From: Natrinema marinum
Lineage (GTDB): Archaea > Halobacteriota > Halobacteria > Halobacteriales > Natrialbaceae
Length of the DNA: 64,000 bases
Reading direction: 5' to 3'
Assembly (NCBI RefSeq): GCF_024296685.1
Contig: NZ_CP100763.1
Location: 3,224,001-3,288,000 of the forward strand
Shown here: positions 1 to 64,000 of the stretch, piece after piece
How the letters are laid out: the number at the start of each line of letters is the position of its first letter
Numbering within the stretch: position 1 is the first letter of the stretch
Notes under the pieces: model-generated
The model's database searches: none
The model's input: only the letters and a program-made list of their open reading frames with translations
What the model was told of the DNA's origin: nothing
Made by a program: the position numbers and the translations under genes

Positions 1-1320
1 CTCACGGCGCTGGACGCCATCGAGGTCGACGGCCACGCCTCATTGCCCGATGGCGAGGATGTCCACGAGGCCATCGAGACGGCCGTCATCGAGCGCATCG
101 GCGCGGACGGCGGCAAAATGCACACCGCACGCTCGCGCAACGACGAGGTCGCGGCCTGCATCCGGTATCGCCTGCGCGAGGACGTTCTCGAGGCGATCGA
201 GACCACGCTCGCGCTGCGCGAGTCGCTGGTCGAGGTTGCGGCCGAACACCGCGAGACGATCATGCCCGGCTACACTCACCTCCAGCCCGCTCAGCCCACC
301 ACCGTGGCCCACTGGGCGCTGGCCTACGAGGGCGCGGTTCGCCGCGACACCGAGCGCTTGCTCGAGGCTTTCGCACGGAGCAACGAATCGCCACTCGGCG
401 GCGCCGCGTTCGCGGGGACGACGTTCGACATCGATCGCGAACGCACCGCCGATCTGCTCGGCTTCGAGGGCGTCGTCGCAAACTCGATGGATGCCTCCTC
501 GAGCCGTGATTTCCTGCTCGAGACGGTGCAGGCGCTGTCGACGCACGCGACGACGCTGTCGGGGCTCGCGGAAGACGTGATCATCTTCGCGAACCGCGGC
601 TTCGTCGACCTCTCGGACGATTATTCCTCGACGTCGTCGATCATGCCCCAGAAGAAGAACCCGGACACGCTCGAACTCGTCCGTGCGGTCGCGGGCGACG
701 CGGCCGGCGGCGTTCAGGGGCTGACGACGACGCTCAAGGGGCTGCCCCGCGCGTACAACCGAGATCTGCAGCGGGCGACGACCCACGCCTGGGAGACCGT
801 CGACGCGGTAACCGAAGCCAGCGCGGTCGCGGCGGGCGCGGTCGCGACGGCCGACTGGAACGAGGAGACGCTCGCGGCGGAGGCCGGTGCGGGCTTCTCG
901 ACGGCCACCGGCGTCGCGGATCTGCTCGCGGCCAGCGGATTGCCGTTCCGCACCGCACACGAACTGGTCGCGATCGCCGCTGAGAATAGCGCGGAACGCA
1001 GTTCCGCGGAGAACGCGAGCGGTGATGAACCGCGAGCGAACGGGGCGGACTACGACGCCCTCGAGTCCGCAGCCCAGGAAGTGCTCGGCGAATCGCTCGA
1101 GGCCCACGTCGACCCCGCGGCCGTCGAGGACGCGCTCGACCCGGTCCAGAGCGTCGCGAGTCGCGACTCGCAGGGCGGTCCCGCCCCCGAAGCGGTCGCC
1201 GACCAGCTCGAGGCGGCCCGCGAGGCGCTGGCGGCGGACGAGGACGAACACGACGAGCGAACGGGGGCGCTCGAGGCGGCCCACGAGGCGCTCCGGTCGG
1301 AGGTGAACGAGTATGTCTGA
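1..1320 (+). CDS. argH: Argininosuccinate lyase, 5' end cut by the window
   Basis: Last step of arginine synthesis: cleaves argininosuccinate to arginine and fumarate in the cytosol. The reading frame is open to base 1, so the N-terminus lies outside; about 439 codons are present. The visible part carries fumarase/lyase superfamily signatures: the segment with HTARSRNDEV, the GYTHLQPAQPT block and the signature loop SSIMPQKKNPD, which holds the catalytic serine region. It ends 228 bases before lysW and heads the arginine gene run. Between two conserved helices near the C-terminus there is a 20-residue insertion (bases 986-1044) rich in Ser, Ala, Glu and Arg, encoded by two DNA hairpins; ordinary ArgH proteins lack such a segment as far as I know. 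The same element occurs in the helicase gene at 20 kb. argG, the usual partner, would lie upstream of the window. Confidence 0.95.
   Translation, partial: LTALDAIEVDGHASLPDGEDVHEAIETAVIERIGADGGKMHTARSRNDEVAACIRYRLREDVLEAIETTLALRESLVEVAAEHRETIMPGYTHLQPAQPTTVAHWALAYEGAVRRDTERLLEAFARSNESPLGGAAFAGTTFDIDRERTADLLGFEGVVANSMDASSSRDFLLETVQALSTHATTLSGLAEDVIIFANRGFVDLSDDYSSTSSIMPQKKNPDTLELVRAVAGDAAGGVQGLTTTLKGLPRAYNRDLQRATTHAWETVDAVTEASAVAAGAVATADWNEETLAAEAGAGFSTATGVADLLAASGLPFRTAHELVAIAAENSAERSSAENASGDEPRANGADYDALESAAQEVLGESLEAHVDPAAVEDALDPVQSVASRDSQGGPAPEAVADQLEAAREALAADEDEHDERTGALEAAHEALRSEVNEYV
986..1044 (+). repeat. In-frame palindromic element, copy 1 (inside argH)
   Basis: A 59-base segment made of two adjacent hairpins: GCGGAAC-GCA-GTTCCGC followed by a second hairpin with a GCGGT/ACCGC stem. 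It is translated in frame as a short polar insertion (Ser-Ala-Glu-Arg-Ser-Ser...). By hand alignment it matches 45 of 59 positions of 20432-20490 (minus strand), with the same phase relative to the host reading frame. Most differences fall in the second hairpin, where the stem changes on both sides and stays paired. It looks like a small repeat that inserts into genes without breaking the frame. Confidence 0.7.
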
Positions 1321-1548
1321 GCCGTCACCGCCGGCGGGACCGACGGGCGGACCGCCGCGATCTCGGCTCGTCGGTCGGCCGGTTCGACGGCGATCCCCGC
1401 AAGGGGATGAACTACCGACTTCATGATATGTCAAAGTAGACCTGCGGTGTGATGGCGCCCACGGCCCGTTAGAGGGGAGTGCAGATAGTATAATTTTGCT
1501 GTTAAGTTCGAAGGCTTTAAGGGATCCGGGCTCCCACGTGCAGATACA

Positions 1549-1713
1549 ATGACCGAATGCGTCGAGTGTGGGGCCGAGGTGTCCCTGCACGACGATCTGG
1601 AAGTCGGAGAGATCGTTGACTGTACGACCTGTGGCGCCGAACTCGAAGTCGTCGACACCGAGCCGCCAGTCCTCGAGCGAGCCCCCGAGCTCGAAGAGGA
1701 CTGGGGTGAGTGA
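1549..1713 (+). CDS. lysW: Amino-group carrier protein LysW
   Basis: A 54-residue acidic protein. In the LysW pathway the amino group of glutamate (or alpha-aminoadipate) is joined to the gamma-carboxyl of the carrier's last residue, which protects the amino group and hands the intermediate to successive enzymes. The sequence shows both hallmarks: two CxxC pairs forming a zinc knuckle (C4/C7 and C25/C28) and the C-terminal EDWGE tail ending in the acceptor glutamate. It sits between argH and argX and is followed by argX-C-B-D-E, exactly the enzymes that act on the LysW-bound substrate. Because argF and argH are in the same run, the product is most likely ornithine and then arginine. An AT-rich stretch with promoter-like sequence lies around 1488-1520. 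Confidence 0.95.
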   Translation: MTECVECGAEVSLHDDLEVGEIVDCTTCGAELEVVDTEPPVLERAPELEEDWGE

Positions 1714-1759
1714 CCTTGCAGACGGGCGCGACACCGGTCCGCGCTGCACACACGACTCG

Positions 1760-1780
1760 AGGGACTCGTAGCGAGTCCCT
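1760..1780. promoter_or_regulatory. Perfect inverted repeat between lysW and argX
   Basis: AGGGACTCG-TAG-CGAGTCCCT, a 9-bp stem with a 3-base loop, ends 15 bases before the GTG start of argX. It could be an RNA hairpin that lowers or processes the downstream message so that the small carrier protein is made in excess over the enzymes, or a repressor operator. It is not followed by a T run, so a plain terminator is less likely. Confidence 0.5.
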
Positions 1781-1795
1781 CACGACCAGCCAGAG

Positions 1796-2680
1796 GTGGC
1801 TCGCGTGAACGTAGGCATACTCTATTCACGGATACGCAAAGACGAGAAGCTCCTCCTGAACGAGCTTCGCGAGCGCGATCACGAGGTGACGAAGATCGAT
1901 GTCCGCAAGCAGACGTTCGACATTTCGGACGCTCCGGACGAGTTCGCGGACATCGATATCGTCGTCGACCGCTGTCTCGCCACGAGCCGGAGCCTGTACG
2001 CCACCCAGTTCCTCGAGGCGTACGGCATCCCCGTGGTCAACAGCCACGAAACCGCGGACATCTGCGCGGATAAAGTGAAAAACAGCCTCGCGCTCGAGAA
2101 GGCGGGCGTGCCCACGCCCGCGACGAAGGTCGCCTTCACCAAGGAGGCCGCGATGGAGGCCATCGAGGACTTTGGCTATCCCTGTGTCTTGAAGCCCGTC
2201 GTGGGTTCGTGGGGCCGCTTGATGGCCAAGATCGACTCCCGCGACGCCGCGGAGGCGATCCTAGAGCACAAGGCGACGCTCGGCCACTACGAGCACAAGG
2301 TGTTCTACGTCCAGGAGTTCGTCGAGAAACCGGGTCGCGACATCCGCGTGCTCGCGACCGACGGCGAGCCGATCGCCGGGATGGTGCGCTCCTCGGACCA
2401 CTGGATCACCAACGCCGCCAAGGGCGCGGAGACCGATGTCTTCGAGCCGGACGAGGAGGCGAAAGCGCTGGTCCAGAAGGCCAGCGACGCCGTCGGCGGC
2501 GGCCTGCTCGGTATCGACCTCATGGAGACCGAGGACGGGTATACGGTCCACGAGGTCAACCACACCGTCGAGTTCAAGGCCCTCGACGGCGCCGTCGAGA
2601 CCGATGTCGCCGGGACCGTCGTCGACTGGCTCGAGGAGAAAGCCGAGGCGGCCGATCCGGAACTCGAGGTGACCGCCTGA
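1796..2680 (+). CDS. argX: LysW-glutamate ligase ArgX (LysX family ATP-grasp)
   Basis: ATP-grasp ligase of 294 residues that attaches glutamate through its alpha-amino group to the C-terminal glutamate of LysW, using ATP. Visible family features are the N-terminal RIRxDEKLLL segment, the phosphate-binding region with PCVLKPVVGSWGR, and the metal/ATP site ending EVNHTVEFK. The start used is GTG at 1796; GTG at 1805, which gives a protein starting VNVGILYS, is equally close to the family N-terminus. It overlaps argC by one base (TGATG). ArgX and LysX differ in only a few substrate-binding residues. I assign the glutamate-specific role from the arginine context, and a dual arginine/lysine role cannot be excluded. 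Confidence 0.92.
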   Translation: MARVNVGILYSRIRKDEKLLLNELRERDHEVTKIDVRKQTFDISDAPDEFADIDIVVDRCLATSRSLYATQFLEAYGIPVVNSHETADICADKVKNSLALEKAGVPTPATKVAFTKEAAMEAIEDFGYPCVLKPVVGSWGRLMAKIDSRDAAEAILEHKATLGHYEHKVFYVQEFVEKPGRDIRVLATDGEPIAGMVRSSDHWITNAAKGAETDVFEPDEEAKALVQKASDAVGGGLLGIDLMETEDGYTVHEVNHTVEFKALDGAVETDVAGTVVDWLEEKAEAADPELEVTA

Positions 2681-3756
2681 TGGCGGTCGGCACCGAGACC
2701 GGCGCGGACGAGAACGCCGAGACGGTCACTGCAAGCGTCATCGGCGGCAGCGGCTTCACGGGCGGCGAACTCCTTCGCCTGCTCGCGGGCCACCCCAACT
2801 TCGAGATCACCGAGGTCACCAGCCGCTCGAAGGCCGGCAAGAGCGTCGGCTCCGTCCACCCGCCGCTGCGCGGGTCGGACCTGCGTTTTACGGAGCCCGA
2901 CGATTTAGCGAGCGTCGACGTGCTGTTCGCGGCGACGCCCCACGGCGTTTCCATGGGCCAGATCGACGAGTTCTTCGAGATCGCGGATACGGTCGTCGAC
3001 CTCTCGGCGGACTTCCGCCTCGAGAGCGAAGCCCAGTACGACGAGTGGTACGACGGCCACGAGGCCCCCGAATACCTGGAGAAGGCCGAGTACGCGCTCC
3101 CCGAAATTAATCGGGAGAACCTCGCGGGCGCCGAACTGATCGCCGGCGGCGGCTGTAACGCCACCGCCACCATTCTGGGGCTGTACCCGCTGTTCGAACA
3201 CGACATCTTGGAGGGCGGCGAACAGATCGTCGTCGACGTGAAAGTGGGATCGTCGGAGGGCGGGGCCGGCGGCGGCGAGGCCTCGAGCCATCCCGAGCGC
3301 TCGGGCGTCGTCCGCCCCTACGCGCCGACGGGCCACCGCCACGAGGCCGAGATCGAGCAGTTCCTCGACACCTCGGTCGCCTTCACCTGCCACGCCGTGG
3401 ACATGATCCGCGGCGCGAGCGCGACGAACCACGTCTTCCCCTCGAGCCCGGTCTCGAAGGGGGACCTCTGGCAGGCCTATCGGGGCTGCTACGAGGACGA
3501 GCCGTTCGTCCGCATGGCCGCCGGCGGCTCCGGCGTCTACCGCTACCCCGAGCCGAAGGCGGTCGCCGGCACCAACCTCGCCGAGGTTGGCTTCGAACTC
3601 GACCCCTCGAACAAGCGCGTCGTCGTCTTCTCGGCGATCGACAACATGATGAAAGGCTCCGCGGGACAGGCGGTCCACGCCGCCAACGTCGCGCTGGGGC
3701 TCGAGGAGACGGCCGGACTCGAGTTTACGGGGCTGCACCCCGTGGGGGCACCCTGA
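2680..3756 (+). CDS. argC: LysW-glutamyl-phosphate reductase (ArgC/LysY)
   Basis: NADPH-dependent reductase that turns LysW-bound glutamyl phosphate into the semialdehyde. It has 358 residues. The N-terminal Rossmann motif is GGSGFTGGELLRLL (about residues 22-35) and the catalytic cysteine is C159 in GGGCNAT. The GGEASSHPERSG region and the C-terminal NMMKGSAGQA segment are typical of ArgC. The start is the ATG that overlaps the argX stop; this removes a long upstream extension of the open frame that would overlap argX. It is followed by argB with another one-base overlap, so translation is probably coupled. Confidence 0.95.
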   Translation: MAVGTETGADENAETVTASVIGGSGFTGGELLRLLAGHPNFEITEVTSRSKAGKSVGSVHPPLRGSDLRFTEPDDLASVDVLFAATPHGVSMGQIDEFFEIADTVVDLSADFRLESEAQYDEWYDGHEAPEYLEKAEYALPEINRENLAGAELIAGGGCNATATILGLYPLFEHDILEGGEQIVVDVKVGSSEGGAGGGEASSHPERSGVVRPYAPTGHRHEAEIEQFLDTSVAFTCHAVDMIRGASATNHVFPSSPVSKGDLWQAYRGCYEDEPFVRMAAGGSGVYRYPEPKAVAGTNLAEVGFELDPSNKRVVVFSAIDNMMKGSAGQAVHAANVALGLEETAGLEFTGLHPVGAP

Positions 3757-4628
3757 TGACGACTGTCGTCAAGATCGGCGGCGCTCGCGCCGTCGATCCC
3801 GAAGGCGCACTCGCCGACGTGGCGAGCCTCGTCGCGGACGGCGAGGACGTCGTCCTCACCCACGGCGGTTCGACCGCCGTCGACGAGACCTTAGAGGAAC
3901 TCGGCGAGGAGCCGACCTACGTCGAGACGCCCGGCGGCGTCGTCGGCCGCTTTACCGACGAGCGCACGATGGACGTCTTCAAGATGGTGATGCCGGGCAA
4001 GCTCAACACGGACCTCGTGGAGAGCCTGCACAACGAGGGCGTCGACGCGGTCGGCCTCTCGGGCACGGACGGCAAGTTGCTCGAGGGCAAGCGCAAGTCC
4101 GCCGTCCGCGTCAAGGAGGACGGCAAGAAGAAGATCAAGCGCGGCGACCACTCGGGCAAGATCGAGTCCGTGAACACGGACCTGCTCGAGACGACTCTCG
4201 CAGGCGGCTACACGCCCGTCGTCTCCGTCCCCATGCTGGGCAAAGAGAAAGGCGGGGGCTACACCGCGGTCAACGCCGACGCCGACCGCGCCGCGGCCGC
4301 GATCGCCGGGGCGCTCGAGGCGGATCTCGTGGTGCTGACGGATGTCTCGGGGATCTACGAGGATCCCGACGACGAGTCGACGAAGATCGAGTCGGCGTCG
4401 ACCCCTGGGGAGTTCGACGCGGTCAAAGACGCCGCGGAAGGCTTCATGACGAAGAAGGTCATGGCCGCCGAAGAGGCCCTCGAAGGCGGCGCGTCCTCGG
4501 TGACCGTCGCGACGGCTAATGCCGACGACCCGATCACGGCCGCGTTAGCGGGCGAGGGAACGACCCTCGAGCCGGGCGTGCTCGCCGACGACGAAACGGA
4601 CGAGACCGCACAGGAGGCCGCGGAATGA
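3756..4628 (+). CDS. argB: LysW-glutamate kinase (ArgB/LysZ)
   Basis: Amino-acid kinase family enzyme, 290 residues, that phosphorylates the side-chain carboxyl of LysW-linked glutamate. The N-terminal KIGGA motif, the HGG motif near residue 36, and the C-terminal LTDVSGIYEDPDD and GGFMTKK-like (EGFMTKKVMAAEEAL) segments fit the acetylglutamate kinase fold. An internal lysine-rich stretch (KEDGKKKIKRG) probably contacts the acidic carrier protein; LysZ-type enzymes are known to carry positive patches for LysW. The last 25 residues are an acidic tail. It overlaps argC by one base and argD by four (ATGA). Confidence 0.94.
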   Translation: MTTVVKIGGARAVDPEGALADVASLVADGEDVVLTHGGSTAVDETLEELGEEPTYVETPGGVVGRFTDERTMDVFKMVMPGKLNTDLVESLHNEGVDAVGLSGTDGKLLEGKRKSAVRVKEDGKKKIKRGDHSGKIESVNTDLLETTLAGGYTPVVSVPMLGKEKGGGYTAVNADADRAAAAIAGALEADLVVLTDVSGIYEDPDDESTKIESASTPGEFDAVKDAAEGFMTKKVMAAEEALEGGASSVTVATANADDPITAALAGEGTTLEPGVLADDETDETAQEAAE

Positions 4629-5767
4629 GCGACCTCGATTTCGTCTCCGGCAGCAAGCCGATCGGCCTCGAGCGCGGCGAAGGGGCGTACCTCTACACCG
4701 CCGACGGCACGGAGTATATAGACGCCGGCGCGAGCTACGCCTGCACGCCGCTTGGCCACTCGCATCCGGCGGTCGTCGAGGCCGTTCAGGAGCAGGTCGG
4801 AAACCTGACGTTCGTCGACTCCTCGTACCCCGTCCAGTCGCGCGAGGGTGCCTACGCCGCGCTCGTCGCGGCCGCGCCAGACGGCCTCGAGTCCGCGTGG
4901 TTCTGTAACTCCGGGACCGAGGCCAACGAGGCCGCGCTGAAGTTCGCCCGATCGGCGACCGGCGAGTCGAAGATCGTCGCCGCGACCCGCTCGTTCCACG
5001 GGCGGACGATGGGCTCGCTCGCGGCGACCTGGAAGGACAAGTACAAGAAGCCCTACGAGCCGTTGGCCGGCGACGTGGAATTCGTCCCCTACGGCGACGG
5101 CGAGGAGCTCGCGGCCGCCGTGGACGACGAGACCGCGGCCGTCATCCTGGAGCCGATCCAGGGCGAAGGCGGGATCAACGTCCCGCCGGCGGGCTACCTC
5201 GAGACCGCCCGCGAACTCACCGACGAGGCCGGCGCGGCGCTCGTCTTCGACGAGGTCCAGACCGGCATGGGCCGCACCGGCGAGATGTGGGCCTGCCAGA
5301 ACGCCGGCGTCACGCCCGACGTGCTGACGACCGCGAAGGGACTGGGCAACGGCCTGCCGGTCGGCGCGGTCGCGGTCCGCGATTGGATCGCCGACGGCGC
5401 TGCCTCGCACAACGCCACGTTCAGCGGCGGGCCCGTCGTCGCCGCGGCGGTCCACGCGACCGTCTCGACGCTGGTCGAGGAGGAGTGGCCCGCTCACGCC
5501 GCCGAGATCGGCGACTACCTCGTCACGGAACTCGAGGCGGCGCTGGACGATTCGGTCCGCGAGGTCCGCGGCGACGGGTTGCTCGTCGGCGTCGAGTTGA
5601 AACGCGGCGCGAACCGCGCCGCCCGCGACCTGGCGATGAATCAGCAGGTGCTGGCGCTGCCCGCGGGCCGGACCGTGTTGCGTCTGTTGCCGCCGCTGGT
5701 GATCGGCGAGGAAGAAGCGGACCAGCTCGTGGACGCGCTGACCGAAGTCATCGCATCCGAATCATGA
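4625..5767 (+). CDS. argD: LysW-glutamate-semialdehyde aminotransferase (ArgD/LysJ)
   Basis: Class III PLP-dependent aminotransferase of 380 residues that converts LysW-bound glutamate semialdehyde to LysW-ornithine with glutamate as donor. Visible motifs: NSGTEANEAALKFAR (phosphate and cofactor binding), SFHGRTMGSL, FDEVQTGMGRTG with the PLP-ring aspartate, and the Schiff-base lysine K238 in TTAKGLGNG. The ATG overlaps the argB stop by four bases and the stop overlaps the start of the next gene by four, so it is in the middle of a coupled series. Confidence 0.95.
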   Translation: MSDLDFVSGSKPIGLERGEGAYLYTADGTEYIDAGASYACTPLGHSHPAVVEAVQEQVGNLTFVDSSYPVQSREGAYAALVAAAPDGLESAWFCNSGTEANEAALKFARSATGESKIVAATRSFHGRTMGSLAATWKDKYKKPYEPLAGDVEFVPYGDGEELAAAVDDETAAVILEPIQGEGGINVPPAGYLETARELTDEAGAALVFDEVQTGMGRTGEMWACQNAGVTPDVLTTAKGLGNGLPVGAVAVRDWIADGAASHNATFSGGPVVAAAVHATVSTLVEEEWPAHAAEIGDYLVTELEAALDDSVREVRGDGLLVGVELKRGANRAARDLAMNQQVLALPAGRTVLRLLPPLVIGEEEADQLVDALTEVIASES

Positions 5768-6834
5768 GCGCGAACGCCGACCCCTCGAGCGACGTATCGG
5801 CCGCCGAGGCCCGCGAGTTACTCGTCGATCTCGTCTCGATCCCCTCGCCGACTCGCGAGGAACGCGAGGCGGCCGAGCGCCTCGTGGACTTCTTCGAGGC
5901 TCACGACCGGGAGGTCTGGATCGATGCGGTCGGGAACGTCCGCGCGCCGGCGGACGACGCCGTGCTGTTGACCTCGCACATCGACACCGTCCCGGGCGAC
6001 ATCCCCGTCGAGGTCGAGGAGACCGGCGACGACGAGATCCTTTGGGGCCGCGGCAGCGTCGACGCGACGGGGCCGCTCGCGGCGATGGCGGCCGCCGCCG
6101 TCCGTACCGGCGTCTCCTTCGTCGGCGTCGTCGGCGAGGAGGTCGACTCGAAAGGGGCGCGCTATCTGGTCGACGACCGCGAGGAGCCGCCGGACGCCGT
6201 CGTCAACGGCGAACCCTCCGGAGCCGACGGGATCACGCTGGGCTATCGGGGACTGATCGCCGGCACGTACGTCGCGACCAGCGAGTCCGGCCACACCTCT
6301 CGGCCGGACCCGAACGCGATCCAACACGCCGTCCGCTGGTGGTCGGCCGTCGAAGAGCACTTCGAGGGTGACGAGTACGAGCCGGTCTTCGAACAGGTGA
6401 CGACCAAGCCGGTCGACATCCAAGGCGGCGTCAGCGACGACGGCCTCTCCGTCGAGGCGACGATGGACGTCCAGTTGCGCGTCCCACCGGCGCTCGATGT
6501 CGGTACCGTCCGCGAGGCCGCGGAGGCCGAACTCGAGGTCGGGACCGTGACCTGGAAGGACAAGGTCCCGCCGGTGATGTCGAGTCCGCGAACGGAGGTC
6601 GCACGGGCGTTTCGCGTCGCCATCCGCGAGGAAGGCGACGATCCCCGCCTGGTGCGAAAGACCGGGACGAGTGACATGAACATCTACGCCGGGGCCTGGG
6701 ACTGTCCGATGGTCACTTATGGGCCCGGCAACTCGGACCTCGATCACGCGCCCGACGAGCGACTGGCGCTGTCGGAGTTCGACCAGTCAGTGGCGATCTT
6801 AGAGCGCGTCGCGCGGACGCTCAGTGAACAATAG
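5764..6834 (+). CDS. argE: LysW-ornithine hydrolase (ArgE/LysK)
   Basis: M20-family zinc peptidase, 356 residues, that releases ornithine from LysW and regenerates the carrier. The metal-site motif SHIDTVPGD, the WGRGSVDATGP segment with the bridging aspartate and the catalytic glutamate pair in VGEEVDSKG are all present; the C-terminal TSDMN and YGPGNSDLDHAPDE blocks carry further metal ligands. The start chosen is ATG 5764, overlapping the argD stop by four bases; the open frame continues upstream but only as an alternate frame inside argD. A 23-base gap separates it from argF. Confidence 0.93.
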   Translation: MSANADPSSDVSAAEARELLVDLVSIPSPTREEREAAERLVDFFEAHDREVWIDAVGNVRAPADDAVLLTSHIDTVPGDIPVEVEETGDDEILWGRGSVDATGPLAAMAAAAVRTGVSFVGVVGEEVDSKGARYLVDDREEPPDAVVNGEPSGADGITLGYRGLIAGTYVATSESGHTSRPDPNAIQHAVRWWSAVEEHFEGDEYEPVFEQVTTKPVDIQGGVSDDGLSVEATMDVQLRVPPALDVGTVREAAEAELEVGTVTWKDKVPPVMSSPRTEVARAFRVAIREEGDDPRLVRKTGTSDMNIYAGAWDCPMVTYGPGNSDLDHAPDERLALSEFDQSVAILERVARTLSEQ

Positions 6835-6857
6835 GATTTTCAGACGAGTTTGATACC

Positions 6858-7781
6858 ATGACAACGACCGATACGCAGCCGAGACATTTCCTTGACGTCG
6901 ACGACCTCTCCGAGGAGGAACTGCTCGCAGTTCTCGACAGGGCCGACGAGTACAAACGCGCCGTCGAAGCCGGCACGGACCACGCCGACCTGTCCGGACA
7001 GACCCTGGGGATGCTCTTCCAGAAGGCGAGCACCCGGACCCGGGTCTCCTTCGAGACGGGGATGACGCAACTGGGCGGTCACGCGATCTTCCTCGGGGAA
7101 GACGACATCCAGCTCGGGCGGGGCGAACCGCTGAAAGACACGTCGCGTGCGCTCTCGAGATACGTCGACGCCGTGATGGCCCGCGTGTTCAAACACGAGA
7201 ACGTCGAGGTGCTCGCGGAGTACTCCTCGGTCCCGATCGTCAACGGGCTCACCGACGACGCCCACCCCTGCCAGACGCTCGCGGACCTGCTGACGATCCG
7301 CGAACACGAGGACGGCTTCGAGGACGTCTCGGCGGCCTGGATCGGCGACGGCAACAACGTCGCCCAGTCGTTCGCCCTCGGCTGTGCGCTGACCGATATC
7401 GACCTGACGATCGCGACGCCGGAGGGGTACGAGGTCGACGCGGACGTCCTCGAGCGTGCCCGCGACCTCGGCGGCGATCCGACGACCACGACCGATCCCG
7501 TCGAGGCGGTCACTGACGCCGATATCATTTATACGGACGTCTGGATCAGCATGGGCCAAGAGGACGAACGAGACGTCCGAATGGACGACTTCGAGGGCTT
7601 CCAGGTCTGCGCGGATCTGCTCGAGCACGCCCCCGAGGCGTCGGTCATGCACTGTCTCCCGGCTCATCGCGGCGAGGAGATCACCGACGCCGTCATCGAG
7701 GGCGAGCGCTCGATCGTCTTCGATCAGGCGGAGAATCGGCTGCACGCCCAGAAGGCGCTGTTGAGTTGGCTGCTCGAGTAG
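6858..7781 (+). CDS. argF: Ornithine carbamoyltransferase
   Basis: Transfers the carbamoyl group of carbamoyl phosphate to ornithine, giving citrulline. The 307-residue protein carries the carbamoyl-phosphate loop STRTR (residues 58-62), HPCQ (136-139) and the ornithine-binding HCLPAHRGEE block (265 onward). These motifs, and the absence of the aspartate-loop motif of ATCase, separate it from aspartate carbamoyltransferase. It closes the arginine run and is followed at once by a hairpin with a T tract. The last 28 bases of the gene, stop codon included, occur again as an exact copy at 7879-7906. Confidence 0.96.
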   Translation: MTTTDTQPRHFLDVDDLSEEELLAVLDRADEYKRAVEAGTDHADLSGQTLGMLFQKASTRTRVSFETGMTQLGGHAIFLGEDDIQLGRGEPLKDTSRALSRYVDAVMARVFKHENVEVLAEYSSVPIVNGLTDDAHPCQTLADLLTIREHEDGFEDVSAAWIGDGNNVAQSFALGCALTDIDLTIATPEGYEVDADVLERARDLGGDPTTTTDPVEAVTDADIIYTDVWISMGQEDERDVRMDDFEGFQVCADLLEHAPEASVMHCLPAHRGEEITDAVIEGERSIVFDQAENRLHAQKALLSWLLE

Positions 7782-7782
7782 C

Positions 7783-7815
7783 CGGCCGCGAACGAAGTGA
7801 GCGGCCGAGTTTTTT
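7783..7815 (+). terminator. Hairpin plus T tract after argF
   Basis: CGGCCGC and GCGGCCG pair (7 bp) around the 11-base loop GAACGAAGTGA, followed by AGTTTTTT. It starts two bases after the argF stop codon. Stems of the form ...GCGAACGAAGTGAGC... followed by T tracts are common after haloarchaeal operons. A second perfect hairpin, GGTCAGC-TTT-GCTGACC, follows at 7837-7853. Confidence 0.75.
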
Positions 7816-7878
7816 GGTCCAGATTTTTGCGTGAGTGGTCAGCTTTGCTGACCCGAACGGAAAAAAGGTGGCCACGGA

Positions 7879-7906
7879 GGCGCTGTTGAGTTGGCTGCTC
7901 GAGTAG
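7879..7906 (+). repeat. 28-bp exact copy of the argF 3' end
   Basis: Bases 7879-7906 repeat 7754-7781, the final nine codons and stop of argF, without a mismatch. Flanking bases on either side of the two copies do not match, so this is a clean 28-bp direct repeat bracketing 97 bases that contain two hairpins. The rest of 7907-8028 shows no gene. Confidence 0.85.
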
Positions 7907-8029
7907 TCGTCGGTGGCGCCTCGAGCGCCGCTAACCGCTTCTCTCGACGAAGAAATGGCTTATTTCCTCGCTCAAAACCGAATTAGCACCTCTATACGAG
8001 AGTCATAATTCCTGAACTATCTGTCGCAG

Positions 8030-8035
8030 TTATAG
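8030..8035 (+). promoter_or_regulatory. TATA box of the 25-residue ORF
   Basis: TTATAG centred about 31 bases before the ATG at 8064 is the right distance for a haloarchaeal TATA box serving a leaderless or near-leaderless transcript. Confidence 0.5.
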
Positions 8036-8063
8036 TGGGCCTCGTCGCCGAAGCGAACGAACC

Positions 8064-8141
8064 ATGTCGTTCAGACTGGTGCTCGCGGCGCTGCTCATGC
8101 TGGCGGGGCCTACGGCCCTGATGGCACTGTACGTGCTGTGA
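8064..8141 (+). CDS. 25-residue hydrophobic microprotein
   Basis: ATG to TGA reads M-S-F-R-L-V-L-A-A-L-L-M-L-A-G-P-T-A-L-M and then A-L-Y-V-L. One Arg at position 4 is followed by about 20 apolar residues, a single membrane helix with a Gly-Pro kink near residue 15. It has its own TATA box at leaderless distance (8030-8035) and no other gene explains the 7907-8196 interval. I do not recognise the family. It could be a regulatory membrane peptide or a chance open frame; the promoter spacing and clean composition favour a real gene. Confidence 0.45.
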   Translation: MSFRLVLAALLMLAGPTALMALYVL

Positions 8142-8196
8142 GTGGGATCGGGTATCGGCGACTAACCGGAGGAGGGGGGCGACTCCTCGGAGCTAC

Positions 8197-8664
8197 TTAC
8201 TCGAGTAGCGCGTACGCCGCGCCGAGGACGAGTCCGTACGCGGCGTGGCCGACGAGACTCTCGACTGCGATGTTCGGGACGGCGGGTGCCATCGCGAAGC
8301 CGACCGCCGAGAGCCAGATCGGCATGACGACGACCGCGAGGAGCGCCCAGACGACGACGCCGTAGCCGAGTCCGAGCGCGCTGCCGGCCGCGACCCCCGG
8401 ATCGGAGCGCCCCGTCGCGACGAGCAACGCGGCGAAGACGACCCCGAGGACGGCTCCGTGGGCGACGTGCAGGACCATCCCCGCGAGGCCGCCTTCGAGA
8501 CCGTATAACGCCGGGATCGCGCCCTCGAGGACGCCGGGCGTCTGCGCCGCCATCATCGCACCGAAGACGATCGCGCCGGCGATCCCGCCGACGGTGCCCG
8601 CTTGCCAGGGCTCGAGTCTCGTTCCGGTTCGCTCGGCCGTTCGAGTGCTGGTCTCTGATGCCAT
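8197..8664 (-). CDS. Four-helix membrane protein, function unknown
   Basis: 155 residues. A polar, Thr/Arg-rich N-terminus of about 18 residues is followed by four hydrophobic segments (about residues 23-45, 59-83, 91-115 and 130-153) rich in Gly and Ala. Such proteins are widespread in haloarchaea and are sometimes mislabelled histidine kinase; no kinase motif is present here. No charged catalytic residues stand out inside the helices. It is convergent with the microprotein at 8064 and divergent from the small gene at 8774, so it is probably a single-gene unit. Function cannot be assigned from sequence. Confidence 0.8.
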   Translation of the reverse strand: MASETSTRTAERTGTRLEPWQAGTVGGIAGAIVFGAMMAAQTPGVLEGAIPALYGLEGGLAGMVLHVAHGAVLGVVFAALLVATGRSDPGVAAGSALGLGYGVVVWALLAVVVMPIWLSAVGFAMAPAVPNIAVESLVGHAAYGLVLGAAYALLE

Positions 8665-8773
8665 GTGTTATCGAACGACAGGGATGCGTGTAGCGGTATC
8701 TCGGTCTGGCAGCCGTCGTGCACAGCCGCCGCCGACGCGAAGTTTCATTGGGTCTGCGGCCCAAGGCGAGTCG

Positions 8774-9022
8774 ATGGCGACCCCGCTTCGCATCTCGGCA
8801 GGTGAACTCGAGACGGACGCGATCATGGCCGCGATCGAGGACGGACGCCGGGTCGTGATCACGACGACGGCGGCCCAAAACGAGTACGAGGTGACCCTGC
8901 GATACGACGGCTCGGTGTACTACTGCGACACGCCGACGCGGCTGCACCGCCACGAGAGCGAACGGGAGATGCGATCCTGTATCCGCAAGATGGGGTACGG
9001 TGCGGACGGCGAGGACGCGTAA
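8774..9022 (+). CDS. Conserved small haloarchaeal protein
   Basis: 82 residues starting MATPLRISAGELETDAIM. The predicted fold is small alpha/beta with a central RVVITTTAAQNEYEVTLRYDG strand pair and a C-terminal helix carrying two cysteines and a His-rich patch (CDTPTRLHRHESEREMRSC). The Cys/His spacing could hold a metal, but no known zinc-finger pattern is clear. The ATG at 8774 is preferred to the upstream open frame because the intervening sequence lacks coding character. I recognise it as a type common in halophiles but cannot give a function. Confidence 0.75.
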   Translation: MATPLRISAGELETDAIMAAIEDGRRVVITTTAAQNEYEVTLRYDGSVYYCDTPTRLHRHESEREMRSCIRKMGYGADGEDA

Positions 9023-9102
9023 CGTCGTGGCCGCCGTGGCGGTCGCTCGGCTACCACGCCGGCTGCGGCGATCTTTTCACGCTCTCGGCCGTACGGACGG
9101 CT

Positions 9103-9480
9103 ATGGCCGACGCTCCGCAGCACCGACTCGGGGAACTGATGGAGCAATCGAACCCGCCGTTCGAGGAGGTGATGAGCTGCGTGTTCGGGATCGAGACTCA
9201 CGAGACGCGGGCGTACCTCGTCCTGTGCGAGCAACCCGGGAGCACGATCGAGGAACTGGCCGCCACGCTCGAGCGCGACCGGAGCACGGTCAATCGCTCG
9301 CTATCGACGCTGCGCGATCGGGGGCTCGTCCGCCGTGACCGACGCCTGTTAGACGGCGGCGGCGACATCTATCAGTACACTGCGCTCGCGCTCCCGGACG
9401 CCAAGGAGTTGCTCCACGAGGCGCTCGACGCGTGGACGGCGACCGTCCACGACGTGATCGACGACTTCGACGCACAGTGA
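9103..9480 (+). CDS. Winged-helix transcriptional regulator (TrmB/MarR-like)
   Basis: 125 residues. Residues 45-75 form a helix-turn-helix: GSTIEELAATLERDRSTVNRS is the recognition unit and the following LRDRGLVRRD is the start of the wing. A C-terminal helix with an acidic end (VIDDFDAQ) probably drives dimerisation. The protein has no ligand domain, so it is a minimal DNA-binding regulator. It precedes thrC by 52 bases on the same strand; a regulatory link is possible but unproven. Confidence 0.8.
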   Translation: MADAPQHRLGELMEQSNPPFEEVMSCVFGIETHETRAYLVLCEQPGSTIEELAATLERDRSTVNRSLSTLRDRGLVRRDRRLLDGGGDIYQYTALALPDAKELLHEALDAWTATVHDVIDDFDAQ

Positions 9481-9532
9481 GCGAAGCGTCGAATCCACTC
9501 ACTTTTTCCCCTTCGCCTTCGTCTCGCCGACA

Positions 9533-10792
9533 ATGAGTCTCAGTCTCTCGGCCGACCAGCCGGAAACGCCTGCCGACGCCGACGAGGGCGTCTGGCTCGA
9601 GTGCATCGAGTGCGGTGACACCTTCGCTCCCTTCGACGACGTCCGGTACACCTGCGACGAGTGCGACGGCTTACTCGAGGTCCGCTATGCCGATCTCCCG
9701 ACCTTTGACGACTTCGAGGGACAGGGTGTCTGGCGCTACGCCGACGCGCTCCCCTTCGATTCGGGCGTCTCCATCCAGGAGGGCGCGACGCCGCTGTACG
9801 AGGTGCCCCGACTCGAGGACGAGGTCGGCGTCGAGGCGCTGCGAATCAAACACGAGGGGATGAACCCGACCGGCTCGTTCAAAGACCGCGGGATGACCGT
9901 CGGCGTCAAGGTCGCGACGGAACTCGGCGTCGACCGGCTGGCCTGTGCTTCCACCGGAAACACCAGCGCCGCGCTGGCCGCCTACGGCTCCCGCGGGGGG
10001 AAGGAGACGCTCGTGCTCCTCCCCGCAGGGAAAGTCGCCGCGGGCAAGATCGCGCAGGCGAGCCTCCACGGTGCGCGCATCTTGGAGGTCGACGGGAATT
10101 TCGACGCCTGTCTCGACATCGTCCAGGAACTCGCCGGCCAGGGCGAGGCCTACCTGCTGAACTCGCTGAACCCGTTCCGACTCGAGGGCCAGAAGACGAT
10201 CGGCCTCGAGATCCTCGAAAGCTTCCTCGCGGACTACGACGCCGTTCCGGAACGGATCGTCCTCCCGGTCGGCAACGCGGGCAACACGTCGGCGCTCTAC
10301 AAGGCGTTCCGCGAACTCGTCCAGGCCGGCGCGCTCGCGGAAGACGACGTGCCGAAGCTGACCGGCGTCCAGGCCGCGGGGGCCGCGCCGATGGTCGAGG
10401 CGATCGAGAACGGCGCCGACGAGGTCCGCCGCTGGGACGACGTAGAAACGCGCGCGACCGCCATCCGGATCGGCAACCCGGTCAACGCGCCGAAAGCGCT
10501 TCCCGGTATCCGCGAGACCGGCGGTACTGCGGTTGCGGTCTCCGACGAGGAGATCACCGAGGCCCAGCGGGCCATCGCGGGCGAAGGGATCGGCGTCGAA
10601 CCCGCCTCCGCCGCTTCCGTCGCCGGCCTGCGAAAGCTCCGCGACGAGGGCGTCGTCGCCGCCGACGAACGCGTTGCGTGCCTCACGACGGGGCACCTGC
10701 TCAAAGACCCCGACGCCGCGGCCGCCGCTGGCGGCGATCCCGAACCCGTTCCCGCCGACACGCAGGGCGTCCTCGACCACCTTCGCGACTAA
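9533..10792 (+). CDS. thrC: Threonine synthase
   Basis: PLP enzyme that converts O-phosphohomoserine to threonine. It has 419 residues. The N-terminus carries a zinc ribbon (C24/C27 and C41/C44), common in archaeal threonine synthases. The catalytic core shows the Schiff-base lysine K117 in NPTGSFKDRGM, the STGNTSAALAAYG phosphate-binding loop, the LPVGNAGNTSALYK segment and a C-terminal VEPASAASVAGL block. Length and motif order are normal. Its own promoter is not obvious; the T-rich stretch at 9500-9510 is the best candidate. Confidence 0.93.
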   Translation: MSLSLSADQPETPADADEGVWLECIECGDTFAPFDDVRYTCDECDGLLEVRYADLPTFDDFEGQGVWRYADALPFDSGVSIQEGATPLYEVPRLEDEVGVEALRIKHEGMNPTGSFKDRGMTVGVKVATELGVDRLACASTGNTSAALAAYGSRGGKETLVLLPAGKVAAGKIAQASLHGARILEVDGNFDACLDIVQELAGQGEAYLLNSLNPFRLEGQKTIGLEILESFLADYDAVPERIVLPVGNAGNTSALYKAFRELVQAGALAEDDVPKLTGVQAAGAAPMVEAIENGADEVRRWDDVETRATAIRIGNPVNAPKALPGIRETGGTAVAVSDEEITEAQRAIAGEGIGVEPASAASVAGLRKLRDEGVVAADERVACLTTGHLLKDPDAAAAAGGDPEPVPADTQGVLDHLRD

Positions 10793-10882
10793 CGTCGTTC
10801 GGGCGCACGACCGACGTCAGACGCGTCTGACAGCCGACTGACTGAGCTTTTTCCGCGCGTTCGTGGTAGTCGGTGCCGCGCC

Positions 10883-11236
10883 ATGTCCGCCGACCAACGA
10901 GACCCCACGTCCCTCCCCTCGATCGACGGCCGGTGTCGGAACGCGGGTACCGATCCGTCCCTCGAACCGAGCCCTTGGGCTGACCGTCCACCTCAACATT
11001 CGTCTACCGACGCCGATCGACTCGAGCCGCCACTCGCCTATCGGATCGAACGCACGCGACTCCGTACTCGTATCGCTGCACTCGAGCGAGCCGTCGAAAC
11101 GAGCGAACGACGCCGACAGGAAGTCATCGACCAGTACGAGCGAGTACTGAGGAACCGCGACGAGACGAACGACGTGACAGTCCCCTCCGAGCCGGCAGGA
11201 CCGCTGGCCCTCCTGTCGCGGTTGATCGGTCAGTAG
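10883..11236 (+). CDS. Hypothetical protein with central coiled coil
   Basis: 117 residues. The first 50 are polar, Pro/Ser/Asp-rich and likely disordered. Residues about 52-92 form a heptad-like helix (YRIERTRLRTRIAALERAVE...) full of Arg and Glu, followed by a short hydrophobic tail ending LALLSRLIGQ. This looks like a coiled-coil scaffold with a short membrane- or partner-binding end. It lies between thrC and a TFB gene, all on the same strand. I do not recognise a specific family. Confidence 0.6.
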   Translation: MSADQRDPTSLPSIDGRCRNAGTDPSLEPSPWADRPPQHSSTDADRLEPPLAYRIERTRLRTRIAALERAVETSERRRQEVIDQYERVLRNRDETNDVTVPSEPAGPLALLSRLIGQ

Positions 11237-11334
11237 CGAATTTAATCTTCCGTCGCTTTTTCTGGTTCGTTAAGTATCTACAATTCTTTAAATACCAATC
11301 TGAAAAACTTGTATTCAACGAGGTCACCGATCTC

Positions 11335-12234
11335 ATGTCAGATGCCGACTCGTCTGTCGCTTGCCCCGAATGTACCGGCAGAATCCGATGGAACGGTACC
11401 GAAGCGGTCTGTGAACAGTGCGGTCTCGTCGCCGCCGAAGACGCGATCGATCGCGGCCCGGAGTGGCGCTCGTTCGACGATGACGACACCGATCGACGGC
11501 GGACCGGTGCACCGTTGACCCGCTCGAGACACGATCGTGGACTCTCGACGAAGATCGGCTACGGGACCGGCTCCGGCTCCGCCCGCCGCACCCGACTGAC
11601 CGGCCGGAAGCGCCGCCAGATCGCCCGACTCCGTCGGGAACACAACCGCGCCCGTATCGCGACCAAGGCGGACCAGAATCAGGTGTACGGCTTCACGGAG
11701 ATCAAACGGCTCGCGGCTCGACTTTCGCTGCCCGACGATATCAGGGACCAGGCCTGCGTCCTCTTTGGCTCCGCCCAGTCCGCGGGGCTCTTTCAGGGCC
11801 GCTCCCTCGAGGGCTTTGCCGCCGCTGCGGTCTACGCGACCTGCCGGACCTGCTCGAACGCTCGCACGATCGACGAGGTGGTCGCCGTCGCACGCGCCGA
11901 CGCCGACGAACTCTCGGCCGCCTACGACGCCATGAACCGGGAGCTCGGTCTTCCAACGGGGCCGATCGATCCCGCCGAGTACCTCCCGCGGTTCGCCTCC
12001 GCGCTCGACCTCGAGACGGCCGTCGAAAACCGAGCGCGCGCTCATCTCGAGGCGTTGCTCGAGGCGAAACTGATCGGCGGCCGCAATCCCAGCGGCGTCG
12101 CCGCGGCCTGTCTCTACAGGGCTGCCGGCGAACGCGAGGAGTGGCCGACGGTGACCCAGGCTGACGCGGCCGCCGTCGCCGACGTCACGCCGACGACGAT
12201 CCGGTCGACGGTCACCGAGATCGACGAACTGTAA
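11335..12234 (+). CDS. tfb: Transcription initiation factor IIB (TFB)
   Basis: Recruits RNA polymerase to the TBP-promoter complex. 299 residues. The N-terminal zinc ribbon uses C10/C13 and C26/C29, followed by the B-reader region RGPEWRSFDDDD and the linker HDRGLSTKIG. Two cyclin-like repeats follow; the first contains LFQGRSLEGFAAAAVYATCR. It is slightly shorter than many haloarchaeal TFBs. Haloarchaea keep several TFB paralogues with different promoter preferences, so it need not be the main one. An AT-rich promoter element (TTTAAATAC, about 11288-11296) lies some 40 bases upstream. Its stop codon is one base from the 3' end of the convergent mcm gene. Confidence 0.94.
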   Translation: MSDADSSVACPECTGRIRWNGTEAVCEQCGLVAAEDAIDRGPEWRSFDDDDTDRRRTGAPLTRSRHDRGLSTKIGYGTGSGSARRTRLTGRKRRQIARLRREHNRARIATKADQNQVYGFTEIKRLAARLSLPDDIRDQACVLFGSAQSAGLFQGRSLEGFAAAAVYATCRTCSNARTIDEVVAVARADADELSAAYDAMNRELGLPTGPIDPAEYLPRFASALDLETAVENRARAHLEALLEAKLIGGRNPSGVAAACLYRAAGEREEWPTVTQADAAAVADVTPTTIRSTVTEIDEL

Positions 12235-12235
12235 C

Positions 12236-15200
12236 TCACGTCGTGCGGAGCGTGTCCGTGCTCGGTTCGTAGACCTCGCCTTTCTGTTTGAGCTTGTCGA
12301 TCTCGTGTTCGGCCTTGGACTGATCCATGCCGATCTCGTCAGCTCGCTCCATGACGATGTCGACCGGCGCGCCGTCGTCGTACTCCTCTTCGATGTCGCT
12401 GATGAGCTGTTTGAGGTTCTTGATCCGGTCGCGCTGGGACTTCGAAGTGCCGGCCTCGACGATATCCGCGTCGAACTCCCCGGTCTCGGGGTCGACGCCG
12501 ATATCCTGTAGACACGAGCGGACGATTTCGACCGACTGCTCGGCGTCGCTCTCATCGACCGTATCGGAGAGCCGAACACGGGCGCTCGCCTCCGCGAGTC
12601 GCACCAGCGCCTCGAGCTTTCGGGCCGTGACGGGAACGGCAGCATCCTCGTCGGTGCCCCTCGAGCGCAGGTCGACGTAGAAGTCCCGAATCGTTTCTTG
12701 AGCCGCTTCGGTCATCCGCGGGTGACAGTTCTGTTTGGCGTAGGCGACGTACTTGCGCAGGAGTTCGGCATCGACCTCCGGATCGACCTGCGCGGTCATC
12801 TCGTCGATCTCGCCTTGACTGACATCGAGTGAGCTCATCTCCTCGCGCTGGGTCGTCAACTCGCCGGCGTAGTTCGTCGTGATGATGTGCTCGGCGAGGT
12901 TACGATCCTTTTCCTCGTCAGGTTGGTCCGTGACGGTGAAAATCAGGTCGAACCGCGAGATGAGCGCCGGCTCGAGGTCGATCTGCTCGCCGATGGGCTC
13001 GTACTGGTCGAAACGGCCGTACTTGGGGTTGGCTGCGCCGAGCAGCGAACAGCGGGACTTGAGGGTGGCGTTGATCCCCGCCTTCGAGACCGAAATCTTC
13101 TGTTGCTCTAGGGCCTCGTGCATCGCACTCCGGTCTTCGGGTCGCATCTTGTCCAACTCGTCGACCGCCGCGATCCCCTGATCGGCGAGCACGAGCGCAC
13201 CGGCCTCGAGGCTCCACTGCTGACCGTCGCCGAAGTCGTCGCGGACCGCCGCGGCCGTCAGACCAGCCGAGGAGGAGCCTTTCCCGGAGGTGTAGACTGA
13301 CCGTGGGGCGATGTTCTCGATGTAACCGAGCATCTGAGAGTTGTGTGAGATGACGCCGTTCGAGATGTAGTTGTGTGTCCCTTCTATCTCGAGGTCATAT
13401 ACCCAGTCGTAATCGGGTGTGACTGTGTCAATCGATTCGATCCGTTCCCAAGCGACCGCTCCTTCGACGAACTGTTCGAGGGCAGCGATACTCGTCGGTA
13501 AGGACCCACCATCAGCTAACGCTGCCCCCTTGTCTTGGCTCCCCTGTCCCGATAGACCGTCTTTGAAGGCAACGACGATTTTTCGGAGACTCTCTCGGCT
13601 CGGGTTTTTCGATCCCCGTTCGTAATTCTGGTACGTCGATCGCGGTAATCCACACTCAGCCTGTGTCAGTGAAAGCGATTCTCGAATCTGGCGAAGTTCC
13701 GTCCCGATGTTTGGAACGACGTCAAGGTTCGTATTCCCGTTCGTATCGACGTACTGTTCCGTAGCCCGTTGTTTTCGGTCGGTTATAAACCCAATCTCAG
13801 AGACGTACGTCTCAAATTCGTCTCCACTAATCCTGAGTCGGAAACTCCCATTATGCCGCTCATGTAGCTGTGAGCGGATCCCCACTGAGAGAAGCAGAGT
13901 TCGGACGTTTTCGAGAAGTTCACGACTCATCGAAGCGATAGTGATCTCCCGCTGGGACTTCGAAACATGACCCTCCCCTTCGATGAATGCCTTGAGGAAT
14001 TCCGATTTCGTCGATTCAGTCGCCCCAAATATGGCTTCTGGGACACGCTGGGAATCAGACGACTGGAGAATACACGGCTCGAGTGTCTGGAGGAAGCTTA
14101 CGAACTCTCCTGCGGAACAGCGTAGCTCACGCGCGTTTTTCCCCTCGTGAGGGTCTCGTTCCGTTATAGTGAGACCGAGTTTCCCGAGCGCGTTTGCTGC
14201 GTCGTCTACTACTTCTCGGTCGTTATTCGTAATCGAAACGAATCCCATATTGTTGTCGCGTTGCTTGACGTATCCTTCTGCGATGATGTAGCCGATCAGT
14301 CGAGCTAATGATGGGGTCCATTCGTTCGGTAACTCTAGCTGAACTGCATTCCGCGATCGAGATCGGCGGAAATCGATATCGAGCGTATCGTCTCCCTCTG
14401 TAGAGAGAATGCGGGGTGCAGCAATAAATTGTCCTTCGGTGAGATCATCCGCAACGATCGGTTTGAACTGACTGTCATGCTGTACGAACAGCGGATGCGA
14501 CGGCGTTACCTCGAGCTCCCGTCCACTCGAGGTTCGCACGCGATACATCCGGGCAGGTGCTTCGCGCTTCCAGACTTTCGTCGCTCGCTGTGGGACGATC
14601 GAGCCGTCGGCCTGCAAGGACGGAACCTCGAGATCTATCTCGTCCCACCAACCGTCATCGATCGGTTTCGGATCCTCGAGATTCGATTCGACGAGATCGC
14701 GAATCGGAACGTCTCGGCCGTCCGCGAGTGTTACCTTTGTGTCTCCGCGAACGCACTTACCAGTACCCGGATCCCCGATGAGGAGCATGTGCAGGTCGCC
14801 GCGGATCCGAGAGCCGTCGGGCAATTGCTTCGTCACGCCCGAGAACAACTGGAGGATCATCGCGAGTTTCTCCTGGTCGTAGCCGTAGATAGAGGGTGCG
14901 ATGGAGCCGATCATCTTCTCGTAGATATCCTCGCTCGAGGAGAGGCGGACGATCTCCTCTTTGTCCTCGTCCGTGATGTCCATGTCCTCGAACTGCTCTT
15001 CGTCGATGTCGACGGACATGCCCTCCATGTAGAAATCGAAGACAGGCGACTTCTCCTGCTGGTCGCCCTGTTGCTCGAGCCGGAGGACGCCGGTCGCGGA
15101 GACGTGGTCGCCGGGGGTGACCTCGCCGGTAATATCGTCTTCGACATTGACATCGAGCGACTGGGGGGTCTCACCGCCGCGCAGTCCCTCGGGGCTCTCC

Positions 15201-15754
15201 TGGATGCGGAGTTTCTGCGAGTCGACGAACTCGGACTGATCGAAGTTGACGCGGAATGGTCCCTGCCGTTCACAGCCCTGGCACTCGTGGGGCTCCTGGA
15301 AGTCGCCGCTAGACTGGGGGACGCGGGTGAGGGTGCCACAGAGCTGGCACTCGAAGGCGGCTTCCTCGATCTTCGGCCGCACGTCCGTGGCCTTGCGAAC
15401 GATGCCGTGGACCTGCACGAGGGAGTTCATATCGCGGGCGCGGATCTCTCGAATCTCGGGGGACTCGGTCTCGGGGAGATTTCGAACGCGGACGTGGGCC
15501 TGGCCGAGGCTCACGTCGATCGGCAGGTCGTAGAGTCGGAGCGCTTCTTCGGCGTAGCGCTGGAGCTGTTCGGGCTGGGCGATGAAGTCGTCGGCGAGGT
15601 CGGGGTCGAACCGGTAGAGGTCCTGCCAGTCGACGTGCAGCGAGCGCTGCTCGTTGGGGTATCGCTGCGCAAGCTGTTTGATCTCGTTGTCGTAGTAGTT
15701 GCGGAAGAACTGCTCGAAAGCGTCGACAAGTTCGGAATTTCCCGCTTGCGCCAT
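12236..15754 (-). CDS. mcm: MCM replicative DNA helicase with intein
   Basis: 1172 residues as translated, of which 472 form an intein; the spliced helicase would be 700 residues, a normal haloarchaeal MCM length. The N-terminal part holds the OB fold and a zinc site (CQLC...CQGC). The AAA+ core has Walker A GDPGTGK|S split by the intein, Walker B region AAVDELDKM, and the arginine-finger block SRFDLIFT. A C-terminal winged helix follows (about residue 1095 onward). MCM unwinds DNA at the replication fork as a hexamer, so splicing is needed for viability. The promoter TTTATA lies 27 bases upstream of the start. Confidence 0.96.
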   Translation of the reverse strand: MAQAGNSELVDAFEQFFRNYYDNEIKQLAQRYPNEQRSLHVDWQDLYRFDPDLADDFIAQPEQLQRYAEEALRLYDLPIDVSLGQAHVRVRNLPETESPEIREIRARDMNSLVQVHGIVRKATDVRPKIEEAAFECQLCGTLTRVPQSSGDFQEPHECQGCERQGPFRVNFDQSEFVDSQKLRIQESPEGLRGGETPQSLDVNVEDDITGEVTPGDHVSATGVLRLEQQGDQQEKSPVFDFYMEGMSVDIDEEQFEDMDITDEDKEEIVRLSSSEDIYEKMIGSIAPSIYGYDQEKLAMILQLFSGVTKQLPDGSRIRGDLHMLLIGDPGTGKCVRGDTKVTLADGRDVPIRDLVESNLEDPKPIDDGWWDEIDLEVPSLQADGSIVPQRATKVWKREAPARMYRVRTSSGRELEVTPSHPLFVQHDSQFKPIVADDLTEGQFIAAPRILSTEGDDTLDIDFRRSRSRNAVQLELPNEWTPSLARLIGYIIAEGYVKQRDNNMGFVSITNNDREVVDDAANALGKLGLTITERDPHEGKNARELRCSAGEFVSFLQTLEPCILQSSDSQRVPEAIFGATESTKSEFLKAFIEGEGHVSKSQREITIASMSRELLENVRTLLLSVGIRSQLHERHNGSFRLRISGDEFETYVSEIGFITDRKQRATEQYVDTNGNTNLDVVPNIGTELRQIRESLSLTQAECGLPRSTYQNYERGSKNPSRESLRKIVVAFKDGLSGQGSQDKGAALADGGSLPTSIAALEQFVEGAVAWERIESIDTVTPDYDWVYDLEIEGTHNYISNGVISHNSQMLGYIENIAPRSVYTSGKGSSSAGLTAAAVRDDFGDGQQWSLEAGALVLADQGIAAVDELDKMRPEDRSAMHEALEQQKISVSKAGINATLKSRCSLLGAANPKYGRFDQYEPIGEQIDLEPALISRFDLIFTVTDQPDEEKDRNLAEHIITTNYAGELTTQREEMSSLDVSQGEIDEMTAQVDPEVDAELLRKYVAYAKQNCHPRMTEAAQETIRDFYVDLRSRGTDEDAAVPVTARKLEALVRLAEASARVRLSDTVDESDAEQSVEIVRSCLQDIGVDPETGEFDADIVEAGTSKSQRDRIKNLKQLISDIEEEYDDGAPVDIVMERADEIGMDQSKAEHEIDKLKQKGEVYEPSTDTLRTT
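13340..14755 (-). other. MCM intein with homing endonuclease and internal HTH
   Basis: Residues 334-805 of the translated product. It starts with Cys (CVRGDTKVTL), ends HN, and the next residue of the host is Ser, so the splice chemistry residues are complete. Block B-like VTPSHPLFVQHD and the C-terminal DLEIEGTHNYISNGVISHN support splicing. A two-motif LAGLIDADG endonuclease lies in the middle: LARLIGYIIAEG (about 481-492) and FLKAFIEGEG (about 585-595), both with the acidic residue, so it may be active. Residues about 680-730 form an XRE-type helix-turn-helix (IRESLSLTQAECGLP...YERGSKNPS). The AT content is visibly higher than in the flanking exteins, fitting recent invasion. Confidence 0.92.
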
Positions 15755-15780
15755 TGCACCCTTCTAAAGCCGCCATCGGG

Positions 15781-15788
15781 TATAAATG
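15781..15788 (-). promoter_or_regulatory. mcm TATA box
   Basis: On the minus strand, ATTTATA lies 27-33 bases before the mcm ATG, the normal distance for a leaderless haloarchaeal transcript. The remainder of 15789-16107 carries no gene I can support. Confidence 0.6.
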
Positions 15789-16107
15789 GTCGTATACCGC
15801 GGTGAAACTGATCGGTGTCGGGAGCGAGCGTCCGCTGGCAAAGCCGGGTCGTCGACTCGAGCCGCCGTGTCGTCTGGTCGGGGCGTATCGACTGGCCAGA
15901 AAGCACCCCGCGAAACTGAGCGAGTCCGTCTCGGGCCACGTCGACCGCGATGATCACGAGGTGCCGTCCGGTCACGGTCCGACACGCCGTGTCCTGTATT
16001 CCCATCGGCCGGCCGCGTGGCCACGTCCAATATTCCGGCTCCACGATAATGTACTCGCGGCCAATTATTTTTGGATACTGGGCGATCCGACGGTCACCGA
16101 AGCCCGG

Positions 16108-16755
16108 CTAGGAGTCGTCTTCGGCACCCTCGAGCCCGTCGGCGGCGACGCCGAGCGTCGCGATCGATCGAAACGCTTCCTCGACGGTGAGATCGACCTC
16201 GTGGACTCGCTCGGTCGGGAGGTGCGTGACGTACCCGTTCGTCGCCGGGTTCGGCGCGAGGGGGATCATGACCGTCACCATCTCCGCTTCGCCAACACCC
16301 GATTCGATGGCAGCGGGCGTGTCTGCGGTGAGAAAGCCGAGCATGTACGTCCCCTCGTTGGGGAACTCGACGAGTTTCACGTCCTGGAACTGCTCGGTGT
16401 CGTCGTCGACTAACACCTTGCTCGCCTGCCGGATGCTCTCGTAGACGGTGCTCACGCCCGGAACGGACTCCATCGTCGCGTGGACGCGACTCGAGACGTA
16501 CGCGCCGGGGGTGTACTCCGCGACGATCCCGATCAGGACGAAGAGACCGAGCAACGAGCCAAGGGTTACGATCTCGATGATCGGCGCCGGTGGGTCATTG
16601 GGCCAGATGAACCGTACGCCGGCGGTCACCGGTGTGAGGGCGTTGAGAATGAAGTTGACGACGACGAGAACGACGAGCAGGGTCGCGACCAGCGGAATCG
16701 TGATGACGACCCCGTTCACGAGCCATCGTTTGAGTCGTCCGGCGAGACCTACCAT
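16108..16755 (-). CDS. DUF502-type membrane protein
   Basis: 215 residues. Two membrane segments (about 14-40 and 60-82) flank a short outside loop. The central part carries the family's recognisable GxxVSSRVHATMESVPGVSTVYESIRQ block, and the rest is a soluble beta-rich domain (KLVEFPNEGTYMLGFLTADTP). The family is broadly conserved in archaea, bacteria and plants (COV-like proteins) but has no agreed biochemical role. It is a monocistronic gene upstream of the mcm promoter, on the same strand. Confidence 0.85.
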   Translation of the reverse strand: MVGLAGRLKRWLVNGVVITIPLVATLLVVLVVVNFILNALTPVTAGVRFIWPNDPPAPIIEIVTLGSLLGLFVLIGIVAEYTPGAYVSSRVHATMESVPGVSTVYESIRQASKVLVDDDTEQFQDVKLVEFPNEGTYMLGFLTADTPAAIESGVGEAEMVTVMIPLAPNPATNGYVTHLPTERVHEVDLTVEEAFRSIATLGVAADGLEGAEDDS

Positions 16756-17754
16756 ACGGCGTGAACAATCGTGGCGTCACTGAAACCGTTTGGCTTGCGG
16801 TGGTCTTTTCGGCGATCCCTGCGGCGCTCTCGACTCGCCCACGCTCCTGTCTCGTGACGACCGCGAACGGTGAAACGCGAATTCCACCTCCCACGTCTCC
16901 CGCCGGCACTGGCTGTCCGGGATCGATAACCGACCGAAAGACAATCCGAACTGCCCGAGAAAATACCTCTGTATGGGTCTCGGGCGGATATATTTGGCCG
17001 AATGTCTTCTAATCGCTGGAAAATAGTCGATACTGCCCGTACGAAAACCTTTATTATTGGACACTGCTTATCGACTGATGAGGTGGTGACAACGAATACC
17101 AAGCAAAATCACTCACTCGAACGGAAACCCCTGTGGCCATCGTGATCAGTACCCTGTGTACGACACACACCGGATTACGTCACGCCCCGAACCACTCTAT
17201 CGCGATCCTCGGCTTCCCGCTGTCACTTTCGATACCAATACACGAATCAGTTCACTCATCTCGCTCCTCGTCGTGCACCGCATCGATTTCTCGAGCGTGC
17301 TCTGTGATCGGTCCGAGCGATTGACCCGCCGCGTCGATTTCTCGAGCGATTCGATCGCTATGCGAGCGTTCCCCGCTCTGAGGTCCGTGATGTACTCGAG
17401 GGCTTCGCCAGTCTCAGGCCTCTTTTCGTTCGGGTACGGTGGCGCAGAAGAATCGGATACCGAATCGGGGATCAATGATGACCCAGTGCTACTCTCACCC
17501 GACTCGGCAGGCCCCTCTACGGTGTGTGAGAGATTAGCATTGTCGTCAGGTGTTTCGACAGTTCCGTCGTCGGCGAGCGCACGGTGAACGCCCGCACCCG
17601 TGGGCCGGATGTGCGATGAGCGTCCGGTTCTCGACATCGGACGGCTGGCTCGCCGAAACGAATCCACTCGATCGCCTCCAGAATGCCGCCGCTAACCGGT
17701 GTGAGAACGGGTGAAGTAAAGTGGCGAAAATGTTCGCCTCACGTCTATATCGTA
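16756..17754. other. Gene-poor interval downstream of tRNA-Pro
   Basis: About 1 kb without a convincing complete gene, lying directly beyond the 3' end of the minus-strand tRNA-Pro, a classic insertion position for integrative elements. It holds a good TATA-like box (TTTATTA, 17050-17056) that would drive a leaderless frame starting GTG GTG at 17083, which stops after 20 codons (17083-17145). It also holds a possible decayed gene on the minus strand (17197-17412). No copy of the tRNA 3' end marking an att site is visible inside the interval. Confidence 0.5.
17197..17412 (-). pseudogene. Possible remnant of an AAA+ (Orc1/Cdc6-like) gene
   Basis: The C-terminal 70 or so residues of a longer open frame read ...ALEYITDLRAGNARIAIESL... 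followed by a basic helix and SEMSELIRVLVSKVTAGS. The AGNARIAIESL segment resembles the sensor-2/lid helix of Orc1/Cdc6-type AAA+ proteins (AGDARxAIxxL), and the next segment could be the start of a winged helix. The preceding 85 codons lack any AAA+ core, so if the resemblance is real the gene is a broken remnant. The match is short and made from memory; chance coding potential is a serious alternative. Confidence 0.25.
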
Positions 17755-17827
17755 TGGGATCGCCCGGATTTGAACCGGGGTCACGGGCACCCAAGGCCCG
17801 AAGTATACCAAGCTAACCCACGATCCC
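17755..17827 (-). tRNA. tRNA-Pro (anticodon TGG)
   Basis: The minus strand gives a complete cloverleaf of 73 bases. The acceptor stem GGGATCG/CGATCCC pairs fully, the anticodon stem CGGGC/GCCCG encloses the loop CTTGGGT with anticodon TGG, and the T arm is CCCGG-TTCAAAT-CCGGG. The discriminator is A and no CCA is encoded. No intron is present. Confidence 0.95.
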
Positions 17828-17985
17828 GTACCTTCGCTACCGCCCCGACCTCATAAAGCGTTTCGTTCTTCCGGCGGTGTCGCTGGGCGGTCGATTCACC
17901 GCGCTCGAGCGACTGTTGCGCTCTCGAGTCGCAGCGACGGAAGCCGGGCCGAACGGTTTTGGCTGCTGGCGTACTAGCGTGGGGT

Positions 17986-18234
17986 ATGTCCGGCCTCGAG
18001 ATACTGCTGCTGGTCCTCGTCCTCGTCGTCGTGTTGGGCGCGGCACAGCTCGTGCAGACGGCCAGACCCTTTATCATCAACGCGGTGGCCGGGCTCGTGG
18101 TGCTCTACGTTGCACAGGTCGTCTTCGGTGTCGGCGTCGCGGTGACGCCGCTCGTCCTCGCAATCGTCGCGATCGGCGGCGTTCCGGGCTCGGTGCTTGT
18201 GATCGTCCTGTCGATCGTCGGGGTCGCGTTCTGA
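17986..18234 (+). CDS. BofA-family membrane protein
   Basis: 82 residues with three hydrophobic stretches: residues 4-22, 29-48 and 52-80. The arrangement TARPFIINAVAGLVVLYVAQ followed by a Gly/Val-rich C-terminus is that of haloarchaeal proteins annotated as pro-sigma-K processing inhibitor BofA family. Archaea have no sigma K, so the bacterial role does not carry over; a function as inhibitor or partner of a membrane protease is only a guess. The ATG at 17986 is preferred to one at 17959 because MSGLEILL is the usual start. It converges with the gene at 18251. Confidence 0.8.
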   Translation: MSGLEILLLVLVLVVVLGAAQLVQTARPFIINAVAGLVVLYVAQVVFGVGVAVTPLVLAIVAIGGVPGSVLVIVLSIVGVAF

Positions 18235-18250
18235 GCGCTCTTGGAGCCGC

Positions 18251-18940
18251 TTACTTCCCGAGAATCTGTGCGATGTCCTCGTCGGTCGCTTCGGTGCTGG
18301 CGTCGGGCTCGAGATCGTAGCTCGGTTCGTTGTCCCACTCTGCCAGCAGGGTCGCGACCTCCTCGTCGGTCGCTTCCGGCAGCGACTCGTCGGTGTCGTC
18401 GTCGGCGACGACCGCGTCGAAGATCGTGCCGAACGTCGAGACGACGCGGTCCTCGTGGCGCGTCGGATCGAAGTGGAAGTGGGCGTAAGCGTCGACGCTC
18501 GAGAGGCGGTTGGTGAGGACGTGCGTGAATTGGAAGACCTCCTTGGGCGAGGTGTGCCGGAGTAGGGCGTCGAGCGAGTCGAAACAGACCGTTATGTCTT
18601 CGTCGGTCTCGGACCAGTGTTTGCAAAAGCGACTGACTGCGACGCCGACCGCCGAGAGGTCGGTCGGATCGGTCACCGAGTCGGTGACGACCGGCTGGTC
18701 GAACTCCGGGATCGACTCGTCGGCGGTCAGTACGTTCCCGATCGTGAGCTGTCCGTGTTTGCCGTCGATTGCGTCCGCGTCCGGACAGTCGGGCTCCTCG
18801 TCCGCGAACGTGACCGTGAGCCGCGCCGTGCCGTCCTCGCCGTGGCACAGTCGTTCACAGGCGTCCGGCTCCGTCCGTTTCGGGTGGACGAGCAGGACGT
18901 TCGCTGGTGGGTCGATCGCGGCTGGCGTAATCGGGTCCAT
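18251..18940 (-). CDS. Degenerate RecA/KaiC-like protein (DUF7504 type)
   Basis: 229 residues. The layout is that of haloarchaeal degenerate RecA-fold proteins: an N-terminal NVLLVHP strand replacing the P-loop, a middle DLSAVGVAVSRF helix, the ITVCFDSLDALLRHT segment corresponding to Walker B, and AYAHFHFDPTRHEDRVVSTFGTIFDAVV at the end of the core. The last 50 residues are a very acidic tail with a repeated ATDEE/ATDED motif ending ILGK. With no Walker A it probably does not hydrolyse ATP. The protein encoded at 60104 has the same layout. Function unknown; relatives lie near signalling genes and here the neighbours are a helicase and a taxis transducer. Confidence 0.7.
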   Translation of the reverse strand: MDPITPAAIDPPANVLLVHPKRTEPDACERLCHGEDGTARLTVTFADEEPDCPDADAIDGKHGQLTIGNVLTADESIPEFDQPVVTDSVTDPTDLSAVGVAVSRFCKHWSETDEDITVCFDSLDALLRHTSPKEVFQFTHVLTNRLSSVDAYAHFHFDPTRHEDRVVSTFGTIFDAVVADDDTDESLPEATDEEVATLLAEWDNEPSYDLEPDASTEATDEDIAQILGK

Positions 18941-19087
18941 GGTGACAGTGCGGTGCGGTTCCCCGCGTCGGCTACCGATTGATTCCTCTCGTTCTTTACC
19001 GTTCCGGCCGCAGACAGATCAGCAAAAACGGTTACGGCCGCTTTACGACAGCTCTACCGGTAGTCACCGTTAGGTATTATTTCGAAG

Positions 19088-21208
19088 TTACAGCTCTTCG
19101 TCGCGGAGCTCGAGGTCGGCGACGAGTTCGTAGGGGTGGGCGTCCTTTCGGATGCCGTCGACGAGCGTGAACGCCTCGCCGGGTGCCAGGAAGTGCTCGG
19201 TGACGACGCGACCGAGCGGCGTGGGCTCGAAGCCGTCGATGAAGTCGTACTCGAGCAGCTTGCCGACGGCGTGTTTCGTCGGGACCTCGCCGAGCATCCG
19301 GTCGTTGAGCGCCTTCGCGGCTTTCCCGCCGACAGTGACGTTGGCGAGCGTTTCCTCGACGGCCGCGTCCTCGTCGTAGTGGGTCATCACCGACTCCATC
19401 TCTCCTTTGAGGAGTGTGAAAGCGACCTCGTCTTCGGTCATCTCCATCGAGTTGTGGTAGGTGCAGTCGGGTTCGACGAGGACGTACACCTTCCCCTCGT
19501 CGTGGTAGTCGGGTCGGCCCGCGCGGCCGAGCATCTGGTGGAACTCCTGGACCGAGAGCCACTCGATGCCCATCGCCAGCGAGTCGAAGACGACCTGCGA
19601 GGCGGGGAAGTCGACTCCCGCGGCCAGCGCGGCGGTCGTCACGACCGCCGATAGCTCTTGGTCGCCGAACTTGCGCTCGACTTCCTTCCGGCGTCCGTAG
19701 TCCAAGCCGGCGTGGTACGGCGCGGCGGAGTAATCGAGCTTCCGGCTGATCTCGTGACAGCGCCGCCGGGAGTTGGTAAAGATGATCGTCTGGCCGCGAT
19801 ACCCCTTCGAGGACTCGGTGTCGAACTCGCGTTTGACGAGTTTGTTCTCGACCCGGACCTTCTCTTGGCCGTCCGCGAAGGTGACGTGGCGCTCGATCGG
19901 TACCGGCCGCTCCTCGAACTCGATCAGCGTCGACTCGAGCGCCGCCGCCAACTGCTCGGGGTTGCCGACGGTCGCCGAGAGGGAGATCCACTGCGCGCCG
20001 CCGTAGTCGTCGCGGCGTTTCGCCCGCTGCTCGCAGGTGTATTTCAGCCGCGAGATGAGGCCGTCGAGCCGGTGGCCCCGTTCGTCCTCCTTCAAGGTGT
20101 GGACCTCGTCGATGACGACCGTTCCGATGTCGCCCATGTCCTTGCCCGTCCGCAGGGCGTGGTCGATCCCCTCGTAGGTGCCGACGATGACGTCGGCGTT
20201 GGGATCGAACTGGTTACCGTTGTCGGCGATTCGGCTCGCGCCGACGCGGATGGAGACGTCGACGAGGTGGCCATACTCCTCTTCGAAGTCCTCGTGTTTC
20301 TGGTTCGCGAGCGCGACGAGGGGGACGAGAAAGAGCATCTTCCCCTTGCCGTTTAGCACGCGGTTGATGCCGGCCATCTCGCCGATGAGCGTCTTCCCGG
20401 TCGCCGTCGCCGAGACGACCAGCTGGTCCTCGCCGTCTGCTCGCGGGCTTCGCCCGCTCGCGTGGTCCGCGGAACTCCGGTCCGCGCTATCGAAGAGCCC
20501 GTTCTCGACCGCGAGGCTCTGGACCGGCAACAGGGTCTCGAACCGGTCCTCGAGCAGCCCCTGGAGCCCCGGATGGAGGTTCAACGAGTCCGTCCGGACG
20601 GGATCGACCTCGTCGGTCGTCGCCGAAATGGTATCGAACTTCGTCAGATCGGGATCGAGTCGGCCCTTGAGCAGGTTGACGATCCGTTCGAGGTCTTGGA
20701 CCTCCATCATGAGGTCCTCGAGTCGATCCTTCGCAGCGCCGGTCACCTCGCCGCCGCCGGCAAAGGAGAGTTGGCGCTCGAGTTCCTGGCGCGCGCAGTC
20801 GCGGCAGATCCAGTCCTCGTCGTCTTTGACCGCGGTCTCGGTCGTCACCGGCGAATAGCGGCCCGCGGAAGCGCAGTACCGGCAGGTCCGCACGGCCTTG
20901 GCTTTGTCCTCGAGCTGATAGCCCGACAGCATCTCCGTCAGCTCTCGGCGAGCTTCCGGCGAGGTCTGCTCGGAGATGCGGATGCGCTCGGCTCGGCGGG
21001 CGAGTTCGACGAACTCGTCGGGCTGGCGGGGTTCCTCGCTCGAGCCGTCTTTGAGGCGAAACTTCGCGGGGCGGGGACCGGCCGACGTTTCGGAGAGGCC
21101 GAGTTTCGCCCGGAAGAGCCGCTGTCCGTCACGTTCGACGACGACGAGGTAGTCGTCGCCCGTCTGGTGACAAAAGATCGTTTCGACCTGCGGGACCTGC
21201 TTCGACAC
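19088..21208 (-). CDS. Ski2-like DEAD/DEAH-box helicase with zinc finger
   Basis: 706 residues from GTG 21208. An N-terminal domain with a zinc site (CRYCASAG...CRDC) precedes the helicase core: motif I SATATGKT, motif II DEVH, motif III SAT, motif IV IIFTNSRRRC, and motif VI QMLGRAGRP. The motif set is closest to Ski2/Hel308-type helicases. GTG 21208 is chosen because SKQVPQVETIFCH is the typical start and an AAATA element lies 26 bases upstream; the open frame extends 40 codons further to 21328. Just before motif I there is an insertion, DSADRSSADHASG and onward, encoded by the 59-bp palindromic element that is also in argH. Likely role: DNA repair or RNA remodelling. Confidence 0.88.
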   Translation of the reverse strand: MSKQVPQVETIFCHQTGDDYLVVVERDGQRLFRAKLGLSETSAGPRPAKFRLKDGSSEEPRQPDEFVELARRAERIRISEQTSPEARRELTEMLSGYQLEDKAKAVRTCRYCASAGRYSPVTTETAVKDDEDWICRDCARQELERQLSFAGGGEVTGAAKDRLEDLMMEVQDLERIVNLLKGRLDPDLTKFDTISATTDEVDPVRTDSLNLHPGLQGLLEDRFETLLPVQSLAVENGLFDSADRSSADHASGRSPRADGEDQLVVSATATGKTLIGEMAGINRVLNGKGKMLFLVPLVALANQKHEDFEEEYGHLVDVSIRVGASRIADNGNQFDPNADVIVGTYEGIDHALRTGKDMGDIGTVVIDEVHTLKEDERGHRLDGLISRLKYTCEQRAKRRDDYGGAQWISLSATVGNPEQLAAALESTLIEFEERPVPIERHVTFADGQEKVRVENKLVKREFDTESSKGYRGQTIIFTNSRRRCHEISRKLDYSAAPYHAGLDYGRRKEVERKFGDQELSAVVTTAALAAGVDFPASQVVFDSLAMGIEWLSVQEFHQMLGRAGRPDYHDEGKVYVLVEPDCTYHNSMEMTEDEVAFTLLKGEMESVMTHYDEDAAVEETLANVTVGGKAAKALNDRMLGEVPTKHAVGKLLEYDFIDGFEPTPLGRVVTEHFLAPGEAFTLVDGIRKDAHPYELVADLELRDEEL
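20432..20490 (-). repeat. In-frame palindromic element, copy 2 (inside helicase)
   Basis: Read on the minus strand it has the same two-hairpin layout as 986-1044. The first hairpin is nearly GCGGACC-GGA-GTTCCGC with one mispair; the second is GCGGGC-GAA-GCCCGC, perfectly paired. It is translated in the same phase as in argH, giving a related 20-residue polar insertion (shared pattern SAxRSSAxxASGxxPRAxG). It lies a few residues before helicase motif I, in a surface position that can accept extra residues. Confidence 0.7.
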
Positions 21209-21367
21209 GCACGTTCGTACGGCGGGACGGTATTTCAGCGATTCGGACTGCACTGCGCGTCGCGCTCGACTGCCCGCTCGCCGGACCGCCGAGCCGGCTT
21301 GCAGTTCGACCGGGAAGCGCGTAGTCACCGTATGTGATCTATAGCCGTACGTACCGCTCTTAGCGAC

Positions 21368-21375
21368 TTACATAC
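21368..21375 (+). promoter_or_regulatory. Promoter of the taxis transducer
   Basis: TTACATAC lies 25-32 bases before ATG 21400, the leaderless distance. This argues for ATG 21400 as the start and not GTG 21379, which lies too close to this element. Confidence 0.5.
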
Positions 21376-21399
21376 AGGGTGCGTCGGATTCCCTACTCG

Positions 21400-23793
21400 A
21401 TGATTCCGAATCCGTGGGAGGGTATTCCGGGCGTTCGACGCAGCTACGCGCTTCGGTTCGTCTCCGCACTCGTCGTCGTGTTCCTGGTGGTGGGGCTGTT
21501 CGGTGCGAATATCTACGCGCAGACGGGATTCGAACTCCAGTCCGACGTGAAGTCACAGCTCGTCGGCGACGCGACGAAGGACGCGAACCGACTCGACATC
21601 TGGTTTCAGTCGACCGAACGCTATCTCGGCTCGTTGCCTCGCTCGGTCGCGTTCCGCAACGACGATCGGGTGGCGATCACCGACTCGTTACACCGCATGA
21701 ACGACCGGACCGCGTTCGAGGGTGCGTATTACGTCGACGCCAAGACGGGGGCCGTCCACGCCAACGCGGGCGCGACCGCGGTCATCGAGGACGGGGGGCT
21801 GCGCCCGACGCTGCGCGACCGGCTCGCGGCCGCGATGGACGACGACTCGCAGGTCGTCTTCTCCGAGACGTTCCGGACCGACGACGGGCGACCCGCGATG
21901 CTCGCCGTCAGCCGTGTTCCCGGCCAGGCCGACCGCGTCGTCGTCGGCCTCGTCGACCTCGAGTCGCTGTCCCAGTACATGATCGGTTCCGACGAGACCA
22001 ACGACGTGATCGTCGTCGATGGAAGCGGGACCGTCGTTCTCGCGGAGGACCGATCCCTGTTGCTCGAAGATGACGCCCTCGATCCGTCGGCCGTCTCGAG
22101 CGACAACGGGACGACCTCGCTTCCGGCAGACGGGGACGGGGCGACCGACACCGTCGTCGGCTACGCGGCGCTCGAAACCGAGGGCTGGACGCTGACGACC
22201 CGCGTCCCCGCCGCACAGGCCTACTCGCTGCAGTCGGACATCTCGACGCAGATCCTGGCGATGCTCGCCGTCGTCTTCGGCAGCTTCCTCCTGCTGGGCG
22301 CGACCGTCGGTCGGAACACCGCCGGTTCGCTGCAGGACCTCGCGGAACGGGCGTCGGCGATCGAGGACGGCGATCTGGACGACCCCCTCGAGTCGGCGCG
22401 ATCCGACGAACTGGGCGACCTCTACCGGTCGATCGACCGGATGCGTCGCTCGCTGCGCGAGCGTATCGAGGAGACGGAGGCGGCGCGGGCCGAGGCCGAG
22501 CAGGCACGGTCCGAGTCCGAGCGTTTCTCCCGGCAGTTAGAGCGGACGGCCGACGCCTACGGCGAGACGATGCGCGCCTGCGCCGACGGCGACCTCACCC
22601 GGCGGCTCGAGCCCGACGCCGAGAGCGAGGCGATGGTGACGGTCGCGACCGAGTTCAACGCGATGATGGACGATATCGAGGCGACGGTGGCCGCGACGCG
22701 GGCGTTCGCCGATGCGGTCGACGAGGCCGCCCAATCGACGGCCGACGGCGTCGTCGCGGTCCGGTCGGCCTCCGAACAGGTGACCACGTCCGTCCAGGGA
22801 ATCGCCGACGGAGCCGAGCGCCAGAGCACCCACCTCGCGGCGATCGGCGACGAGATCGACGACCTCTCGACGACGACCCAACAGATCGCCGGCACTTCCT
22901 CGCAGGTCGCGACCTTAGCGGAGCGGACCGCGACGACCAGCGCGGACGCCCGGGAGGCCGCGCGGCGCGCGATCGCCGGCATGAACGCCATCGAGGACGA
23001 GGCGGCCGACGCCGTCACGGAAGTCGACCGACTCGAGGCCGAGATCGAGGCGATCGACGACCTCCTCGCGTTCATCGGCGACGTGACCAAGGAGACGAAC
23101 ATGCTCGCGTTGAACGCGAGCATCGAGGCCGCGCGCTCGAGTTCCGAAGACGCGCAGTTCAGCGCGGTCGCCGAGGAGGTCAAGTCCCTCGCCGCCGACA
23201 CCCAGAAGGCCGCGACCGATATCGAGGAGCGCCTCGAGCGGGTCAGCGCTCAGACCGAGCAGGTCGCGGCCGTGGTCCGGGAAACCGACGCGCGGATCGC
23301 GAGCCACCGCAACGCGGTCGAGACGACGGTCGACGCGCTCGAGGAGATCTCGGCGTTCGCCGAGGAGACCAACGACGGTGTCCAGGAGATCTCGGCGGCG
23401 ACCCAGCAACAGGCCGGTGCGACTCAGGAGGTCGTGACGATGACCGACGACGTGACGGCGATCAGTGAGGAGACCAGCGCCGAGGCGGAGACGGTCGCGG
23501 CGGCCGCCGAAGAACAGACTTCGTCGCTCGTCGAGGTCTCACACACCGCCACGTCGCTGTCGGAGCGCGCGCGAGCGCTCTCCGAGACGCTCTCTACCTT
23601 CGAGGTGTCTGCGGAGTCGACGGACTCCGACGAGATCGATCCGACGGCGGCCACCGAGCGACAACTCCCGGCCGCCGACGACTACGTGGTCGACTCGGAC
23701 GGTCCCGACGAACCCGCTCTCGATGCCGATCCGCGTTCGGACGCGACGGACGACGCGTCGTTTCGAGAGTTCGACTGGCCGAACGCGGAGTAA
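21400..23793 (+). CDS. Methyl-accepting taxis transducer (Htr type)
   Basis: 797 residues. A first membrane helix (about 20-40) and a second (about 284-304) flank an extracellular domain of about 240 residues with a Cache-like layout (AYYVDAKTGAVHAN, VVVDGSGTVVLAEDR, GYAALETEGWTLTTRVP). Two HAMP segments follow (GSLQDLAERASAIEDGDLDDPL; ACADGDLTRRLEPDAES), then a long signalling coiled coil whose hairpin tip reads IGDVTKETNMLALNASIEAAR (about 559-579) with AVAEEVKSLA after it. Such proteins pass chemical or redox signals to CheA/CheW. The acidic C-terminal 60 residues are disordered. No che genes are nearby. The ligand cannot be told from sequence. Confidence 0.92.
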   Translation: MIPNPWEGIPGVRRSYALRFVSALVVVFLVVGLFGANIYAQTGFELQSDVKSQLVGDATKDANRLDIWFQSTERYLGSLPRSVAFRNDDRVAITDSLHRMNDRTAFEGAYYVDAKTGAVHANAGATAVIEDGGLRPTLRDRLAAAMDDDSQVVFSETFRTDDGRPAMLAVSRVPGQADRVVVGLVDLESLSQYMIGSDETNDVIVVDGSGTVVLAEDRSLLLEDDALDPSAVSSDNGTTSLPADGDGATDTVVGYAALETEGWTLTTRVPAAQAYSLQSDISTQILAMLAVVFGSFLLLGATVGRNTAGSLQDLAERASAIEDGDLDDPLESARSDELGDLYRSIDRMRRSLRERIEETEAARAEAEQARSESERFSRQLERTADAYGETMRACADGDLTRRLEPDAESEAMVTVATEFNAMMDDIEATVAATRAFADAVDEAAQSTADGVVAVRSASEQVTTSVQGIADGAERQSTHLAAIGDEIDDLSTTTQQIAGTSSQVATLAERTATTSADAREAARRAIAGMNAIEDEAADAVTEVDRLEAEIEAIDDLLAFIGDVTKETNMLALNASIEAARSSSEDAQFSAVAEEVKSLAADTQKAATDIEERLERVSAQTEQVAAVVRETDARIASHRNAVETTVDALEEISAFAEETNDGVQEISAATQQQAGATQEVVTMTDDVTAISEETSAEAETVAAAAEEQTSSLVEVSHTATSLSERARALSETLSTFEVSAESTDSDEIDPTAATERQLPAADDYVVDSDGPDEPALDADPRSDATDDASFREFDWPNAE

Positions 23794-23868
23794 CCGTCGC
23801 TCGAGTCGGCCGTCGGCGACCTTCCTTGTGGTTGTGTTCGCTGCGAACGGCGTCGAGAAACAGTCCGC

Positions 23869-25002
23869 TCAGAAGTCGCCGTTGACGATGTCGCTGACTC
23901 GCTGTCGGTCGTAGAGTTCCTCGTCGACGCCGTAGACCTGCTCGGCCGCTCGCTCGGTGGCGACGAAGTTCGTGATCGGGCCCTGATAGAGCGGGCCGCC
24001 GCGGTGGACGTTATCGTTCTGGACGGCGCTGAGTTCGCGGGCGACGTCGTCGTCCTCCATCTTCGAGACGATCGCGCTCTGGAACTCCTCGGCGGTCTTG
24101 CCCTCCTGCCCGCGGAACATGATATAGTCGGGGTCGATCTCGAGCAGCGTTTCGTAGCCGACCTTCCCGCGCGTACTGTGGAAGTCCCGGACATCGGTCT
24201 CGGCGAACGCGTCCCTGACCTCGAGGTCACGCCACTGCTTGAAACTCGTTCCCTCGCCGATCAGATACGGCGAGAACGAGCCCATCTCGCTCGCGTCCGC
24301 CCACATGATGGCGACGGTCGGCCGCTCTCCTTCCGGCGGCACGACCTCTTCGACGTTGGACTGGAACTCGTCGTGGAGGTCAGCGAAGGCCTGGTAACGC
24401 TCTTCTTGCTTGAACACCTGCGACAGCTTTTCGAAGGCTTCGTACAGCGAGAGGTAGTCGTAGTCGTGCCAGTTGTAGCCGGTCGAGAAGATGCTGTTGC
24501 CGAAGAACGGTGTCCCGGTCGACGCTATCTGGTCGATGTCCTCCTGTTTCCAACCGTTGGCTCTGCCGATGATGAAGTTCGGATCGTTGACGAACAGGTC
24601 TACGTCCTTGCTCAGTTCCAGGAACTCCTCCAGACCCAGACTGCCGTCGCCCCAGAGCGCCTTCATTCCGCTTTTGTCGACGCTTACGTCCGGAATTTCG
24701 TCGTAGTACTGCGTGTGGTAACGACTGGTGAGATACACGGCCTCGGGCGGTTTCTGGCCCAGCGCAACCCCCATGTCGGCCCAGCTCCCGTTGTTGGTGG
24801 CCCAGGTTTCCGGGACGCTCTCGAATTCGACGTCGCCGACCGGCGGCATCGACACCGTGTACGGACCGCCGTTCGACGATCCGTTGTCGCTTCCGTTTCC
24901 GCTGTCGTCGCCGCCTATACAACCGGCGAGCGCGCTTACGCCGGCGATCGCCCCTCCCGTTCGAAGCACGTTGCGTCTCGTCCATGTTCTGTGGTCGCTC
25001 AT
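23869..25002 (-). CDS. Iron/siderophore ABC transporter substrate-binding lipoprotein 1
   Basis: 377 residues. A twin-arginine signal (TRRNVLRTGG) and a lipobox (SALAGC) send it out folded and anchor it by lipid. A Gly/Ser/Asn/Asp-rich linker follows. The mature domain is of the periplasmic-binding type used for ferric siderophores and cobalamin: two lobes with YETLLEIDPDYIMFRG near the hinge and a Trp/Tyr-rich cleft (NWHDYDYLSLYEAFEKL). ATG 25002 is used; a TTG directly before it is a poorer start. A perfect DtxR-type palindrome ends five bases upstream, so expression should rise when iron is scarce. A close paralogue is next door. Confidence 0.9.
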   Translation of the reverse strand: MSDHRTWTRRNVLRTGGAIAGVSALAGCIGGDDSGNGSDNGSSNGGPYTVSMPPVGDVEFESVPETWATNNGSWADMGVALGQKPPEAVYLTSRYHTQYYDEIPDVSVDKSGMKALWGDGSLGLEEFLELSKDVDLFVNDPNFIIGRANGWKQEDIDQIASTGTPFFGNSIFSTGYNWHDYDYLSLYEAFEKLSQVFKQEERYQAFADLHDEFQSNVEEVVPPEGERPTVAIMWADASEMGSFSPYLIGEGTSFKQWRDLEVRDAFAETDVRDFHSTRGKVGYETLLEIDPDYIMFRGQEGKTAEEFQSAIVSKMEDDDVARELSAVQNDNVHRGGPLYQGPITNFVATERAAEQVYGVDEELYDRQRVSDIVNGDF

Positions 25003-25006
25003 CAAC

Positions 25007-25024
25007 TTTTAGGCCGGCCTAAAA
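25007..25024. promoter_or_regulatory. DtxR/Idr-type iron operator 1
   Basis: TTTTAGGCCGGCCTAAAA is a perfect 18-bp palindrome with the TTAGGnnnnCCTAA core known for haloarchaeal iron-dependent repressors of the DtxR family (Idr1/Idr2). It lies between the AT-rich promoter element (about 25025-25035) and the start of the lipoprotein gene, overlapping the expected transcription start, which suits repression. Confidence 0.85.
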
Positions 25025-25058
25025 AAGTAAAAGCCTTCCGAACTCGTCCCTCCGACGC

Positions 25059-26168
25059 TCAGAAATCGCCGGTGACGATCTCCGCGACTCGCTCCCGGTC
25101 GAACAGTTCCTCGTCGCCGAACTCGTCCGGGTAGAGCCCTCGAGCCGCCCGCTCGAGTTGGAAGAGGTGGATGATCGGCCCCTGGTAGGTCATCCCGCCG
25201 TAGATCACTCGATCGTTCCGTACCGCCCGAAGTTCGCTCGCGACATCGTGGTTGCGCATGAACGACGGGATCCCCCGCTCGAATTCCGACTCCGAGACCG
25301 CGCCCTGCTGTCTGATCGCGATGACGTCGGGGTCGATCTCGAGGAGCGTCTCGTAGTCGATGGTGCCGCCGGTCGCCTGCGCGTCGCCGACGCCGTTCGC
25401 GGCGAGCGCGCCCTCGACCCGCAGATCGGTCCAGTGTTTGGACTGGGTCCCCTCGTCGATGAGGTACGGATAGAACGCCTCCGGCTCGGCCGACTTCGGC
25501 ACGAGGACCGCGACCTCGGGTCGCTCGTCGGGGAGTCGCGAGTGGATGTCCGTCAATACCTCCTTGTGGAGGCTCGCGAAGGCTTCGTAGCGCGCTCGCT
25601 CCTGAAACACCTCGGCGATCTTCTCGAAGGCCTCGTAGAGGCTATAGCGCGTGTAATCGTGCCAGTCGTAGCTGGCCGAGAAGATCGTGTTGCCGACGAA
25701 GGGCCCGACGGTCTCCGCGATCTCGTCGACGTCGTCCCGATCCCAGCCCAGCCGGTTGATCGTAAAATTGGGATCGACGACGTGAACGTCCGCACCGACT
25801 TCGTAGAAGATCTCCTTGTCGGTTCCGCCGTCCCAGAGCTGGGTCAGGTCGTCGGGATCGACGGTGACGCCCGGCAGTTCCTCGTAGTGGTGGGCGGCGT
25901 ACCGGCTCCGCAGGCCGATCGCCGCCAGTCCGTCGCCCTGACCGAGCGCGACGCCCATATCGGCGTAGTCGCCCGTGAACGCCAGCCACGTCTCCGGGAC
26001 GGCGTCGAACGCGACGGTCCCGACCGGTTCCATCGTCACCGAGTACGCCCCGTCGCCGTCGTCGTCCGACTCGTCAGTGCCGAGGCAGCCGGCGGTCGTG
26101 CTGAGTCCGGCGATCGCCGCACCTGCCTGCAGTACGGTCCGTCTCGTCTGTCGCGTCCCGTTCGCCAT
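25059..26168 (-). CDS. Iron/siderophore ABC transporter substrate-binding lipoprotein 2
   Basis: 369 residues, a paralogue of the neighbouring lipoprotein with the same order of motifs. The Tat signal is TRRTVLQAGAA, the lipobox TTAGC, and the linker Asp/Gly-rich. Shared blocks include VPETW, ADMGVALGQ, SYDWHDYTRYSLYEAFEKIAEVFQERARYEAFASLH and IDYETLLEIDPDVIAIRQQG. It starts at ATG 26168, three bases from the second iron operator. The two proteins may bind different ferric chelates while sharing the single permease and ATPase encoded upstream. Confidence 0.9.
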   Translation of the reverse strand: MANGTRQTRRTVLQAGAAIAGLSTTAGCLGTDESDDDGDGAYSVTMEPVGTVAFDAVPETWLAFTGDYADMGVALGQGDGLAAIGLRSRYAAHHYEELPGVTVDPDDLTQLWDGGTDKEIFYEVGADVHVVDPNFTINRLGWDRDDVDEIAETVGPFVGNTIFSASYDWHDYTRYSLYEAFEKIAEVFQERARYEAFASLHKEVLTDIHSRLPDERPEVAVLVPKSAEPEAFYPYLIDEGTQSKHWTDLRVEGALAANGVGDAQATGGTIDYETLLEIDPDVIAIRQQGAVSESEFERGIPSFMRNHDVASELRAVRNDRVIYGGMTYQGPIIHLFQLERAARGLYPDEFGDEELFDRERVAEIVTGDF

Positions 26169-26170
26169 CA

Positions 26171-26192
26171 ATTTTTAGGCTGGCCTAAAAAT
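26171..26192. promoter_or_regulatory. DtxR/Idr-type iron operator 2
   Basis: Arms ATTTTTAGGC and GCCTAAAAAT around a central TG form a 22-bp palindrome with the same core as operator 1. It lies in the 43-base gap between the ATPase stop and the second lipoprotein gene, so that gene has its own iron-controlled promoter. Confidence 0.85.
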
Positions 26193-26211
26193 ACAAAACC
26201 GTTCCGATCGT

Positions 26212-27069
26212 TTACCGGTCCGGCAGCGCTCGTTTGGGAAGGACCTGCAGTTCGGGCTCGTACTCGACGGTCGCTTCCACGCCGAAGACGTCGGCGAGCA
26301 ACTGCTCGGTCACGACCTCCTCGGGTGGTCCCCAGTCGTAGAGTTCGCCGTCGCGCATGGCGACCAGGTAGTCCGCGAAGCGGGCCGCTTGGGCGATGTC
26401 GTGGAGGATGACCGCGACGGTGACGCCTTTCTCCTCGTTCAACTGGCGGATCGTCTCGAGGACGCGGAACTGGTGGTGGACGTCCAGAAACGTCGTCGGC
26501 TCGTCGAGCAGGAGGACGTCCGTGTCCTGTGCGAGGACCATGGCGATCCAGGCCAGTTGCTTCTGACCGCCGCTTAACTGCCCGAGCTCGGCGTCCCGGA
26601 GGTGCCCGATCCCGGCGAGCTCGAGCGCGCGTTCGACCGCCCTGCGATCCGCCTCGCCGACGCTGTCGAAGAAGCCGCGATGCGGGTAGCGGCCGTGGTA
26701 GACGAGGTCCTCGACGGTGATCGAGCTCAGCGAGTCGTTCTCCTGAGAGAGGACGCCCAGTTCGCGCGCCAGTTCCTTCTGCCCGAACGAATCGAGGTCT
26801 TCGCCGTGGATCCGGACCGTCCCCGCGTCGGGCTCGAGGTGACTCGAGAGCCCCTTCAACAGCGTGCTCTTGCCGCTGCCGTTCGGACCGACGAGCGCGG
26901 TCACCGCCTCCTCGGGGATGTCGAGGCGCGCACATTCGACGACGGTCTCCTCGCTGGTCGGATAGCTCAACTCGAGGTCGTCGCCGACGAGCGCGCTCTC
27001 GACGGCGACGTCGTCGCCGTCGGTGATCCGATCCGGTTCGTCGCTCGCGTCTCGCTGTGTGCGTGCCAT
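26212..27069 (-). CDS. Iron/siderophore ABC transporter ATP-binding protein
   Basis: 285 residues. It drives import through the neighbouring permease. Walker A is GPNGSGKST, the signature LSGGQKQ, Walker B VLLLDEPT and the switch His lies in VILHDIAQAAR. This set is typical of FecE/FhuC-type ATPases. The N-terminal 40 residues are acidic and extra to the fold. The start ATG shares one base with the permease stop (TAATG), so the two are translated together; the long upstream open frame is an alternate frame of the permease. Confidence 0.93.
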   Translation of the reverse strand: MARTQRDASDEPDRITDGDDVAVESALVGDDLELSYPTSEETVVECARLDIPEEAVTALVGPNGSGKSTLLKGLSSHLEPDAGTVRIHGEDLDSFGQKELARELGVLSQENDSLSSITVEDLVYHGRYPHRGFFDSVGEADRRAVERALELAGIGHLRDAELGQLSGGQKQLAWIAMVLAQDTDVLLLDEPTTFLDVHHQFRVLETIRQLNEEKGVTVAVILHDIAQAARFADYLVAMRDGELYDWGPPEEVVTEQLLADVFGVEATVEYEPELQVLPKRALPDR

Positions 27070-28178
27070 TATAACTCTCCCATCGATTGCTGTTTGCGCA
27101 TCAGATAGAGGAAGTACGGGCCGCCGACCAGCCCGGTCACGACGCCGACCGGCAGCTGGGTGCCGGGGATCGCCAGCCGCGCGCCGACGTCGGCGACGAC
27201 CATCAGCGCGGGCCCGGCGAAGAGACAGCCGACGATCAGCCGCCGGTAGTCGCCGCCGACCGTGTTGCGGACGATGTGGGGGGTAACGAGCCCGAAGAAG
27301 CTGACGATGCCCGCGACGGCGATCGCGACGCTCGCGGCCAGGATGGCCACGACTGAGAGGAAAAACCGAGTCCGTTCGACGCGCATCCCGAGCGAGCGTG
27401 CGGTGCGCTCGCCGAGCATCAGGACGTTCAGCTGTCGCGCGCCGCCGATCGCGATCGCGATCGAGACGACAGCCGGCAGGATCGCGATTCGGACCTCGTC
27501 CCAGCCGGTCCCCGTGAGCGATCCGGTGAGCCAGGCGATCGCCGTCTGGACGACGCCGAGGTCGTCCGCGAAGAAGAACAGCCCCTGCTGGAGCGACTGG
27601 AACACCATGTTGACGATGACGCCGGCGAGGACGAGCCGAACGGGGCTCGTCCCGCCTTTCCAGGCGATCACGTACACGGTCAGGAACGCCACCGCGCCCC
27701 CGACGGTCGCCAGCAGCGGTAACAGATGCGCGAGTCCGTCGAATACGATTAGCGTCGCCAGGACGGCGAATCCCGCGCCGGAACTGACCCCCAGCACGAA
27801 CGGACTCGCGAGTTCGTTTCGCGTGACGGCCTGAAAGATCGCACCGGAGACCGCGAGCGTCGCGCCGGCGATGATCGCCACGAACACGCGCGGCAGTCTG
27901 AGATTCCAGACGACGACGCTTCCGGTGTTCATCGACGGGAGTTCGGTCCCGAAGAGGAACGCCGACCAGGCCTCGAGGTTGAAGAGCACGTTGGGGTTGA
28001 ACACCGCCTGCCACGCCTCGACGAACGTCATCGAGTACTCGCCGAAGCTTACCTGGATCAGACCGGCGACGACGGTAATGGCCGTACTCGCCAGACAGAA
28101 CAGGACGAGCGTTCCCGTGATCCAACCCTCTCGCTGCCGGGTGACCGCCTCCTCACCGACCGACTGCGCTTCTGCCAT
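27069..28178 (-). CDS. Iron/siderophore ABC transporter permease (FecCD/BtuC family)
   Basis: 369 residues with about nine to ten membrane helices. Family signatures are LRLPRVFVAIIAGATLAVSG near residue 93 and, in the C-terminal part, the coupling-loop region GIVSFFGLVTPHIVRNTVGGDYR, plus the terminal GxPYFLYLMRKQQ. It forms the channel as a dimer. An imperfect DtxR-type operator sits five bases before the start, and the ATPase gene follows with a one-base overlap, so permease and ATPase form one iron-controlled unit. Confidence 0.93.
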   Translation of the reverse strand: MAEAQSVGEEAVTRQREGWITGTLVLFCLASTAITVVAGLIQVSFGEYSMTFVEAWQAVFNPNVLFNLEAWSAFLFGTELPSMNTGSVVVWNLRLPRVFVAIIAGATLAVSGAIFQAVTRNELASPFVLGVSSGAGFAVLATLIVFDGLAHLLPLLATVGGAVAFLTVYVIAWKGGTSPVRLVLAGVIVNMVFQSLQQGLFFFADDLGVVQTAIAWLTGSLTGTGWDEVRIAILPAVVSIAIAIGGARQLNVLMLGERTARSLGMRVERTRFFLSVVAILAASVAIAVAGIVSFFGLVTPHIVRNTVGGDYRRLIVGCLFAGPALMVVADVGARLAIPGTQLPVGVVTGLVGGPYFLYLMRKQQSMGEL

Positions 28179-28182
28179 CGCG

Positions 28183-28198
28183 TTTAGGTGCGCCTAAA
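28183..28198. promoter_or_regulatory. DtxR/Idr-type iron operator 3
   Basis: TTTAGGTGCGCCTAAA, a palindrome with one mismatch, at the same place relative to the permease start as operator 1 is to its gene. The weaker match may mean looser control of the transport core than of the binding proteins. Confidence 0.8.
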
Positions 28199-28298
28199 AG
28201 ACGTTTAGTCGTTGCGGTTGCGAGACGTTATGATGGCAATCAGTCAGGAACGTTGCCAGTCGGGTTCGCGGTCGAATCGCGGCCAGTCGGTCGCGATC

Positions 28299-28664
28299 TC
28301 ACTCGAGCACCTGAATCTCGTCGTCCCCGTTCGGGACCGCACAGATGAACGCGCCGGGCTCGTCGCTTTCGTTGCGGTACCAGTGGACTGTGCCGGCGGG
28401 AACGAACAGCGAGTCCCCCGCCTCGACCTCGTGTTCTTCCTCCCCGATACCCACCGTGTACGCGCCCGCGAGGACGTACTGTTCGTGTTCGACATCGTTC
28501 GTGTGTTTCGGCACCTCCCCGCCGGGCTCGAGGGTGAACCGCCGGATCGCGAAGTTCGGCGCGCCGTGCTCGTCCGCGATCAAGACGCCTTTCTCGAGGC
28601 CGTCGGCGGCCTCGACCGGCTCGTACTCGATCTCGTCGCCGCGCCGGATCAGTGGCTCCGTCAT
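28299..28664 (-). CDS. Small cupin-domain protein
   Basis: 121 residues forming one cupin barrel. Cupin motif 1 is GGEVPKHTNDVEHEQYVLAG with two His and a Glu as metal ligands, and motif 2 is GDSLFVPAGTVHWYRN with the third His. The frame is open upstream for 17 codons but MTEPLIRRGDEI is the natural start. Single-cupin proteins of this sort are isomerases, dioxygenases or binding proteins; the substrate cannot be told. It lies between the iron locus and an integral membrane protein gene, without an iron operator of its own. Confidence 0.85.
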   Translation of the reverse strand: MTEPLIRRGDEIEYEPVEAADGLEKGVLIADEHGAPNFAIRRFTLEPGGEVPKHTNDVEHEQYVLAGAYTVGIGEEEHEVEAGDSLFVPAGTVHWYRNESDEPGAFICAVPNGDDEIQVLE

Positions 28665-28711
28665 GGCTCGAAGTCGGTGGCGAATCCACAAAACGGTCCG
28701 GGTCGAGGGCG

Positions 28712-29584
28712 TCACGGTTCTCGAGCGGCCAGCGCGAGGAACCCGACCCCGAAGCAGCCGGCTATCAGCGCGACGTACGACAGGATGACGAGCGCATTGC
28801 CGCCCCGCTCGAGGCCGAAGAGCGCAGCGCCGACGGCCCCGACGAGCGCGCCGACGCCGAAGACGGCGAGGACGACCCGTTCGGTCCCACTCTGTCGGCT
28901 CGTCCGTTCGGTCTCGCTCGCGGCTGCCTCGAGCAACGGTCGGGCCTCCTCATAGACGTCGCGGGGCAGCGTGACGTACCCCGGTGCCGTCACCCTTCGG
29001 GTCTTGGTCGCGTACGACAGTCGGAGCACGACGGCTTCGACCGCCGGGAGGCGATAGCCGCGAACGGCCGCGAGTTCCTCGAGATCGAACGATCGGCCGT
29101 CCACGCGAACTGTTCCCGCCGCGGGATCGATCTCGCCGTGGGAGGTCAGCGGCTGCATGCCGAGCGATGTTCCGAACACGACTGCGAGGAACAGCACGAA
29201 CGGTGCCATCGGAGCCACCGCGACGGAGCCGACGATCACGATTGCACCGGCGAGGACGCTCACCGCCGCGGGGAGCGGCCGGAGCCGGTCGTACCCGGTG
29301 CGGTCCAGCCAGGTCCCCACCGAGGAGCGAGCCGTGTCGTCGTCGAGCAGCGGGAGCACGTACAGTAGCGAGAACGGGCCGCCGATCAGCAAGACCAGGA
29401 CGAGTATCGCGAGTTGTTCGTACGCGCCGTTTGCGGCGGAGAGAACGAGCGTCGCGACGCCGAGGGCGACCACGAGTAGTACCATCCCGCCGATAAAGCC
29501 GACCTGCAGGTACTGACAGCACCGACCGAGCGTCGATTCCGACGCGCGGCGCGTCCACGTGATCACGTCGGACTGACTCGTCAT
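28712..29584 (-). CDS. Multi-pass membrane protein with PH-like middle domain
   Basis: 290 residues. Six hydrophobic segments arranged as 2 + 2 + 2 (about 28-50, 58-80, 103-120, 122-141, 236-256, 262-284) surround a soluble stretch of about 90 residues (HGEIDPAAGTVRVDGRSFDLEELAAVRGYRL...) that reads like the small beta-rich PH-type domain of many haloarchaeal membrane proteins. No catalytic motif is visible. An ATATTTATA element 21-31 bases upstream indicates a leaderless transcript. Function unknown. Confidence 0.75.
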   Translation of the reverse strand: MTSQSDVITWTRRASESTLGRCCQYLQVGFIGGMVLLVVALGVATLVLSAANGAYEQLAILVLVLLIGGPFSLLYVLPLLDDDTARSSVGTWLDRTGYDRLRPLPAAVSVLAGAIVIVGSVAVAPMAPFVLFLAVVFGTSLGMQPLTSHGEIDPAAGTVRVDGRSFDLEELAAVRGYRLPAVEAVVLRLSYATKTRRVTAPGYVTLPRDVYEEARPLLEAAASETERTSRQSGTERVVLAVFGVGALVGAVGAALFGLERGGNALVILSYVALIAGCFGVGFLALAAREP

Positions 29585-29714
29585 TACACCCGATACGTGT
29601 CAGACGAATATAAATATGTCCGAGCGGAGAGCGTCGACCGCCGTTCGGTGTAGCTACCGCTCAGGGGGTGGTAAAATACTGCAGTCAAGTGCCGATACCG
29701 TTACGAATTCCGCC

Positions 29715-29909
29715 TTACAGGCGCTCGACGTTCGTCGCGCGCGGGCCCTTGGGGGCCTGCTCGATGTCGAACTCGAGCTCCTGTCCTTCTTCCAGGTCCG
29801 GGCCGCCGATGTCTTCCATGTGGAAGAACACGTCGTCGTCCGCGTCCTCAGTCTCGATGAATCCGTAGCCGCCAGTGTCGTTGAAGAAATCAACGGTTCC
29901 TTTCGCCAT
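29715..29909 (-). CDS. cspA: Cold-shock domain protein
   Basis: 64 residues, a single cold-shock (OB-fold) domain that binds single-stranded RNA or DNA. Both RNP motifs can be seen: GGYGFIET (RNP1) and DVFFHMEDI (RNP2); the C-terminus is the usual GPRATNVERL. It is strongly acidic, as expected in a halophile. A GTTTATC element about 30 bases upstream supplies a promoter. Such proteins in haloarchaea act as RNA chaperones and are abundant. Confidence 0.94.
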   Translation of the reverse strand: MAKGTVDFFNDTGGYGFIETEDADDDVFFHMEDIGGPDLEEGQELEFDIEQAPKGPRATNVERL

Positions 29910-30021
29910 TGCTTCTAAAGAGAACGCTCCGGGACTGATAAACCCTCCGACTCGAGATAACCGTCAAAATTCGATCAGACAGACCTTCTATCGCCGATAT
30001 TCTCTTTCTGGCGCGGTTCGA

Positions 30022-30240
30022 TCAGGAACGGTCGCCGTCTTCCAGTCGCTGGACCGAAATCGAAATGAAGTACACCAGCATGAACACGAAGAAGCCGCCC
30101 GAGAGCCCGACGAGTTCGATCGTCCCGACGCCGCCGGGGTTGAGTAGGGCAAACGCTGCGAGGCCGACGACGAAGATCGCGATGATGAACACCCCGAAGG
30201 CGTAGTAGAAGCCGAGATCGGACTCGAGACGGTCGCGCAT
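30022..30240 (-). CDS. Small two-helix membrane protein
   Basis: 72 residues starting MRDRLESDLGFYYAFG. Two hydrophobic segments (about 11-34 and 43-62) joined by a short GGVGTIELVG loop and a charged C-terminus. The open frame extends 33 codons upstream but that part has no coding character. I do not recognise a function; similar short membrane proteins occur throughout haloarchaea. Confidence 0.65.
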   Translation of the reverse strand: MRDRLESDLGFYYAFGVFIIAIFVVGLAAFALLNPGGVGTIELVGLSGGFFVFMLVYFISISVQRLEDGDRS

Positions 30241-30363
30241 TGTATCGCTCTCTTTCGAACCGACCCGCAAAACGCTATCGGCATTTCCCGAGATTGATTC
30301 GCTCGCGAGGCCGCAAGGTTCCGCGAGCCCAATATTCACTTACCGGCGCGACTATGGGTGGGT

Positions 30364-31380
30364 ATGGCAGAGACCAGACAGTGGCAACTCGCGAGCCGTC
30401 CCGTCGGCGAACCGACCATGGAGAACTTCGAACTCGTCACCGTCGACCGGCCCGAGCCGGGCCACGGCGAAGTCCTCGTCAAGACGCTGTATCAGTCGGT
30501 CGACCCCTACATGCGCGGCCGGATGCGCGACGCGGAATCGTACGCCGAACCGTGGGAGGTCGGCGATCCCATGAAAGCCGGCGTCGTCGGCGAGGTCGTC
30601 GAGTCCAACGCCGCCCGGTTCGACGAGGGCGATGTCGTCACTGGCGACCTCCTCTGGGCGGAGCACGCGGTCGCCGACGCGGACGAACTCCAGCGGGTAA
30701 ACCCCGAACTCGGCCCCGTTTCGACGGCGCTGGGCGTCCTCGGTATGCCCGGCGTCACCGCCTACTGGGGCCTGCTCGACATCGGTGACCCAAGTCCCGG
30801 CGATACGGTCGTCGTCTCCGCCGCCGCGGGCGCGGTGGGCTCCGTCGTCGGCCAACTCGCGCGACTCAACGGCGCGCGCGTCGTCGGCACCGCCGGCAGC
30901 GACGAGAAGATCGACTGGCTCACCGACGACCTCGGCTTCGACGCCGCGATCAACTACAAGACGACCGACGACCTCTCGAGCGCGATGGACGAGGCCTGTC
31001 CCGACGGGATCGATGTCTACTTCGACAACGTCGGCGGCCCCATCACGGACGCCGTCTGGCCCCGGCTGAACGAACACGCTCGTGTCGCGGTCTGCGGCCA
31101 GATTGCGCTCTACAACGAGACCAGCGTCCCGACCGGCCCCCGAAAGCTCGCCCAGCTCATCCAGACCCGCGCGAAGGTCGAAGGGCTGCTCGTCAGCGAC
31201 TACGAGAACCGCTGGGGCGAGGCGCTCGAGCGCCTCTCGAAATTCGTTCGCAACGACGAGATCCGCTACCGCGAGAACGTCGTCGAAGGCTTCGAGAACG
31301 CGCCCGACGCCTTCCTCGGGCTGTTCGAGGGCGAGAACATCGGCAAGCAGTTGGTTAAGGTCGCCGAGCGCGGCGAGTAA
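30364..31380 (+). CDS. NADP-dependent oxidoreductase (MDR, PTGR-like)
   Basis: 338 residues, medium-chain dehydrogenase/reductase without catalytic zinc. The N-terminal ETRQWQLASRPVGEPT and SVDPYMRGRM blocks are those of the prostaglandin/2-alkenal reductase group, the Rossmann loop is SAAAGAVGSVVGQLARL, and the C-terminus has the YRENVVEGFENAPDAFLGLFEGENIGKQLVKV signature region. Such enzymes reduce activated double bonds of enals and enones with NADPH, which suggests detoxification. ATG 30364 is preferred to GTG two codons earlier. A TATA-like AATATTCAC lies about 28 bases upstream. Confidence 0.9.
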   Translation: MAETRQWQLASRPVGEPTMENFELVTVDRPEPGHGEVLVKTLYQSVDPYMRGRMRDAESYAEPWEVGDPMKAGVVGEVVESNAARFDEGDVVTGDLLWAEHAVADADELQRVNPELGPVSTALGVLGMPGVTAYWGLLDIGDPSPGDTVVVSAAAGAVGSVVGQLARLNGARVVGTAGSDEKIDWLTDDLGFDAAINYKTTDDLSSAMDEACPDGIDVYFDNVGGPITDAVWPRLNEHARVAVCGQIALYNETSVPTGPRKLAQLIQTRAKVEGLLVSDYENRWGEALERLSKFVRNDEIRYRENVVEGFENAPDAFLGLFEGENIGKQLVKVAERGE

Positions 31381-31747
31381 CGGTCGCTCGAGCGCCGATC
31401 CGAAGCGCATGCGCTCTTTTATATCGGGACTACCCGAAACGCGAACCGATAACGCCGGTAGTGTATCGGGCGAGATAGTAGCAGTGACAGAGGCGAAACA
31501 CAGCGCCTCGCTATCGTGGCAACGGGGTATTTCCACGTCCTCCCCAACCGATTCGCTCACTCCTTCCAGTCGCTCGCTCATCCCTCGCGTGGAGTCATCG
31601 GTCGCCCTCACTACCGTTCGGTCGACCGACAGCACGCGCCACCGCGCATCGGTTGGTCAGATCGGTGTGATACGTCGTTCTCTCTATCGAACGCGCGGTG
31701 GTCCTCGTTTCACCGAGAAGTCGTGAGGCCGACCCCTCAAGCCGCCG
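31381..31747. other. Intergenic region without a supported gene
   Basis: A 367-base gap between an oxidoreductase (+) and an ABC permease (-) whose 3' ends converge here. It contains a short open frame (31516-31812, +) that runs into the permease gene antisense and has a Ser/Arg/His-rich shadow composition, so I do not call it. No strong hairpin with a T tract is seen. Confidence 0.4.
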
Positions 31748-32542
31748 TCAGTCGGTCAGCCCGTAGCCGATCTCGAACAGGTAGACGTCGATCGCAACGA
31801 CGACCGCGGTGAGGACGGTCAGCGCGGCGAGCGACGCCAGCGGGACGATGTCGGCGTAGCCGGCCGGCGCGACCTGCACGAGATCGGAGTAGCCGAGGAA
31901 GCCGTAACGCACGCTGTCGACCATCAACACCATCGGGTTCAGCAGCGACACCTGCTGCCAGATCCCCGGCAGCGTCTCGAGCGAGTAGAACACCGCGCCG
32001 AAAAAGACCAGCGGGCGGATGATGAACTGGTTCATCACGGTGAGATCGTCGAAATCCCGCGCCACGAGCCCGCCGATGATTCCGAAGCCGGCGAACAGCG
32101 CCGTGATGACGACTAACGTGGCGATCAGGTAGAGCGGGTGTTTCACCGAAATTTCGACGAACGCGCGGCCGACGCCGGCGATGATGACGCCGACGATAAT
32201 GCCCCGAACCGCGCTGGCACCGACGTAGGCGACGACCATCTCAGCGTACGACAGCGGTGAGGTCAGCGTCTCGTGGATGTACTCGTTCCATCTGCCGTGG
32301 AAGATCGAGAACGAGGCGTTCTCGAAGGCGTTCGAGATCGCCCCCAGCACGATGAGGCCGGGCACGATGAAGAGGATGTAAGAAAAGCCCGCGATCTGGT
32401 CGATTCGGCCGCCCAGAATCACCCCGAAGACGGCGAAGTAGAGCACGTTCGTGATCGCCGGCGGCATGAACGTGTTCTTCGGGCGACGGACAAACCGCAG
32501 GATCTCGCGCCGGAAGAGCGCACGGAAGCCGACCGAGAGCAT
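31748..32542 (-). CDS. ABC-2 type transporter permease
   Basis: 264 residues with six membrane helices, typical of ABC-2 exporters. The N-terminus LFRREILRFVRRPKNT is the cytoplasmic coupling segment and the GRWNEYIHETLTSPLSYAEMVVAY region is the conserved loop between helices 2 and 3. Its start overlaps the stop of the ATPase gene (ATGA), so they form an exporter pair. The substrate (drug, lipid or polymer) is not deducible. Confidence 0.9.
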   Translation of the reverse strand: MLSVGFRALFRREILRFVRRPKNTFMPPAITNVLYFAVFGVILGGRIDQIAGFSYILFIVPGLIVLGAISNAFENASFSIFHGRWNEYIHETLTSPLSYAEMVVAYVGASAVRGIIVGVIIAGVGRAFVEISVKHPLYLIATLVVITALFAGFGIIGGLVARDFDDLTVMNQFIIRPLVFFGAVFYSLETLPGIWQQVSLLNPMVLMVDSVRYGFLGYSDLVQVAPAGYADIVPLASLAALTVLTAVVVAIDVYLFEIGYGLTD

Positions 32543-33558
32543 CAGGCGACCCCCTCCTGTTCGCGTTCTCGCTCCTCGTCGCGGTTCGCCGGCGGTTCGT
32601 CCTCGGCACCCGCGCTCTCGGCCGAGGAGCGGGTCACGGTCCGATCCTCGCTTCGGGTGAGGTCCACGAAGATCTCCTCGAGCGACGTTCGAGTGATCTC
32701 GAGGTCGGCGATCTCGTACCCCATCGCTTCGAGATCGTTGAGCAGGCGCGGCGCGATCGAGCCGCCGTCGTCGACGCGCACCTCGAGGCGATTGCCGGAG
32801 ACCGTCGTTCCGTGTGCGTAGGGTCCGAGATCGGGGGCGGTGGCGGGAGGCGACTCGAGTCCCACGGCGACGGTGTCGGTGCCCCGTTGTTTCAGTTCGT
32901 CCGGGGTCGCGACGGTCACCTTCCGACCCTCGTTCATGATCGCGACGCGGTCACAGAGGCGCTCTGCCTCCTCGATGTAGTGCGTGGTGAGGAGGATCGT
33001 CGTCCCCTCGTCGTTGAGTTCGGTCACGAGTTCCCAGAGGTCGTGGCGCAACTGGACGTCGACCCCCGCGGTCGGTTCGTCCAGAATGAGGAGATCGGGG
33101 TCGGTGACGAGGGCGCGCGCGAGCAGCAAGCGGCGTTTCATCCCGCCGGAGAGCCAGTCGAAGCGCTCGTTGCGCTTGTCGTAGATGCCGACGCGCTTGA
33201 GCACCTCGTCGGCCCGTTCGGCGGCCTCGTCCTCGGGGATTCCGTGGTAGCCGGCCTTGTGCATCAGCACCTCCTTGATGGGAAAGAATCGGTCGACGTT
33301 GAACTCCTGGGGCGCGAGCCCGATCGCGTCGCGGGCCCGCTGGTAGTCGGCTTCGACATCGTGGCCGAAGACCCGCGCCTCGCCGCCGGTCTTGCGGACC
33401 AGACCGACCAGCGTGTTGATGAACGTCGTCTTGCCCGCGCCGTTGGGGCCGAGCAGGCCGAAGAACTCGCCTTCCTCGACGGTCAGCGACAGTTCCTGCA
33501 GGGCGCGTAGATCGCCGTACTCCTTCACGAGGTCGACGGTCTCGATGGCCGGTGGCAT
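32542..33558 (-). CDS. ABC-2 exporter ATP-binding protein
   Basis: 338 residues. Walker A GPNGAGKTT, signature LSGGMKRR, Walker B LLILDEPTAGVD, and switch His in LLTTHYIEEAE. The C-terminal 100 residues form the extra domain often seen in this family, then a Glu/Arg-rich tail. It starts at MPPAIETVDLV; the frame is open upstream for 19 codons without family similarity. Paired with the ABC-2 permease by a four-base overlap. Confidence 0.92.
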   Translation of the reverse strand: MPPAIETVDLVKEYGDLRALQELSLTVEEGEFFGLLGPNGAGKTTFINTLVGLVRKTGGEARVFGHDVEADYQRARDAIGLAPQEFNVDRFFPIKEVLMHKAGYHGIPEDEAAERADEVLKRVGIYDKRNERFDWLSGGMKRRLLLARALVTDPDLLILDEPTAGVDVQLRHDLWELVTELNDEGTTILLTTHYIEEAERLCDRVAIMNEGRKVTVATPDELKQRGTDTVAVGLESPPATAPDLGPYAHGTTVSGNRLEVRVDDGGSIAPRLLNDLEAMGYEIADLEITRTSLEEIFVDLTRSEDRTVTRSSAESAGAEDEPPANRDEEREREQEGVA

Positions 33559-33670
33559 CGGCCCAGCCTCGGCTCCGGCGGCGGTTAAGAATAGTGGTAG
33601 CGGCACGCAAGACACCCGATTCGGTGCGGCTCGTCTCCGAGTCGGACCGCGTCCTCGAAGCTCGGTCCGG

Positions 33671-34924
33671 TCAGTCTGCGGTCCGCGGCCGGCTCGAGGG
33701 AGAGACCGAGCCGCTCTGCCGGACGATATCGAGGGCGGTCATCACGTCGCTGCGCGAGATCAGGCCGACGAAGTCCCCGTCATCGTCGCGCGACGATTCC
33801 TCGAGGGTGCCGTCGGCGGACGGCTGCGCTCCGCCGCTGACGACGAGCAGCCGACCGATGCCGTGTTCTTGCATGCGCTCGATCGCGGTCATCGCGTCCG
33901 ACTCGGCCGTAATGGTCTGCAGGTCCGTCGTCATCACGTCGTCGACGGTGTAGGCCTCGCGCTCGACCGGTTCGATTTCGCGGGCGTCGGACAGCGTCAC
34001 GAGGCCGACGAGTCGCTCGCCCTCGAAGCCGCCGCGCTCGATGACCGGGTAGCCGGTGTGGCGTTCGGTGAACATGCGTCGGATGAGCTCCGCGACCGAC
34101 GTGTCGGGTTCGACGGTGTGGAGTTCGCTCGCCGGCGTCATGATGTCGCCGACGGTGACGTCCTGAAAGGCGGCTTTCATCGTCACCTGCTGGGCCTCGC
34201 TCGAGGCGGCGATGAAGACGAAGAAGGCGACGCCGATGAGGATGATGTTGAACGCGAAGAGGCCGAGCAGGCCCATGAGCACCGCGAACAACTTGCCGAC
34301 GCTGGCGGCCTGCTGGGTCGCCTGTGCGTACGGTTTGCTGCGGGCGAGCAGCGCGCGAAGCACTCGTCCGCCGTCCATCGGAAACGCTGGGAGCATGTTG
34401 AAGATCGCGAGCGAGACGTTCAGGAGCGCGAGGTAGCCGAGGACGAACCGCGCGCCGGTCAGGATCGCCGGCGAGGCGTCGCCCAGCACGCTGGGGACGA
34501 GCGCGTAGAGTCCGTACGAGCCGATACCGACCAGGACGCTGACGATCGGTCCCGCGACGGCGATGGTGAGTTCCTGTCGCCAGTCTTCGGGCATCTCGGA
34601 GAACGAGGCGATCCCGCCGAACAGCCAGAGGGTGATCGAGTCTATCGGAAACCCGTATCGCCGGGCGGTCAGCGAGTGGCCGAGTTCGTGGAGGATGACG
34701 CCGACGAACAGCCCGACCGCGGCGGTCAGCCCGAGCACCCACGGCGTCGCGCCGCCGCTGATCACGCCGACATCGATCCCCGCGCCGAGCGCGGTGTTCA
34801 ACAACTCCGCGACGGGGGCGATCCGCGTCCCGATGAGATACGCGAACAGCGGCAGGACGAACAAGAACGTGAGATCGAGCTTGATCGGGATGCCGAACAG
34901 CGATCCGATCCGAAAACTCCTCAT
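33671..34924 (-). CDS. Site-2 protease (M50) with CBS domains
   Basis: 417 residues. An intramembrane zinc protease: HELGH at 79-83 and the second metal motif NMLPAFPMDGG at 176-186 with D184 give an intact active site inside the membrane domain. The C-terminal half is a pair of CBS domains (VGDIMTPASELHTVEPD and VDDVMTTDLQTITAE), interrupted by a Ser/Asp-rich loop, which commonly sense adenine nucleotides and gate the protease. The start is MRSFRIGSLFGIPI. Target proteins are unknown; regulated cleavage of a membrane-bound regulator is the usual role. Confidence 0.93.
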   Translation of the reverse strand: MRSFRIGSLFGIPIKLDLTFLFVLPLFAYLIGTRIAPVAELLNTALGAGIDVGVISGGATPWVLGLTAAVGLFVGVILHELGHSLTARRYGFPIDSITLWLFGGIASFSEMPEDWRQELTIAVAGPIVSVLVGIGSYGLYALVPSVLGDASPAILTGARFVLGYLALLNVSLAIFNMLPAFPMDGGRVLRALLARSKPYAQATQQAASVGKLFAVLMGLLGLFAFNIILIGVAFFVFIAASSEAQQVTMKAAFQDVTVGDIMTPASELHTVEPDTSVAELIRRMFTERHTGYPVIERGGFEGERLVGLVTLSDAREIEPVEREAYTVDDVMTTDLQTITAESDAMTAIERMQEHGIGRLLVVSGGAQPSADGTLEESSRDDDGDFVGLISRSDVMTALDIVRQSGSVSPSSRPRTAD

Positions 34925-35099
34925 GGCGACTAGTTTCGGCGGCGGAACCTTAAGCACGCCGCCATACCGTGTTACTTCGCGCGTGCGTGATCGGTAATTT
35001 TCTTCGCCCTCGCAACCATCTCCGCGACCGAGAGCCCTGGCCTTAAATAAATATAATCACAATAATATCTACTAACTCCTATATATCTTCAACCCCATA

Positions 35100-35107
35100 G
35101 GTTTATA
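35100..35107 (+). promoter_or_regulatory. Promoter of the small HTH gene
   Basis: GTTTATAC lies 28-35 bases before ATG 35135, within an unusually AT-rich stretch (35041-35108) of about 70 bases. The A+T block may also hold regulator sites. Confidence 0.5.
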
Positions 35108-35134
35108 CAGGAGTTCGTCGTCGGTGTTAGCAAG

Positions 35135-35365
35135 ATGATGCAACAGACCACGGCGACCGACCGACCCAGCCAGCTCCCGACCGAAATCGGTTCCGCACAG
35201 GGCAAGCTCGTCTACCTCACCCTCGAGGTCACCGGCGAGGCGACGGTGACGGACCTCAATCGGACGCTGAACATGCGGAAAATCTCGATCCTGAGCGTGC
35301 TCTCCTCGCTCTCGAGTCAGGGCCTGATCGAGCGGACCGACGCCGGGTACGCCCTCGCGAGTTGA
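35135..35365 (+). CDS. Minimal winged-helix DNA-binding protein
   Basis: 76 residues. The helix-turn-helix is ATVTDLNRTLNMRKISILSV, with LSSQGLIERTDAGYALAS as the wing. There is no effector domain. Such single-domain proteins are common chromatin- or operon-level regulators in haloarchaea. Either of two adjacent ATG codons (35135, 35138) may be used. It stands alone between the divergent protease gene and rpl10e. Confidence 0.8.
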   Translation: MMQQTTATDRPSQLPTEIGSAQGKLVYLTLEVTGEATVTDLNRTLNMRKISILSVLSSLSSQGLIERTDAGYALAS

Positions 35366-35546
35366 GGTCGCGGTCGGGTCGCCGTTTCTTCGTGGGCCGT
35401 TCCCCTCGAGTCGTCGCTGCGCGCCGACGGCGCTGGCGATCCCACCTCGGTCCGACTCGAGGTGCTCGCCCGCAGAACCGGCGGACGCGGCGCTTCGAAG
35501 CCTTTATCCGCGCGGTGGGCCTGCGTTTTCGTAAGTAACCACAACC

Positions 35547-36077
35547 ATGTCCGACAAACCCGCCTCCATGTACCGGGAGATCAGTAAGCCGGCGTACACG
35601 CGACGCGAGTACATCACCGGCATCCCGGGCTCGAAGATCGCACAGCACAAGATGGGCGACACCGCCGCGGACCCCGAAGACTACCCCGTCCAGATCAGCC
35701 TCGTCACCGAAGAGGAGGTCCAGATCCGCCACGGCAGCCTCGAGGCCTCGCGCCTGTCAGCCAACCGTCACATGCTGAAAAACGCCGGCGAGGGCAACTA
35801 CAAGATGATCCTGCGAAAGTTCCCCCACCACGTCATCCGGGAGAACAAGCAGGCGACTGGTGCCGGGGCGGACCGTGTCTCCGACGGGATGCGCCAGGCG
35901 TTCGGGAAGATCGTCGGCACCGCGGCTCGCATCGACGCCGGCGAGCGCATCTTCACCATCTGGTGTGACGTCGACGACGCCGACTTCGCCAAGGACGCGC
36001 TCCGGCGTGCCTACAACAAGATCTCGCCGCCGTGTCGTGTCGTCGTCGAGCGCGGCGAAGAGCAGCTCATCGCCTAA
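35547..36077 (+). CDS. rpl10e: Ribosomal protein L10e (L16 family)
   Basis: 176 residues, component of the large ribosomal subunit near the peptidyl transferase centre and tRNA elbow. Conserved blocks: [20 protein letters not shown] at the N-terminus, [27 protein letters not shown] in the middle and the C-terminal [20 protein letters not shown]. Length is normal. The stop codon is directly followed by a nested palindrome that may end the transcript. Confidence 0.96.
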
Positions 36078-36126
36078 CAAAATTTTACTCTGCGGGCCGC
36101 CCTCGGCGGCCCTCGGTAAAATTTTG
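36078..36126. terminator. Nested double palindrome after rpl10e
   Basis: The outer arms CAAAATTTTAC (36078-36088) and GTAAAATTTTG (36116-36126) are perfect complements; inside them GGGCCGCC-CTC-GGCGGCCC (36094-36112) forms a strong 8-bp stem with a 3-base loop. The structure begins on the base after the stop codon. As RNA it is a GC-rich hairpin with A/U runs on both sides, so it could terminate transcription in either direction. Further small hairpins (GAACGC-ATA-GCGTTC, and a Gly/Ser-shadow-like palindrome near 36190) follow before 36230. Confidence 0.6.
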
Positions 36127-36355
36127 ATCAACAGCATTCCTCCCTCCGTTCCGAACGCATAGCGTTCTCCACATCGGTCGTCAGCCCGCTCGCTCGGCCT
36201 TCGGCCTCGCTCGCGGTGAGTAACGGTTAGCCGCCTGCCCTCCCCCGGGTCGTGCGTCTCTCGCGTCTGCTCGAGCCACACTCCCGGCCACCGCGTTTTG
36301 GACTCTCGGTCTCGAGCAGTGCACCTTTTTGCCGCTCTGCTCCCGAGTCCCGAGT

Positions 36356-37228
36356 ATGATCGATCTCGCCGTGGCGAACGCGGAGGAGACGTTCCAGCGG
36401 ATGCGAGAGCCGCTGGCCGAGCGCGGTATACGTGTTCATCACGTGCCCGCGAGCGAGCGGGTAGTGGCGCTGGGCGACCCGCCGTGGTCGCCCGACGATT
36501 ACGACGTGGGCTTCGTCTACCCTGGCCGGCTCATGGAAGGCGGGGTCGCCGACGCCCTGCTCGAGGTCCCGTGGCTCAACGGTCACGAGGCGGTGTTGAC
36601 CTCGCGGAACAAAGCCGAGGTGCTGGCGCGCCTCGAGCGGGCGAATCTTCCCGTTCCCGAATCCGTCTACGTCTCGAACGACGTCTCGGAGACCGAACTG
36701 GTCGAGGTCTTCGAGCGGTTCGAGCCGCCAGTGGTCGTCAAGCCGAACTCGACGACGCGGGGCGTCGGCGTCGCGAAAGCCCACGACCTCGATTCGTTTC
36801 TGGGGATCTGTGACTACCTCTCGCTGGTCCACGACTACCGGGCGACCGGCGACCGGTCGTTTCTGGTCCAGGAGTACCTGCCGAACGCGACCGACTACCG
36901 CGTGATGATCCTCGAGGGTGAGTACGTCGGCGCGGTCGAGCGCCGGCTGCCCGACGCGGCGGTCCGCGAGGGCCAGTGGAAACACAACGTCCACCGCGGC
37001 GCGGAAGCGACCGGCGTCGACCTCCCCGAGCCGTGGCGCGAACTGGCCGAGTCGGTCGCCGCCGAACTCGAGATTCCGTTCCTCGGCGTCGACCTGCTCG
37101 AGACGGGCGAGAAACTGGTGATCAACGAGACGAACGCGCGGCCGACGATCGACGAGGCGACGAAGTACGAGCCAGACTTTTACGACCGGCTCGCGGCCGC
37201 GGTCCGCGGCGTTGCCGGCGAAGCGTGA
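36356..37228 (+). CDS. RimK/LysX-like ATP-grasp ligase
   Basis: 290 residues. The ATP-grasp fold is shown by VVVKPNSTTRGVGVAKA (phosphate loop), LVQEYLPNATDYRVMILEGEYVGAV (nucleotide and metal face) and the metal-binding end VINETNARPT. It is related to, but clearly different from, ArgX at 1796. Enzymes of this group add glutamate or other amino acids to a protein or cofactor (RimK to ribosomal protein S6, MptN/CofF to pterins or F420). The substrate is unknown here; position after rpl10e may be chance because a likely terminator separates them. ATG 36356 gives the normal N-terminus. Confidence 0.8.
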   Translation: MIDLAVANAEETFQRMREPLAERGIRVHHVPASERVVALGDPPWSPDDYDVGFVYPGRLMEGGVADALLEVPWLNGHEAVLTSRNKAEVLARLERANLPVPESVYVSNDVSETELVEVFERFEPPVVVKPNSTTRGVGVAKAHDLDSFLGICDYLSLVHDYRATGDRSFLVQEYLPNATDYRVMILEGEYVGAVERRLPDAAVREGQWKHNVHRGAEATGVDLPEPWRELAESVAAELEIPFLGVDLLETGEKLVINETNARPTIDEATKYEPDFYDRLAAAVRGVAGEA

Positions 37229-37261
37229 CGAAAACGAGCGGTGACGACCGCGACTGGCCGC

Positions 37262-37663
37262 TCACTCGAGACTGATGTCCGAAGACTGCTCGGCGGGGTC
37301 GAAGACGACCTCGAGGACGCCGTTGTTGTAGGTCGCAGCGGCGGTGTGTTCGTTGACGCGGGTCGGCAGCGAGACGCGTTCGTCGTACTGGCGGTGTTCG
37401 CTCTCGGCGGAGATGGTCAGGGTCTTGCCGTCGCACTCGAGTTCGATATTGTCCTTCTCGACGCCGGGGAGGTCGGCGACGACGCGGACCTCGTCGTCGG
37501 TTTCGTGGATGTCGACGTGGGTATCCATGCCGAAGCCGCTGTCGACGTTGGTCGAGGAGTCGAAGTTCACGTTGGTGTCGGCTCCGTTCATCATCTCGTT
37601 CATCATTCGCTCGATCTCGCGAAACAGGTCGTCGAAGGGTTCGTCGCGGTCGTCTCGGCGCAT
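37262..37663 (-). CDS. Small heat-shock protein Hsp20
   Basis: 133 residues with an alpha-crystallin domain. VDIHETDDEVRVVADLPGVEKDNIELECDGKTLTISAE is the first half and RVNEHTAAATYNNGVLEVVFDP, containing the A-x-x-x-N-G-V-L signature, the second. The N-terminal arm is Met/Asn-rich (MMNEMMNGADTNVNF). It forms oligomers that hold unfolding proteins. The frame is open far upstream, through the hairpin and into gap in another frame, but MRRDDRDEPFDDL is the right start. A T/A-rich element at about 37688-37698 could be the promoter. Confidence 0.92.
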   Translation of the reverse strand: MRRDDRDEPFDDLFREIERMMNEMMNGADTNVNFDSSTNVDSGFGMDTHVDIHETDDEVRVVADLPGVEKDNIELECDGKTLTISAESEHRQYDERVSLPTRVNEHTAAATYNNGVLEVVFDPAEQSSDISLE

Positions 37664-37735
37664 GGGGGTATCTAGGGTATCGGGTGGCAAAAACTTTCTG
37701 TCGTCGCTATACGAAGCGCCGACGGCGATGAACCG

Positions 37736-37763
37736 CTGTAGCGCGTCTCGAGGCGCGCTACAG
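37736..37763. terminator. Hairpin overlapping the gap stop codon
   Basis: CTGTAGCGCG and CGCGCTACAG pair perfectly (10 bp) around the 8-base loop TCTCGAGG. The stem includes the last codons and stop of gap, so the hairpin sits at the end of that message and ahead of the hsp20 promoter. Confidence 0.65.
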
Positions 37764-38771
37764 GCCGATGCCGAGCGTCTCGTTGGTCGTCTCGATGCTC
37801 TCCTCTGCGTCGGCGCTGCCGGTGACGGCGCGGATCGCGTCGACGTTCTCGGGCACGACGTCGCTCTCCTGGTGGATGCCCTGGAACAGGTAGAGGTCGT
37901 CGCCGACGGTCGAGATCGACTCCTCCCAGATGCAGTTCTCCCAGATGTCGCCACGCGGCCGGCCCGCGTCTAACGCGTACTCTTTGAGTTTCCCGCTGCC
38001 GTCGATGTCCATCCGCTCGGGGATCAGGAACAGGCGCGACTCGTCGGCGAACAGGTCGCGGACCTCGGCGGCGTCGACCTCCTCGGAGAGCGTGACGTTC
38101 AGGCTGTGCATGTGCATCAGCGTCGCGGGCACCTTCATCCCGAGGGTGTCGATGTCCAGATCGTCGAAGATGGTCTCGACGTCGGGGCCGTGGTGGGAGG
38201 GGATCGTCACCGGATTCGGCAGGATGTCGTTGATCGGACCGCGGCCGGTCTGGCCGGGGTCGCCGCCGCGGCGGACGAGCGTCGCGCGGACCTTCTCGAC
38301 GCCGTACTCCTCGCGGAGGGGCGCGATGACTCGGGAGAGCCCGGTCGTATTACAGGAGACGACGCGGACGTGGTCAGCGTCGACGGCCTCGGCGAAGTTC
38401 GAGCGAGCATTGAAACTCATGTCGACGAGGTCGGCGTCCTCCCCGCCCTGGTAGAGCGCGGGCGTGTCGTGGTCCTCGTAGAGTGCCTTGTTCTGTGCGC
38501 CGATTCCGGAGGGCGTGGCGTCGACGACTACGTCGGCCTCGGCGACGAGGTCCTCGACCGGGCCCGCGATCTCGAGGCCGGCTTCCTCGAACAGTTCCTC
38601 GCGCTCCTCGACGGCGGCGTAGAGCGAGAATCCCTTCTCGATCGCGGTCTCGGCCTCGAAGTTCGGGCGCGTCTTCGCGACGCCCAGTACCTCCATGTCG
38701 GGCTGTGCTCGGACCGCGTCCGCGACGCGCTTGCCGATCGTGCCGTAGCCGTTGATAGCGACCTGTTGCAT
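37758..38771 (-). CDS. gap: Glyceraldehyde-3-phosphate dehydrogenase, type II
   Basis: 337 residues, archaeal-type NAD(P)-dependent GAPDH. The N-terminal nucleotide-binding motif is [15 protein letters not shown], and the catalytic cysteine is C140 in VSCNTTGL. The [22 protein letters not shown] block and the HMHSLNVT segment are typical of the archaeal enzyme (type II, unlike the bacterial enzyme). In Natrialbaceae this form is linked to gluconeogenesis. It is followed by a hairpin overlapping its stop. Confidence 0.95.
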
Positions 38772-38997
38772 ATACCCGGGAGTGGTCCACCGAGCGGGAT
38801 AATCGTTTCGAGGATTCGCAGTCGATCCTTACTCGGATCGGAGTTCTCGATCGCTCTCGAGGCCGATCTCGGCACTCGTTGGCACGTCGCTCGATCCGTC
38901 GCCGCGCCGATCCGTTCGAACCGGACCGGCATCGCTCGGGAACACGCACGCCGGACCGAGGGCAAGACATATCGGCCCGCTCGCCGCAGACGCACGT

Positions 38998-39954
38998 ATG
39001 ACAGCACGTCGAGGCGCGGCGGAGACGGCCGTCCGCCAGTGTCTGGGTCTCGAGGCGGGGGAGTCCTGTGCGATCGTCACCGATGACGACCGGGAACCGA
39101 TCGGGGAAGCGCTCTACGAGGTGGCGAGCGAGATCACCGACGACGCGGTGATCGTCCGCTATCCGCCGGGCGAGACCCATGGCGGCGAACCGCCGGACCC
39201 CGTCGCAGCGGCGATGGCCGGGGCTGACGTGGTGCTCGCGCCGACGACCAAGAGTCTGAGTCACACCCGCGCCCGGACCGAGGCCAACGAGGCCGGCGCA
39301 CGAGTCGCGACGCTGCCGGGGATCACCGAGGATGTCTTTACGACTGGGCTCGAGGCCGACTACGAGTCGATCGCGTCTCACTGCGAGGCGGTCCGCGAAC
39401 AGGTCGCCGACGCCGACGAGGTCCGCGTGACGACCGACGCCGGCACCGACATCACGTTCGGCGTTGGGGGGCGAGAGTGGTTCTCCGACACCGGCATCGT
39501 CCACGAATCCGGCCAGATGTCTAACCTGCCCGCCGGAGAGGTGTTCATCAGCCCCGAAGCCGCGGACGGCACCTTCGTCGTCGACGGGACGATGATGCCT
39601 CACGGGTTGCTCGAGGACGGCCGGACGCTCTCGTTCGAGGTCGCGGACGGCTACGTTACGCACATCTCGGACGACGACATCCGCGAGGAAGTCGAGAGCG
39701 CGGCCGACGAAGTCGGCGACGCCGCGTACAACCTCGCCGAGTTGGGGATCGGGACGAACGTCGCCGTCACCGAACTGGTCGGCTCGGTCCTCTTAGACGA
39801 GAAAGCCGCCGGGACCGTCCACATCGCGATCGGGGACGACGCGGGGATCGGCGGCGACACGGACGCGCCGATTCACGTAGACGGAATCATCCGCGAGCCG
39901 ACGGTCTTCGCCGACGGATCGCCGATCGATCTCCCCGAGTCGATCGACACCTAA
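38998..39954 (+). CDS. Leucyl aminopeptidase-like metallopeptidase (M29-like)
   Basis: 318 residues. The N-terminal half is an alpha/beta domain (ESCAIVTDDDREPIGEALYE, MAGADVVLAPTTKSLSHTRARTEANEAGARVATLPGI) and the second half carries the conserved GQMSNLPAGEVFISPEAADGTFVVDG block and GIGTNVAVTELVGSVLLDEKAAGTVHIAIGDD, where Glu, His and Asp residues act as metal ligands in aminopeptidase T-type enzymes. Likely trims N-terminal residues from peptides in the cytosol. Diverges from gap with 226 bases between. Confidence 0.85.
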   Translation: MTARRGAAETAVRQCLGLEAGESCAIVTDDDREPIGEALYEVASEITDDAVIVRYPPGETHGGEPPDPVAAAMAGADVVLAPTTKSLSHTRARTEANEAGARVATLPGITEDVFTTGLEADYESIASHCEAVREQVADADEVRVTTDAGTDITFGVGGREWFSDTGIVHESGQMSNLPAGEVFISPEAADGTFVVDGTMMPHGLLEDGRTLSFEVADGYVTHISDDDIREEVESAADEVGDAAYNLAELGIGTNVAVTELVGSVLLDEKAAGTVHIAIGDDAGIGGDTDAPIHVDGIIREPTVFADGSPIDLPESIDT

Positions 39955-40097
39955 CCGACGTTCGCAGCGTCGCTTCCGTTCCTCGACGCCGGGTTCGCCT
40001 CTCGAGTCGGAGTTCTCCGATGATACAACCGATTAAATCCCCGGGAGACCTGTCGGAATCGATGGGTTTCAAGTACCTCTAGTGACAGTTCGGGACG

Positions 40098-40679
40098 ATG
40101 AGTGAGACACGAGGATACGATATCGCGGGGATCGAACTCACCGACGACCGATACACGGTCGAACAGGGGCTGATTCGGAACAAGTACCGAGCGCTCGACG
40201 CCGACGGGAACGTCGTCCTCAGGGGGAAACAGAAGATGCTCAAGATGAAAGAGGAGTTCCCCTTCGTCGACGCCGACGGCAACGAGGTGTTCACGGTGAA
40301 AGCCGGCGGAATCATCGATGTTGCGGGGAACTACGTCCTCACCGACGCACAGACCGGCGAGGACCTCATCGTGCTGGACAACGACTACTCGATCTTGCAG
40401 GACACCTGGAAGATCCGCGACGCGACCACCGAGGAGAAGTTAGCCGAGATCAACTCCCGCGGCGCCGCGATCACGCTCGCTCGTAATATCGTTCCGTTCG
40501 GTGGCTGGATCCCCCACAAGTACGAGATCTCCGACCAGCAGGGACGCCACGTCGGCTCCATCAGCGGGCAGTTCTCGCTGCGCGATCGCTACGAGATCAC
40601 CATCGACGACGCCAGCACGGTTCCGAAAGAACCGATCGTGGCTGCGGCGATGGTCATCGACGCCATTCAGGGGAACTAG
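40098..40679 (+). CDS. LURP-one-related (tubby-like) protein
   Basis: 193 residues. Short beta-strand repeats around GNVVLRGKQKMLKMKEEFPFVDADGNEVFTVKAGG, YVLTDAQTGEDLIVLDN, WKIRDATTEEKLAEI and YEISDQQGRHVGSISGQFSLRDRYEI fit the LURP-one/scramblase-like beta barrel. Related proteins bind phospholipids or anchor at membranes; no enzyme residues are known for the family. A C-terminal hydrophobic helix (PIVAAAMVIDAIQG) fits the closed barrel. The biological role in haloarchaea is unknown. Confidence 0.85.
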   Translation: MSETRGYDIAGIELTDDRYTVEQGLIRNKYRALDADGNVVLRGKQKMLKMKEEFPFVDADGNEVFTVKAGGIIDVAGNYVLTDAQTGEDLIVLDNDYSILQDTWKIRDATTEEKLAEINSRGAAITLARNIVPFGGWIPHKYEISDQQGRHVGSISGQFSLRDRYEITIDDASTVPKEPIVAAAMVIDAIQGN

Positions 40680-40730
40680 ACCGACGACTGCTTCAATCGC
40701 CTTTTAGGTGCGTGGCCGCTACGGGGTGGT

Positions 40731-41384
40731 ATGAGCGACATTCCGGATCGGGTTCCGACCCCCTGTCCCTCCTGCTCGCCGGACCTCGAGACGGTCCACG
40801 AGGTGCTGACGGAGGGTGGCGGACACCTGACCGTCCGCTGCAGCGAGTGCAGTCACGTGCACAAAGTACAGCCCGAACGCGAGCGCGAGGTCACCCTCGA
40901 CGTGGTCGTCTCCCAGGGCGGCGAATCGTTCACCGCGAACGTCACGGCGCCCGAGGACGAGTCGATCGAAGTCGGCGACGAGTTCATCCTCGAGACCGAG
41001 GAGGTGCTCTCGACGGTTCGCGTGACGAGCGTCGAACTCGACGGCCAGAAACGCGTCGAGGACGCGCCGGCCGACGAGATCGAGACCGTCTGGACCCGCG
41101 AGGTCGACAACGTCGCGGTCAACGTCACCGTCCACCCGCAAGACGGCTCGAGAGACGACAGCCGCGGCATCACCGTCCACGTCCCCGGCGACTACGAGTT
41201 CGAAGTCGGTGCGGTCGAGTCCTTCGGCGACGACGAGTTCGAGATCGACGCCTTCGTCGTCCGCGACGACGCCGCGGGCTACGAGCGCGACCGCTACGAG
41301 ATGGACGGCGACACCGTCCTCGCGAAGGACGCGACACGGATCTACGCCTACGACGAGCAGAGCAGCGCCTGGTCGGCCTGGTAA
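40731..41384 (+). CDS. Haloarchaeal zinc-ribbon protein (HVO_0476 type)
   Basis: 217 residues. The N-terminal zinc ribbon is CPSC ... CSEC with 23 residues between (residues 12-39), followed by a beta-rich domain with repeated VTLDVVVSQGGESF and VEVGDEFILETEEVLSTVRVTSVEL strands. The layout matches a family named after Haloferax HVO_0476. The OB- or RNA-binding-like character suggests a role with nucleic acid or the ribosome, but I cannot assign one. It sits 51 bases after the LURP-one gene and 72 before pcm, so the run may be one unit. Confidence 0.8.
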   Translation: MSDIPDRVPTPCPSCSPDLETVHEVLTEGGGHLTVRCSECSHVHKVQPEREREVTLDVVVSQGGESFTANVTAPEDESIEVGDEFILETEEVLSTVRVTSVELDGQKRVEDAPADEIETVWTREVDNVAVNVTVHPQDGSRDDSRGITVHVPGDYEFEVGAVESFGDDEFEIDAFVVRDDAAGYERDRYEMDGDTVLAKDATRIYAYDEQSSAWSAW

Positions 41385-41456
41385 CCGGGTCGAACCGCCG
41401 ACCTCGCCACTCGCGACCGAACGCCTACTGTTCTCGAGCGCGTATTCGTCCCATCC

Positions 41457-42086
41457 ATGTCCGACAGCTACGAGTCCGCCCGCCGGCGGATGGTCGAGAC
41501 CGTCGCGCCCCGCGTCGACGACGACCGTGTCCTCGAGGCCCTCGAGTCGGTCCCGCGTCACGCGTTCGTTCCGCCGGACCGCCGGGACAGTGCCTATGCA
41601 GACTGTCCGCTTCCGATCGGCGACGGTCAGACGATTTCGGCCCCGCACATGGTCGCCGTTATGGCCGACCTGCTCGCGGTCGAACCCGGCGACACCGTCC
41701 TCGAGATCGGCACCGGCTGTGGCTACCACGCCGCGGTCACGGCCGAGTTGGTCGGCGACGAGCACGTCTACAGCGTCGAGTACGGGGAGACACTCGCTCG
41801 TCGAGCCCGCGACCGGCTCACGGAACTGGGCTACGACGGCGTCTCGGTTCGGGTCGGCGACGGCCGCGAGGGATGGGCCGAGCACGCCCCCTACGACGCC
41901 GCCTACGTCACCTGCGCGACGCCGGCGCTTCCCGCGGCGGTCGTCGAGCAGGTTCGGCCCGGCGGCCAGCTGATCGCCCCCGTCGGCACCGGGCAGCAGA
42001 CGCTCGTTGACGCGACGAAACAGGCGGACGGCTCGATCGAGCGGACCGAACGCGGCGGCGTTCGGTTCGTCCGGTTACGCGGCTGA
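41457..42086 (+). CDS. pcm: Protein-L-isoaspartate O-methyltransferase
   Basis: 209 residues. It methylates isoaspartyl residues in aged proteins with SAM so they can return to aspartate. The substrate-site motif is intact: ADCPLPIGDGQTISAPHM with S61 in the QTIS sequence. SAM motif I is VLEIGTGCGYHAAVTAELVG and post-I VYSVEYGETLA; motif II/III are in YDAAYVTCATPALPAAVVEQVRPGGQLIAPVG. It is followed 71 bases later by a divergent paralogue. Confidence 0.94.
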   Translation: MSDSYESARRRMVETVAPRVDDDRVLEALESVPRHAFVPPDRRDSAYADCPLPIGDGQTISAPHMVAVMADLLAVEPGDTVLEIGTGCGYHAAVTAELVGDEHVYSVEYGETLARRARDRLTELGYDGVSVRVGDGREGWAEHAPYDAAYVTCATPALPAAVVEQVRPGGQLIAPVGTGQQTLVDATKQADGSIERTERGGVRFVRLRG

Positions 42087-42157
42087 GGCGGCCGGCCTCC
42101 GCGCTGGACTGACCCCGCAAGCGCGCCATTGATAACTGCCGGTGCGATAGCTGGCGT

Positions 42158-42928
42158 ATGGACCCCGCGGTGTTGCGAGAGGACATGGTCGACGGCCTCG
42201 AGGCCGCGCCCAAGAACGTCCTCGTCGACGAGGACGTGGCCGTCGCGATGCGCGACGTCCCGCGTCACGCGTTCGTCGACGACGAGCGGACGGCCTACGC
42301 GGACCGCGACCACGAGGCCCTCGGTACCCGCGTCCTCGCGCCGCGGACCGCCGCTCGCCTCCTGCAGGCCTTGGCGCTCGAGGACGACGACGCCGTCCTG
42401 ATCGTCGGTGTCGGTGTCGGCTACACGGCCGCCGTCGCCGCCGAACTGGTCGGCGAGACCAACGTCCACGCCGTCGACATCTCTCGGCCGCTCGTCGTCG
42501 AAGCGCGCGGTAACCTCGCCGAAGCGGGCTACGACGGCGTCCTCGTCGACTGCCGCGACGGCGCGACCGGTCTCCCCGAGTACGCCCCGTTTGATCGAAT
42601 CTTGCTCGAGGCGGCCGCTGTCGAACCGCCGCACGCGTTGCTCGAGCAACTCGCCGAGGACGGTCGACTGGTGTTACCCCAGGGCTCCCAGCGTCAGCAC
42701 CTCGCGTCCGTCTCGGCCGACGGCGAGATCGATCGACTCGGGCCCGTTTCGTTCGATCCGCTGCTGGTCGAGGGCGAACAGTCGGGCGCGGTCGAACGCA
42801 ATCGGATGACCCGCGAGGACCGCGAACGCGCCCAGCGACGCGCCGAATCGCGACGCGGCTGGGAACAGGACTGGATCGAGTGGGACGACGCCACCGACGG
42901 CTATTCCCGGCGCGGTCGCTCGCGATAG
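42158..42928 (+). CDS. Divergent PCMT paralogue, catalytic motif lost
   Basis: 256 residues. The SAM-binding part resembles pcm (VLIVGVGVGYTAAVAAELVG, VHAVDISRPLVVEARG, FDRILLEAAAVEPP) but the region matching the isoaspartate site reads ADRDHEALGTRVLAPRTA, so the GDGQTIS motif and its serine are gone. A 60-residue C-terminal extension is highly charged and Arg/Trp-rich (RRAESRRGWEQDWIEWDD). It likely no longer repairs isoaspartate; a different methyl acceptor or a regulatory or binding role is possible. Tandem paralogues of this kind with pcm seem usual in haloarchaea, though I cannot verify how general. Confidence 0.8.
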   Translation: MDPAVLREDMVDGLEAAPKNVLVDEDVAVAMRDVPRHAFVDDERTAYADRDHEALGTRVLAPRTAARLLQALALEDDDAVLIVGVGVGYTAAVAAELVGETNVHAVDISRPLVVEARGNLAEAGYDGVLVDCRDGATGLPEYAPFDRILLEAAAVEPPHALLEQLAEDGRLVLPQGSQRQHLASVSADGEIDRLGPVSFDPLLVEGEQSGAVERNRMTREDRERAQRRAESRRGWEQDWIEWDDATDGYSRRGRSR

Positions 42929-43028
42929 GGCGTCACTCCCGTCGACTCTCGGTTACCGAGTCGCCGAGGCGGGGCCTCACAGCGCTTCGTTCGTTTTACA
43001 CCGTGGAGGCCTCTCTCGGGTCGAGGAA

Positions 43029-43165
43029 GGGGGTAGGATGGGGGTGGGGGATCGGGGGTGGCGACAGTCTATCTCAGATCGCCATTTATCGGTACGCCCC
43101 GTGGGAAAGTAAATATATTTTCTAACTATTTGGTAGCTATTAGACGATAATACTAATCAATTAGT
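43029..43165. repeat. G-rich intergenic repeat, copy A
   Basis: A G-run region (GGGGG-T-GGGGG-ATC-GGGGG, able to form a G-quadruplex) is followed by a 31-base core (43054-43084) that occurs exactly again at 43377-43407. The core holds a hairpin, TGGCGA...TCGCCA, around a nested ATCT-C-AGAT. A more diverged A/T-rich tail of about 80 bases ends in the palindrome ACTAAT-CA-ATTAGT (43152-43165). No open frame fits. The stretch 42929-43028 and the 43166-43354 spacer hold nothing recognisable. Confidence 0.75.
43152..43165. promoter_or_regulatory. ACTAAT-nn-ATTAGT palindrome, site 1
   Basis: ACTAATCAATTAGT, perfect arms with two central bases. Sister sites lie at 43474-43486 (ACTAATTAATTAG) and 45728-45741 (ACTAATAAATTAGG). 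The three sites bracket the HTH-10 regulator gene at its 3' side (two) and 5' side (one), which suggests binding by one regulator, perhaps that gene's own product. Confidence 0.45.
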
Positions 43166-43354
43166 GCCGATGGTTCGCGGGCGAACTCGGCGCTCAGCTA
43201 CCGCCGCCGGTCGGTACAGACTCCGGTGGTCGTCGACGACGCGCCTCGAGTACCCGCTCACGAGTACGCCAGGATCAGAACGGCGACGGCCCACTGATCG
43301 GATCGAGAGAGAACGACCGGCAGAACGATCGCAATCGCTATCGAGCGTTGGTTC

Positions 43355-43486
43355 GGGGGAAAGGGGGGGGGGGATTGGGGGTGGCGACAGTCTATCTCAG
43401 ATCGCCACTTACGGGTAGGTTCGGGGAGTGGTTAAGTATACCTTCTATCTCTTTGGAGGCGCTCTAGCAGGATACTAATTAATTAG
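43355..43486. repeat. G-rich intergenic repeat, copy B
   Basis: Copy of the preceding element, offset 323 bases and in the same orientation. The G run is longer (GGGGG-AAA then 12 G, ATT, 5 G), the 31-base core is identical, and the tail keeps TTCTA and TTTGG landmarks plus the terminal palindrome ACTAAT-TA-ATTAG. The tail runs into the stop codon of the regulator gene at 43479. Confidence 0.75.
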
Positions 43487-45641
43487 AAGTACCGTCGAAC
43501 GCCAGCGTGACGAGCTTTCGCTCCGCTGCGCGAAGGTGGTAGTGATACGTCGGCGGTGAGACGTCCAGCGCGGCCGCGAGGTCCTCTCCGGTGCTCTCTC
43601 GAGGCCACTCGAAGAACCCGCTGTAGTGGGCCGCCTGTAGCGCTTCGAACTGTTTGCCCGTCAGTCGCTCTTCGAGATGGGTATCGAGCTGTCGCGCCGA
43701 CCGCGTGTCGGTCGTCTCCCGCTTGGCGACCAGCTCCGTTTCGGGATACTCTTCCCTGACCGCCTCGATCAGCGACCGCGTATCGACCTGCTGTGGCACC
43801 TCGAGGACGAGCGTCGACGTTCCGCCTTCGGCCGTCGCCAGCCGCACCTGCACGTCGTACGTTCGCAAGACATCGAGGAACGGCGTCGACGCCACCGTGA
43901 GTTCGAGCAGCATCTCGTCGTCCCCCTCCGAAACGATCGAAAACGTCTCGATCGACGCCCACGCATCCTCCAGCGACGCGAGCTCCGCCGTCACCGGCGC
44001 ACTGATGAAGAGGACGACCCCGTCTTCGCCCCGGTCGACCACGCCCTCGAGCGTTATCGCCGCCGCGTCGGCGACGTGCTCCGAGAGCCGGTTGAGCAGC
44101 AGCCGCGAGCCCCCGACCGCGAGCTCGAGCTCGAGCCGGCTGTCGGTCAACATCGCCTTCGTCCGCTCGACCGATCGGATCGCGTGTCCGATCGTTTCCC
44201 CGAGTTCGGCCAGCACTTCCCGCTCGCTATCGCCGATCGAATCGGCCCCGGCGACGTGGACCACGAGAACGCCGTATTCGCGCTCGCTAGCGGTCAGCGG
44301 GACGCCGAACACCGTCTGATAGCCGTGCGTCAACGCCGCCTTGCGTCGGGTCTGCCAGCCGCCGGTCTCGAGGACGTCCTCGACCAGCCGCACGCGGCCC
44401 GACTCGAGCACATCGCGGACGAGTTCGATCTCGGGTGCACAGTCGCCGTCGTCGCGGATCCGATCGATGTAGGCCGTGTCGATGCCCGACCAGGCGGTCG
44501 GCACCGGTGGATCGTCGTCGCTCGCGGCGATCCAGGCGAAGCGGTACCGATCGGTCTCCGCCAGCCGATCGCACACCGTCTCCTCGATCGCCGCTCGCGT
44601 CGACGCCTGCGCGACGCCGTGATTGATCTCGCGAACGATCTCGTTGGTGTGATTGAGCCGCGTCAGCTCCTCGTTTTGCTGCGTGAGCGTCCGGTCGTGA
44701 TCCCGGAGCAGCTGCTCGCGCTCGGCGCGATCCAACGCGGCCTCCGTGTTCGCTGCCAGAATGTGCAACAGCTCGGTCATCGTCTCGTCGAACCCGTCGA
44801 CGCCTTCGGTTCCGGCGACGAGCACGCCGTGGGTTCCCAGCGGCACGACTAGCTCGCTGCGACTCGCCGTTTTCGCTGCTTCGACGCCTCCTCCACCCTC
44901 CGAGCGCGGAGTCACCATCCCCTCGCTCTCCTCGCGGCTCACGTCCTCGTAGTAGGCGCTTTCGCCCTCCGAGAACACCTCCCAAATCAGCCCCTCGCCG
45001 CGTTCGAACGTCTGCTCCGGATCGACCCGCTCGGGGGACCGCCGCGTCGACGCCGCGTGCTCGAGCACGCCGCCCGTCGGCTCGAACGCGTAGGCCGCGG
45101 CGATCGCCACGTCGAGGATCTCGCCCGCCGTCTCGACTGCCGACCGATAGATCTCCGCTTTGGTCTCCGCCCGCATCAGATCCCGCGTCGTCTCGTGTAA
45201 CGTCGTCAGCGTCCGCTCGTAGCGTCGCTCGCTCTCCCGGAGCTCCGTCTCCGTTCGGTACTGGCTCACGGCGTTCGTGATCTGGTTCGCCAGCAACGCG
45301 TACTGCTCTCTGCCGGACTCCTTCTGGAGGTATTGCGTGACACCCGCCGCGATCGCCTCGCTGGCGATCTCCTCCGAGCCCCGCCCCGTAAACAGCACGA
45401 ACGGGAGATCGGGATCGTCCTCGCGGACCGCCTCGAGCAACTCTAGGCCCGTCATCTCCGGCATCTCGTAATCACTGACGATACAGTCGACGTCGCGACG
45501 CTCGAGCACCGACAGCGCCTCCGTGCCGTTCGTCGCCGCGAGCCCGGTGATCGCATCGCGCTCGCGCTCGAGCATTTCGCCGGTCAGTTCCGCGAAGCCG
45601 GGCTCGTTGTCGACGATGAGTACGGTGATCGGGTTCGTCAT
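43479..45641 (-). CDS. Response-regulator/GAF/HTH-10 (Bat-like) sensor-regulator
   Basis: 720 residues. Domains in order: a receiver domain (IVDNEPGFAEL, phospho-acceptor Asp in DCIVSDYEMPEMTG, LFTGRGSEE, YLQKES), a first GAF domain (about 150-310), a coiled linker, a second GAF domain (about 345-490) and the C-terminal Bat-type output region ending with an HTH-10 domain (LTGKQFEALQAAHYSGFFEWPRESTGEDLAAALDVSPPTYHYHLRAAERKL). It probably joins an input signal (two GAF ligands and phosphorylation by a kinase elsewhere) to DNA binding, as for Bat, the bacterioopsin activator. No target gene is beside it, but palindromes lie on both sides of it. Confidence 0.92.
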   Translation of the reverse strand: MTNPITVLIVDNEPGFAELTGEMLERERDAITGLAATNGTEALSVLERRDVDCIVSDYEMPEMTGLELLEAVREDDPDLPFVLFTGRGSEEIASEAIAAGVTQYLQKESGREQYALLANQITNAVSQYRTETELRESERRYERTLTTLHETTRDLMRAETKAEIYRSAVETAGEILDVAIAAAYAFEPTGGVLEHAASTRRSPERVDPEQTFERGEGLIWEVFSEGESAYYEDVSREESEGMVTPRSEGGGGVEAAKTASRSELVVPLGTHGVLVAGTEGVDGFDETMTELLHILAANTEAALDRAEREQLLRDHDRTLTQQNEELTRLNHTNEIVREINHGVAQASTRAAIEETVCDRLAETDRYRFAWIAASDDDPPVPTAWSGIDTAYIDRIRDDGDCAPEIELVRDVLESGRVRLVEDVLETGGWQTRRKAALTHGYQTVFGVPLTASEREYGVLVVHVAGADSIGDSEREVLAELGETIGHAIRSVERTKAMLTDSRLELELAVGGSRLLLNRLSEHVADAAAITLEGVVDRGEDGVVLFISAPVTAELASLEDAWASIETFSIVSEGDDEMLLELTVASTPFLDVLRTYDVQVRLATAEGGTSTLVLEVPQQVDTRSLIEAVREEYPETELVAKRETTDTRSARQLDTHLEERLTGKQFEALQAAHYSGFFEWPRESTGEDLAAALDVSPPTYHYHLRAAERKLVTLAFDGTSN

Positions 45642-45727
45642 TGCTCTGCTAACACCGACGGATTATCGTTGCGGGCAGCCGTCCGCAGATGTGGTCGTCG
45701 GCTTACATCAGTGGGTGTCACCGAGGC

Positions 45728-45741
45728 ACTAATAAATTAGG
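45728..45741. promoter_or_regulatory. ACTAAT-nn-ATTAG palindrome, site 3
   Basis: ACTAATAAATTAGG, 87 bases before the start of the HTH-10 regulator gene. Similar sites follow the 3' end of the same gene. The remainder of 45642-45871 contains only A/T-rich promoter-like sequence (TTTTAGGTGATATAT near 45765-45780). Confidence 0.45.
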
Positions 45742-45871
45742 ATAGTGGATCTGCTATTTCTAACCTTTTAGGTGATATATGCACTGGCGGCGATTTAAAC
45801 GCCCGGCCCGAAGCCGCTCCGTCTCGTCTATCGCCTCTTCGTGATAGAAACTGGAACAACATTCTGGCCAG

Positions 45872-46282
45872 TTAGGGAAGACGAACATCGAAGCGGAACT
45901 CTTCGGCTCTGTTGACGCTCGGATGGTCAATCTTCGGCTCGGTCAACCGCAGGTACGTGCTCTTTTTTCCGGCGTCTTCGGGCGGCACCCAGTATAGGCT
46001 GCCGTTATCCGTACATCGGACAGCGAACGCATCGATTTCACCGTTATAGTTCACCATCGTTGTATCTCCGTTGACGGTCGTTTTACTCGCGGTTTTGAAC
46101 CGGATAACGTCCTCTTCGATCCAGCCCGTTTTACATTGGACTCGAAATAACCGTCGTCCGGTATCGGGTACGAGATCGTATTTGTCGTTATCACCGAACG
46201 GAATGGAAACGGAATATCCTTCTGCGATGAGCGCCGCTATAATTCTTGCTTCGGTTTCGTCACCGACTTGTTTGGTGTTCAT
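45872..46282 (-). CDS. PD-(D/E)XK nuclease-like protein (group I intron-endonuclease fold)
   Basis: 136 residues starting MNTKQVGDETEARI. Fold markers are the N-terminal GDETEARIIAALIAEGY helix with its glutamate, KYDLVPD supplying the active-site Asp, and RVQCKTG giving the QxK arm. These match the small haloarchaeal nucleases related to intron-encoded and Holliday junction-like PD-(D/E)XK enzymes (PDDEXK_5). The active site looks complete. The open frame begins seven codons earlier but the shorter start fits the family. The gene is lower in GC than its surroundings and stands alone close to two tRNA-Asp genes, which hints at a mobile origin. Confidence 0.8.
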   Translation of the reverse strand: MNTKQVGDETEARIIAALIAEGYSVSIPFGDNDKYDLVPDTGRRLFRVQCKTGWIEEDVIRFKTASKTTVNGDTTMVNYNGEIDAFAVRCTDNGSLYWVPPEDAGKKSTYLRLTEPKIDHPSVNRAEEFRFDVRLP

Positions 46283-46511
46283 CGCTCTACTGGCATAGTC
46301 CACTACGATAATAATGTGTTATTCGAATAACTTCTCCGGCGGATCGGGGGTGCCGCCGAGCGACTCTCGAGTGCCTCCCTGTTTCACCCGTTTCGGATGA
46401 CTGCTTCTGGTACTCGACTACTGTCTCTGGAAAATGTCAGTGGTGCCTTTGGAGCCGTCTGGACCTCGTTCCGTCGTCACCACTCTATCGTGGATTTACG
46501 CCGGCAGAAAA

Positions 46512-46584
46512 CGCCCGAGGCGGGATTTGAACCCGCGTCACGACCGTGACAGGGTCGTATGATGGGCCACTACACCACCCGGGC
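46512..46584 (-). tRNA. tRNA-Asp (anticodon GTC), copy 1
   Basis: A complete 73-base cloverleaf: acceptor GCCCGGG/CTCGGGC (one G-T pair), anticodon stem CGACC/GGTCG with loop CTGTCAC and anticodon GTC, T arm GCGGG-TTCAAAT-CCCGC, discriminator G, no intron, no encoded CCA. It lies 262 bases from an identical copy. A CCTTAATAC promoter element is about 28 bases upstream. Confidence 0.96.
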
Positions 46585-46773
46585 TCGCAACTCTCCGTTT
46601 TTTCGTGGTAGTATTAAGGGTTTTGCTCCCACTCTGTTGTCATCGTTTGGTGACAGATGAGATGTGTTGGTGAAGTACTGTCGATTGGCACCGTTTGCCC
46701 CTCCTAGTCAGTGTTTCTATTACCATCTAAGGATAATCACTCGCTCCACTTGTAGGCTTACGTCGGTAGAAAA

Positions 46774-46846
46774 CGCCCGAGGCGGGATTTGAACCCGCGT
46801 CACGACCGTGACAGGGTCGTATGATGGGCCACTACACCACCCGGGC
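46774..46846 (-). tRNA. tRNA-Asp (anticodon GTC), copy 2
   Basis: Identical in all 73 bases to the copy at 46512. The bases beyond the 3' end (read GTTTTCT after the tRNA) are also shared, while the 5' flanks differ except for the promoter block CCTTAATACCAC. A tandem duplication of the whole transcription unit is the simplest origin. Confidence 0.96.
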
Positions 46847-47170
46847 TTCCGATTCATCGTTGCCTGCTGGTGGTATTAAGGCTTTTCAATCGGCGGGCGT
46901 GTGGTACGGGCCGCCCAGCCACGATCACCGCTTCGAGTCCTCTTTCTCTGCCCCCATCATGTCATACCCTCCCACGACCCACAAGGAATATAACTGAGAA
47001 CCGGATACTCTCGAGTGTGATCGTCCGCTCCGGTCAGGTTCGCCCGGCCGGGTAGCCCTGCTTGTGCGTCGACTTAGTAACCGTTAAATGCCTCCCGCCG
47101 CTATTTGCCTGTAGTATCTCGTGACAGCCGCTTCTCCCCCGATAGCCGACACGCACACCCACACCAATCC
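46847..47170. promoter_or_regulatory. Control region of the RNA polymerase operon
   Basis: A 324-base region between tRNA-Asp and rpoH. The best promoter is at about 47074-47092, TAACCGTTAAATGCC, some 80 bases before the rpoH start, leaving an untranslated leader rich in C and A. No open frame in the region has family support, and no hairpin of note is seen. Confidence 0.45.
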
Positions 47171-47398
47171 ATGGTAGACGTAAGCCAACACGACCTGGTT
47201 CCCGAGCACTCCGTCCTCGAGGAAGACGTCCTCGACGAGGTGCTCGAGGAATACGATATCGACCGCACAGACTTACCGAAGATCAAACGCAACGACCCCG
47301 CGTTGCCGGACGACGCCGAGGTCGGCGACGTGATCAAGATCGTCCGGGACTCGCGAACGACCGATCAAGCAATCGTATACCGACTCGTGGTGGAATAA
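47171..47398 (+). CDS. rpoH: RNA polymerase subunit H (Rpo5)
   Basis: 75 residues, the archaeal counterpart of the C-terminal domain of eukaryotic Rpb5. [28 protein letters not shown] and DVIKIVRDS with the final YRLVVE are characteristic. It begins the core polymerase run and is separated from rpoB2 by no bases (stop TAA, then ATG). ATG 47171 is chosen over the longer open frame. Confidence 0.97.
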
Positions 47399-48979
47399 AT
47401 GGCAATGGAACTCAACCGCGACGAACGGCGAGAGATCTCGCGCGAATATTTCTCGAAGGAACGGATCGCCGAACACCACTACCGCTCGTTCAACGCCTTC
47501 CTCAACCGAGGGATGCAGGAAGTCGTCGACGAGAAGGCGACGATCGATACGGACATCGGTGACAAGGAAGGCGAGGAGCCGGTCCACGTCAAACTGGGCG
47601 ACGTCCGCGTCGTCACCCCCCGCGTTCGGGAGGCAGACGGCTCCGAGGAGTTGCTCTACCCGCAGGAAGCGCGGCTTCGCAACATCACCTACTCCGCGCC
47701 GGTGTTCATGGAGATGTCCATCGTCAAGGGCGAGGAGGGCGACCAGCGGGTCGTCGATTCGACCGAGACGAAGATCGGCCGGATGCCGATCATGGTCGGC
47801 TCCGAGAAGTGTAACATCGCCGGTTTCTCCGACGAGGAGCTGATCGAGATCGGCGAGGACCCCGCCGACCCCGGCGGCTACTTCATCGTCAACGGCTCCG
47901 AGCGGGTGCTGATGACCAGCGAGGACTTAGCGCCGAACAAGATCCTCGCCGAGTACGACACCAAGTACGGCGACGAGATCCAGGTCGCCAAGACCTTCTC
48001 CCAGCGTCGGGGCTACCGCGCGCTGGTCCTCTGTGAGCGGACGCGAGATGGTCTGCTCGAGGTCTCGTTCCCCTCCGTGTCGGGCTCGATCAACTTCGTC
48101 ACCCTCGTGCGCGCCCTCGGACTGGAGTCGGACGAGGAGATCGTCCACAAGGTCTCGAACGACCCCGAGGTCGTCAAGTACATGCTCGAGAACTTAGAGG
48201 AAGCGGAGGTCCAGACCGAGGAGGAAGCGATCGAAGCCCTCGGGAAGCGCGTCGCTTCCGGCCAGGGGAAGAACTACCAGCTCAAGCGGGCCAACTACGT
48301 CATCGACCGGTACCTCCTGCCGCACCTCCACGAGGACGGCGTCGAGGAAGAAGATGTCCGGATCAACAAGGCCCACTACCTCTGTCGGATGGCCGAGGCC
48401 TGCTTCGAACTCGCGCTCGGCCGGCGCGAGGCCGACGACAAGGACCACTACGCGAACAAGCGCCTGAAGGTCAGCGGCGACCTGATGAAAGACCTGTTCC
48501 GGACCGCGCTGAACAAGCTCGCCCGGGACGTGAAATATCAGCTCGAGCGCGCCAACATGCGCAACCGGCAGCTCTCGGTGAACACCGTCGTCCGCTCGGA
48601 CGTGCTCACCGAACGCCTCGAGCACCCGATCGCGACGGGCAACTGGGTCGGCGGTCGCTCGGGCGTCTCCCAGCTGGTCGACCGAACGGACTTCATGGGT
48701 GTTCTCTCGCACCTGCGACGGCTTCGCAGTCCGCTCTCGCGCTCGCAACCGCACTTTGAGGCGCGGGACCTGCACGCGACCCAGTGGGGTCGTATCGGGC
48801 CGTCGGAGACCCCGGAAGGACCGAACTGCGGACTGGTGAAGAACTTCGCGCAGTCGATGGAGCTCTCCCAGAACGTCGAGGACGAGCAGGAACTCAAACG
48901 CGAACTGGCATCGATGGGCGTCGAGGGCATTCCCGGCCTCGAGGGCATCGAACGGACGACAGCGTCAGGGGACGACTGA
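47399..48979 (+). CDS. rpoB2: RNA polymerase subunit B'' (Rpo2N)
   Basis: 526 residues, the N-terminal half of the beta-like subunit, which in haloarchaea is split from rpoB1. The lobe, protrusion and fork regions are visible: [41 protein letters not shown] and the fork-loop block [23 protein letters not shown] near the end. It forms half of the active-centre cleft. The start overlaps no other gene; rpoB1 follows 4 bases later. Confidence 0.97.
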
Positions 48980-48983
48980 TATC

Positions 48984-50813
48984 ATGAGCAGCCAAGAACG
49001 AGAGGCGAAAGTCTACGTCAACGGGTCGCTGGTGGGGACCCATCCCGATCCGCACGAACTGGCAGAACAGATCCGCGAAGCGCGTCGCATCGGCGACGTC
49101 TCCGAGATGGTCAACGTCTCGGTGAAAGACCGCACGCGCGAAGTGATCGTCAACGCCGACGCGGGCCGCGCCCGGCGACCGCTACTGGTCGTCGAAAACG
49201 GCGAGCCCCGCATCTCCGACCAAGAGATCGAGGCGCTCAAAGAGGGCGACCTCGAGTTCGAGGACCTGGTCGACCACGGCTACATCGAGTTCATCGACGC
49301 CGAGGAGGAAGAGGACATCCTCGTCGCCGTCGACGAAGACGACCTGACCGAGAAACACACGCACCTCGAGATCGACCCGTCGCTGATCTTCTCGATCGGT
49401 GCCGGGATGATTCCCTACCCCGAGCACAACGCCTCGCCCCGAATTACGATGGGGGCGGGGATGATCAAGCAGTCGCTGGGGCTGCCGAGCGCGAACTACC
49501 GGATCCGGCCGGACACGCGCCAGCACCTGCTGCACTACCCGCAGCTCTCGATGGTCAAGACCCAGACGACCGAGCAGATCGGCTACGACGAGCGCCCCGC
49601 GGCGCAGAACTTCGTCGTCGCCGTCATGAGCTACGAAGGGTTCAACATCGAGGACGCGCTGGTCATGAACAAGGCCAGCGTCGAGCGAGCGCTCGCGCGT
49701 TCTCACTTCTTCCGCACCTACGAGGGCGAGGAACGCCGCTACCCCGGCGGACAGGAAGACCGCTTCGAGATTCCGAGCCAGGACGTTCGCGGCGCTCGCG
49801 GCGAGGAAGCCTACAACCACCTGGACGAGGACGGTCTCGTCAACCCCGAGACGAACGTCGACGAGAACTCCGTCCTGCTCGGGAAGACGAGCCCGCCGCG
49901 GTTCTTGGAGGAACCCGACGACATGGGCGGTCTCTCACCGCAGAAGCGGCGTGAGACCTCCGTGACGATGCGTTCGGGCGAATCCGGTATCGTCGACACC
50001 GTCACCCTGATGGAGGGCGAGGACGGCTCGAAGCTCTCGAAGGTCTCGGTGCGCGACGAGCGGATCCCCGAACTCGGCGACAAGTTCGCCAGCCGCCACG
50101 GCCAGAAGGGGGTCGTCGGCCACCTCGCGCCCCAAGAAGACATGCCCTTCACCGAGGAGGGCGTGGTGCCAGACCTCGTGCTCAATCCGCACGCGCTGCC
50201 CTCGCGGATGACCGTCGGTCACATCCTCGAGATGATCGGCGGCAAGCTCGGCGCGATGGAGGGACGGCGCGTCGACGGGACGCCGTTCCTCGGCGAGGAC
50301 AAAGACGAGCTCCGCGGGGGGCTCGAGGATGCCGGCTTCGACTCCGCGGGGAAGGAGACCATGTATTCGGGGATCACCGGCGAGAAGATCGAGGCGGAGA
50401 TCTTCGTCGGCGTGATCTTCTACCAGAAGCTCTACCACATGGTCTCGAACAAACTGCACGCCCGCTCGCGCGGGCCGGTGCAGGTGCTGACCCGCCAGCC
50501 GACGGAGGGGCGCGCCCGCGAGGGCGGGCTGCGTATCGGGGAGATGGAACGCGACGTGTTCATCGGCCACGGAGCGGCCATGACGCTGAAGGAACGACTA
50601 CTCGACGAGTCCGACCGCGAGTTCATCCACATCTGTGCGAACTGCGGGATGAGCGCGGTCGAAAACGTCGAACAACGGCGCGTCTACTGTCCGAACTGCG
50701 ACGAAGAGACCGATATCCACGAGATCGAGATGAGCTACGCCTTCAAGCTCCTCTTAGACGAGATGAAGGCCCTGGGTATCGCGCCGCGACTCGACCTGGA
50801 GGACGCCGTCTAA
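48984..50813 (+). CDS. rpoB1: RNA polymerase subunit B' (Rpo2C)
   Basis: 609 residues, C-terminal half of the split beta subunit. It contains the hybrid-binding and wall domains ([44 protein letters not shown]), the [13 protein letters not shown] motif at the active centre, and the C-terminal zinc site (CANCGMSA...YCPNC, about 551-573). The split position relative to rpoB2 is the normal archaeal one. rpoA1 follows after three bases. Confidence 0.97.
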
Positions 50814-50816
50814 ACC

Positions 50817-53744
50817 ATGCAAAACAGTACACCAAAAGACATCGGACAGATCTCCTTCGGGCTCATGGAGCCCGAGGAGTATCGGGAGATGAGCGCGACG
50901 AAGATCATCACCGCCGACACCTACGACGACGACGGCTTCCCCATCGACATGGGGCTGATGGACCCGCGGCTGGGCGTCATCGACCCCGGACTCGAGTGCA
51001 AGACCTGCGGGAAGCACTCGGGGTCGTGTAACGGCCACTTCGGGCACATCGAACTGGCCGCACCGGTCATCCACGTCGGCTTCACGAAACTCATCCGGCG
51101 GCTCCTGCGGGGGACCTGTCGGGAGTGTTCGAAGCTGCTGCTGACGGAAGACGAACGCGACGAGTTCCGCGATCAGTTAGAGGAGTCCCGGAAGCTGAGC
51201 CGGGACCTAAACGACGTGACCAAGGCCGCGATCCGGCAGGCCCGCAAGAAGGATCGGTGTCCGTTCTGCGGCGAGATCCAGTACGACATCGACCACGAGA
51301 AGCCGACGACCTACTACGAGGTCCAGCAAGTCCTCACCAGCGAGTACTCCCAGCGCATCGCCGGCGCGATGCAGGGCGACGAGGAGGCCGGCATCGAGCG
51401 GACGACGCCCGACGAGCTCGCCGAGCAGACCGAGATCGACCTCACTCGCGTCAACGAGATCCTCTCGGGGTCGTTCCGTCCGCGCGAGAGCCAGCGCAAG
51501 GCCATCGAGAAGGCCTTAGACATCGACCTCACCGAGGAGGACACGAACAAGCTGATGCCCAGCGACATCCGGGACTGGTTCGAGGCGATTCCGGACGAGG
51601 ACATCGAGGTGCTCGGCATCAACCCCGAACGCTCCCGGCCGGAGTGGATGATCCTCACCGTTCTCCCCGTCCCGCCGGTCACCGCGCGGCCGTCGATCAC
51701 GCTCGACAACGGCCAGCGTAGCGAGGACGACCTCACGCACAAGCTGGTGGACATCATCCGGATCAACCAGCGGTTCATGGAGAACCGCGAAGCCGGCGCG
51801 CCCCAGCTGATCATCGAGGACCTCTGGGAACTGCTGCAGTACCACGTCACGACGTTCATGGACAACGAGATCTCGGGCACGCCGCCGGCGCGACATCGCT
51901 CCGGCCGTCCACTCAAGACCCTCTCCCAGCGCCTGAAGGGCAAGGAGGGTCGCTTCCGGGGCTCGCTGTCGGGCAAGCGCGTGAACTTCTCCGCCCGGAC
52001 CGTCATTTCGCCGGACCCGACCCTCTCGCTGAACGAGGTCGGCGTCCCGGACCGCGTCGCCAAGGAGATGACCCAGACGATGAACGTCACCGAGCGCAAC
52101 CTCGCCGACGCCCGTCGATTCGTCTCGAACGGCCCCGAGGGTCATCCCGGCGCGAACTACGTCCGCCGGCCCGACGGTCGCCGGCTGAAGGTGACCGAGA
52201 AGAACTGCGAGCAACTCGCCGAGAAGGTCGAGGCCGGCTGGGAGGTTAACCGCCACCTCATCGACGGCGACATCGTCATCTTCAACCGCCAGCCGTCGCT
52301 CCACCGGATGTCGATCATGGCCCACGAGGTCGTGGTCATGCCGTACAAGACGTTCCGGCTGAACACCGTCGTCTGTCCGCCGTACAACGCCGACTTCGAC
52401 GGCGACGAGATGAACATGCACGCCCTCCAGAACGAGGAGGCCCGCGCCGAGGCCCGCGTGCTCATGCGCGTCCAAGAGCAGATCCTCTCGCCGCGTTTCG
52501 GTGAGAACATCATCGGGGCCATTCAGGACCACATCAGCGGGATGTACCTGCTGACCAACGACAACCCCCGGTTCAACGAGACCCAGGCGCTGGACCTGCT
52601 TCGGGCCACCCGGATCGACGAACTGCCCGAACCCAGCGGGATCGACGACGAGGACAAACCGTTCTGGACCGGCTACGACGTCTTCTCCGAGCTCTTGCCC
52701 GACGACCTCAACCTCGAGTTCACCGGGACCGTCGGCGACGAGGTCGTCATCGAGGACGGCCAGTTGCTCCAGGGAACGATCGCCGAGGACGAGGTCGGCG
52801 AGTTCGGCGGCGAGATCGTCGACACGATCACGAAGATCTACGGCAACACCCGCGCGCGGATCTTCATCAACGAGGTCTCGACGCTGGCGATGCGCGCCAT
52901 CATGCACTTCGGGTTCTCGATCGGGATCGACGACGAGACCATCCCCGAGGAGGCCCAGTCCCGCATCGACGAGACCATTGAGGACGCCAACGACCGCGTC
53001 GAAGAGCTGATCGAGGCCTACGAGCGCGGCGAACTCGAGAGCCTGCCGGGGCGGACGATCGACGAGACACTCGAGATGAAGATCATGCAAACGCTCTCGC
53101 GTGCGCGTGACAACGCCGGGAACATCGCCGACGAGCACTTCGACGACGAGAACCCCGCGGTCGTCATGGCAAACTCCGGTGCCCGCGGATCGATGCTCAA
53201 CCTGACCCAGATGGCCGGCGCGGTCGGCCAACAGGCAGTTCGAGGCGAGCGGATCAACCGCGGCTACGAGGACCGCACGCTCTCGCACTACGAGCCCGAC
53301 GACCTCTCGGCCGAGGCACACGGCTTCGTCGAGAACTCCTACACGAGCGGTCTCACTCCGCGGGAATTCTTCTTCCACGCGATGGGCGGCCGCGAGGGGC
53401 TGGTCGACACCGCAGTCCGAACGTCGAAGTCCGGTTACCTGCAGCGTCGGCTGATCAACGCCCTCTCCGAACTCGAGACGCAGTACGACGGCACCGTCCG
53501 GGACACCTCGGACACGATCGTCCAGTTCGAGTTCGGCGAGGACGGCACCTCGCCGGTCAAGGTCTCCTCCGGCGACGAGAACAACATCGATGTCGAACAC
53601 ATCGCCAGTCGCGTCCTCGACTCCGAGTTCGAGTCCGAGGCCGAGAAACAGGAGTTCCTCGGCTCCCGGCCGCGGCCGACGAACCTCTCCGAACACGCCG
53701 ACGATCGCCTCGCCGAGGGCACGGAGGTGACCTCCGATGACTGA
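50817..53744 (+). CDS. rpoA1: RNA polymerase subunit A' (Rpo1N)
   Basis: 975 residues, the N-terminal two thirds of the largest subunit. The clamp zinc site is [21 protein letters not shown], the second zinc pair CRECSK and CPFCGE; the catalytic magnesium loop [12 protein letters not shown] lies about residue 525. The bridge-helix segment near the end ([30 protein letters not shown]) is complete. No intein is present. It overlaps rpoA2 by eight bases in a different frame. Confidence 0.97.
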
Positions 53745-54930
53745 GGTCCACTACGACGTCGACGACGACACGATCGCGGTCGTCGAGGACACTGACCTCC
53801 CGCGACGGCTCAAAGACGACGTCTACGAGACCCTCGAGGCCCGCGAGGGCGCCACCGTCGAGGACGCCGACGAACTCGCGAAGGCCGTCGAGACCCGCTA
53901 CCTGGACACGCGGGTCGACCCGCTCGATCCCGTCGGCACCGTCAGCGCCCAATCGATCGGCGAACCCGGCACGCAGCTGACGATGAACACGTTCCACTAC
54001 GCGGGGGTCGCCGAAATCGACGTCACGCAGGGGCTGCCGCGGCTGATCGAACTGGTCGACGCCCGGAAGACCCCGGATACGCCGATGATGACCGTCTACC
54101 TCGAGGGCGAGTACGCCACCGAGCGCGAGAAGGCCCACGAGGTCGTCTGGAAGATCGAGGCGACGAAGATCCTCGCGCTGGGCGACGTCTCGACGAACGT
54201 CGCGGACATGCGCGTCCAGATCTCGCTCAACGAGGACACCCTCCGCGAGCGGATGATCACGCCCGAGGAGGTTGCCGAGATCATCGAGGACTCGCTGGGT
54301 GTGAGCACGGTCCAGCAGGGCACGCAGATTCAGTTCGGCCCGGAAGAGCCGTCCTACCGTGATCTGCTCCAGCTCGTCGAGGAGCTGCGCGACATCACGT
54401 TCAAGGGAATCGAGGACATCTCTCGCGTCGTCATCCGCCGCGAGGAACTCGAAGAGGGCGAGGAGTTCGTCCTCTACACCGAGGGCTCGGCCTTTGGCGA
54501 TGTCCTCGAGATCGAGGGCGTCGACGCCTCGCGGACGACGTGTAACAACATCCACGAGATCCGGCGCAACCTCGGCATCGAAGCGGCCCGCGAGGCCATC
54601 ATCGAGGAGACGAACAACACGCTGGCCGAACAGGGGCTGGACGACGTGAACGTCCGACACCTGATGCTCGTCGCGGACATCATGACTAACCGCGGCGAGA
54701 TCGAGTCGATCGGTCGCCACGGCATCTCGGGCTCGAAGGAGTCCGTGCTGGCCCGCGCGGCGTTCGAGGTGACGGTCAACCACCTGCTCAACGCCGCGAT
54801 CCACGGCGAAGTCGACGACTTAGACGGCGTCACGGAGAACGTCATCGTCGGGAAGCCGATCAAACTCGGCACCGGTGACGTCGACCTCCGGATGGGATCG
54901 ACGACGTCCGGAAGCAGTCAGGCCGACTGA
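53737..54930 (+). CDS. rpoA2: RNA polymerase subunit A'' (Rpo1C)
   Basis: 397 residues, the C-terminal third of the largest subunit, which contains the trigger loop and jaw: [24 protein letters not shown] at residues about 69-92 is the trigger-loop signature, and the end [34 protein letters not shown] fits the A'' C-terminus. The eight-base overlap with rpoA1 fits translational coupling of the two parts. nusA follows after three bases. Confidence 0.97.
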
Positions 54931-54933
54931 TCG

Positions 54934-55359
54934 ATGGGCGTCACCCTCGACGACGATGCCCGGCAGTACCTCGCCGCCTTCGAGGATGTGACGGGCGTCG
55001 ACGGTCGGGACTGCCTCGTCACCGAGGGCGGCGATCAGTTGCTGATCGTCGTCGCGAGCGGCGGCATGGGCGAGGCGATCGGCCCCGGCGGCCGGACCGT
55101 CCAGCGGTTCGAAGAGCGCGTCGACGCACAGGTCCGCCTCGTCGAAGGGGCCGATGATCCCGAGGAATTCGTCGCAAACGTGCTCGCGCCGGCGGCCGTC
55201 TACAACGTCACTATCAGCGAGAACAACGACACCGTCGCCTACGTCGAGGTCGCCGACGACGACCGCGGCGTCGCAATCGGTACGAACGGTCGGACGATCG
55301 ACGCCGCTCGTACCCTCGCGGGTCGGCACTGCGGGATCGACGACGTGCAGTTGATCTGA
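54934..55359 (+). CDS. nusA: NusA-like transcription factor
   Basis: 141 residues. Archaeal NusA consists only of the two KH domains; here VASGGMGEAIGPGGRTVQRFEERV and VADDDRGVAIGTNGRTIDAARTL carry the GxxG loops that bind RNA. The protein probably helps termination or pausing of the polymerase whose genes precede it. The usual next gene, rps12, is 1.1 kb away because an antisense lipoprotein gene lies between. Confidence 0.95.
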   Translation: MGVTLDDDARQYLAAFEDVTGVDGRDCLVTEGGDQLLIVVASGGMGEAIGPGGRTVQRFEERVDAQVRLVEGADDPEEFVANVLAPAAVYNVTISENNDTVAYVEVADDDRGVAIGTNGRTIDAARTLAGRHCGIDDVQLI

Positions 55360-55430
55360 CGCGGCTCCGACCGCTTTTTGAATCGACTTCGAACGAGTCA
55401 GCGAGACCGGTCTCCGCCTGCCTATCGGAA

Positions 55431-56156
55431 CTATCCGCTCGAGTTCGAGTCGACATCACGGTCGTCCGTGACGTTGGGGTCGGACGGTGTGTTTCGGGTT
55501 CGGTTGGTCGTCGCGTTCGCGGCCGACCCGATCTCGCCGGTCGGCGGAAACGACTGATATCGTTCCAGTTCGATCCGCGTCCAGTCCTCGTCCGCGATCT
55601 CGAGGCGAATCGGTCCGGTCTCGGCTTCGGATCCCCTCGAACCGGTACCTGTGTCCGTCCGGTTCCGATCGTCGGCGTCGGTTGATTCCAGCGGAACCGG
55701 ATCGGCAGCGGTCACACCGGAAACCGAAACGAGCGCCCGCCCGGAGGTCTCTGTCCGGTCGACGGTAAACACGATCCAGTTCGGAAACCGATCCGCGGTC
55801 GCCGACACCGTTTCACGGAACGTCCCGTTGTACTCGGTCCCCGCTTCGGTGTCGGTTTTCGTTCGCTCGTCGGTTTCGAGGGCGTGCCACGGGAGGTCGC
55901 CGTGCTCGAACCGATCGATTTCTTCCCCGTCGGTGTTGACGAGATGTGAGCGAACGCCGTAGAATCCTTCACTTTTGGCGAGGGCGTTCAGGTGGTACCA
56001 CACGTCGAAGGTTACGTCCCACGTCCAGCCGTCGTCGTCGGTTCCGACGACCCGTACGTTTCGCGGCTCGAGTTGGACGCTCGACCCCTGCTCGGCGCAC
56101 CCCGCGAACAGCGGCGTCGTCGTAACGATCCCCGCGATAACGCGTCGACGCTTCAT
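55431..56156 (-). CDS. Secreted lipoprotein of unknown function
   Basis: 241 residues. The N-terminus MKRRRVIAGIVTTTPLFAGC is a signal peptide with lipobox FAGC. The mature part is a beta-rich domain with WTWDVTFDVWYHLNALAKSEGFYGVRSHLVNTDGEEI and a disordered Asp/Thr/Asn-rich C-terminal third. No known domain is recognised. It is read against the nusA and rps12 genes and has a TATA-like ATATTTATC about 27 bases upstream of its start. Confidence 0.75.
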   Translation of the reverse strand: MKRRRVIAGIVTTTPLFAGCAEQGSSVQLEPRNVRVVGTDDDGWTWDVTFDVWYHLNALAKSEGFYGVRSHLVNTDGEEIDRFEHGDLPWHALETDERTKTDTEAGTEYNGTFRETVSATADRFPNWIVFTVDRTETSGRALVSVSGVTAADPVPLESTDADDRNRTDTGTGSRGSEAETGPIRLEIADEDWTRIELERYQSFPPTGEIGSAANATTNRTRNTPSDPNVTDDRDVDSNSSG

Positions 56157-56436
56157 CGTCAGAACACTGTCTTCTGAACTGATAAATATTCGGCCGAAAA
56201 TAGCGTGCGTGGAACCGTCGACGGTGGCACTTGCGGGATCCGGTCGCCGCGTCGGTTGAGTGGCCTTACCACGGCACCTCGACTGGAACGATCCGTTCGA
56301 TTCGTCGGCTCTGCTACCGGATCCAGCGACGACATGGACGGTTCGAGAGCGACCCTTCGGTGACGAAACCCGCTCAGATTCCTTCGTTGGGGTCGATCGA
56401 CGGTTCTCGAGCCGTAATGCGGAGTCGAAACGGGTC

Positions 56437-56445
56437 GCTTAAGTG
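56437..56445 (+). promoter_or_regulatory. rps12 promoter
   Basis: GCTTAAGTG lies 26-34 bases before ATG 56471, so rps12-rps7 probably has its own leaderless promoter and no longer depends on the polymerase operon. The 56157-56436 stretch before it contains no gene beyond the lipoprotein promoter. Confidence 0.5.
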
Positions 56446-56470
56446 CCTTCGTCGGATAGCGACGGGTACT

Positions 56471-56899
56471 ATGGCAAACGGCAAATACGCCGCGCGCAAG
56501 CTCAAGAAGGACCGCCAGAACCAGCGGTGGTCCGACTCGGACTACGCGCGCCGCGCCCGCGGACTTCGCGAGAAGTCCGACCCGCTCGAGGGCGCACCGC
56601 AGGCTCGCGGTATCGTACTCGAAAAGGTCGGCATCGAGGCGAAACAGCCCAACTCGGCGATCCGAAAGTGCGTTCGCGTCCAACTGATCAAGAACGGCAA
56701 ACAGGTCACCGCGTTCTGTCCCGGTGACGGCGCGATCAGCTTCATCGACGAGCACGACGAAGTCACCATCGCCGGGATCGGTGGGGCGAAGGGTCGCGCG
56801 ATGGGCGACCTCTCCGGCGTCAACTACAAAGTCGACAAGGTCAACGGCGTCGCGCTGAAAGAACTCGTCCGCGGGAACGCGGAGAAACCGGTGCGATAA
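56471..56899 (+). CDS. rps12: Ribosomal protein S12
   Basis: 142 residues, archaeal/eukaryotic S12 (uS12) of the decoding centre. [19 protein letters not shown] is the conserved PNSA loop, and [42 protein letters not shown] follows. The open frame is longer upstream but [16 protein letters not shown] is the correct start. rps7 follows two bases after the stop. Confidence 0.97.
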
Positions 56900-56901
56900 C
56901 C

Positions 56902-57516
56902 ATGGCGGCAGAAGATCAACCGGACCCGGACGCGCCGGCCGGCGGCGCGGAGGCGGATGTCTCGGCGAAGCTCTTCGGAACGTGGGAGATCGGCGAACTC
57001 GAGTACGCTGACCCCTCGACCGAGCGCTACATCACGGTGACGCCCGTCGCACACACCGCGGGCCGTCACGCCAGCAAGCAGTTCAAGAAATCGCAGGTCT
57101 CGATCGTCGAGCGCTTCATCAACCGCTTGATGCAGACCGAGGAGAATACGGGCAAGAAACAGCAGTCGCTCAACTACGTCCGTGATGCCTTCGATCTCAT
57201 CCACGAGCGCACCGAGGAGAATCCGATTCAGGTGCTCGTCACGGCCGTCGAGAACGCCGCTCCGCGGGAGGAGACCGTCCGCCTGAAGTACGGTGGCATC
57301 TCGGTCCCCAAAGCTGTCGACGTCGCCCCGCAGCGTCGGGTCGACCAGGCCCTGAAGTTCCTCGCCGAGGGCGTCTACAACGACTCGTTCAAGACGAACA
57401 CGTCCGTCGAGGAGGCCATCGCCCGCCAGCTCATCGGCGCGGCCAACTACGACGTCCAGACCTACGCGGTCAGCCAGAAAGAAGAAAAAGAGCGCGTCGC
57501 GGCAGCCGCACGCTAA
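56902..57516 (+). CDS. rps7: Ribosomal protein S7
   Basis: 204 residues, head protein of the small subunit. Conserved blocks: the RYITVTPVAHTAGRHASKQF region, SIVERFINRLMQTEENTGKKQ, RLKYGGISVPKAVDVAPQRRVDQALKFLAEG and the C-terminal QLIGAANYDVQTYAVSQKEEKERVA. The first 25 residues are an acidic extension common in halophiles. In many archaea the elongation factor 2 gene follows closely; here it does not appear in the window. Confidence 0.96.
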   Translation: MAAEDQPDPDAPAGGAEADVSAKLFGTWEIGELEYADPSTERYITVTPVAHTAGRHASKQFKKSQVSIVERFINRLMQTEENTGKKQQSLNYVRDAFDLIHERTEENPIQVLVTAVENAAPREETVRLKYGGISVPKAVDVAPQRRVDQALKFLAEGVYNDSFKTNTSVEEAIARQLIGAANYDVQTYAVSQKEEKERVAAAAR

Positions 57517-57672
57517 CGCGATTCAGTTCTCTCTTTCCGTTCTCACCTAGCGACAGCCGTTCGTCCCTCGATCGACCGCTTTAACTATCGGTATCTGTCA
57601 CCTTCGCTCAGCGTACCCCGCCGCGCCGTTCAGCGGTATCGGTCCCCTCGAGTTCGCTCGACTGCACTCGGT

Positions 57673-57690
57673 GGGCCCGTTCACGGGCCT
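57673..57690 (+). terminator. Hairpin and T-rich end after rps7
   Basis: GGCCCG-TTCA-CGGGCC forms a 6-bp stem with a four-base loop, 158 bases past the rps7 stop, followed by a T-rich stretch. It may stop transcription from rps7 toward the next gene. The sequence from 57691 to 57800 becomes very AT-rich and holds the promoter of the small peptide gene (TTAAAATAAGTTAA, about 57762-57775). Confidence 0.45.
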
Positions 57691-57806
57691 CTTTACTTCG
57701 TTTAATTATATTTCTAACAGCATTATATAGGGTTGGTATTATCTATTCTCTATATGCTATTTTAAAATAAGTTAATTACTAGTCGGGACGATATCTCGAG
57801 TGTACC

Positions 57807-57935
57807 ATGACGGACATTACAAACTACTTGAAGAACCACCCTCGAATGATCGGCGGTCTGTTCACCCTTATGTTACTGCTGGCACAAGCAGGAAATGTCG
57901 CAGCGACGAACGGAACTAGGTTTCTGGGACCATAG
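57807..57935 (+). CDS. 42-residue hydrophobic peptide (DUF7503-like)
   Basis: M-T-D-I-T-N-Y-L-K-N-H-P-R-M-I-G-G-L-F-T, then L-M-L-L-L-A-Q-A-G-N and a short tail ending in Gly-Pro. Residues 14-33 form one membrane helix or signal-like segment. The N-terminal NYLKNHPRMIG and the Q-A-G-N-V-A-A motif resemble, from memory, a family of tiny haloarchaeal proteins (DUF7503); I cannot check this. Its AT-rich promoter is about 35 bases upstream. Its stop codon lies two bases from the stop of the convergent CHAT gene, so the two messages overlap at their 3' ends or share a terminator. It could be a membrane effector, a substrate of the protease, or a secreted signal. Confidence 0.6.
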   Translation: MTDITNYLKNHPRMIGGLFTLMLLLAQAGNVAATNGTRFLGP

Positions 57936-57937
57936 AC

Positions 57938-60016
57938 TTAGTGTTCTTTTTTAAGAAGCTCCTTGCTCCAGTGGAGCTGGTTGTCCCATAGAACTGGAAA
58001 GAGTGCTTCATCAAGAAATGCCTTTAGCTCCTCTGCTGTCACTGAGATGTTTCCTGTCTTTCCGGGTGTTACATAGAACGATTCAATTGAGTCGATATGT
58101 GGCGAAAAGACACCTCCCCTTGTGAACTTCTCCGAAGTGTATGTAACCAAATTAATTTTTGCTCCTGCCGAATCTTCTGTGACCAGGCAGACGTTCGGAA
58201 TACGAGTCTCAGACTGGGCTATCGTGGTGCGACCATCTCCAACCATGAGATACTGTTCCCCAACGATATTTTCGTGCCGAGCAATATCTAGGGATGCATA
58301 GAGTGGAAACCCAAGGTTCAGCAGCCGTGCGATTGTGCTTCCGACACTGACAGCACCGCTATTTACAACATTGCCTAATGTTACGATTCCACCGATACTT
58401 CCGGTTTCAACGAGATAAAGACCCTGATCGTGGGATTGACATGCGTTCAGCAAGAAGGCTTTCGCACCGACAGTATCAACTGTTGCTGCATCTAGCTTCC
58501 CATCTGAACATTGAAATCCTCCCTTGTCAATATGCCCAATATAATGCAAGAAGTCACTATCTTTGGCGAGGACGTTTTCAAGACCTTCTGTTGAGAGGTC
58601 GTAATTCAATGTTATATCAAACGGTAACTCGTCTCGGGTTCCGTATGTTCCGTTGACACTCTCCAATTCCTCACGCATACTTTGGTCATTACAGACGACT
58701 TGAATTTCAATTGGACCATCCTTGGGTTTTCGGCCCATATTGTGCTGATATGCTGATAGCGGAGTCGTGCTGATGATTTTCGAATTATTGATGCCTGTCC
58801 ATGATTGTTGGATTGTTGTTGGATCTGGTGAATTTGTGGGTTCAATTGCTGACTTGTTCCCGCGAACAGAATGTGGCTGTGCGCTCCTCACGAAGTCGTT
58901 TCGCGTAAAACTCTCGATCGCTTTTTCTGCAACTGGCTCGGGAGGTACCAATCCATCATCATTTTCTTGAGGGGAAACGACTGCGAGGTCATTGGCGATG
59001 AAAGGGAGGAACGGAATGTACTTCTCAGCTGGCCGAACATTCGTTTCAAATCTCCAATCTGGGAAGTACGGTTTTAGGTTCTCATATGGCTCCTTTAGGT
59101 ATGTTTCAACTCGTTTGCTGAATGACTGATTGTATGCTGTTTCAATATCGAAATGAAGGAGTGGTTCAACCGATTGACGCTCAAATAATGGGAGAGGAGT
59201 TGTCCCTTCCGTTCTGACTACGCAGTCGAGAAAGAAAAACTTCTCTAACACACGTCTAACCGATGAGCCAAAATCGTCTGGACCATCCAACTCGTACGCG
59301 TATCCACTTCCTGTTGTTATCTTCGGAACGTCTCCTGGAACTATTTTTGCGCCAAGATAATACGCCAGTGGGGTGATAGAAAACACATGCCGAAGTGTAC
59401 TGGGTATGCAGATCTGAACGTTATGTTCTAATTGAGAAAACTCCTCGGGTATATTTAATGTTTTGCCAACTTCAAGACTGGGTGGATGTCCCCGAAGCGT
59501 CGGATATGCTCGTTCGGGTGTTGCTGTCTTAAGTGCTGAACCGAACGCGGACACTGCTGCCATTATGTCTGATGGCTCTTTTGTTGTCGTAATCGTTCCT
59601 GCTGGGCGCTCGTGAAACGATCGCGCTCCGAGGACCACGTCTGTCTCGTCAGCGAAATTCACGTATGTTTTTTCCCCATCAGAAAAAACACACACCGAAC
59701 TATTCACGCGTGCGTATACTTTTAAAGGACCTGACAGGTCTAGTGTATAATCTGCGTATTTAAGATCTACCTGTTCAGCAGGGCTCACTTTTTCGAGCAT
59801 CATACCATTGGAATCGCGAACGAGGACTCCTTCAGTAGTCGGTAGCTCAATCGAACCCGCCGTAAACTGGACTACTGAACCAACTGGGAACCCGATCCGA
59901 TCAGCAGACGCTGACTCGAGCGAGACCGGTTCGTTGGTCGTCAACTGATACCGGTGGCGTTCGATCGGATCGATGATCTCTACCCCGTCCTGTGTCGGCT
60001 CGAATTTCGGTTTCAT
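57938..60016 (-). CDS. CHAT-domain (caspase-like) protease
   Basis: 692 residues. The C-terminal third has a CHAT domain: HYIGHID with H491 and H495 and LLNACQSHD with C526, together with GAIGG-like GSIGGIVTLGNVVNSGAVSVG and ARLLNLGFPLYASLDIAR, as in separase/caspase-related CHAT proteases. H495 and C526 form the expected catalytic dyad, so the enzyme looks active. The N-terminal 450 residues, with a beta-rich start and a PATIT-like domain (TPLAYYLGAKIVPGDVP), match no domain I know; they probably sense something or bind the partner. Only the first 40 or so codons are GC-rich like the neighbours; the rest is clearly lower in GC. The RecA-like gene upstream ends 87 bases before the start, likely the same transcript. 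Confidence 0.85.
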   Translation of the reverse strand: MKPKFEPTQDGVEIIDPIERHRYQLTTNEPVSLESASADRIGFPVGSVVQFTAGSIELPTTEGVLVRDSNGMMLEKVSPAEQVDLKYADYTLDLSGPLKVYARVNSSVCVFSDGEKTYVNFADETDVVLGARSFHERPAGTITTTKEPSDIMAAVSAFGSALKTATPERAYPTLRGHPPSLEVGKTLNIPEEFSQLEHNVQICIPSTLRHVFSITPLAYYLGAKIVPGDVPKITTGSGYAYELDGPDDFGSSVRRVLEKFFFLDCVVRTEGTTPLPLFERQSVEPLLHFDIETAYNQSFSKRVETYLKEPYENLKPYFPDWRFETNVRPAEKYIPFLPFIANDLAVVSPQENDDGLVPPEPVAEKAIESFTRNDFVRSAQPHSVRGNKSAIEPTNSPDPTTIQQSWTGINNSKIISTTPLSAYQHNMGRKPKDGPIEIQVVCNDQSMREELESVNGTYGTRDELPFDITLNYDLSTEGLENVLAKDSDFLHYIGHIDKGGFQCSDGKLDAATVDTVGAKAFLLNACQSHDQGLYLVETGSIGGIVTLGNVVNSGAVSVGSTIARLLNLGFPLYASLDIARHENIVGEQYLMVGDGRTTIAQSETRIPNVCLVTEDSAGAKINLVTYTSEKFTRGGVFSPHIDSIESFYVTPGKTGNISVTAEELKAFLDEALFPVLWDNQLHWSKELLKKEH

Positions 60017-60103
60017 CGGAACGGATGCTCGTGTCGGACGGCCATTGGCAGGCCGACTGCAGTACTGCCTCGACAGCGGAACCAGCGGTGTGGCGACGAG
60101 ACG

Positions 60104-60775
60104 TTACTTGGGGCCGACCGATAGCCACCCGGAAGAGTGGGTCCCATCGTCTATAATCCACCGCTCCTGATAGTTGCCGTTCTGTTCCCGGAGTTCGACG
60201 ACGATATCGAACAGCGGCGAGAGGATCGGGACGATCCTGGCGTCCCGCTCGACCGGGAGATGATAGTGCGCCATCCCGTTGACATCTCGCGTTCGTCCGT
60301 TGGTCAGATGCAGGAACTTGAAAAGTTGCTGTTTGCCGTACTCCTCGAGCAGGGGGAGCAGGGAGTCGATGCCGACCCGGAGTTCGGCGGGCTCGAGGCC
60401 GCCCGCATCGGTTTCGAAGGATTCGATCGCGCTCGAGATGGCAATACCGAGGTCGGCGAGCGTGTCGACCTCGGTCGGCGAAGCCGGAATCGAGGGGCCG
60501 GCTGGCGGGCTGCTCGCGGCGGCGCTGCGAGCCTGTGCGTCGTAGCTGATCGGTGAGAACGTCTCCGGGTCGGGATCGTCGACACGGAGTGGAAGCTGGT
60601 GCGAGTCACCGGTCGTCGAGACGAGGATCCGACGACGGAGTTGCTCCGACTCCTGGCCCAGTAGTCGCCGACAGGCATCGCGGCGCTGGTCCGGCCGGAC
60701 GGAGCCGACGACGAGAACGCCCGCACCCTGGCGTTTCAATCGCGCGAGTTCGTCGGAGAATCCGTCCTCGTTCAT
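60104..60775 (-). CDS. Degenerate RecA-like protein (DUF7504 type) upstream of CHAT
   Basis: 223 residues from ATG 60775 (MNEDGFSDELARL); ATG 60802 and ATG 60826 are longer options. The layout is a P-loop-less RecA fold: RQGAGVLVVGS, CRRLLGQESEQLRRRILVSTTG, the helix LADLGIAISSAIESFE, and the Walker-B-like region PAELRVGIDSLLPLLEEY, then GMAHYHLPVERD and LFDIVVELREQNGNYQERWIIDDG. It shares this layout with the protein at 18251. A Pro/Ala/Ser-rich linker of about 25 residues sits in the middle. A TTTATTGTTTAA element lies at 60834-60846. Being next to a protease that needs activation, it could be its sensor or adaptor, but this is inference. Confidence 0.75.
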   Translation of the reverse strand: MNEDGFSDELARLKRQGAGVLVVGSVRPDQRRDACRRLLGQESEQLRRRILVSTTGDSHQLPLRVDDPDPETFSPISYDAQARSAAASSPPAGPSIPASPTEVDTLADLGIAISSAIESFETDAGGLEPAELRVGIDSLLPLLEEYGKQQLFKFLHLTNGRTRDVNGMAHYHLPVERDARIVPILSPLFDIVVELREQNGNYQERWIIDDGTHSSGWLSVGPK

Positions 60776-60944
60776 TTCTGCGCAGTCCGTTCCCGAGAGC
60801 ATCACTTGTATGTTCCGCCATTTCATTGCCTTAAACAATAAAGGTTCGGATTGAAGCGTACCGCTCGGCGGCGCCCTGACGCGGTTTGCTGGGGATTCGG
60901 CTTTCGATACGGTCACCGTCGATACCGCAGCAATCGGTGGGCGG

Positions 60945-61700
60945 TCAGTCCGCAGCGAGCCCGTCACCGCCGACGTACGCGCGGGTGGCGTCGACGAGCA
61001 CCTGGCGGTAGGTGCTCGCGTCGGGTTCGCGAGCGAGTTCTCGGAAGCGGCGCTTGAACTCGCCGAAATCGATCTCGGGGGCGTCCATGGCGGCCGCGTG
61101 GGCGAGGTCGTAGAGCCGGTGGTCTTCGTCGACGAGGTCGTGTCGTTCCGCAAGCGCCAGCGCGAAGGCCGCGTTCACCGCCGTGATTTCCGGATCGGCG
61201 CTCGGCGAGAGTCGCTCGAGTCCCGGCCGAGGCGGCGTCTCGGGCCGGTCGGCGAGCGCGATCGCGAGACTCGACTCGAGGAACGAGAGCAGTTTCTCGC
61301 CGGGGCCGACCGAGAGGGTGATATCGTCGGCGTAGATGTCTTTCATGTGGTTTGCGATCTGGTAGCAGTGAGAGAGTTTGCGGCGCTCGACGCTGCGACC
61401 GGCCAGCCCGAGGTAGAGCACTTCTTCGGTCGACTGTGTGTGTGAAGGGTGTCGCTGTTCGTGGCGGGCCATATGGGCGAACTCGTGGAGGGCGAGTTCG
61501 CGGGCCATCGCCGACGAAGCGGCCTGTCGCGAGATGTTCAGGACGTGGCGGTCGTCGTAGTGGGCGGCCCACGTCCGCTCGTCGGGGTCGTCCCGAAGCT
61601 GGACGTGAACCGGCAGCGAGAGGTCGTGTTCGGTCTCGAAGAGGTCTTGAGCGCTGAGAAACGGCGCGCTCGGCCCCGGTCCCTGTACACGTATATCCAT
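60945..61700 (-). CDS. Cytosolic HEFAH metallopeptidase-like protein (DUF5781-like)
   Basis: 251 residues starting MDIRVQGPGPSAPFL. The motif LALHEFAHMARHEQRH (H72-E73-F-A-H76) is a zinc-peptidase HExxH sequence, and a Glu-rich segment QSTEEVLYLGLAGR follows where a third ligand could sit. No signal peptide or membrane segment, so it acts in the cytosol. The rest is helical (AFALALAERHDLVDEDHRLYDLAHAAAMDAPEIDFGEFKRRFREL). I believe this is a conserved haloarchaeal family of unknown function (DUF5781), named from memory. The gap to the RecA-like gene holds that gene's promoter, so co-transcription is uncertain. Confidence 0.75.
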   Translation of the reverse strand: MDIRVQGPGPSAPFLSAQDLFETEHDLSLPVHVQLRDDPDERTWAAHYDDRHVLNISRQAASSAMARELALHEFAHMARHEQRHPSHTQSTEEVLYLGLAGRSVERRKLSHCYQIANHMKDIYADDITLSVGPGEKLLSFLESSLAIALADRPETPPRPGLERLSPSADPEITAVNAAFALALAERHDLVDEDHRLYDLAHAAAMDAPEIDFGEFKRRFRELAREPDASTYRQVLVDATRAYVGGDGLAAD

Positions 61701-61809
61701 GCTTACCAGTACCAAGGGCTCGAGCGCTATTACAGTGACGGCTGCCGTCAGCGCGTGCAGGCCGGTATCGTGCGATTTCGTGCGCACCGCGGTTCGAAAC
61801 CCTGCGGCC

Positions 61810-64000
61810 TCAGGCCGTCCCCGATCCGCCGAGGGCGTTGTTCTGATAGGTGACGGCCGTCGTCGACACATTGCTCGCGTTGGTATAGAGACCGTACCCG
61901 GCGCCGTTGCGAATCGTGGTGTTCTCGATGAGCAGGCGCGAGCCAATGTACGCCGCCACGTTCGCCGGTTCGACCCGGTGGTTGAAGCGCTCGGACCCGG
62001 CGTACTCGACGACCGCGTAGACGAGCCGATTCTCGACGCGGTCGCTCTCGCGGTAGGAAAGCCCTCGCCAGAAGCCGGCCGTCTGCTGTTCGCCGGTGAA
62101 CGTGATCGGCGTGTCGGCCGTCCCGGTCGCGTCGAGACTCCCGGTCGACCGGACCTCCACTCCCGCGTTGCTCTCGAAACTCACCGTCGCACCGGCCTCG
62201 ATCGCGAGGTCGCCTCGGACCTCGAGTTCATCTTCGACGACGTAGCGGGCGTCGACGGCCTCCCACGTAACGGACGATCCCTCCTCGATCCCGTCGCTCG
62301 TGGGGATCACGTCGATGCGGTCGTCGTCGTTGCCGACGTACGTGCTCGTCTCGGGGAAGAAGCCCGAACTCGGACTGCGGACCCAGGCGGCGCCGCTCGC
62401 GTTCTTCGTGACCGTATTCCTGTGGAACGAGTCGACGCTCTCGTTCGAACTGACACAGACGCCGTAGCCACCACTCTCTCGAATCGTGGAGCTATCGACC
62501 CTGAGCCGCGAGCCCGCGCGGACGGTGACGTTCGCAGCGACGGTGCTGTGGTAATAGCTCTCCGCACCGCCGTACTCTACGACGGCGTGGGCGAGCCGGT
62601 TGTCGGTCCGATCAGTATCGCGGAACTGGAGGCCGCGCCAGTAGCCGCGGGTTTTCTGTTCGCCGGTGAACGTGATCGGATCGACCGACTCGTCCTGGTT
62701 CAGTCCGACCGCTCTGAGGCTGCCGTCGTTCCGCACGTCGAGACCGGCGTCCTGTGCGAAGCTCACCGTCGCGCCGGGTTCGATCGTCAGGTCGCCGTAG
62801 ACAGGAAGCACGTCGGTGGCCACGTAGCGGGCATCGACGGCCTCCCAGCTGTCGGAGACCGTTTCCGGAACGCCGTCGTTCGTCGGCACGACATCGATAC
62901 GGTCGTCGTCGTTGCCGACGTAGGTGCTCGTGTCCGAGAAGTAGTGCGAACTCGAGCTGCGGACCCAGGCGGCGCCGCTCGCGTTCTTCGTAACCGTGTT
63001 GTTGTGGAACGAATCGACGGTCTCGTTCGAACTGACGCAGACGCCGTAACCACCGCTCTCGCGGACGGTCGCGTCGTTGACTCTGAGCCGCGAGCCCGAA
63101 CGGACGGTGACGTTCGCAGCGACGGTGCTGTGGTGATAGCTCTCCGCGCCGCCGTACTCGATGACGACGTGCTCGAGTCGGTTCTCGGTGCGGTCGGTGT
63201 CGCGAAACTGGAGGCCGCGCCAGTAGCCGCGGGTTTTCTGTTCGCCGGTGAACGTGATCGGTGCCACCGACTCGTCGCCGTTCATTCCGACGGCCGTGAG
63301 GCTGCCGCCGTTTCGCGAGTCGATCCCCGCGTTCCGCTCGAAGCTCACCGTCGCGCCGGGAGCCACCGTGAGCCGACCGTAGTTCGACACTACCTCCGTC
63401 AGCACGTAGGGGACGTCGGTGACACCCCACTCCACGTCCGCGGATCCGGGGATACCGCCGGACGTCGGCGCCACGCGAACTCGGTCCTTGTCGTTACCAG
63501 TGTACTCACTTCCGCCGTCGAAGTGGTGGGCGCTTCGATCCCGACACGCAGCTGCGGTCTCGTTGCCGGTGACGAGACACTGATCGAATGCGTCGAGCGC
63601 CGCATCGTATCGGAGGTAGATCCCCTCGCCAGCGTTCTCGCGGATCGTACACCGCTCGAGCGCGACGCGCGAATCGAGCAACTCGAGGCCTGCGGCCCGA
63701 ACGGTGTGGTGGCTTCGCGCTCCGCCGGCGTACTCGACCGTGACGTGGCGAAGCCGGTTATCGAGGCTGTTCGATCCGTCGAAGACCAATCCGTTCCAGT
63801 ACCCCCGCGTAGCCTGCTCGCCGGTCAGGCGGATCGGCTCCTCGCAGCTCCCCTGCGCGGTCAGACTCGAGCCGTCGCGGACGTGCAGGGACGCGCCGTT
63901 CGCGAACGAGACGGCCGTCCCCGGCTCGATCGTCAGGTTCGCGCCGTTGGTGACCTGGATCTCGTTCGTCACGCGATAGTGCGAACACGTGTCGCCCCAG
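61810..64000 (-). CDS. Right-handed parallel beta-helix surface protein, 5' end cut by the window
   Basis: At least 729 residues; the frame is open through base 64000, so the start is missing. It is built of repeated modules of about 194 residues, each with GATVSFE... N-cap strands, an ITFTGEQKTRGYWRGLQFRDTDR block, VEYGGAES..HSTVAANVTVRSGSRLRV, SGGYGVCVSSNE and a TYVGNDDDRIDVVPT end. Such right-handed beta-helices carry carbohydrate-active enzymes or adhesins; no catalytic residue is apparent. Two of the central modules are nearly identical in DNA, for example 62624-62679 equals 63206-63261 over 56 bases. It is probably an exported or S-layer-associated protein. The N-terminus and any signal or anchor lie beyond the window. 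Confidence 0.85.
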   Translation of the reverse strand, partial: WGDTCSHYRVTNEIQVTNGANLTIEPGTAVSFANGASLHVRDGSSLTAQGSCEEPIRLTGEQATRGYWNGLVFDGSNSLDNRLRHVTVEYAGGARSHHTVRAAGLELLDSRVALERCTIRENAGEGIYLRYDAALDAFDQCLVTGNETAAACRDRSAHHFDGGSEYTGNDKDRVRVAPTSGGIPGSADVEWGVTDVPYVLTEVVSNYGRLTVAPGATVSFERNAGIDSRNGGSLTAVGMNGDESVAPITFTGEQKTRGYWRGLQFRDTDRTENRLEHVVIEYGGAESYHHSTVAANVTVRSGSRLRVNDATVRESGGYGVCVSSNETVDSFHNNTVTKNASGAAWVRSSSSHYFSDTSTYVGNDDDRIDVVPTNDGVPETVSDSWEAVDARYVATDVLPVYGDLTIEPGATVSFAQDAGLDVRNDGSLRAVGLNQDESVDPITFTGEQKTRGYWRGLQFRDTDRTDNRLAHAVVEYGGAESYYHSTVAANVTVRAGSRLRVDSSTIRESGGYGVCVSSNESVDSFHRNTVTKNASGAAWVRSPSSGFFPETSTYVGNDDDRIDVIPTSDGIEEGSSVTWEAVDARYVVEDELEVRGDLAIEAGATVSFESNAGVEVRSTGSLDATGTADTPITFTGEQQTAGFWRGLSYRESDRVENRLVYAVVEYAGSERFNHRVEPANVAAYIGSRLLIENTTIRNGAGYGLYTNASNVSTTAVTYQNNALGGSGTA
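62624..63261 (-). repeat. Tandem module repeat in the beta-helix gene
   Basis: The bases 62624-62679 and 63206-63261 are identical over 56 bases, 582 bases apart (194 codons), and much of the intervening module also matches. The neighbouring outer modules are more diverged, which points to recent gene conversion or duplication of a module. Confidence 0.8.

Follow-up and report, generated by a model that had tools for sequence, protein, structure and literature searches.

Rickettsia palindromic elements (RPEs) are 105-150 bp long and form one long stem-loop with terminal inverted repeats (PMC2229807, PMC10969869). Together with their equivalents in Wolbachia they resemble a short element which we describe here from the haloarchaeon Natrinema marinum: all are palindromic and dispersed, lying partly between genes and partly in frame within unrelated housekeeping genes, where they insert a peptide at a place that the protein tolerates. 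An earlier analysis from the letters of the DNA alone (the sequence-only reading) had drawn this likeness, and it fits in kind. However, unlike the RPEs, the element is 45-57 bp in length, has two hairpins with a GA/GA internal loop and no terminal inverted repeat, and is found class-wide in halophilic archaea. The coding palindromes of Rickettsia and Wolbachia are thus its closest kind, but as size, architecture and host differ we do not file it as an RPE.

Coding palindromic repeats have also been reported in Methanocaldococcus jannaschii (Suyama et al., 2005, as cited in PMC2996958 and PMC2229807); as far as the citing papers portray them, they share with our element an archaeal host, palindromy and in-frame placement in protein genes. 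By comparison, no strong copy of the present element was found outside Halobacteria in the phylum searched, outside which M. jannaschii itself may lie. The sequence-only reading knew of no description for haloarchaea; we likewise found none in the openly licensed literature, but M. jannaschii shows that archaeal coding palindromes as such were already known. Within the haloarchaea, the PATEs and small mobile repeats of Haloquadratum are, according to the available text of their description, short, transposase-free and palindromic, without target duplication, and the PATEs are tied to IS605-type ends (PMC3119063). As described there, PATEs match our element in host group, size class, palindromy and the absence of a transposase of its own, and possibly in the lack of a target duplication. 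However, in-frame copies in housekeeping genes do not figure in the available text (PMC3119063), and no tie to IS605-type elements was found here at TnpB or Y1 loci. The REPs, which are extragenic and carry GTAG or CGTC tags (PMC3733652), offer a further comparison. REP/RAYT systems share with our element short hairpins and a high copy number, but most of its strong copies are intragenic (17 of 26 in ORFs), its consensus starts with GATAGCG without GTAG, and this genome has no match to PF01797.

Taken together, our analysis makes it highly likely that we are dealing with a mobile, non-autonomous element of about 50 bp and two DNA hairpins, which disperses through haloarchaeal genomes and is kept in genes when it lies in the sense orientation and in the one acidic frame. 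Such mobile DNA, which resides in genes and leaves them functional, is widespread and apparently undescribed. Coding palindromic insertions, known mainly from intracellular bacteria, would be common to an entire class of archaea, where a genome carries dozens of them, often in core enzymes. Annotators should expect alignments and phylogenies of haloarchaeal proteins to be disturbed by these inserts.

Two copies in the window and the anatomy of the element

The window, a stretch of 64,000 nucleotides from the N. marinum chromosome (NZ_CP100763.1, positions 3,224,001 to 3,288,000), holds two copies. The first resides in argH, the single-copy gene for argininosuccinate lyase (1..1320, plus strand, its 5' end cut by the window edge; Pfam Lyase_1, E 1.5e-55; E down to 1e-82 against argininosuccinate lyases in the PDB). 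The second lies in a gene for a Ski2-like DEAD/DEAH helicase (19088..21205, minus strand; Pfam DEAD and Helicase_C), whose start was set at GTG, as in its orthologues, and whose closest solved relative is 7ujb. The sequence-only reading had aligned 986-1044 with the minus strand of 20432-20490, and its count of 45 identities in 59 bases is exact. It was also right that the copies are read in the same phase, both lying in open frames of identical phase, and that each folds into two hairpins. Its length of 59 bp stands for the match, but the inserted segment as delimited by orthologues is 54 bp in each case. Copy 1 occupies 984..1037 on the plus strand (76 bits with covariance model R2), with a junction ambiguity of 3 bp (GAA). 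Copy 2 occupies 20438..20491 on the minus strand, just upstream of the Walker A motif, with a junction ambiguity of 2 bp (GA).

In copy 1, hairpin 1 (990..1008, plus strand) has an 8-bp stem and a 3-base loop (fold z -4.1, with covariation), and hairpin 2 (1014..1038, plus strand) consists of a 3-bp outer stem, a GA/GA internal loop and a 5-bp inner stem, the outer and inner stems both covarying. The fold and the alignment A4, which comprises 31 ungapped copies of 59 bases, place the corresponding hairpins of copy 2 on the minus strand at 20468..20486 and 20438..20462, the latter with the GA/GA internal loop and a GCGAAGC triloop hairpin. Hairpin 2, for which the sequence-only reading had noted compensated stem differences, is longer than had been stated. 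The copies in A4 begin with a short edge at the 5' side (GATAG), followed by hairpin 1, which has a stem of 8 bp and a loop of 3 bases, then by a GGA-containing linker and hairpin 2, in which an outer stem of 3-4 bp, the symmetric GA/GA internal loop and an inner stem of 5-6 bp lead to the loop. The encoded peptide follows the pattern S-A-x-R-S-S-A-x-x-A-S-G-x-x-P-R-A. We also considered a MITE and rejected it, as A4 shows no terminal inverted repeats and there is no target duplication of constant length.

Copies in the genome, the genus and the class

Shuffled sequences lead one to expect 0.04 occurrences of the core pattern in the window, which has two. A BLAST search with copy 2 against the whole 3.77-Mb chromosome recovered copy 1 (E 1.2e-8), and additional matches fell in the genes for a DUF255/YyaL protein, an Elp3 and a GlpC-like protein. 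A first covariance model, built from four copies, detected about 26 strong copies in the genome (E <1e-4); besides those in ORFs, nine lie between genes or where a gene ends. Three weaker matches also lie in ORFs, which brings the in-ORF copies to 20. Pfam identifies the host genes as Lyase_1, DEAD helicase, Elp3, topoisomerase I (TopA), Hel308, PurK, PDH E2, a class I tRNA synthetase (ValRS), MBL/rhodanese, amidase (GatA), COX1, iPGM (GpmI), TruD, acyl-CoA dehydrogenase, LigA, a pyridine-nucleotide oxidoreductase and DHH/DHHA1. Neither Rfam nor a phage collection yielded a match to the element; two pattern matches on viral contigs proved not to be the element. A scan of genome contigs with ArgH recovered mainly bacterial sequences, with just three from haloarchaea.

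Orthologous loci reveal exact empty sites. The carrier status at argH and the helicase gene was established from translated loci and orthologue lengths. None of 24 congeners has the helicase insert (orthologues of 2061 or 2058 bp against 2115 bp here), nor do five aligned orthologues from other families, one of which has a short unrelated indel; in the protein alignment there is a clean break at GLF/DGED, which precedes Walker A, and 7ujb shows an 18-residue gap at this point. The argH insert is present in four of 25 genomes (our own, G005, G015 and G020), and the other congeners lack it at this position. By the criteria of the sequence-only reading, ancestral linkers or a lack of further copies would have spoken against a mobile element; with both inserts absent from close relatives and many more copies in the host genome and the class, neither outcome occurred. 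Of its "mobile or converting element", the mobile part is upheld by the further copies and empty sites, and conversion is not needed.

For 16 further host genes, located in eight congeners by one concatenated search, the corresponding stretches were compared. In all, 14 sites have clean empty orthologues, with inserts of 45-57 bp whose length is in every case a multiple of 3: 57 bp in TruD; 54 bp in argH, the helicase, YyaL and ValRS; 51 bp in Elp3, TopA and CoxI; 48 bp in PurK, MBL, GpmI, acyl-CoA dehydrogenase and LPD; and 45 bp in DHH. Among the genomes sampled, the inserts in the helicase, MBL, TruD, acyl-CoA dehydrogenase, LPD and DHH occur in our own only, and the remainder are common to sub-clades. 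The GatA site is messier, and those in Hel308, PDH E2 and GlpC, which lie in length-variable linkers, are weaker cases. Such filled and empty sites within one genus constitute a natural experiment on the lengthening of proteins by mobile DNA. Insert and target have 0-3 bases in common at the junctions, often GA (GA in the helicase and TruD, GAA in ArgH, 2-4 bp in YyaL), and no target duplication of constant length appears across the junctions analysed. Since GA also begins the codons for Asp and Glu, which are common in loops, a target preference and selection are not separable in this signal. One loop of PurK (L046, L273-L276) holds at least three versions of the element in different species, which suggests repeated insertion or replacement at one site. 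In LigA the element occupies the same region in two congeners (L065 in our genome; L094 in G002), our own copy being decayed and expanded.

A survey with an improved covariance model found the element in 240 of 292 sampled Halobacteria genomes, representing 66 of 77 genera, as against one marginal match (E 9e-4) in roughly 240 genomes of the phylum outside Halobacteria. Plasmid records in RefSeq contain it as well: the host genes are those for CobN in Natronococcus occultus and for MerA in Halorussus, Salinigranum, Salinirubellus and Natrinema, besides one for mismatch repair. The plasmid MerA copies (L387, L389, L390) occupy the same site in several haloarchaeal genera, which indicates that copies also travel with horizontally moved genes. 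In genomes of two families, copies L091 and L092 share a position in a selenium-binding-protein-like protein, reflecting an old insertion, horizontal transfer or a hotspot.

Reading frame and stem covariation

All in-ORF copies examined, comprising 20 in our genome, 23 in relatives and 22 in the wider class, are in the sense strand and in one phase; a few other loci show no convincing ORF. That one of six possible readings is used is not attributable to chance. In the 31 copies, the used frame (sense frame 0) gives a mean net charge of -2.0 and the lowest hydropathy, as opposed to the other frames, which yield charges of +4.0 to +4.7, hydrophobic peptides or stops (in 22 of the 31 copies), some being neutral. 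Haloarchaeal proteins are acidic, and because only the used frame is acidic, selection would eliminate antisense insertions and those in any other frame, which explains the single orientation and frame. The filled and empty sites within the genus are also a natural experiment on how a reading frame becomes adapted to a host proteome of acidic halophilic proteins. Judging from the frame, the lengths and the lack of stops, the host protein would gain 15-19 residues, likely roughly neutral, in a surface loop that tolerates them. In an AF2 model covering the part of ArgH within the window, the insert (pLDDT 60-70 against a model mean of 89) lies in the C-terminal part and is flanked by two helices, a predicted position in line with such a loop. 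Insert-bearing CobN and MerA proteins are annotated in RefSeq.

Between insertion sites, 97.2% of the pair cells in A4 are standard, a share which is biased upwards as the copies were gathered by a structure-aware model; slid controls are paired in 32-53%. The changed cells are 86 two-sided against 1 one-sided, and two-sided differences are not produced by that bias. The 15 unpaired cells mostly concern the loop-closing pair. G-T pairs make up only 2 of 527 cells, a near-absence that is unusual for RNA and points to a DNA hairpin. In contrast, hand-aligned orthologous alleles at seven sites display 18 one-sided changes (12 broken pairs, 6 G-T) versus 1 two-sided change (Fisher p ~3e-11 for the contrast, of descriptive value only as the cells are not independent). 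Two-sided change between sites together with one-sided change within them implies that copies must keep their stems paired as long as they disperse, and lose the pairing once they have inserted; the lack of covariation among alleles of one site speaks against a function of the stems in the host gene or its mRNA. On these alignments, the hairpins appear to matter for dispersal and not once inserted, as is expected of a mobility substrate. With this contrast, the long-debated mode of movement of such elements becomes testable. As the sequence-only reading had proposed, folding and covariance were considered together: both window copies fold, and the stems covary.

Mobilization and alternative explanations

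Dispersal, clean insertion, frame, orientation, spread through the class, stem covariation between copies and decay after insertion are all evident from the sequences. In the account that we propose, the element lands in genes and intergenic regions alike. A copy in a gene persists if its sense strand encodes a soluble acidic linker in a single frame, and the host protein would then be translated with the 15-19 extra residues in a tolerated surface loop. Movement most likely proceeds via the hairpins as single-stranded DNA with an enzyme supplied in trans; this putative enzyme would recognise the hairpins in that form and paste the element without a sizeable target duplication. The fuller version of this account posits a class-wide family that moves as single-stranded DNA hairpins by way of the putative enzyme, its sequence being constrained to an acidic, salt-compatible peptide in exactly one frame, which colonises essential genes without inactivating them; we offer it tentatively, considering the chances of its being right nearly balanced but slightly on the doubtful side.

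With respect to the enzyme, the element could be a terminal-only relic, comparable to a PATE, for which a past or present Y1 (HUH) transposase would transfer the single-stranded DNA in the peel-and-paste manner of IS200/IS605. It is short and palindromic, without terminal inverted repeats or a clear target duplication, several targets have GA on their left edge, as the insert has at its end, and 52-bp haloarchaeal PATEs are, in the available text of their description, derived from IS605-type elements (PMC3119063). However, Y1_Tnp (PF01797, the IS200-type transposase) has no match in this genome and is absent from several copy-rich genomes (G007, G020, G021, G029), but present in the copy-free G032-G034. 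Further, its number shows no correlation with element copy number (rho -0.006, 41 genomes), and no element adjoins the five TnpB genes of this genome or the four Y1 loci examined in relatives. We hence regard this origin as possible but rather doubtful. It is unlikely that the stem covariation arises from template-switch correction between the hairpin arms in lieu of selection on a transposition substrate. Such correction would account for two-sided changes with almost no wobble intermediates, but within one site the alleles show one-sided changes that break pairs (18 versus 1), which implies that arm correction is not acting on resident copies.

Other readings would dispense with a DNA substrate or with a mobile element altogether. 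Spread through RNA, by insertion into mRNAs and return by reverse transcription, would explain why every in-gene copy is in the sense strand; yet selection would remove antisense frames, which specify basic or hydrophobic peptides, the stems lack the G-U intermediates expected of RNA, and intergenic copies exist, making this route improbable. The segment might instead never reach the protein, owing to archaeal intron removal or to ribosome skipping. The latter is known from the mitochondria of Magnusiomyces, where ribosomes skip the hairpin 'byp' elements, and the similar size, the hairpins and the insertion into essential genes recall these. However, a skipped segment would have no need of a length in multiples of 3, as found at each of the 14 clean sites, nor of a single phase, freedom from in-frame stops and use of the only acidic frame; this reading is very improbable. 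At 15-19 residues the insert is too short for an intein, and the element has no match in Rfam. Finally, the probability is negligible that the segments are polar loops of old standing whose likeness stems from composition or convergence. They do lie in tolerant loops, and the Hel308, PDH-E2 and GlpC sites are in length-variable linkers, but identity at the DNA level with covarying hairpins, exact empty sites in close congeners and the 18-residue gap relative to the solved homologue speak against it, and it is refuted for the sites with clean empty orthologues.

Several further repeats were observed. Four intergenic copies (L048, L052, L060 and L061, at C1:306192, 2602890, 1557276 and 44671) lie within a longer repeat of about 116-190 bp, which reads GACGACTGACCCG...GGAGGAGTGCTTTT...TTTTGCCGAGGG, has no Rfam match and is 97% identical between two copies over 116 bp. 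A second intergenic repeat of about 130 bp (L049, L055 and L062, at C1:2303071, 2440643 and 3347433) combines a variant of the element with a following AGAAATCGG(T/C)TGGGGAG. At C1:1207316-1207496 (L044), a tandem pair with a period of 117 bp and an extra hairpin in between lies at the 3' end of an ORF. Within the window, direct repeats of 152-300 nt at 61958-63261, spaced by about 570-582 bp and 72-85% identical, are apparently a tandemly duplicated domain or gene, and two G-rich repeats of 94 nt with 79% identity (43040-43133 and 43363-43456) are possibly duplicated upstream regions.
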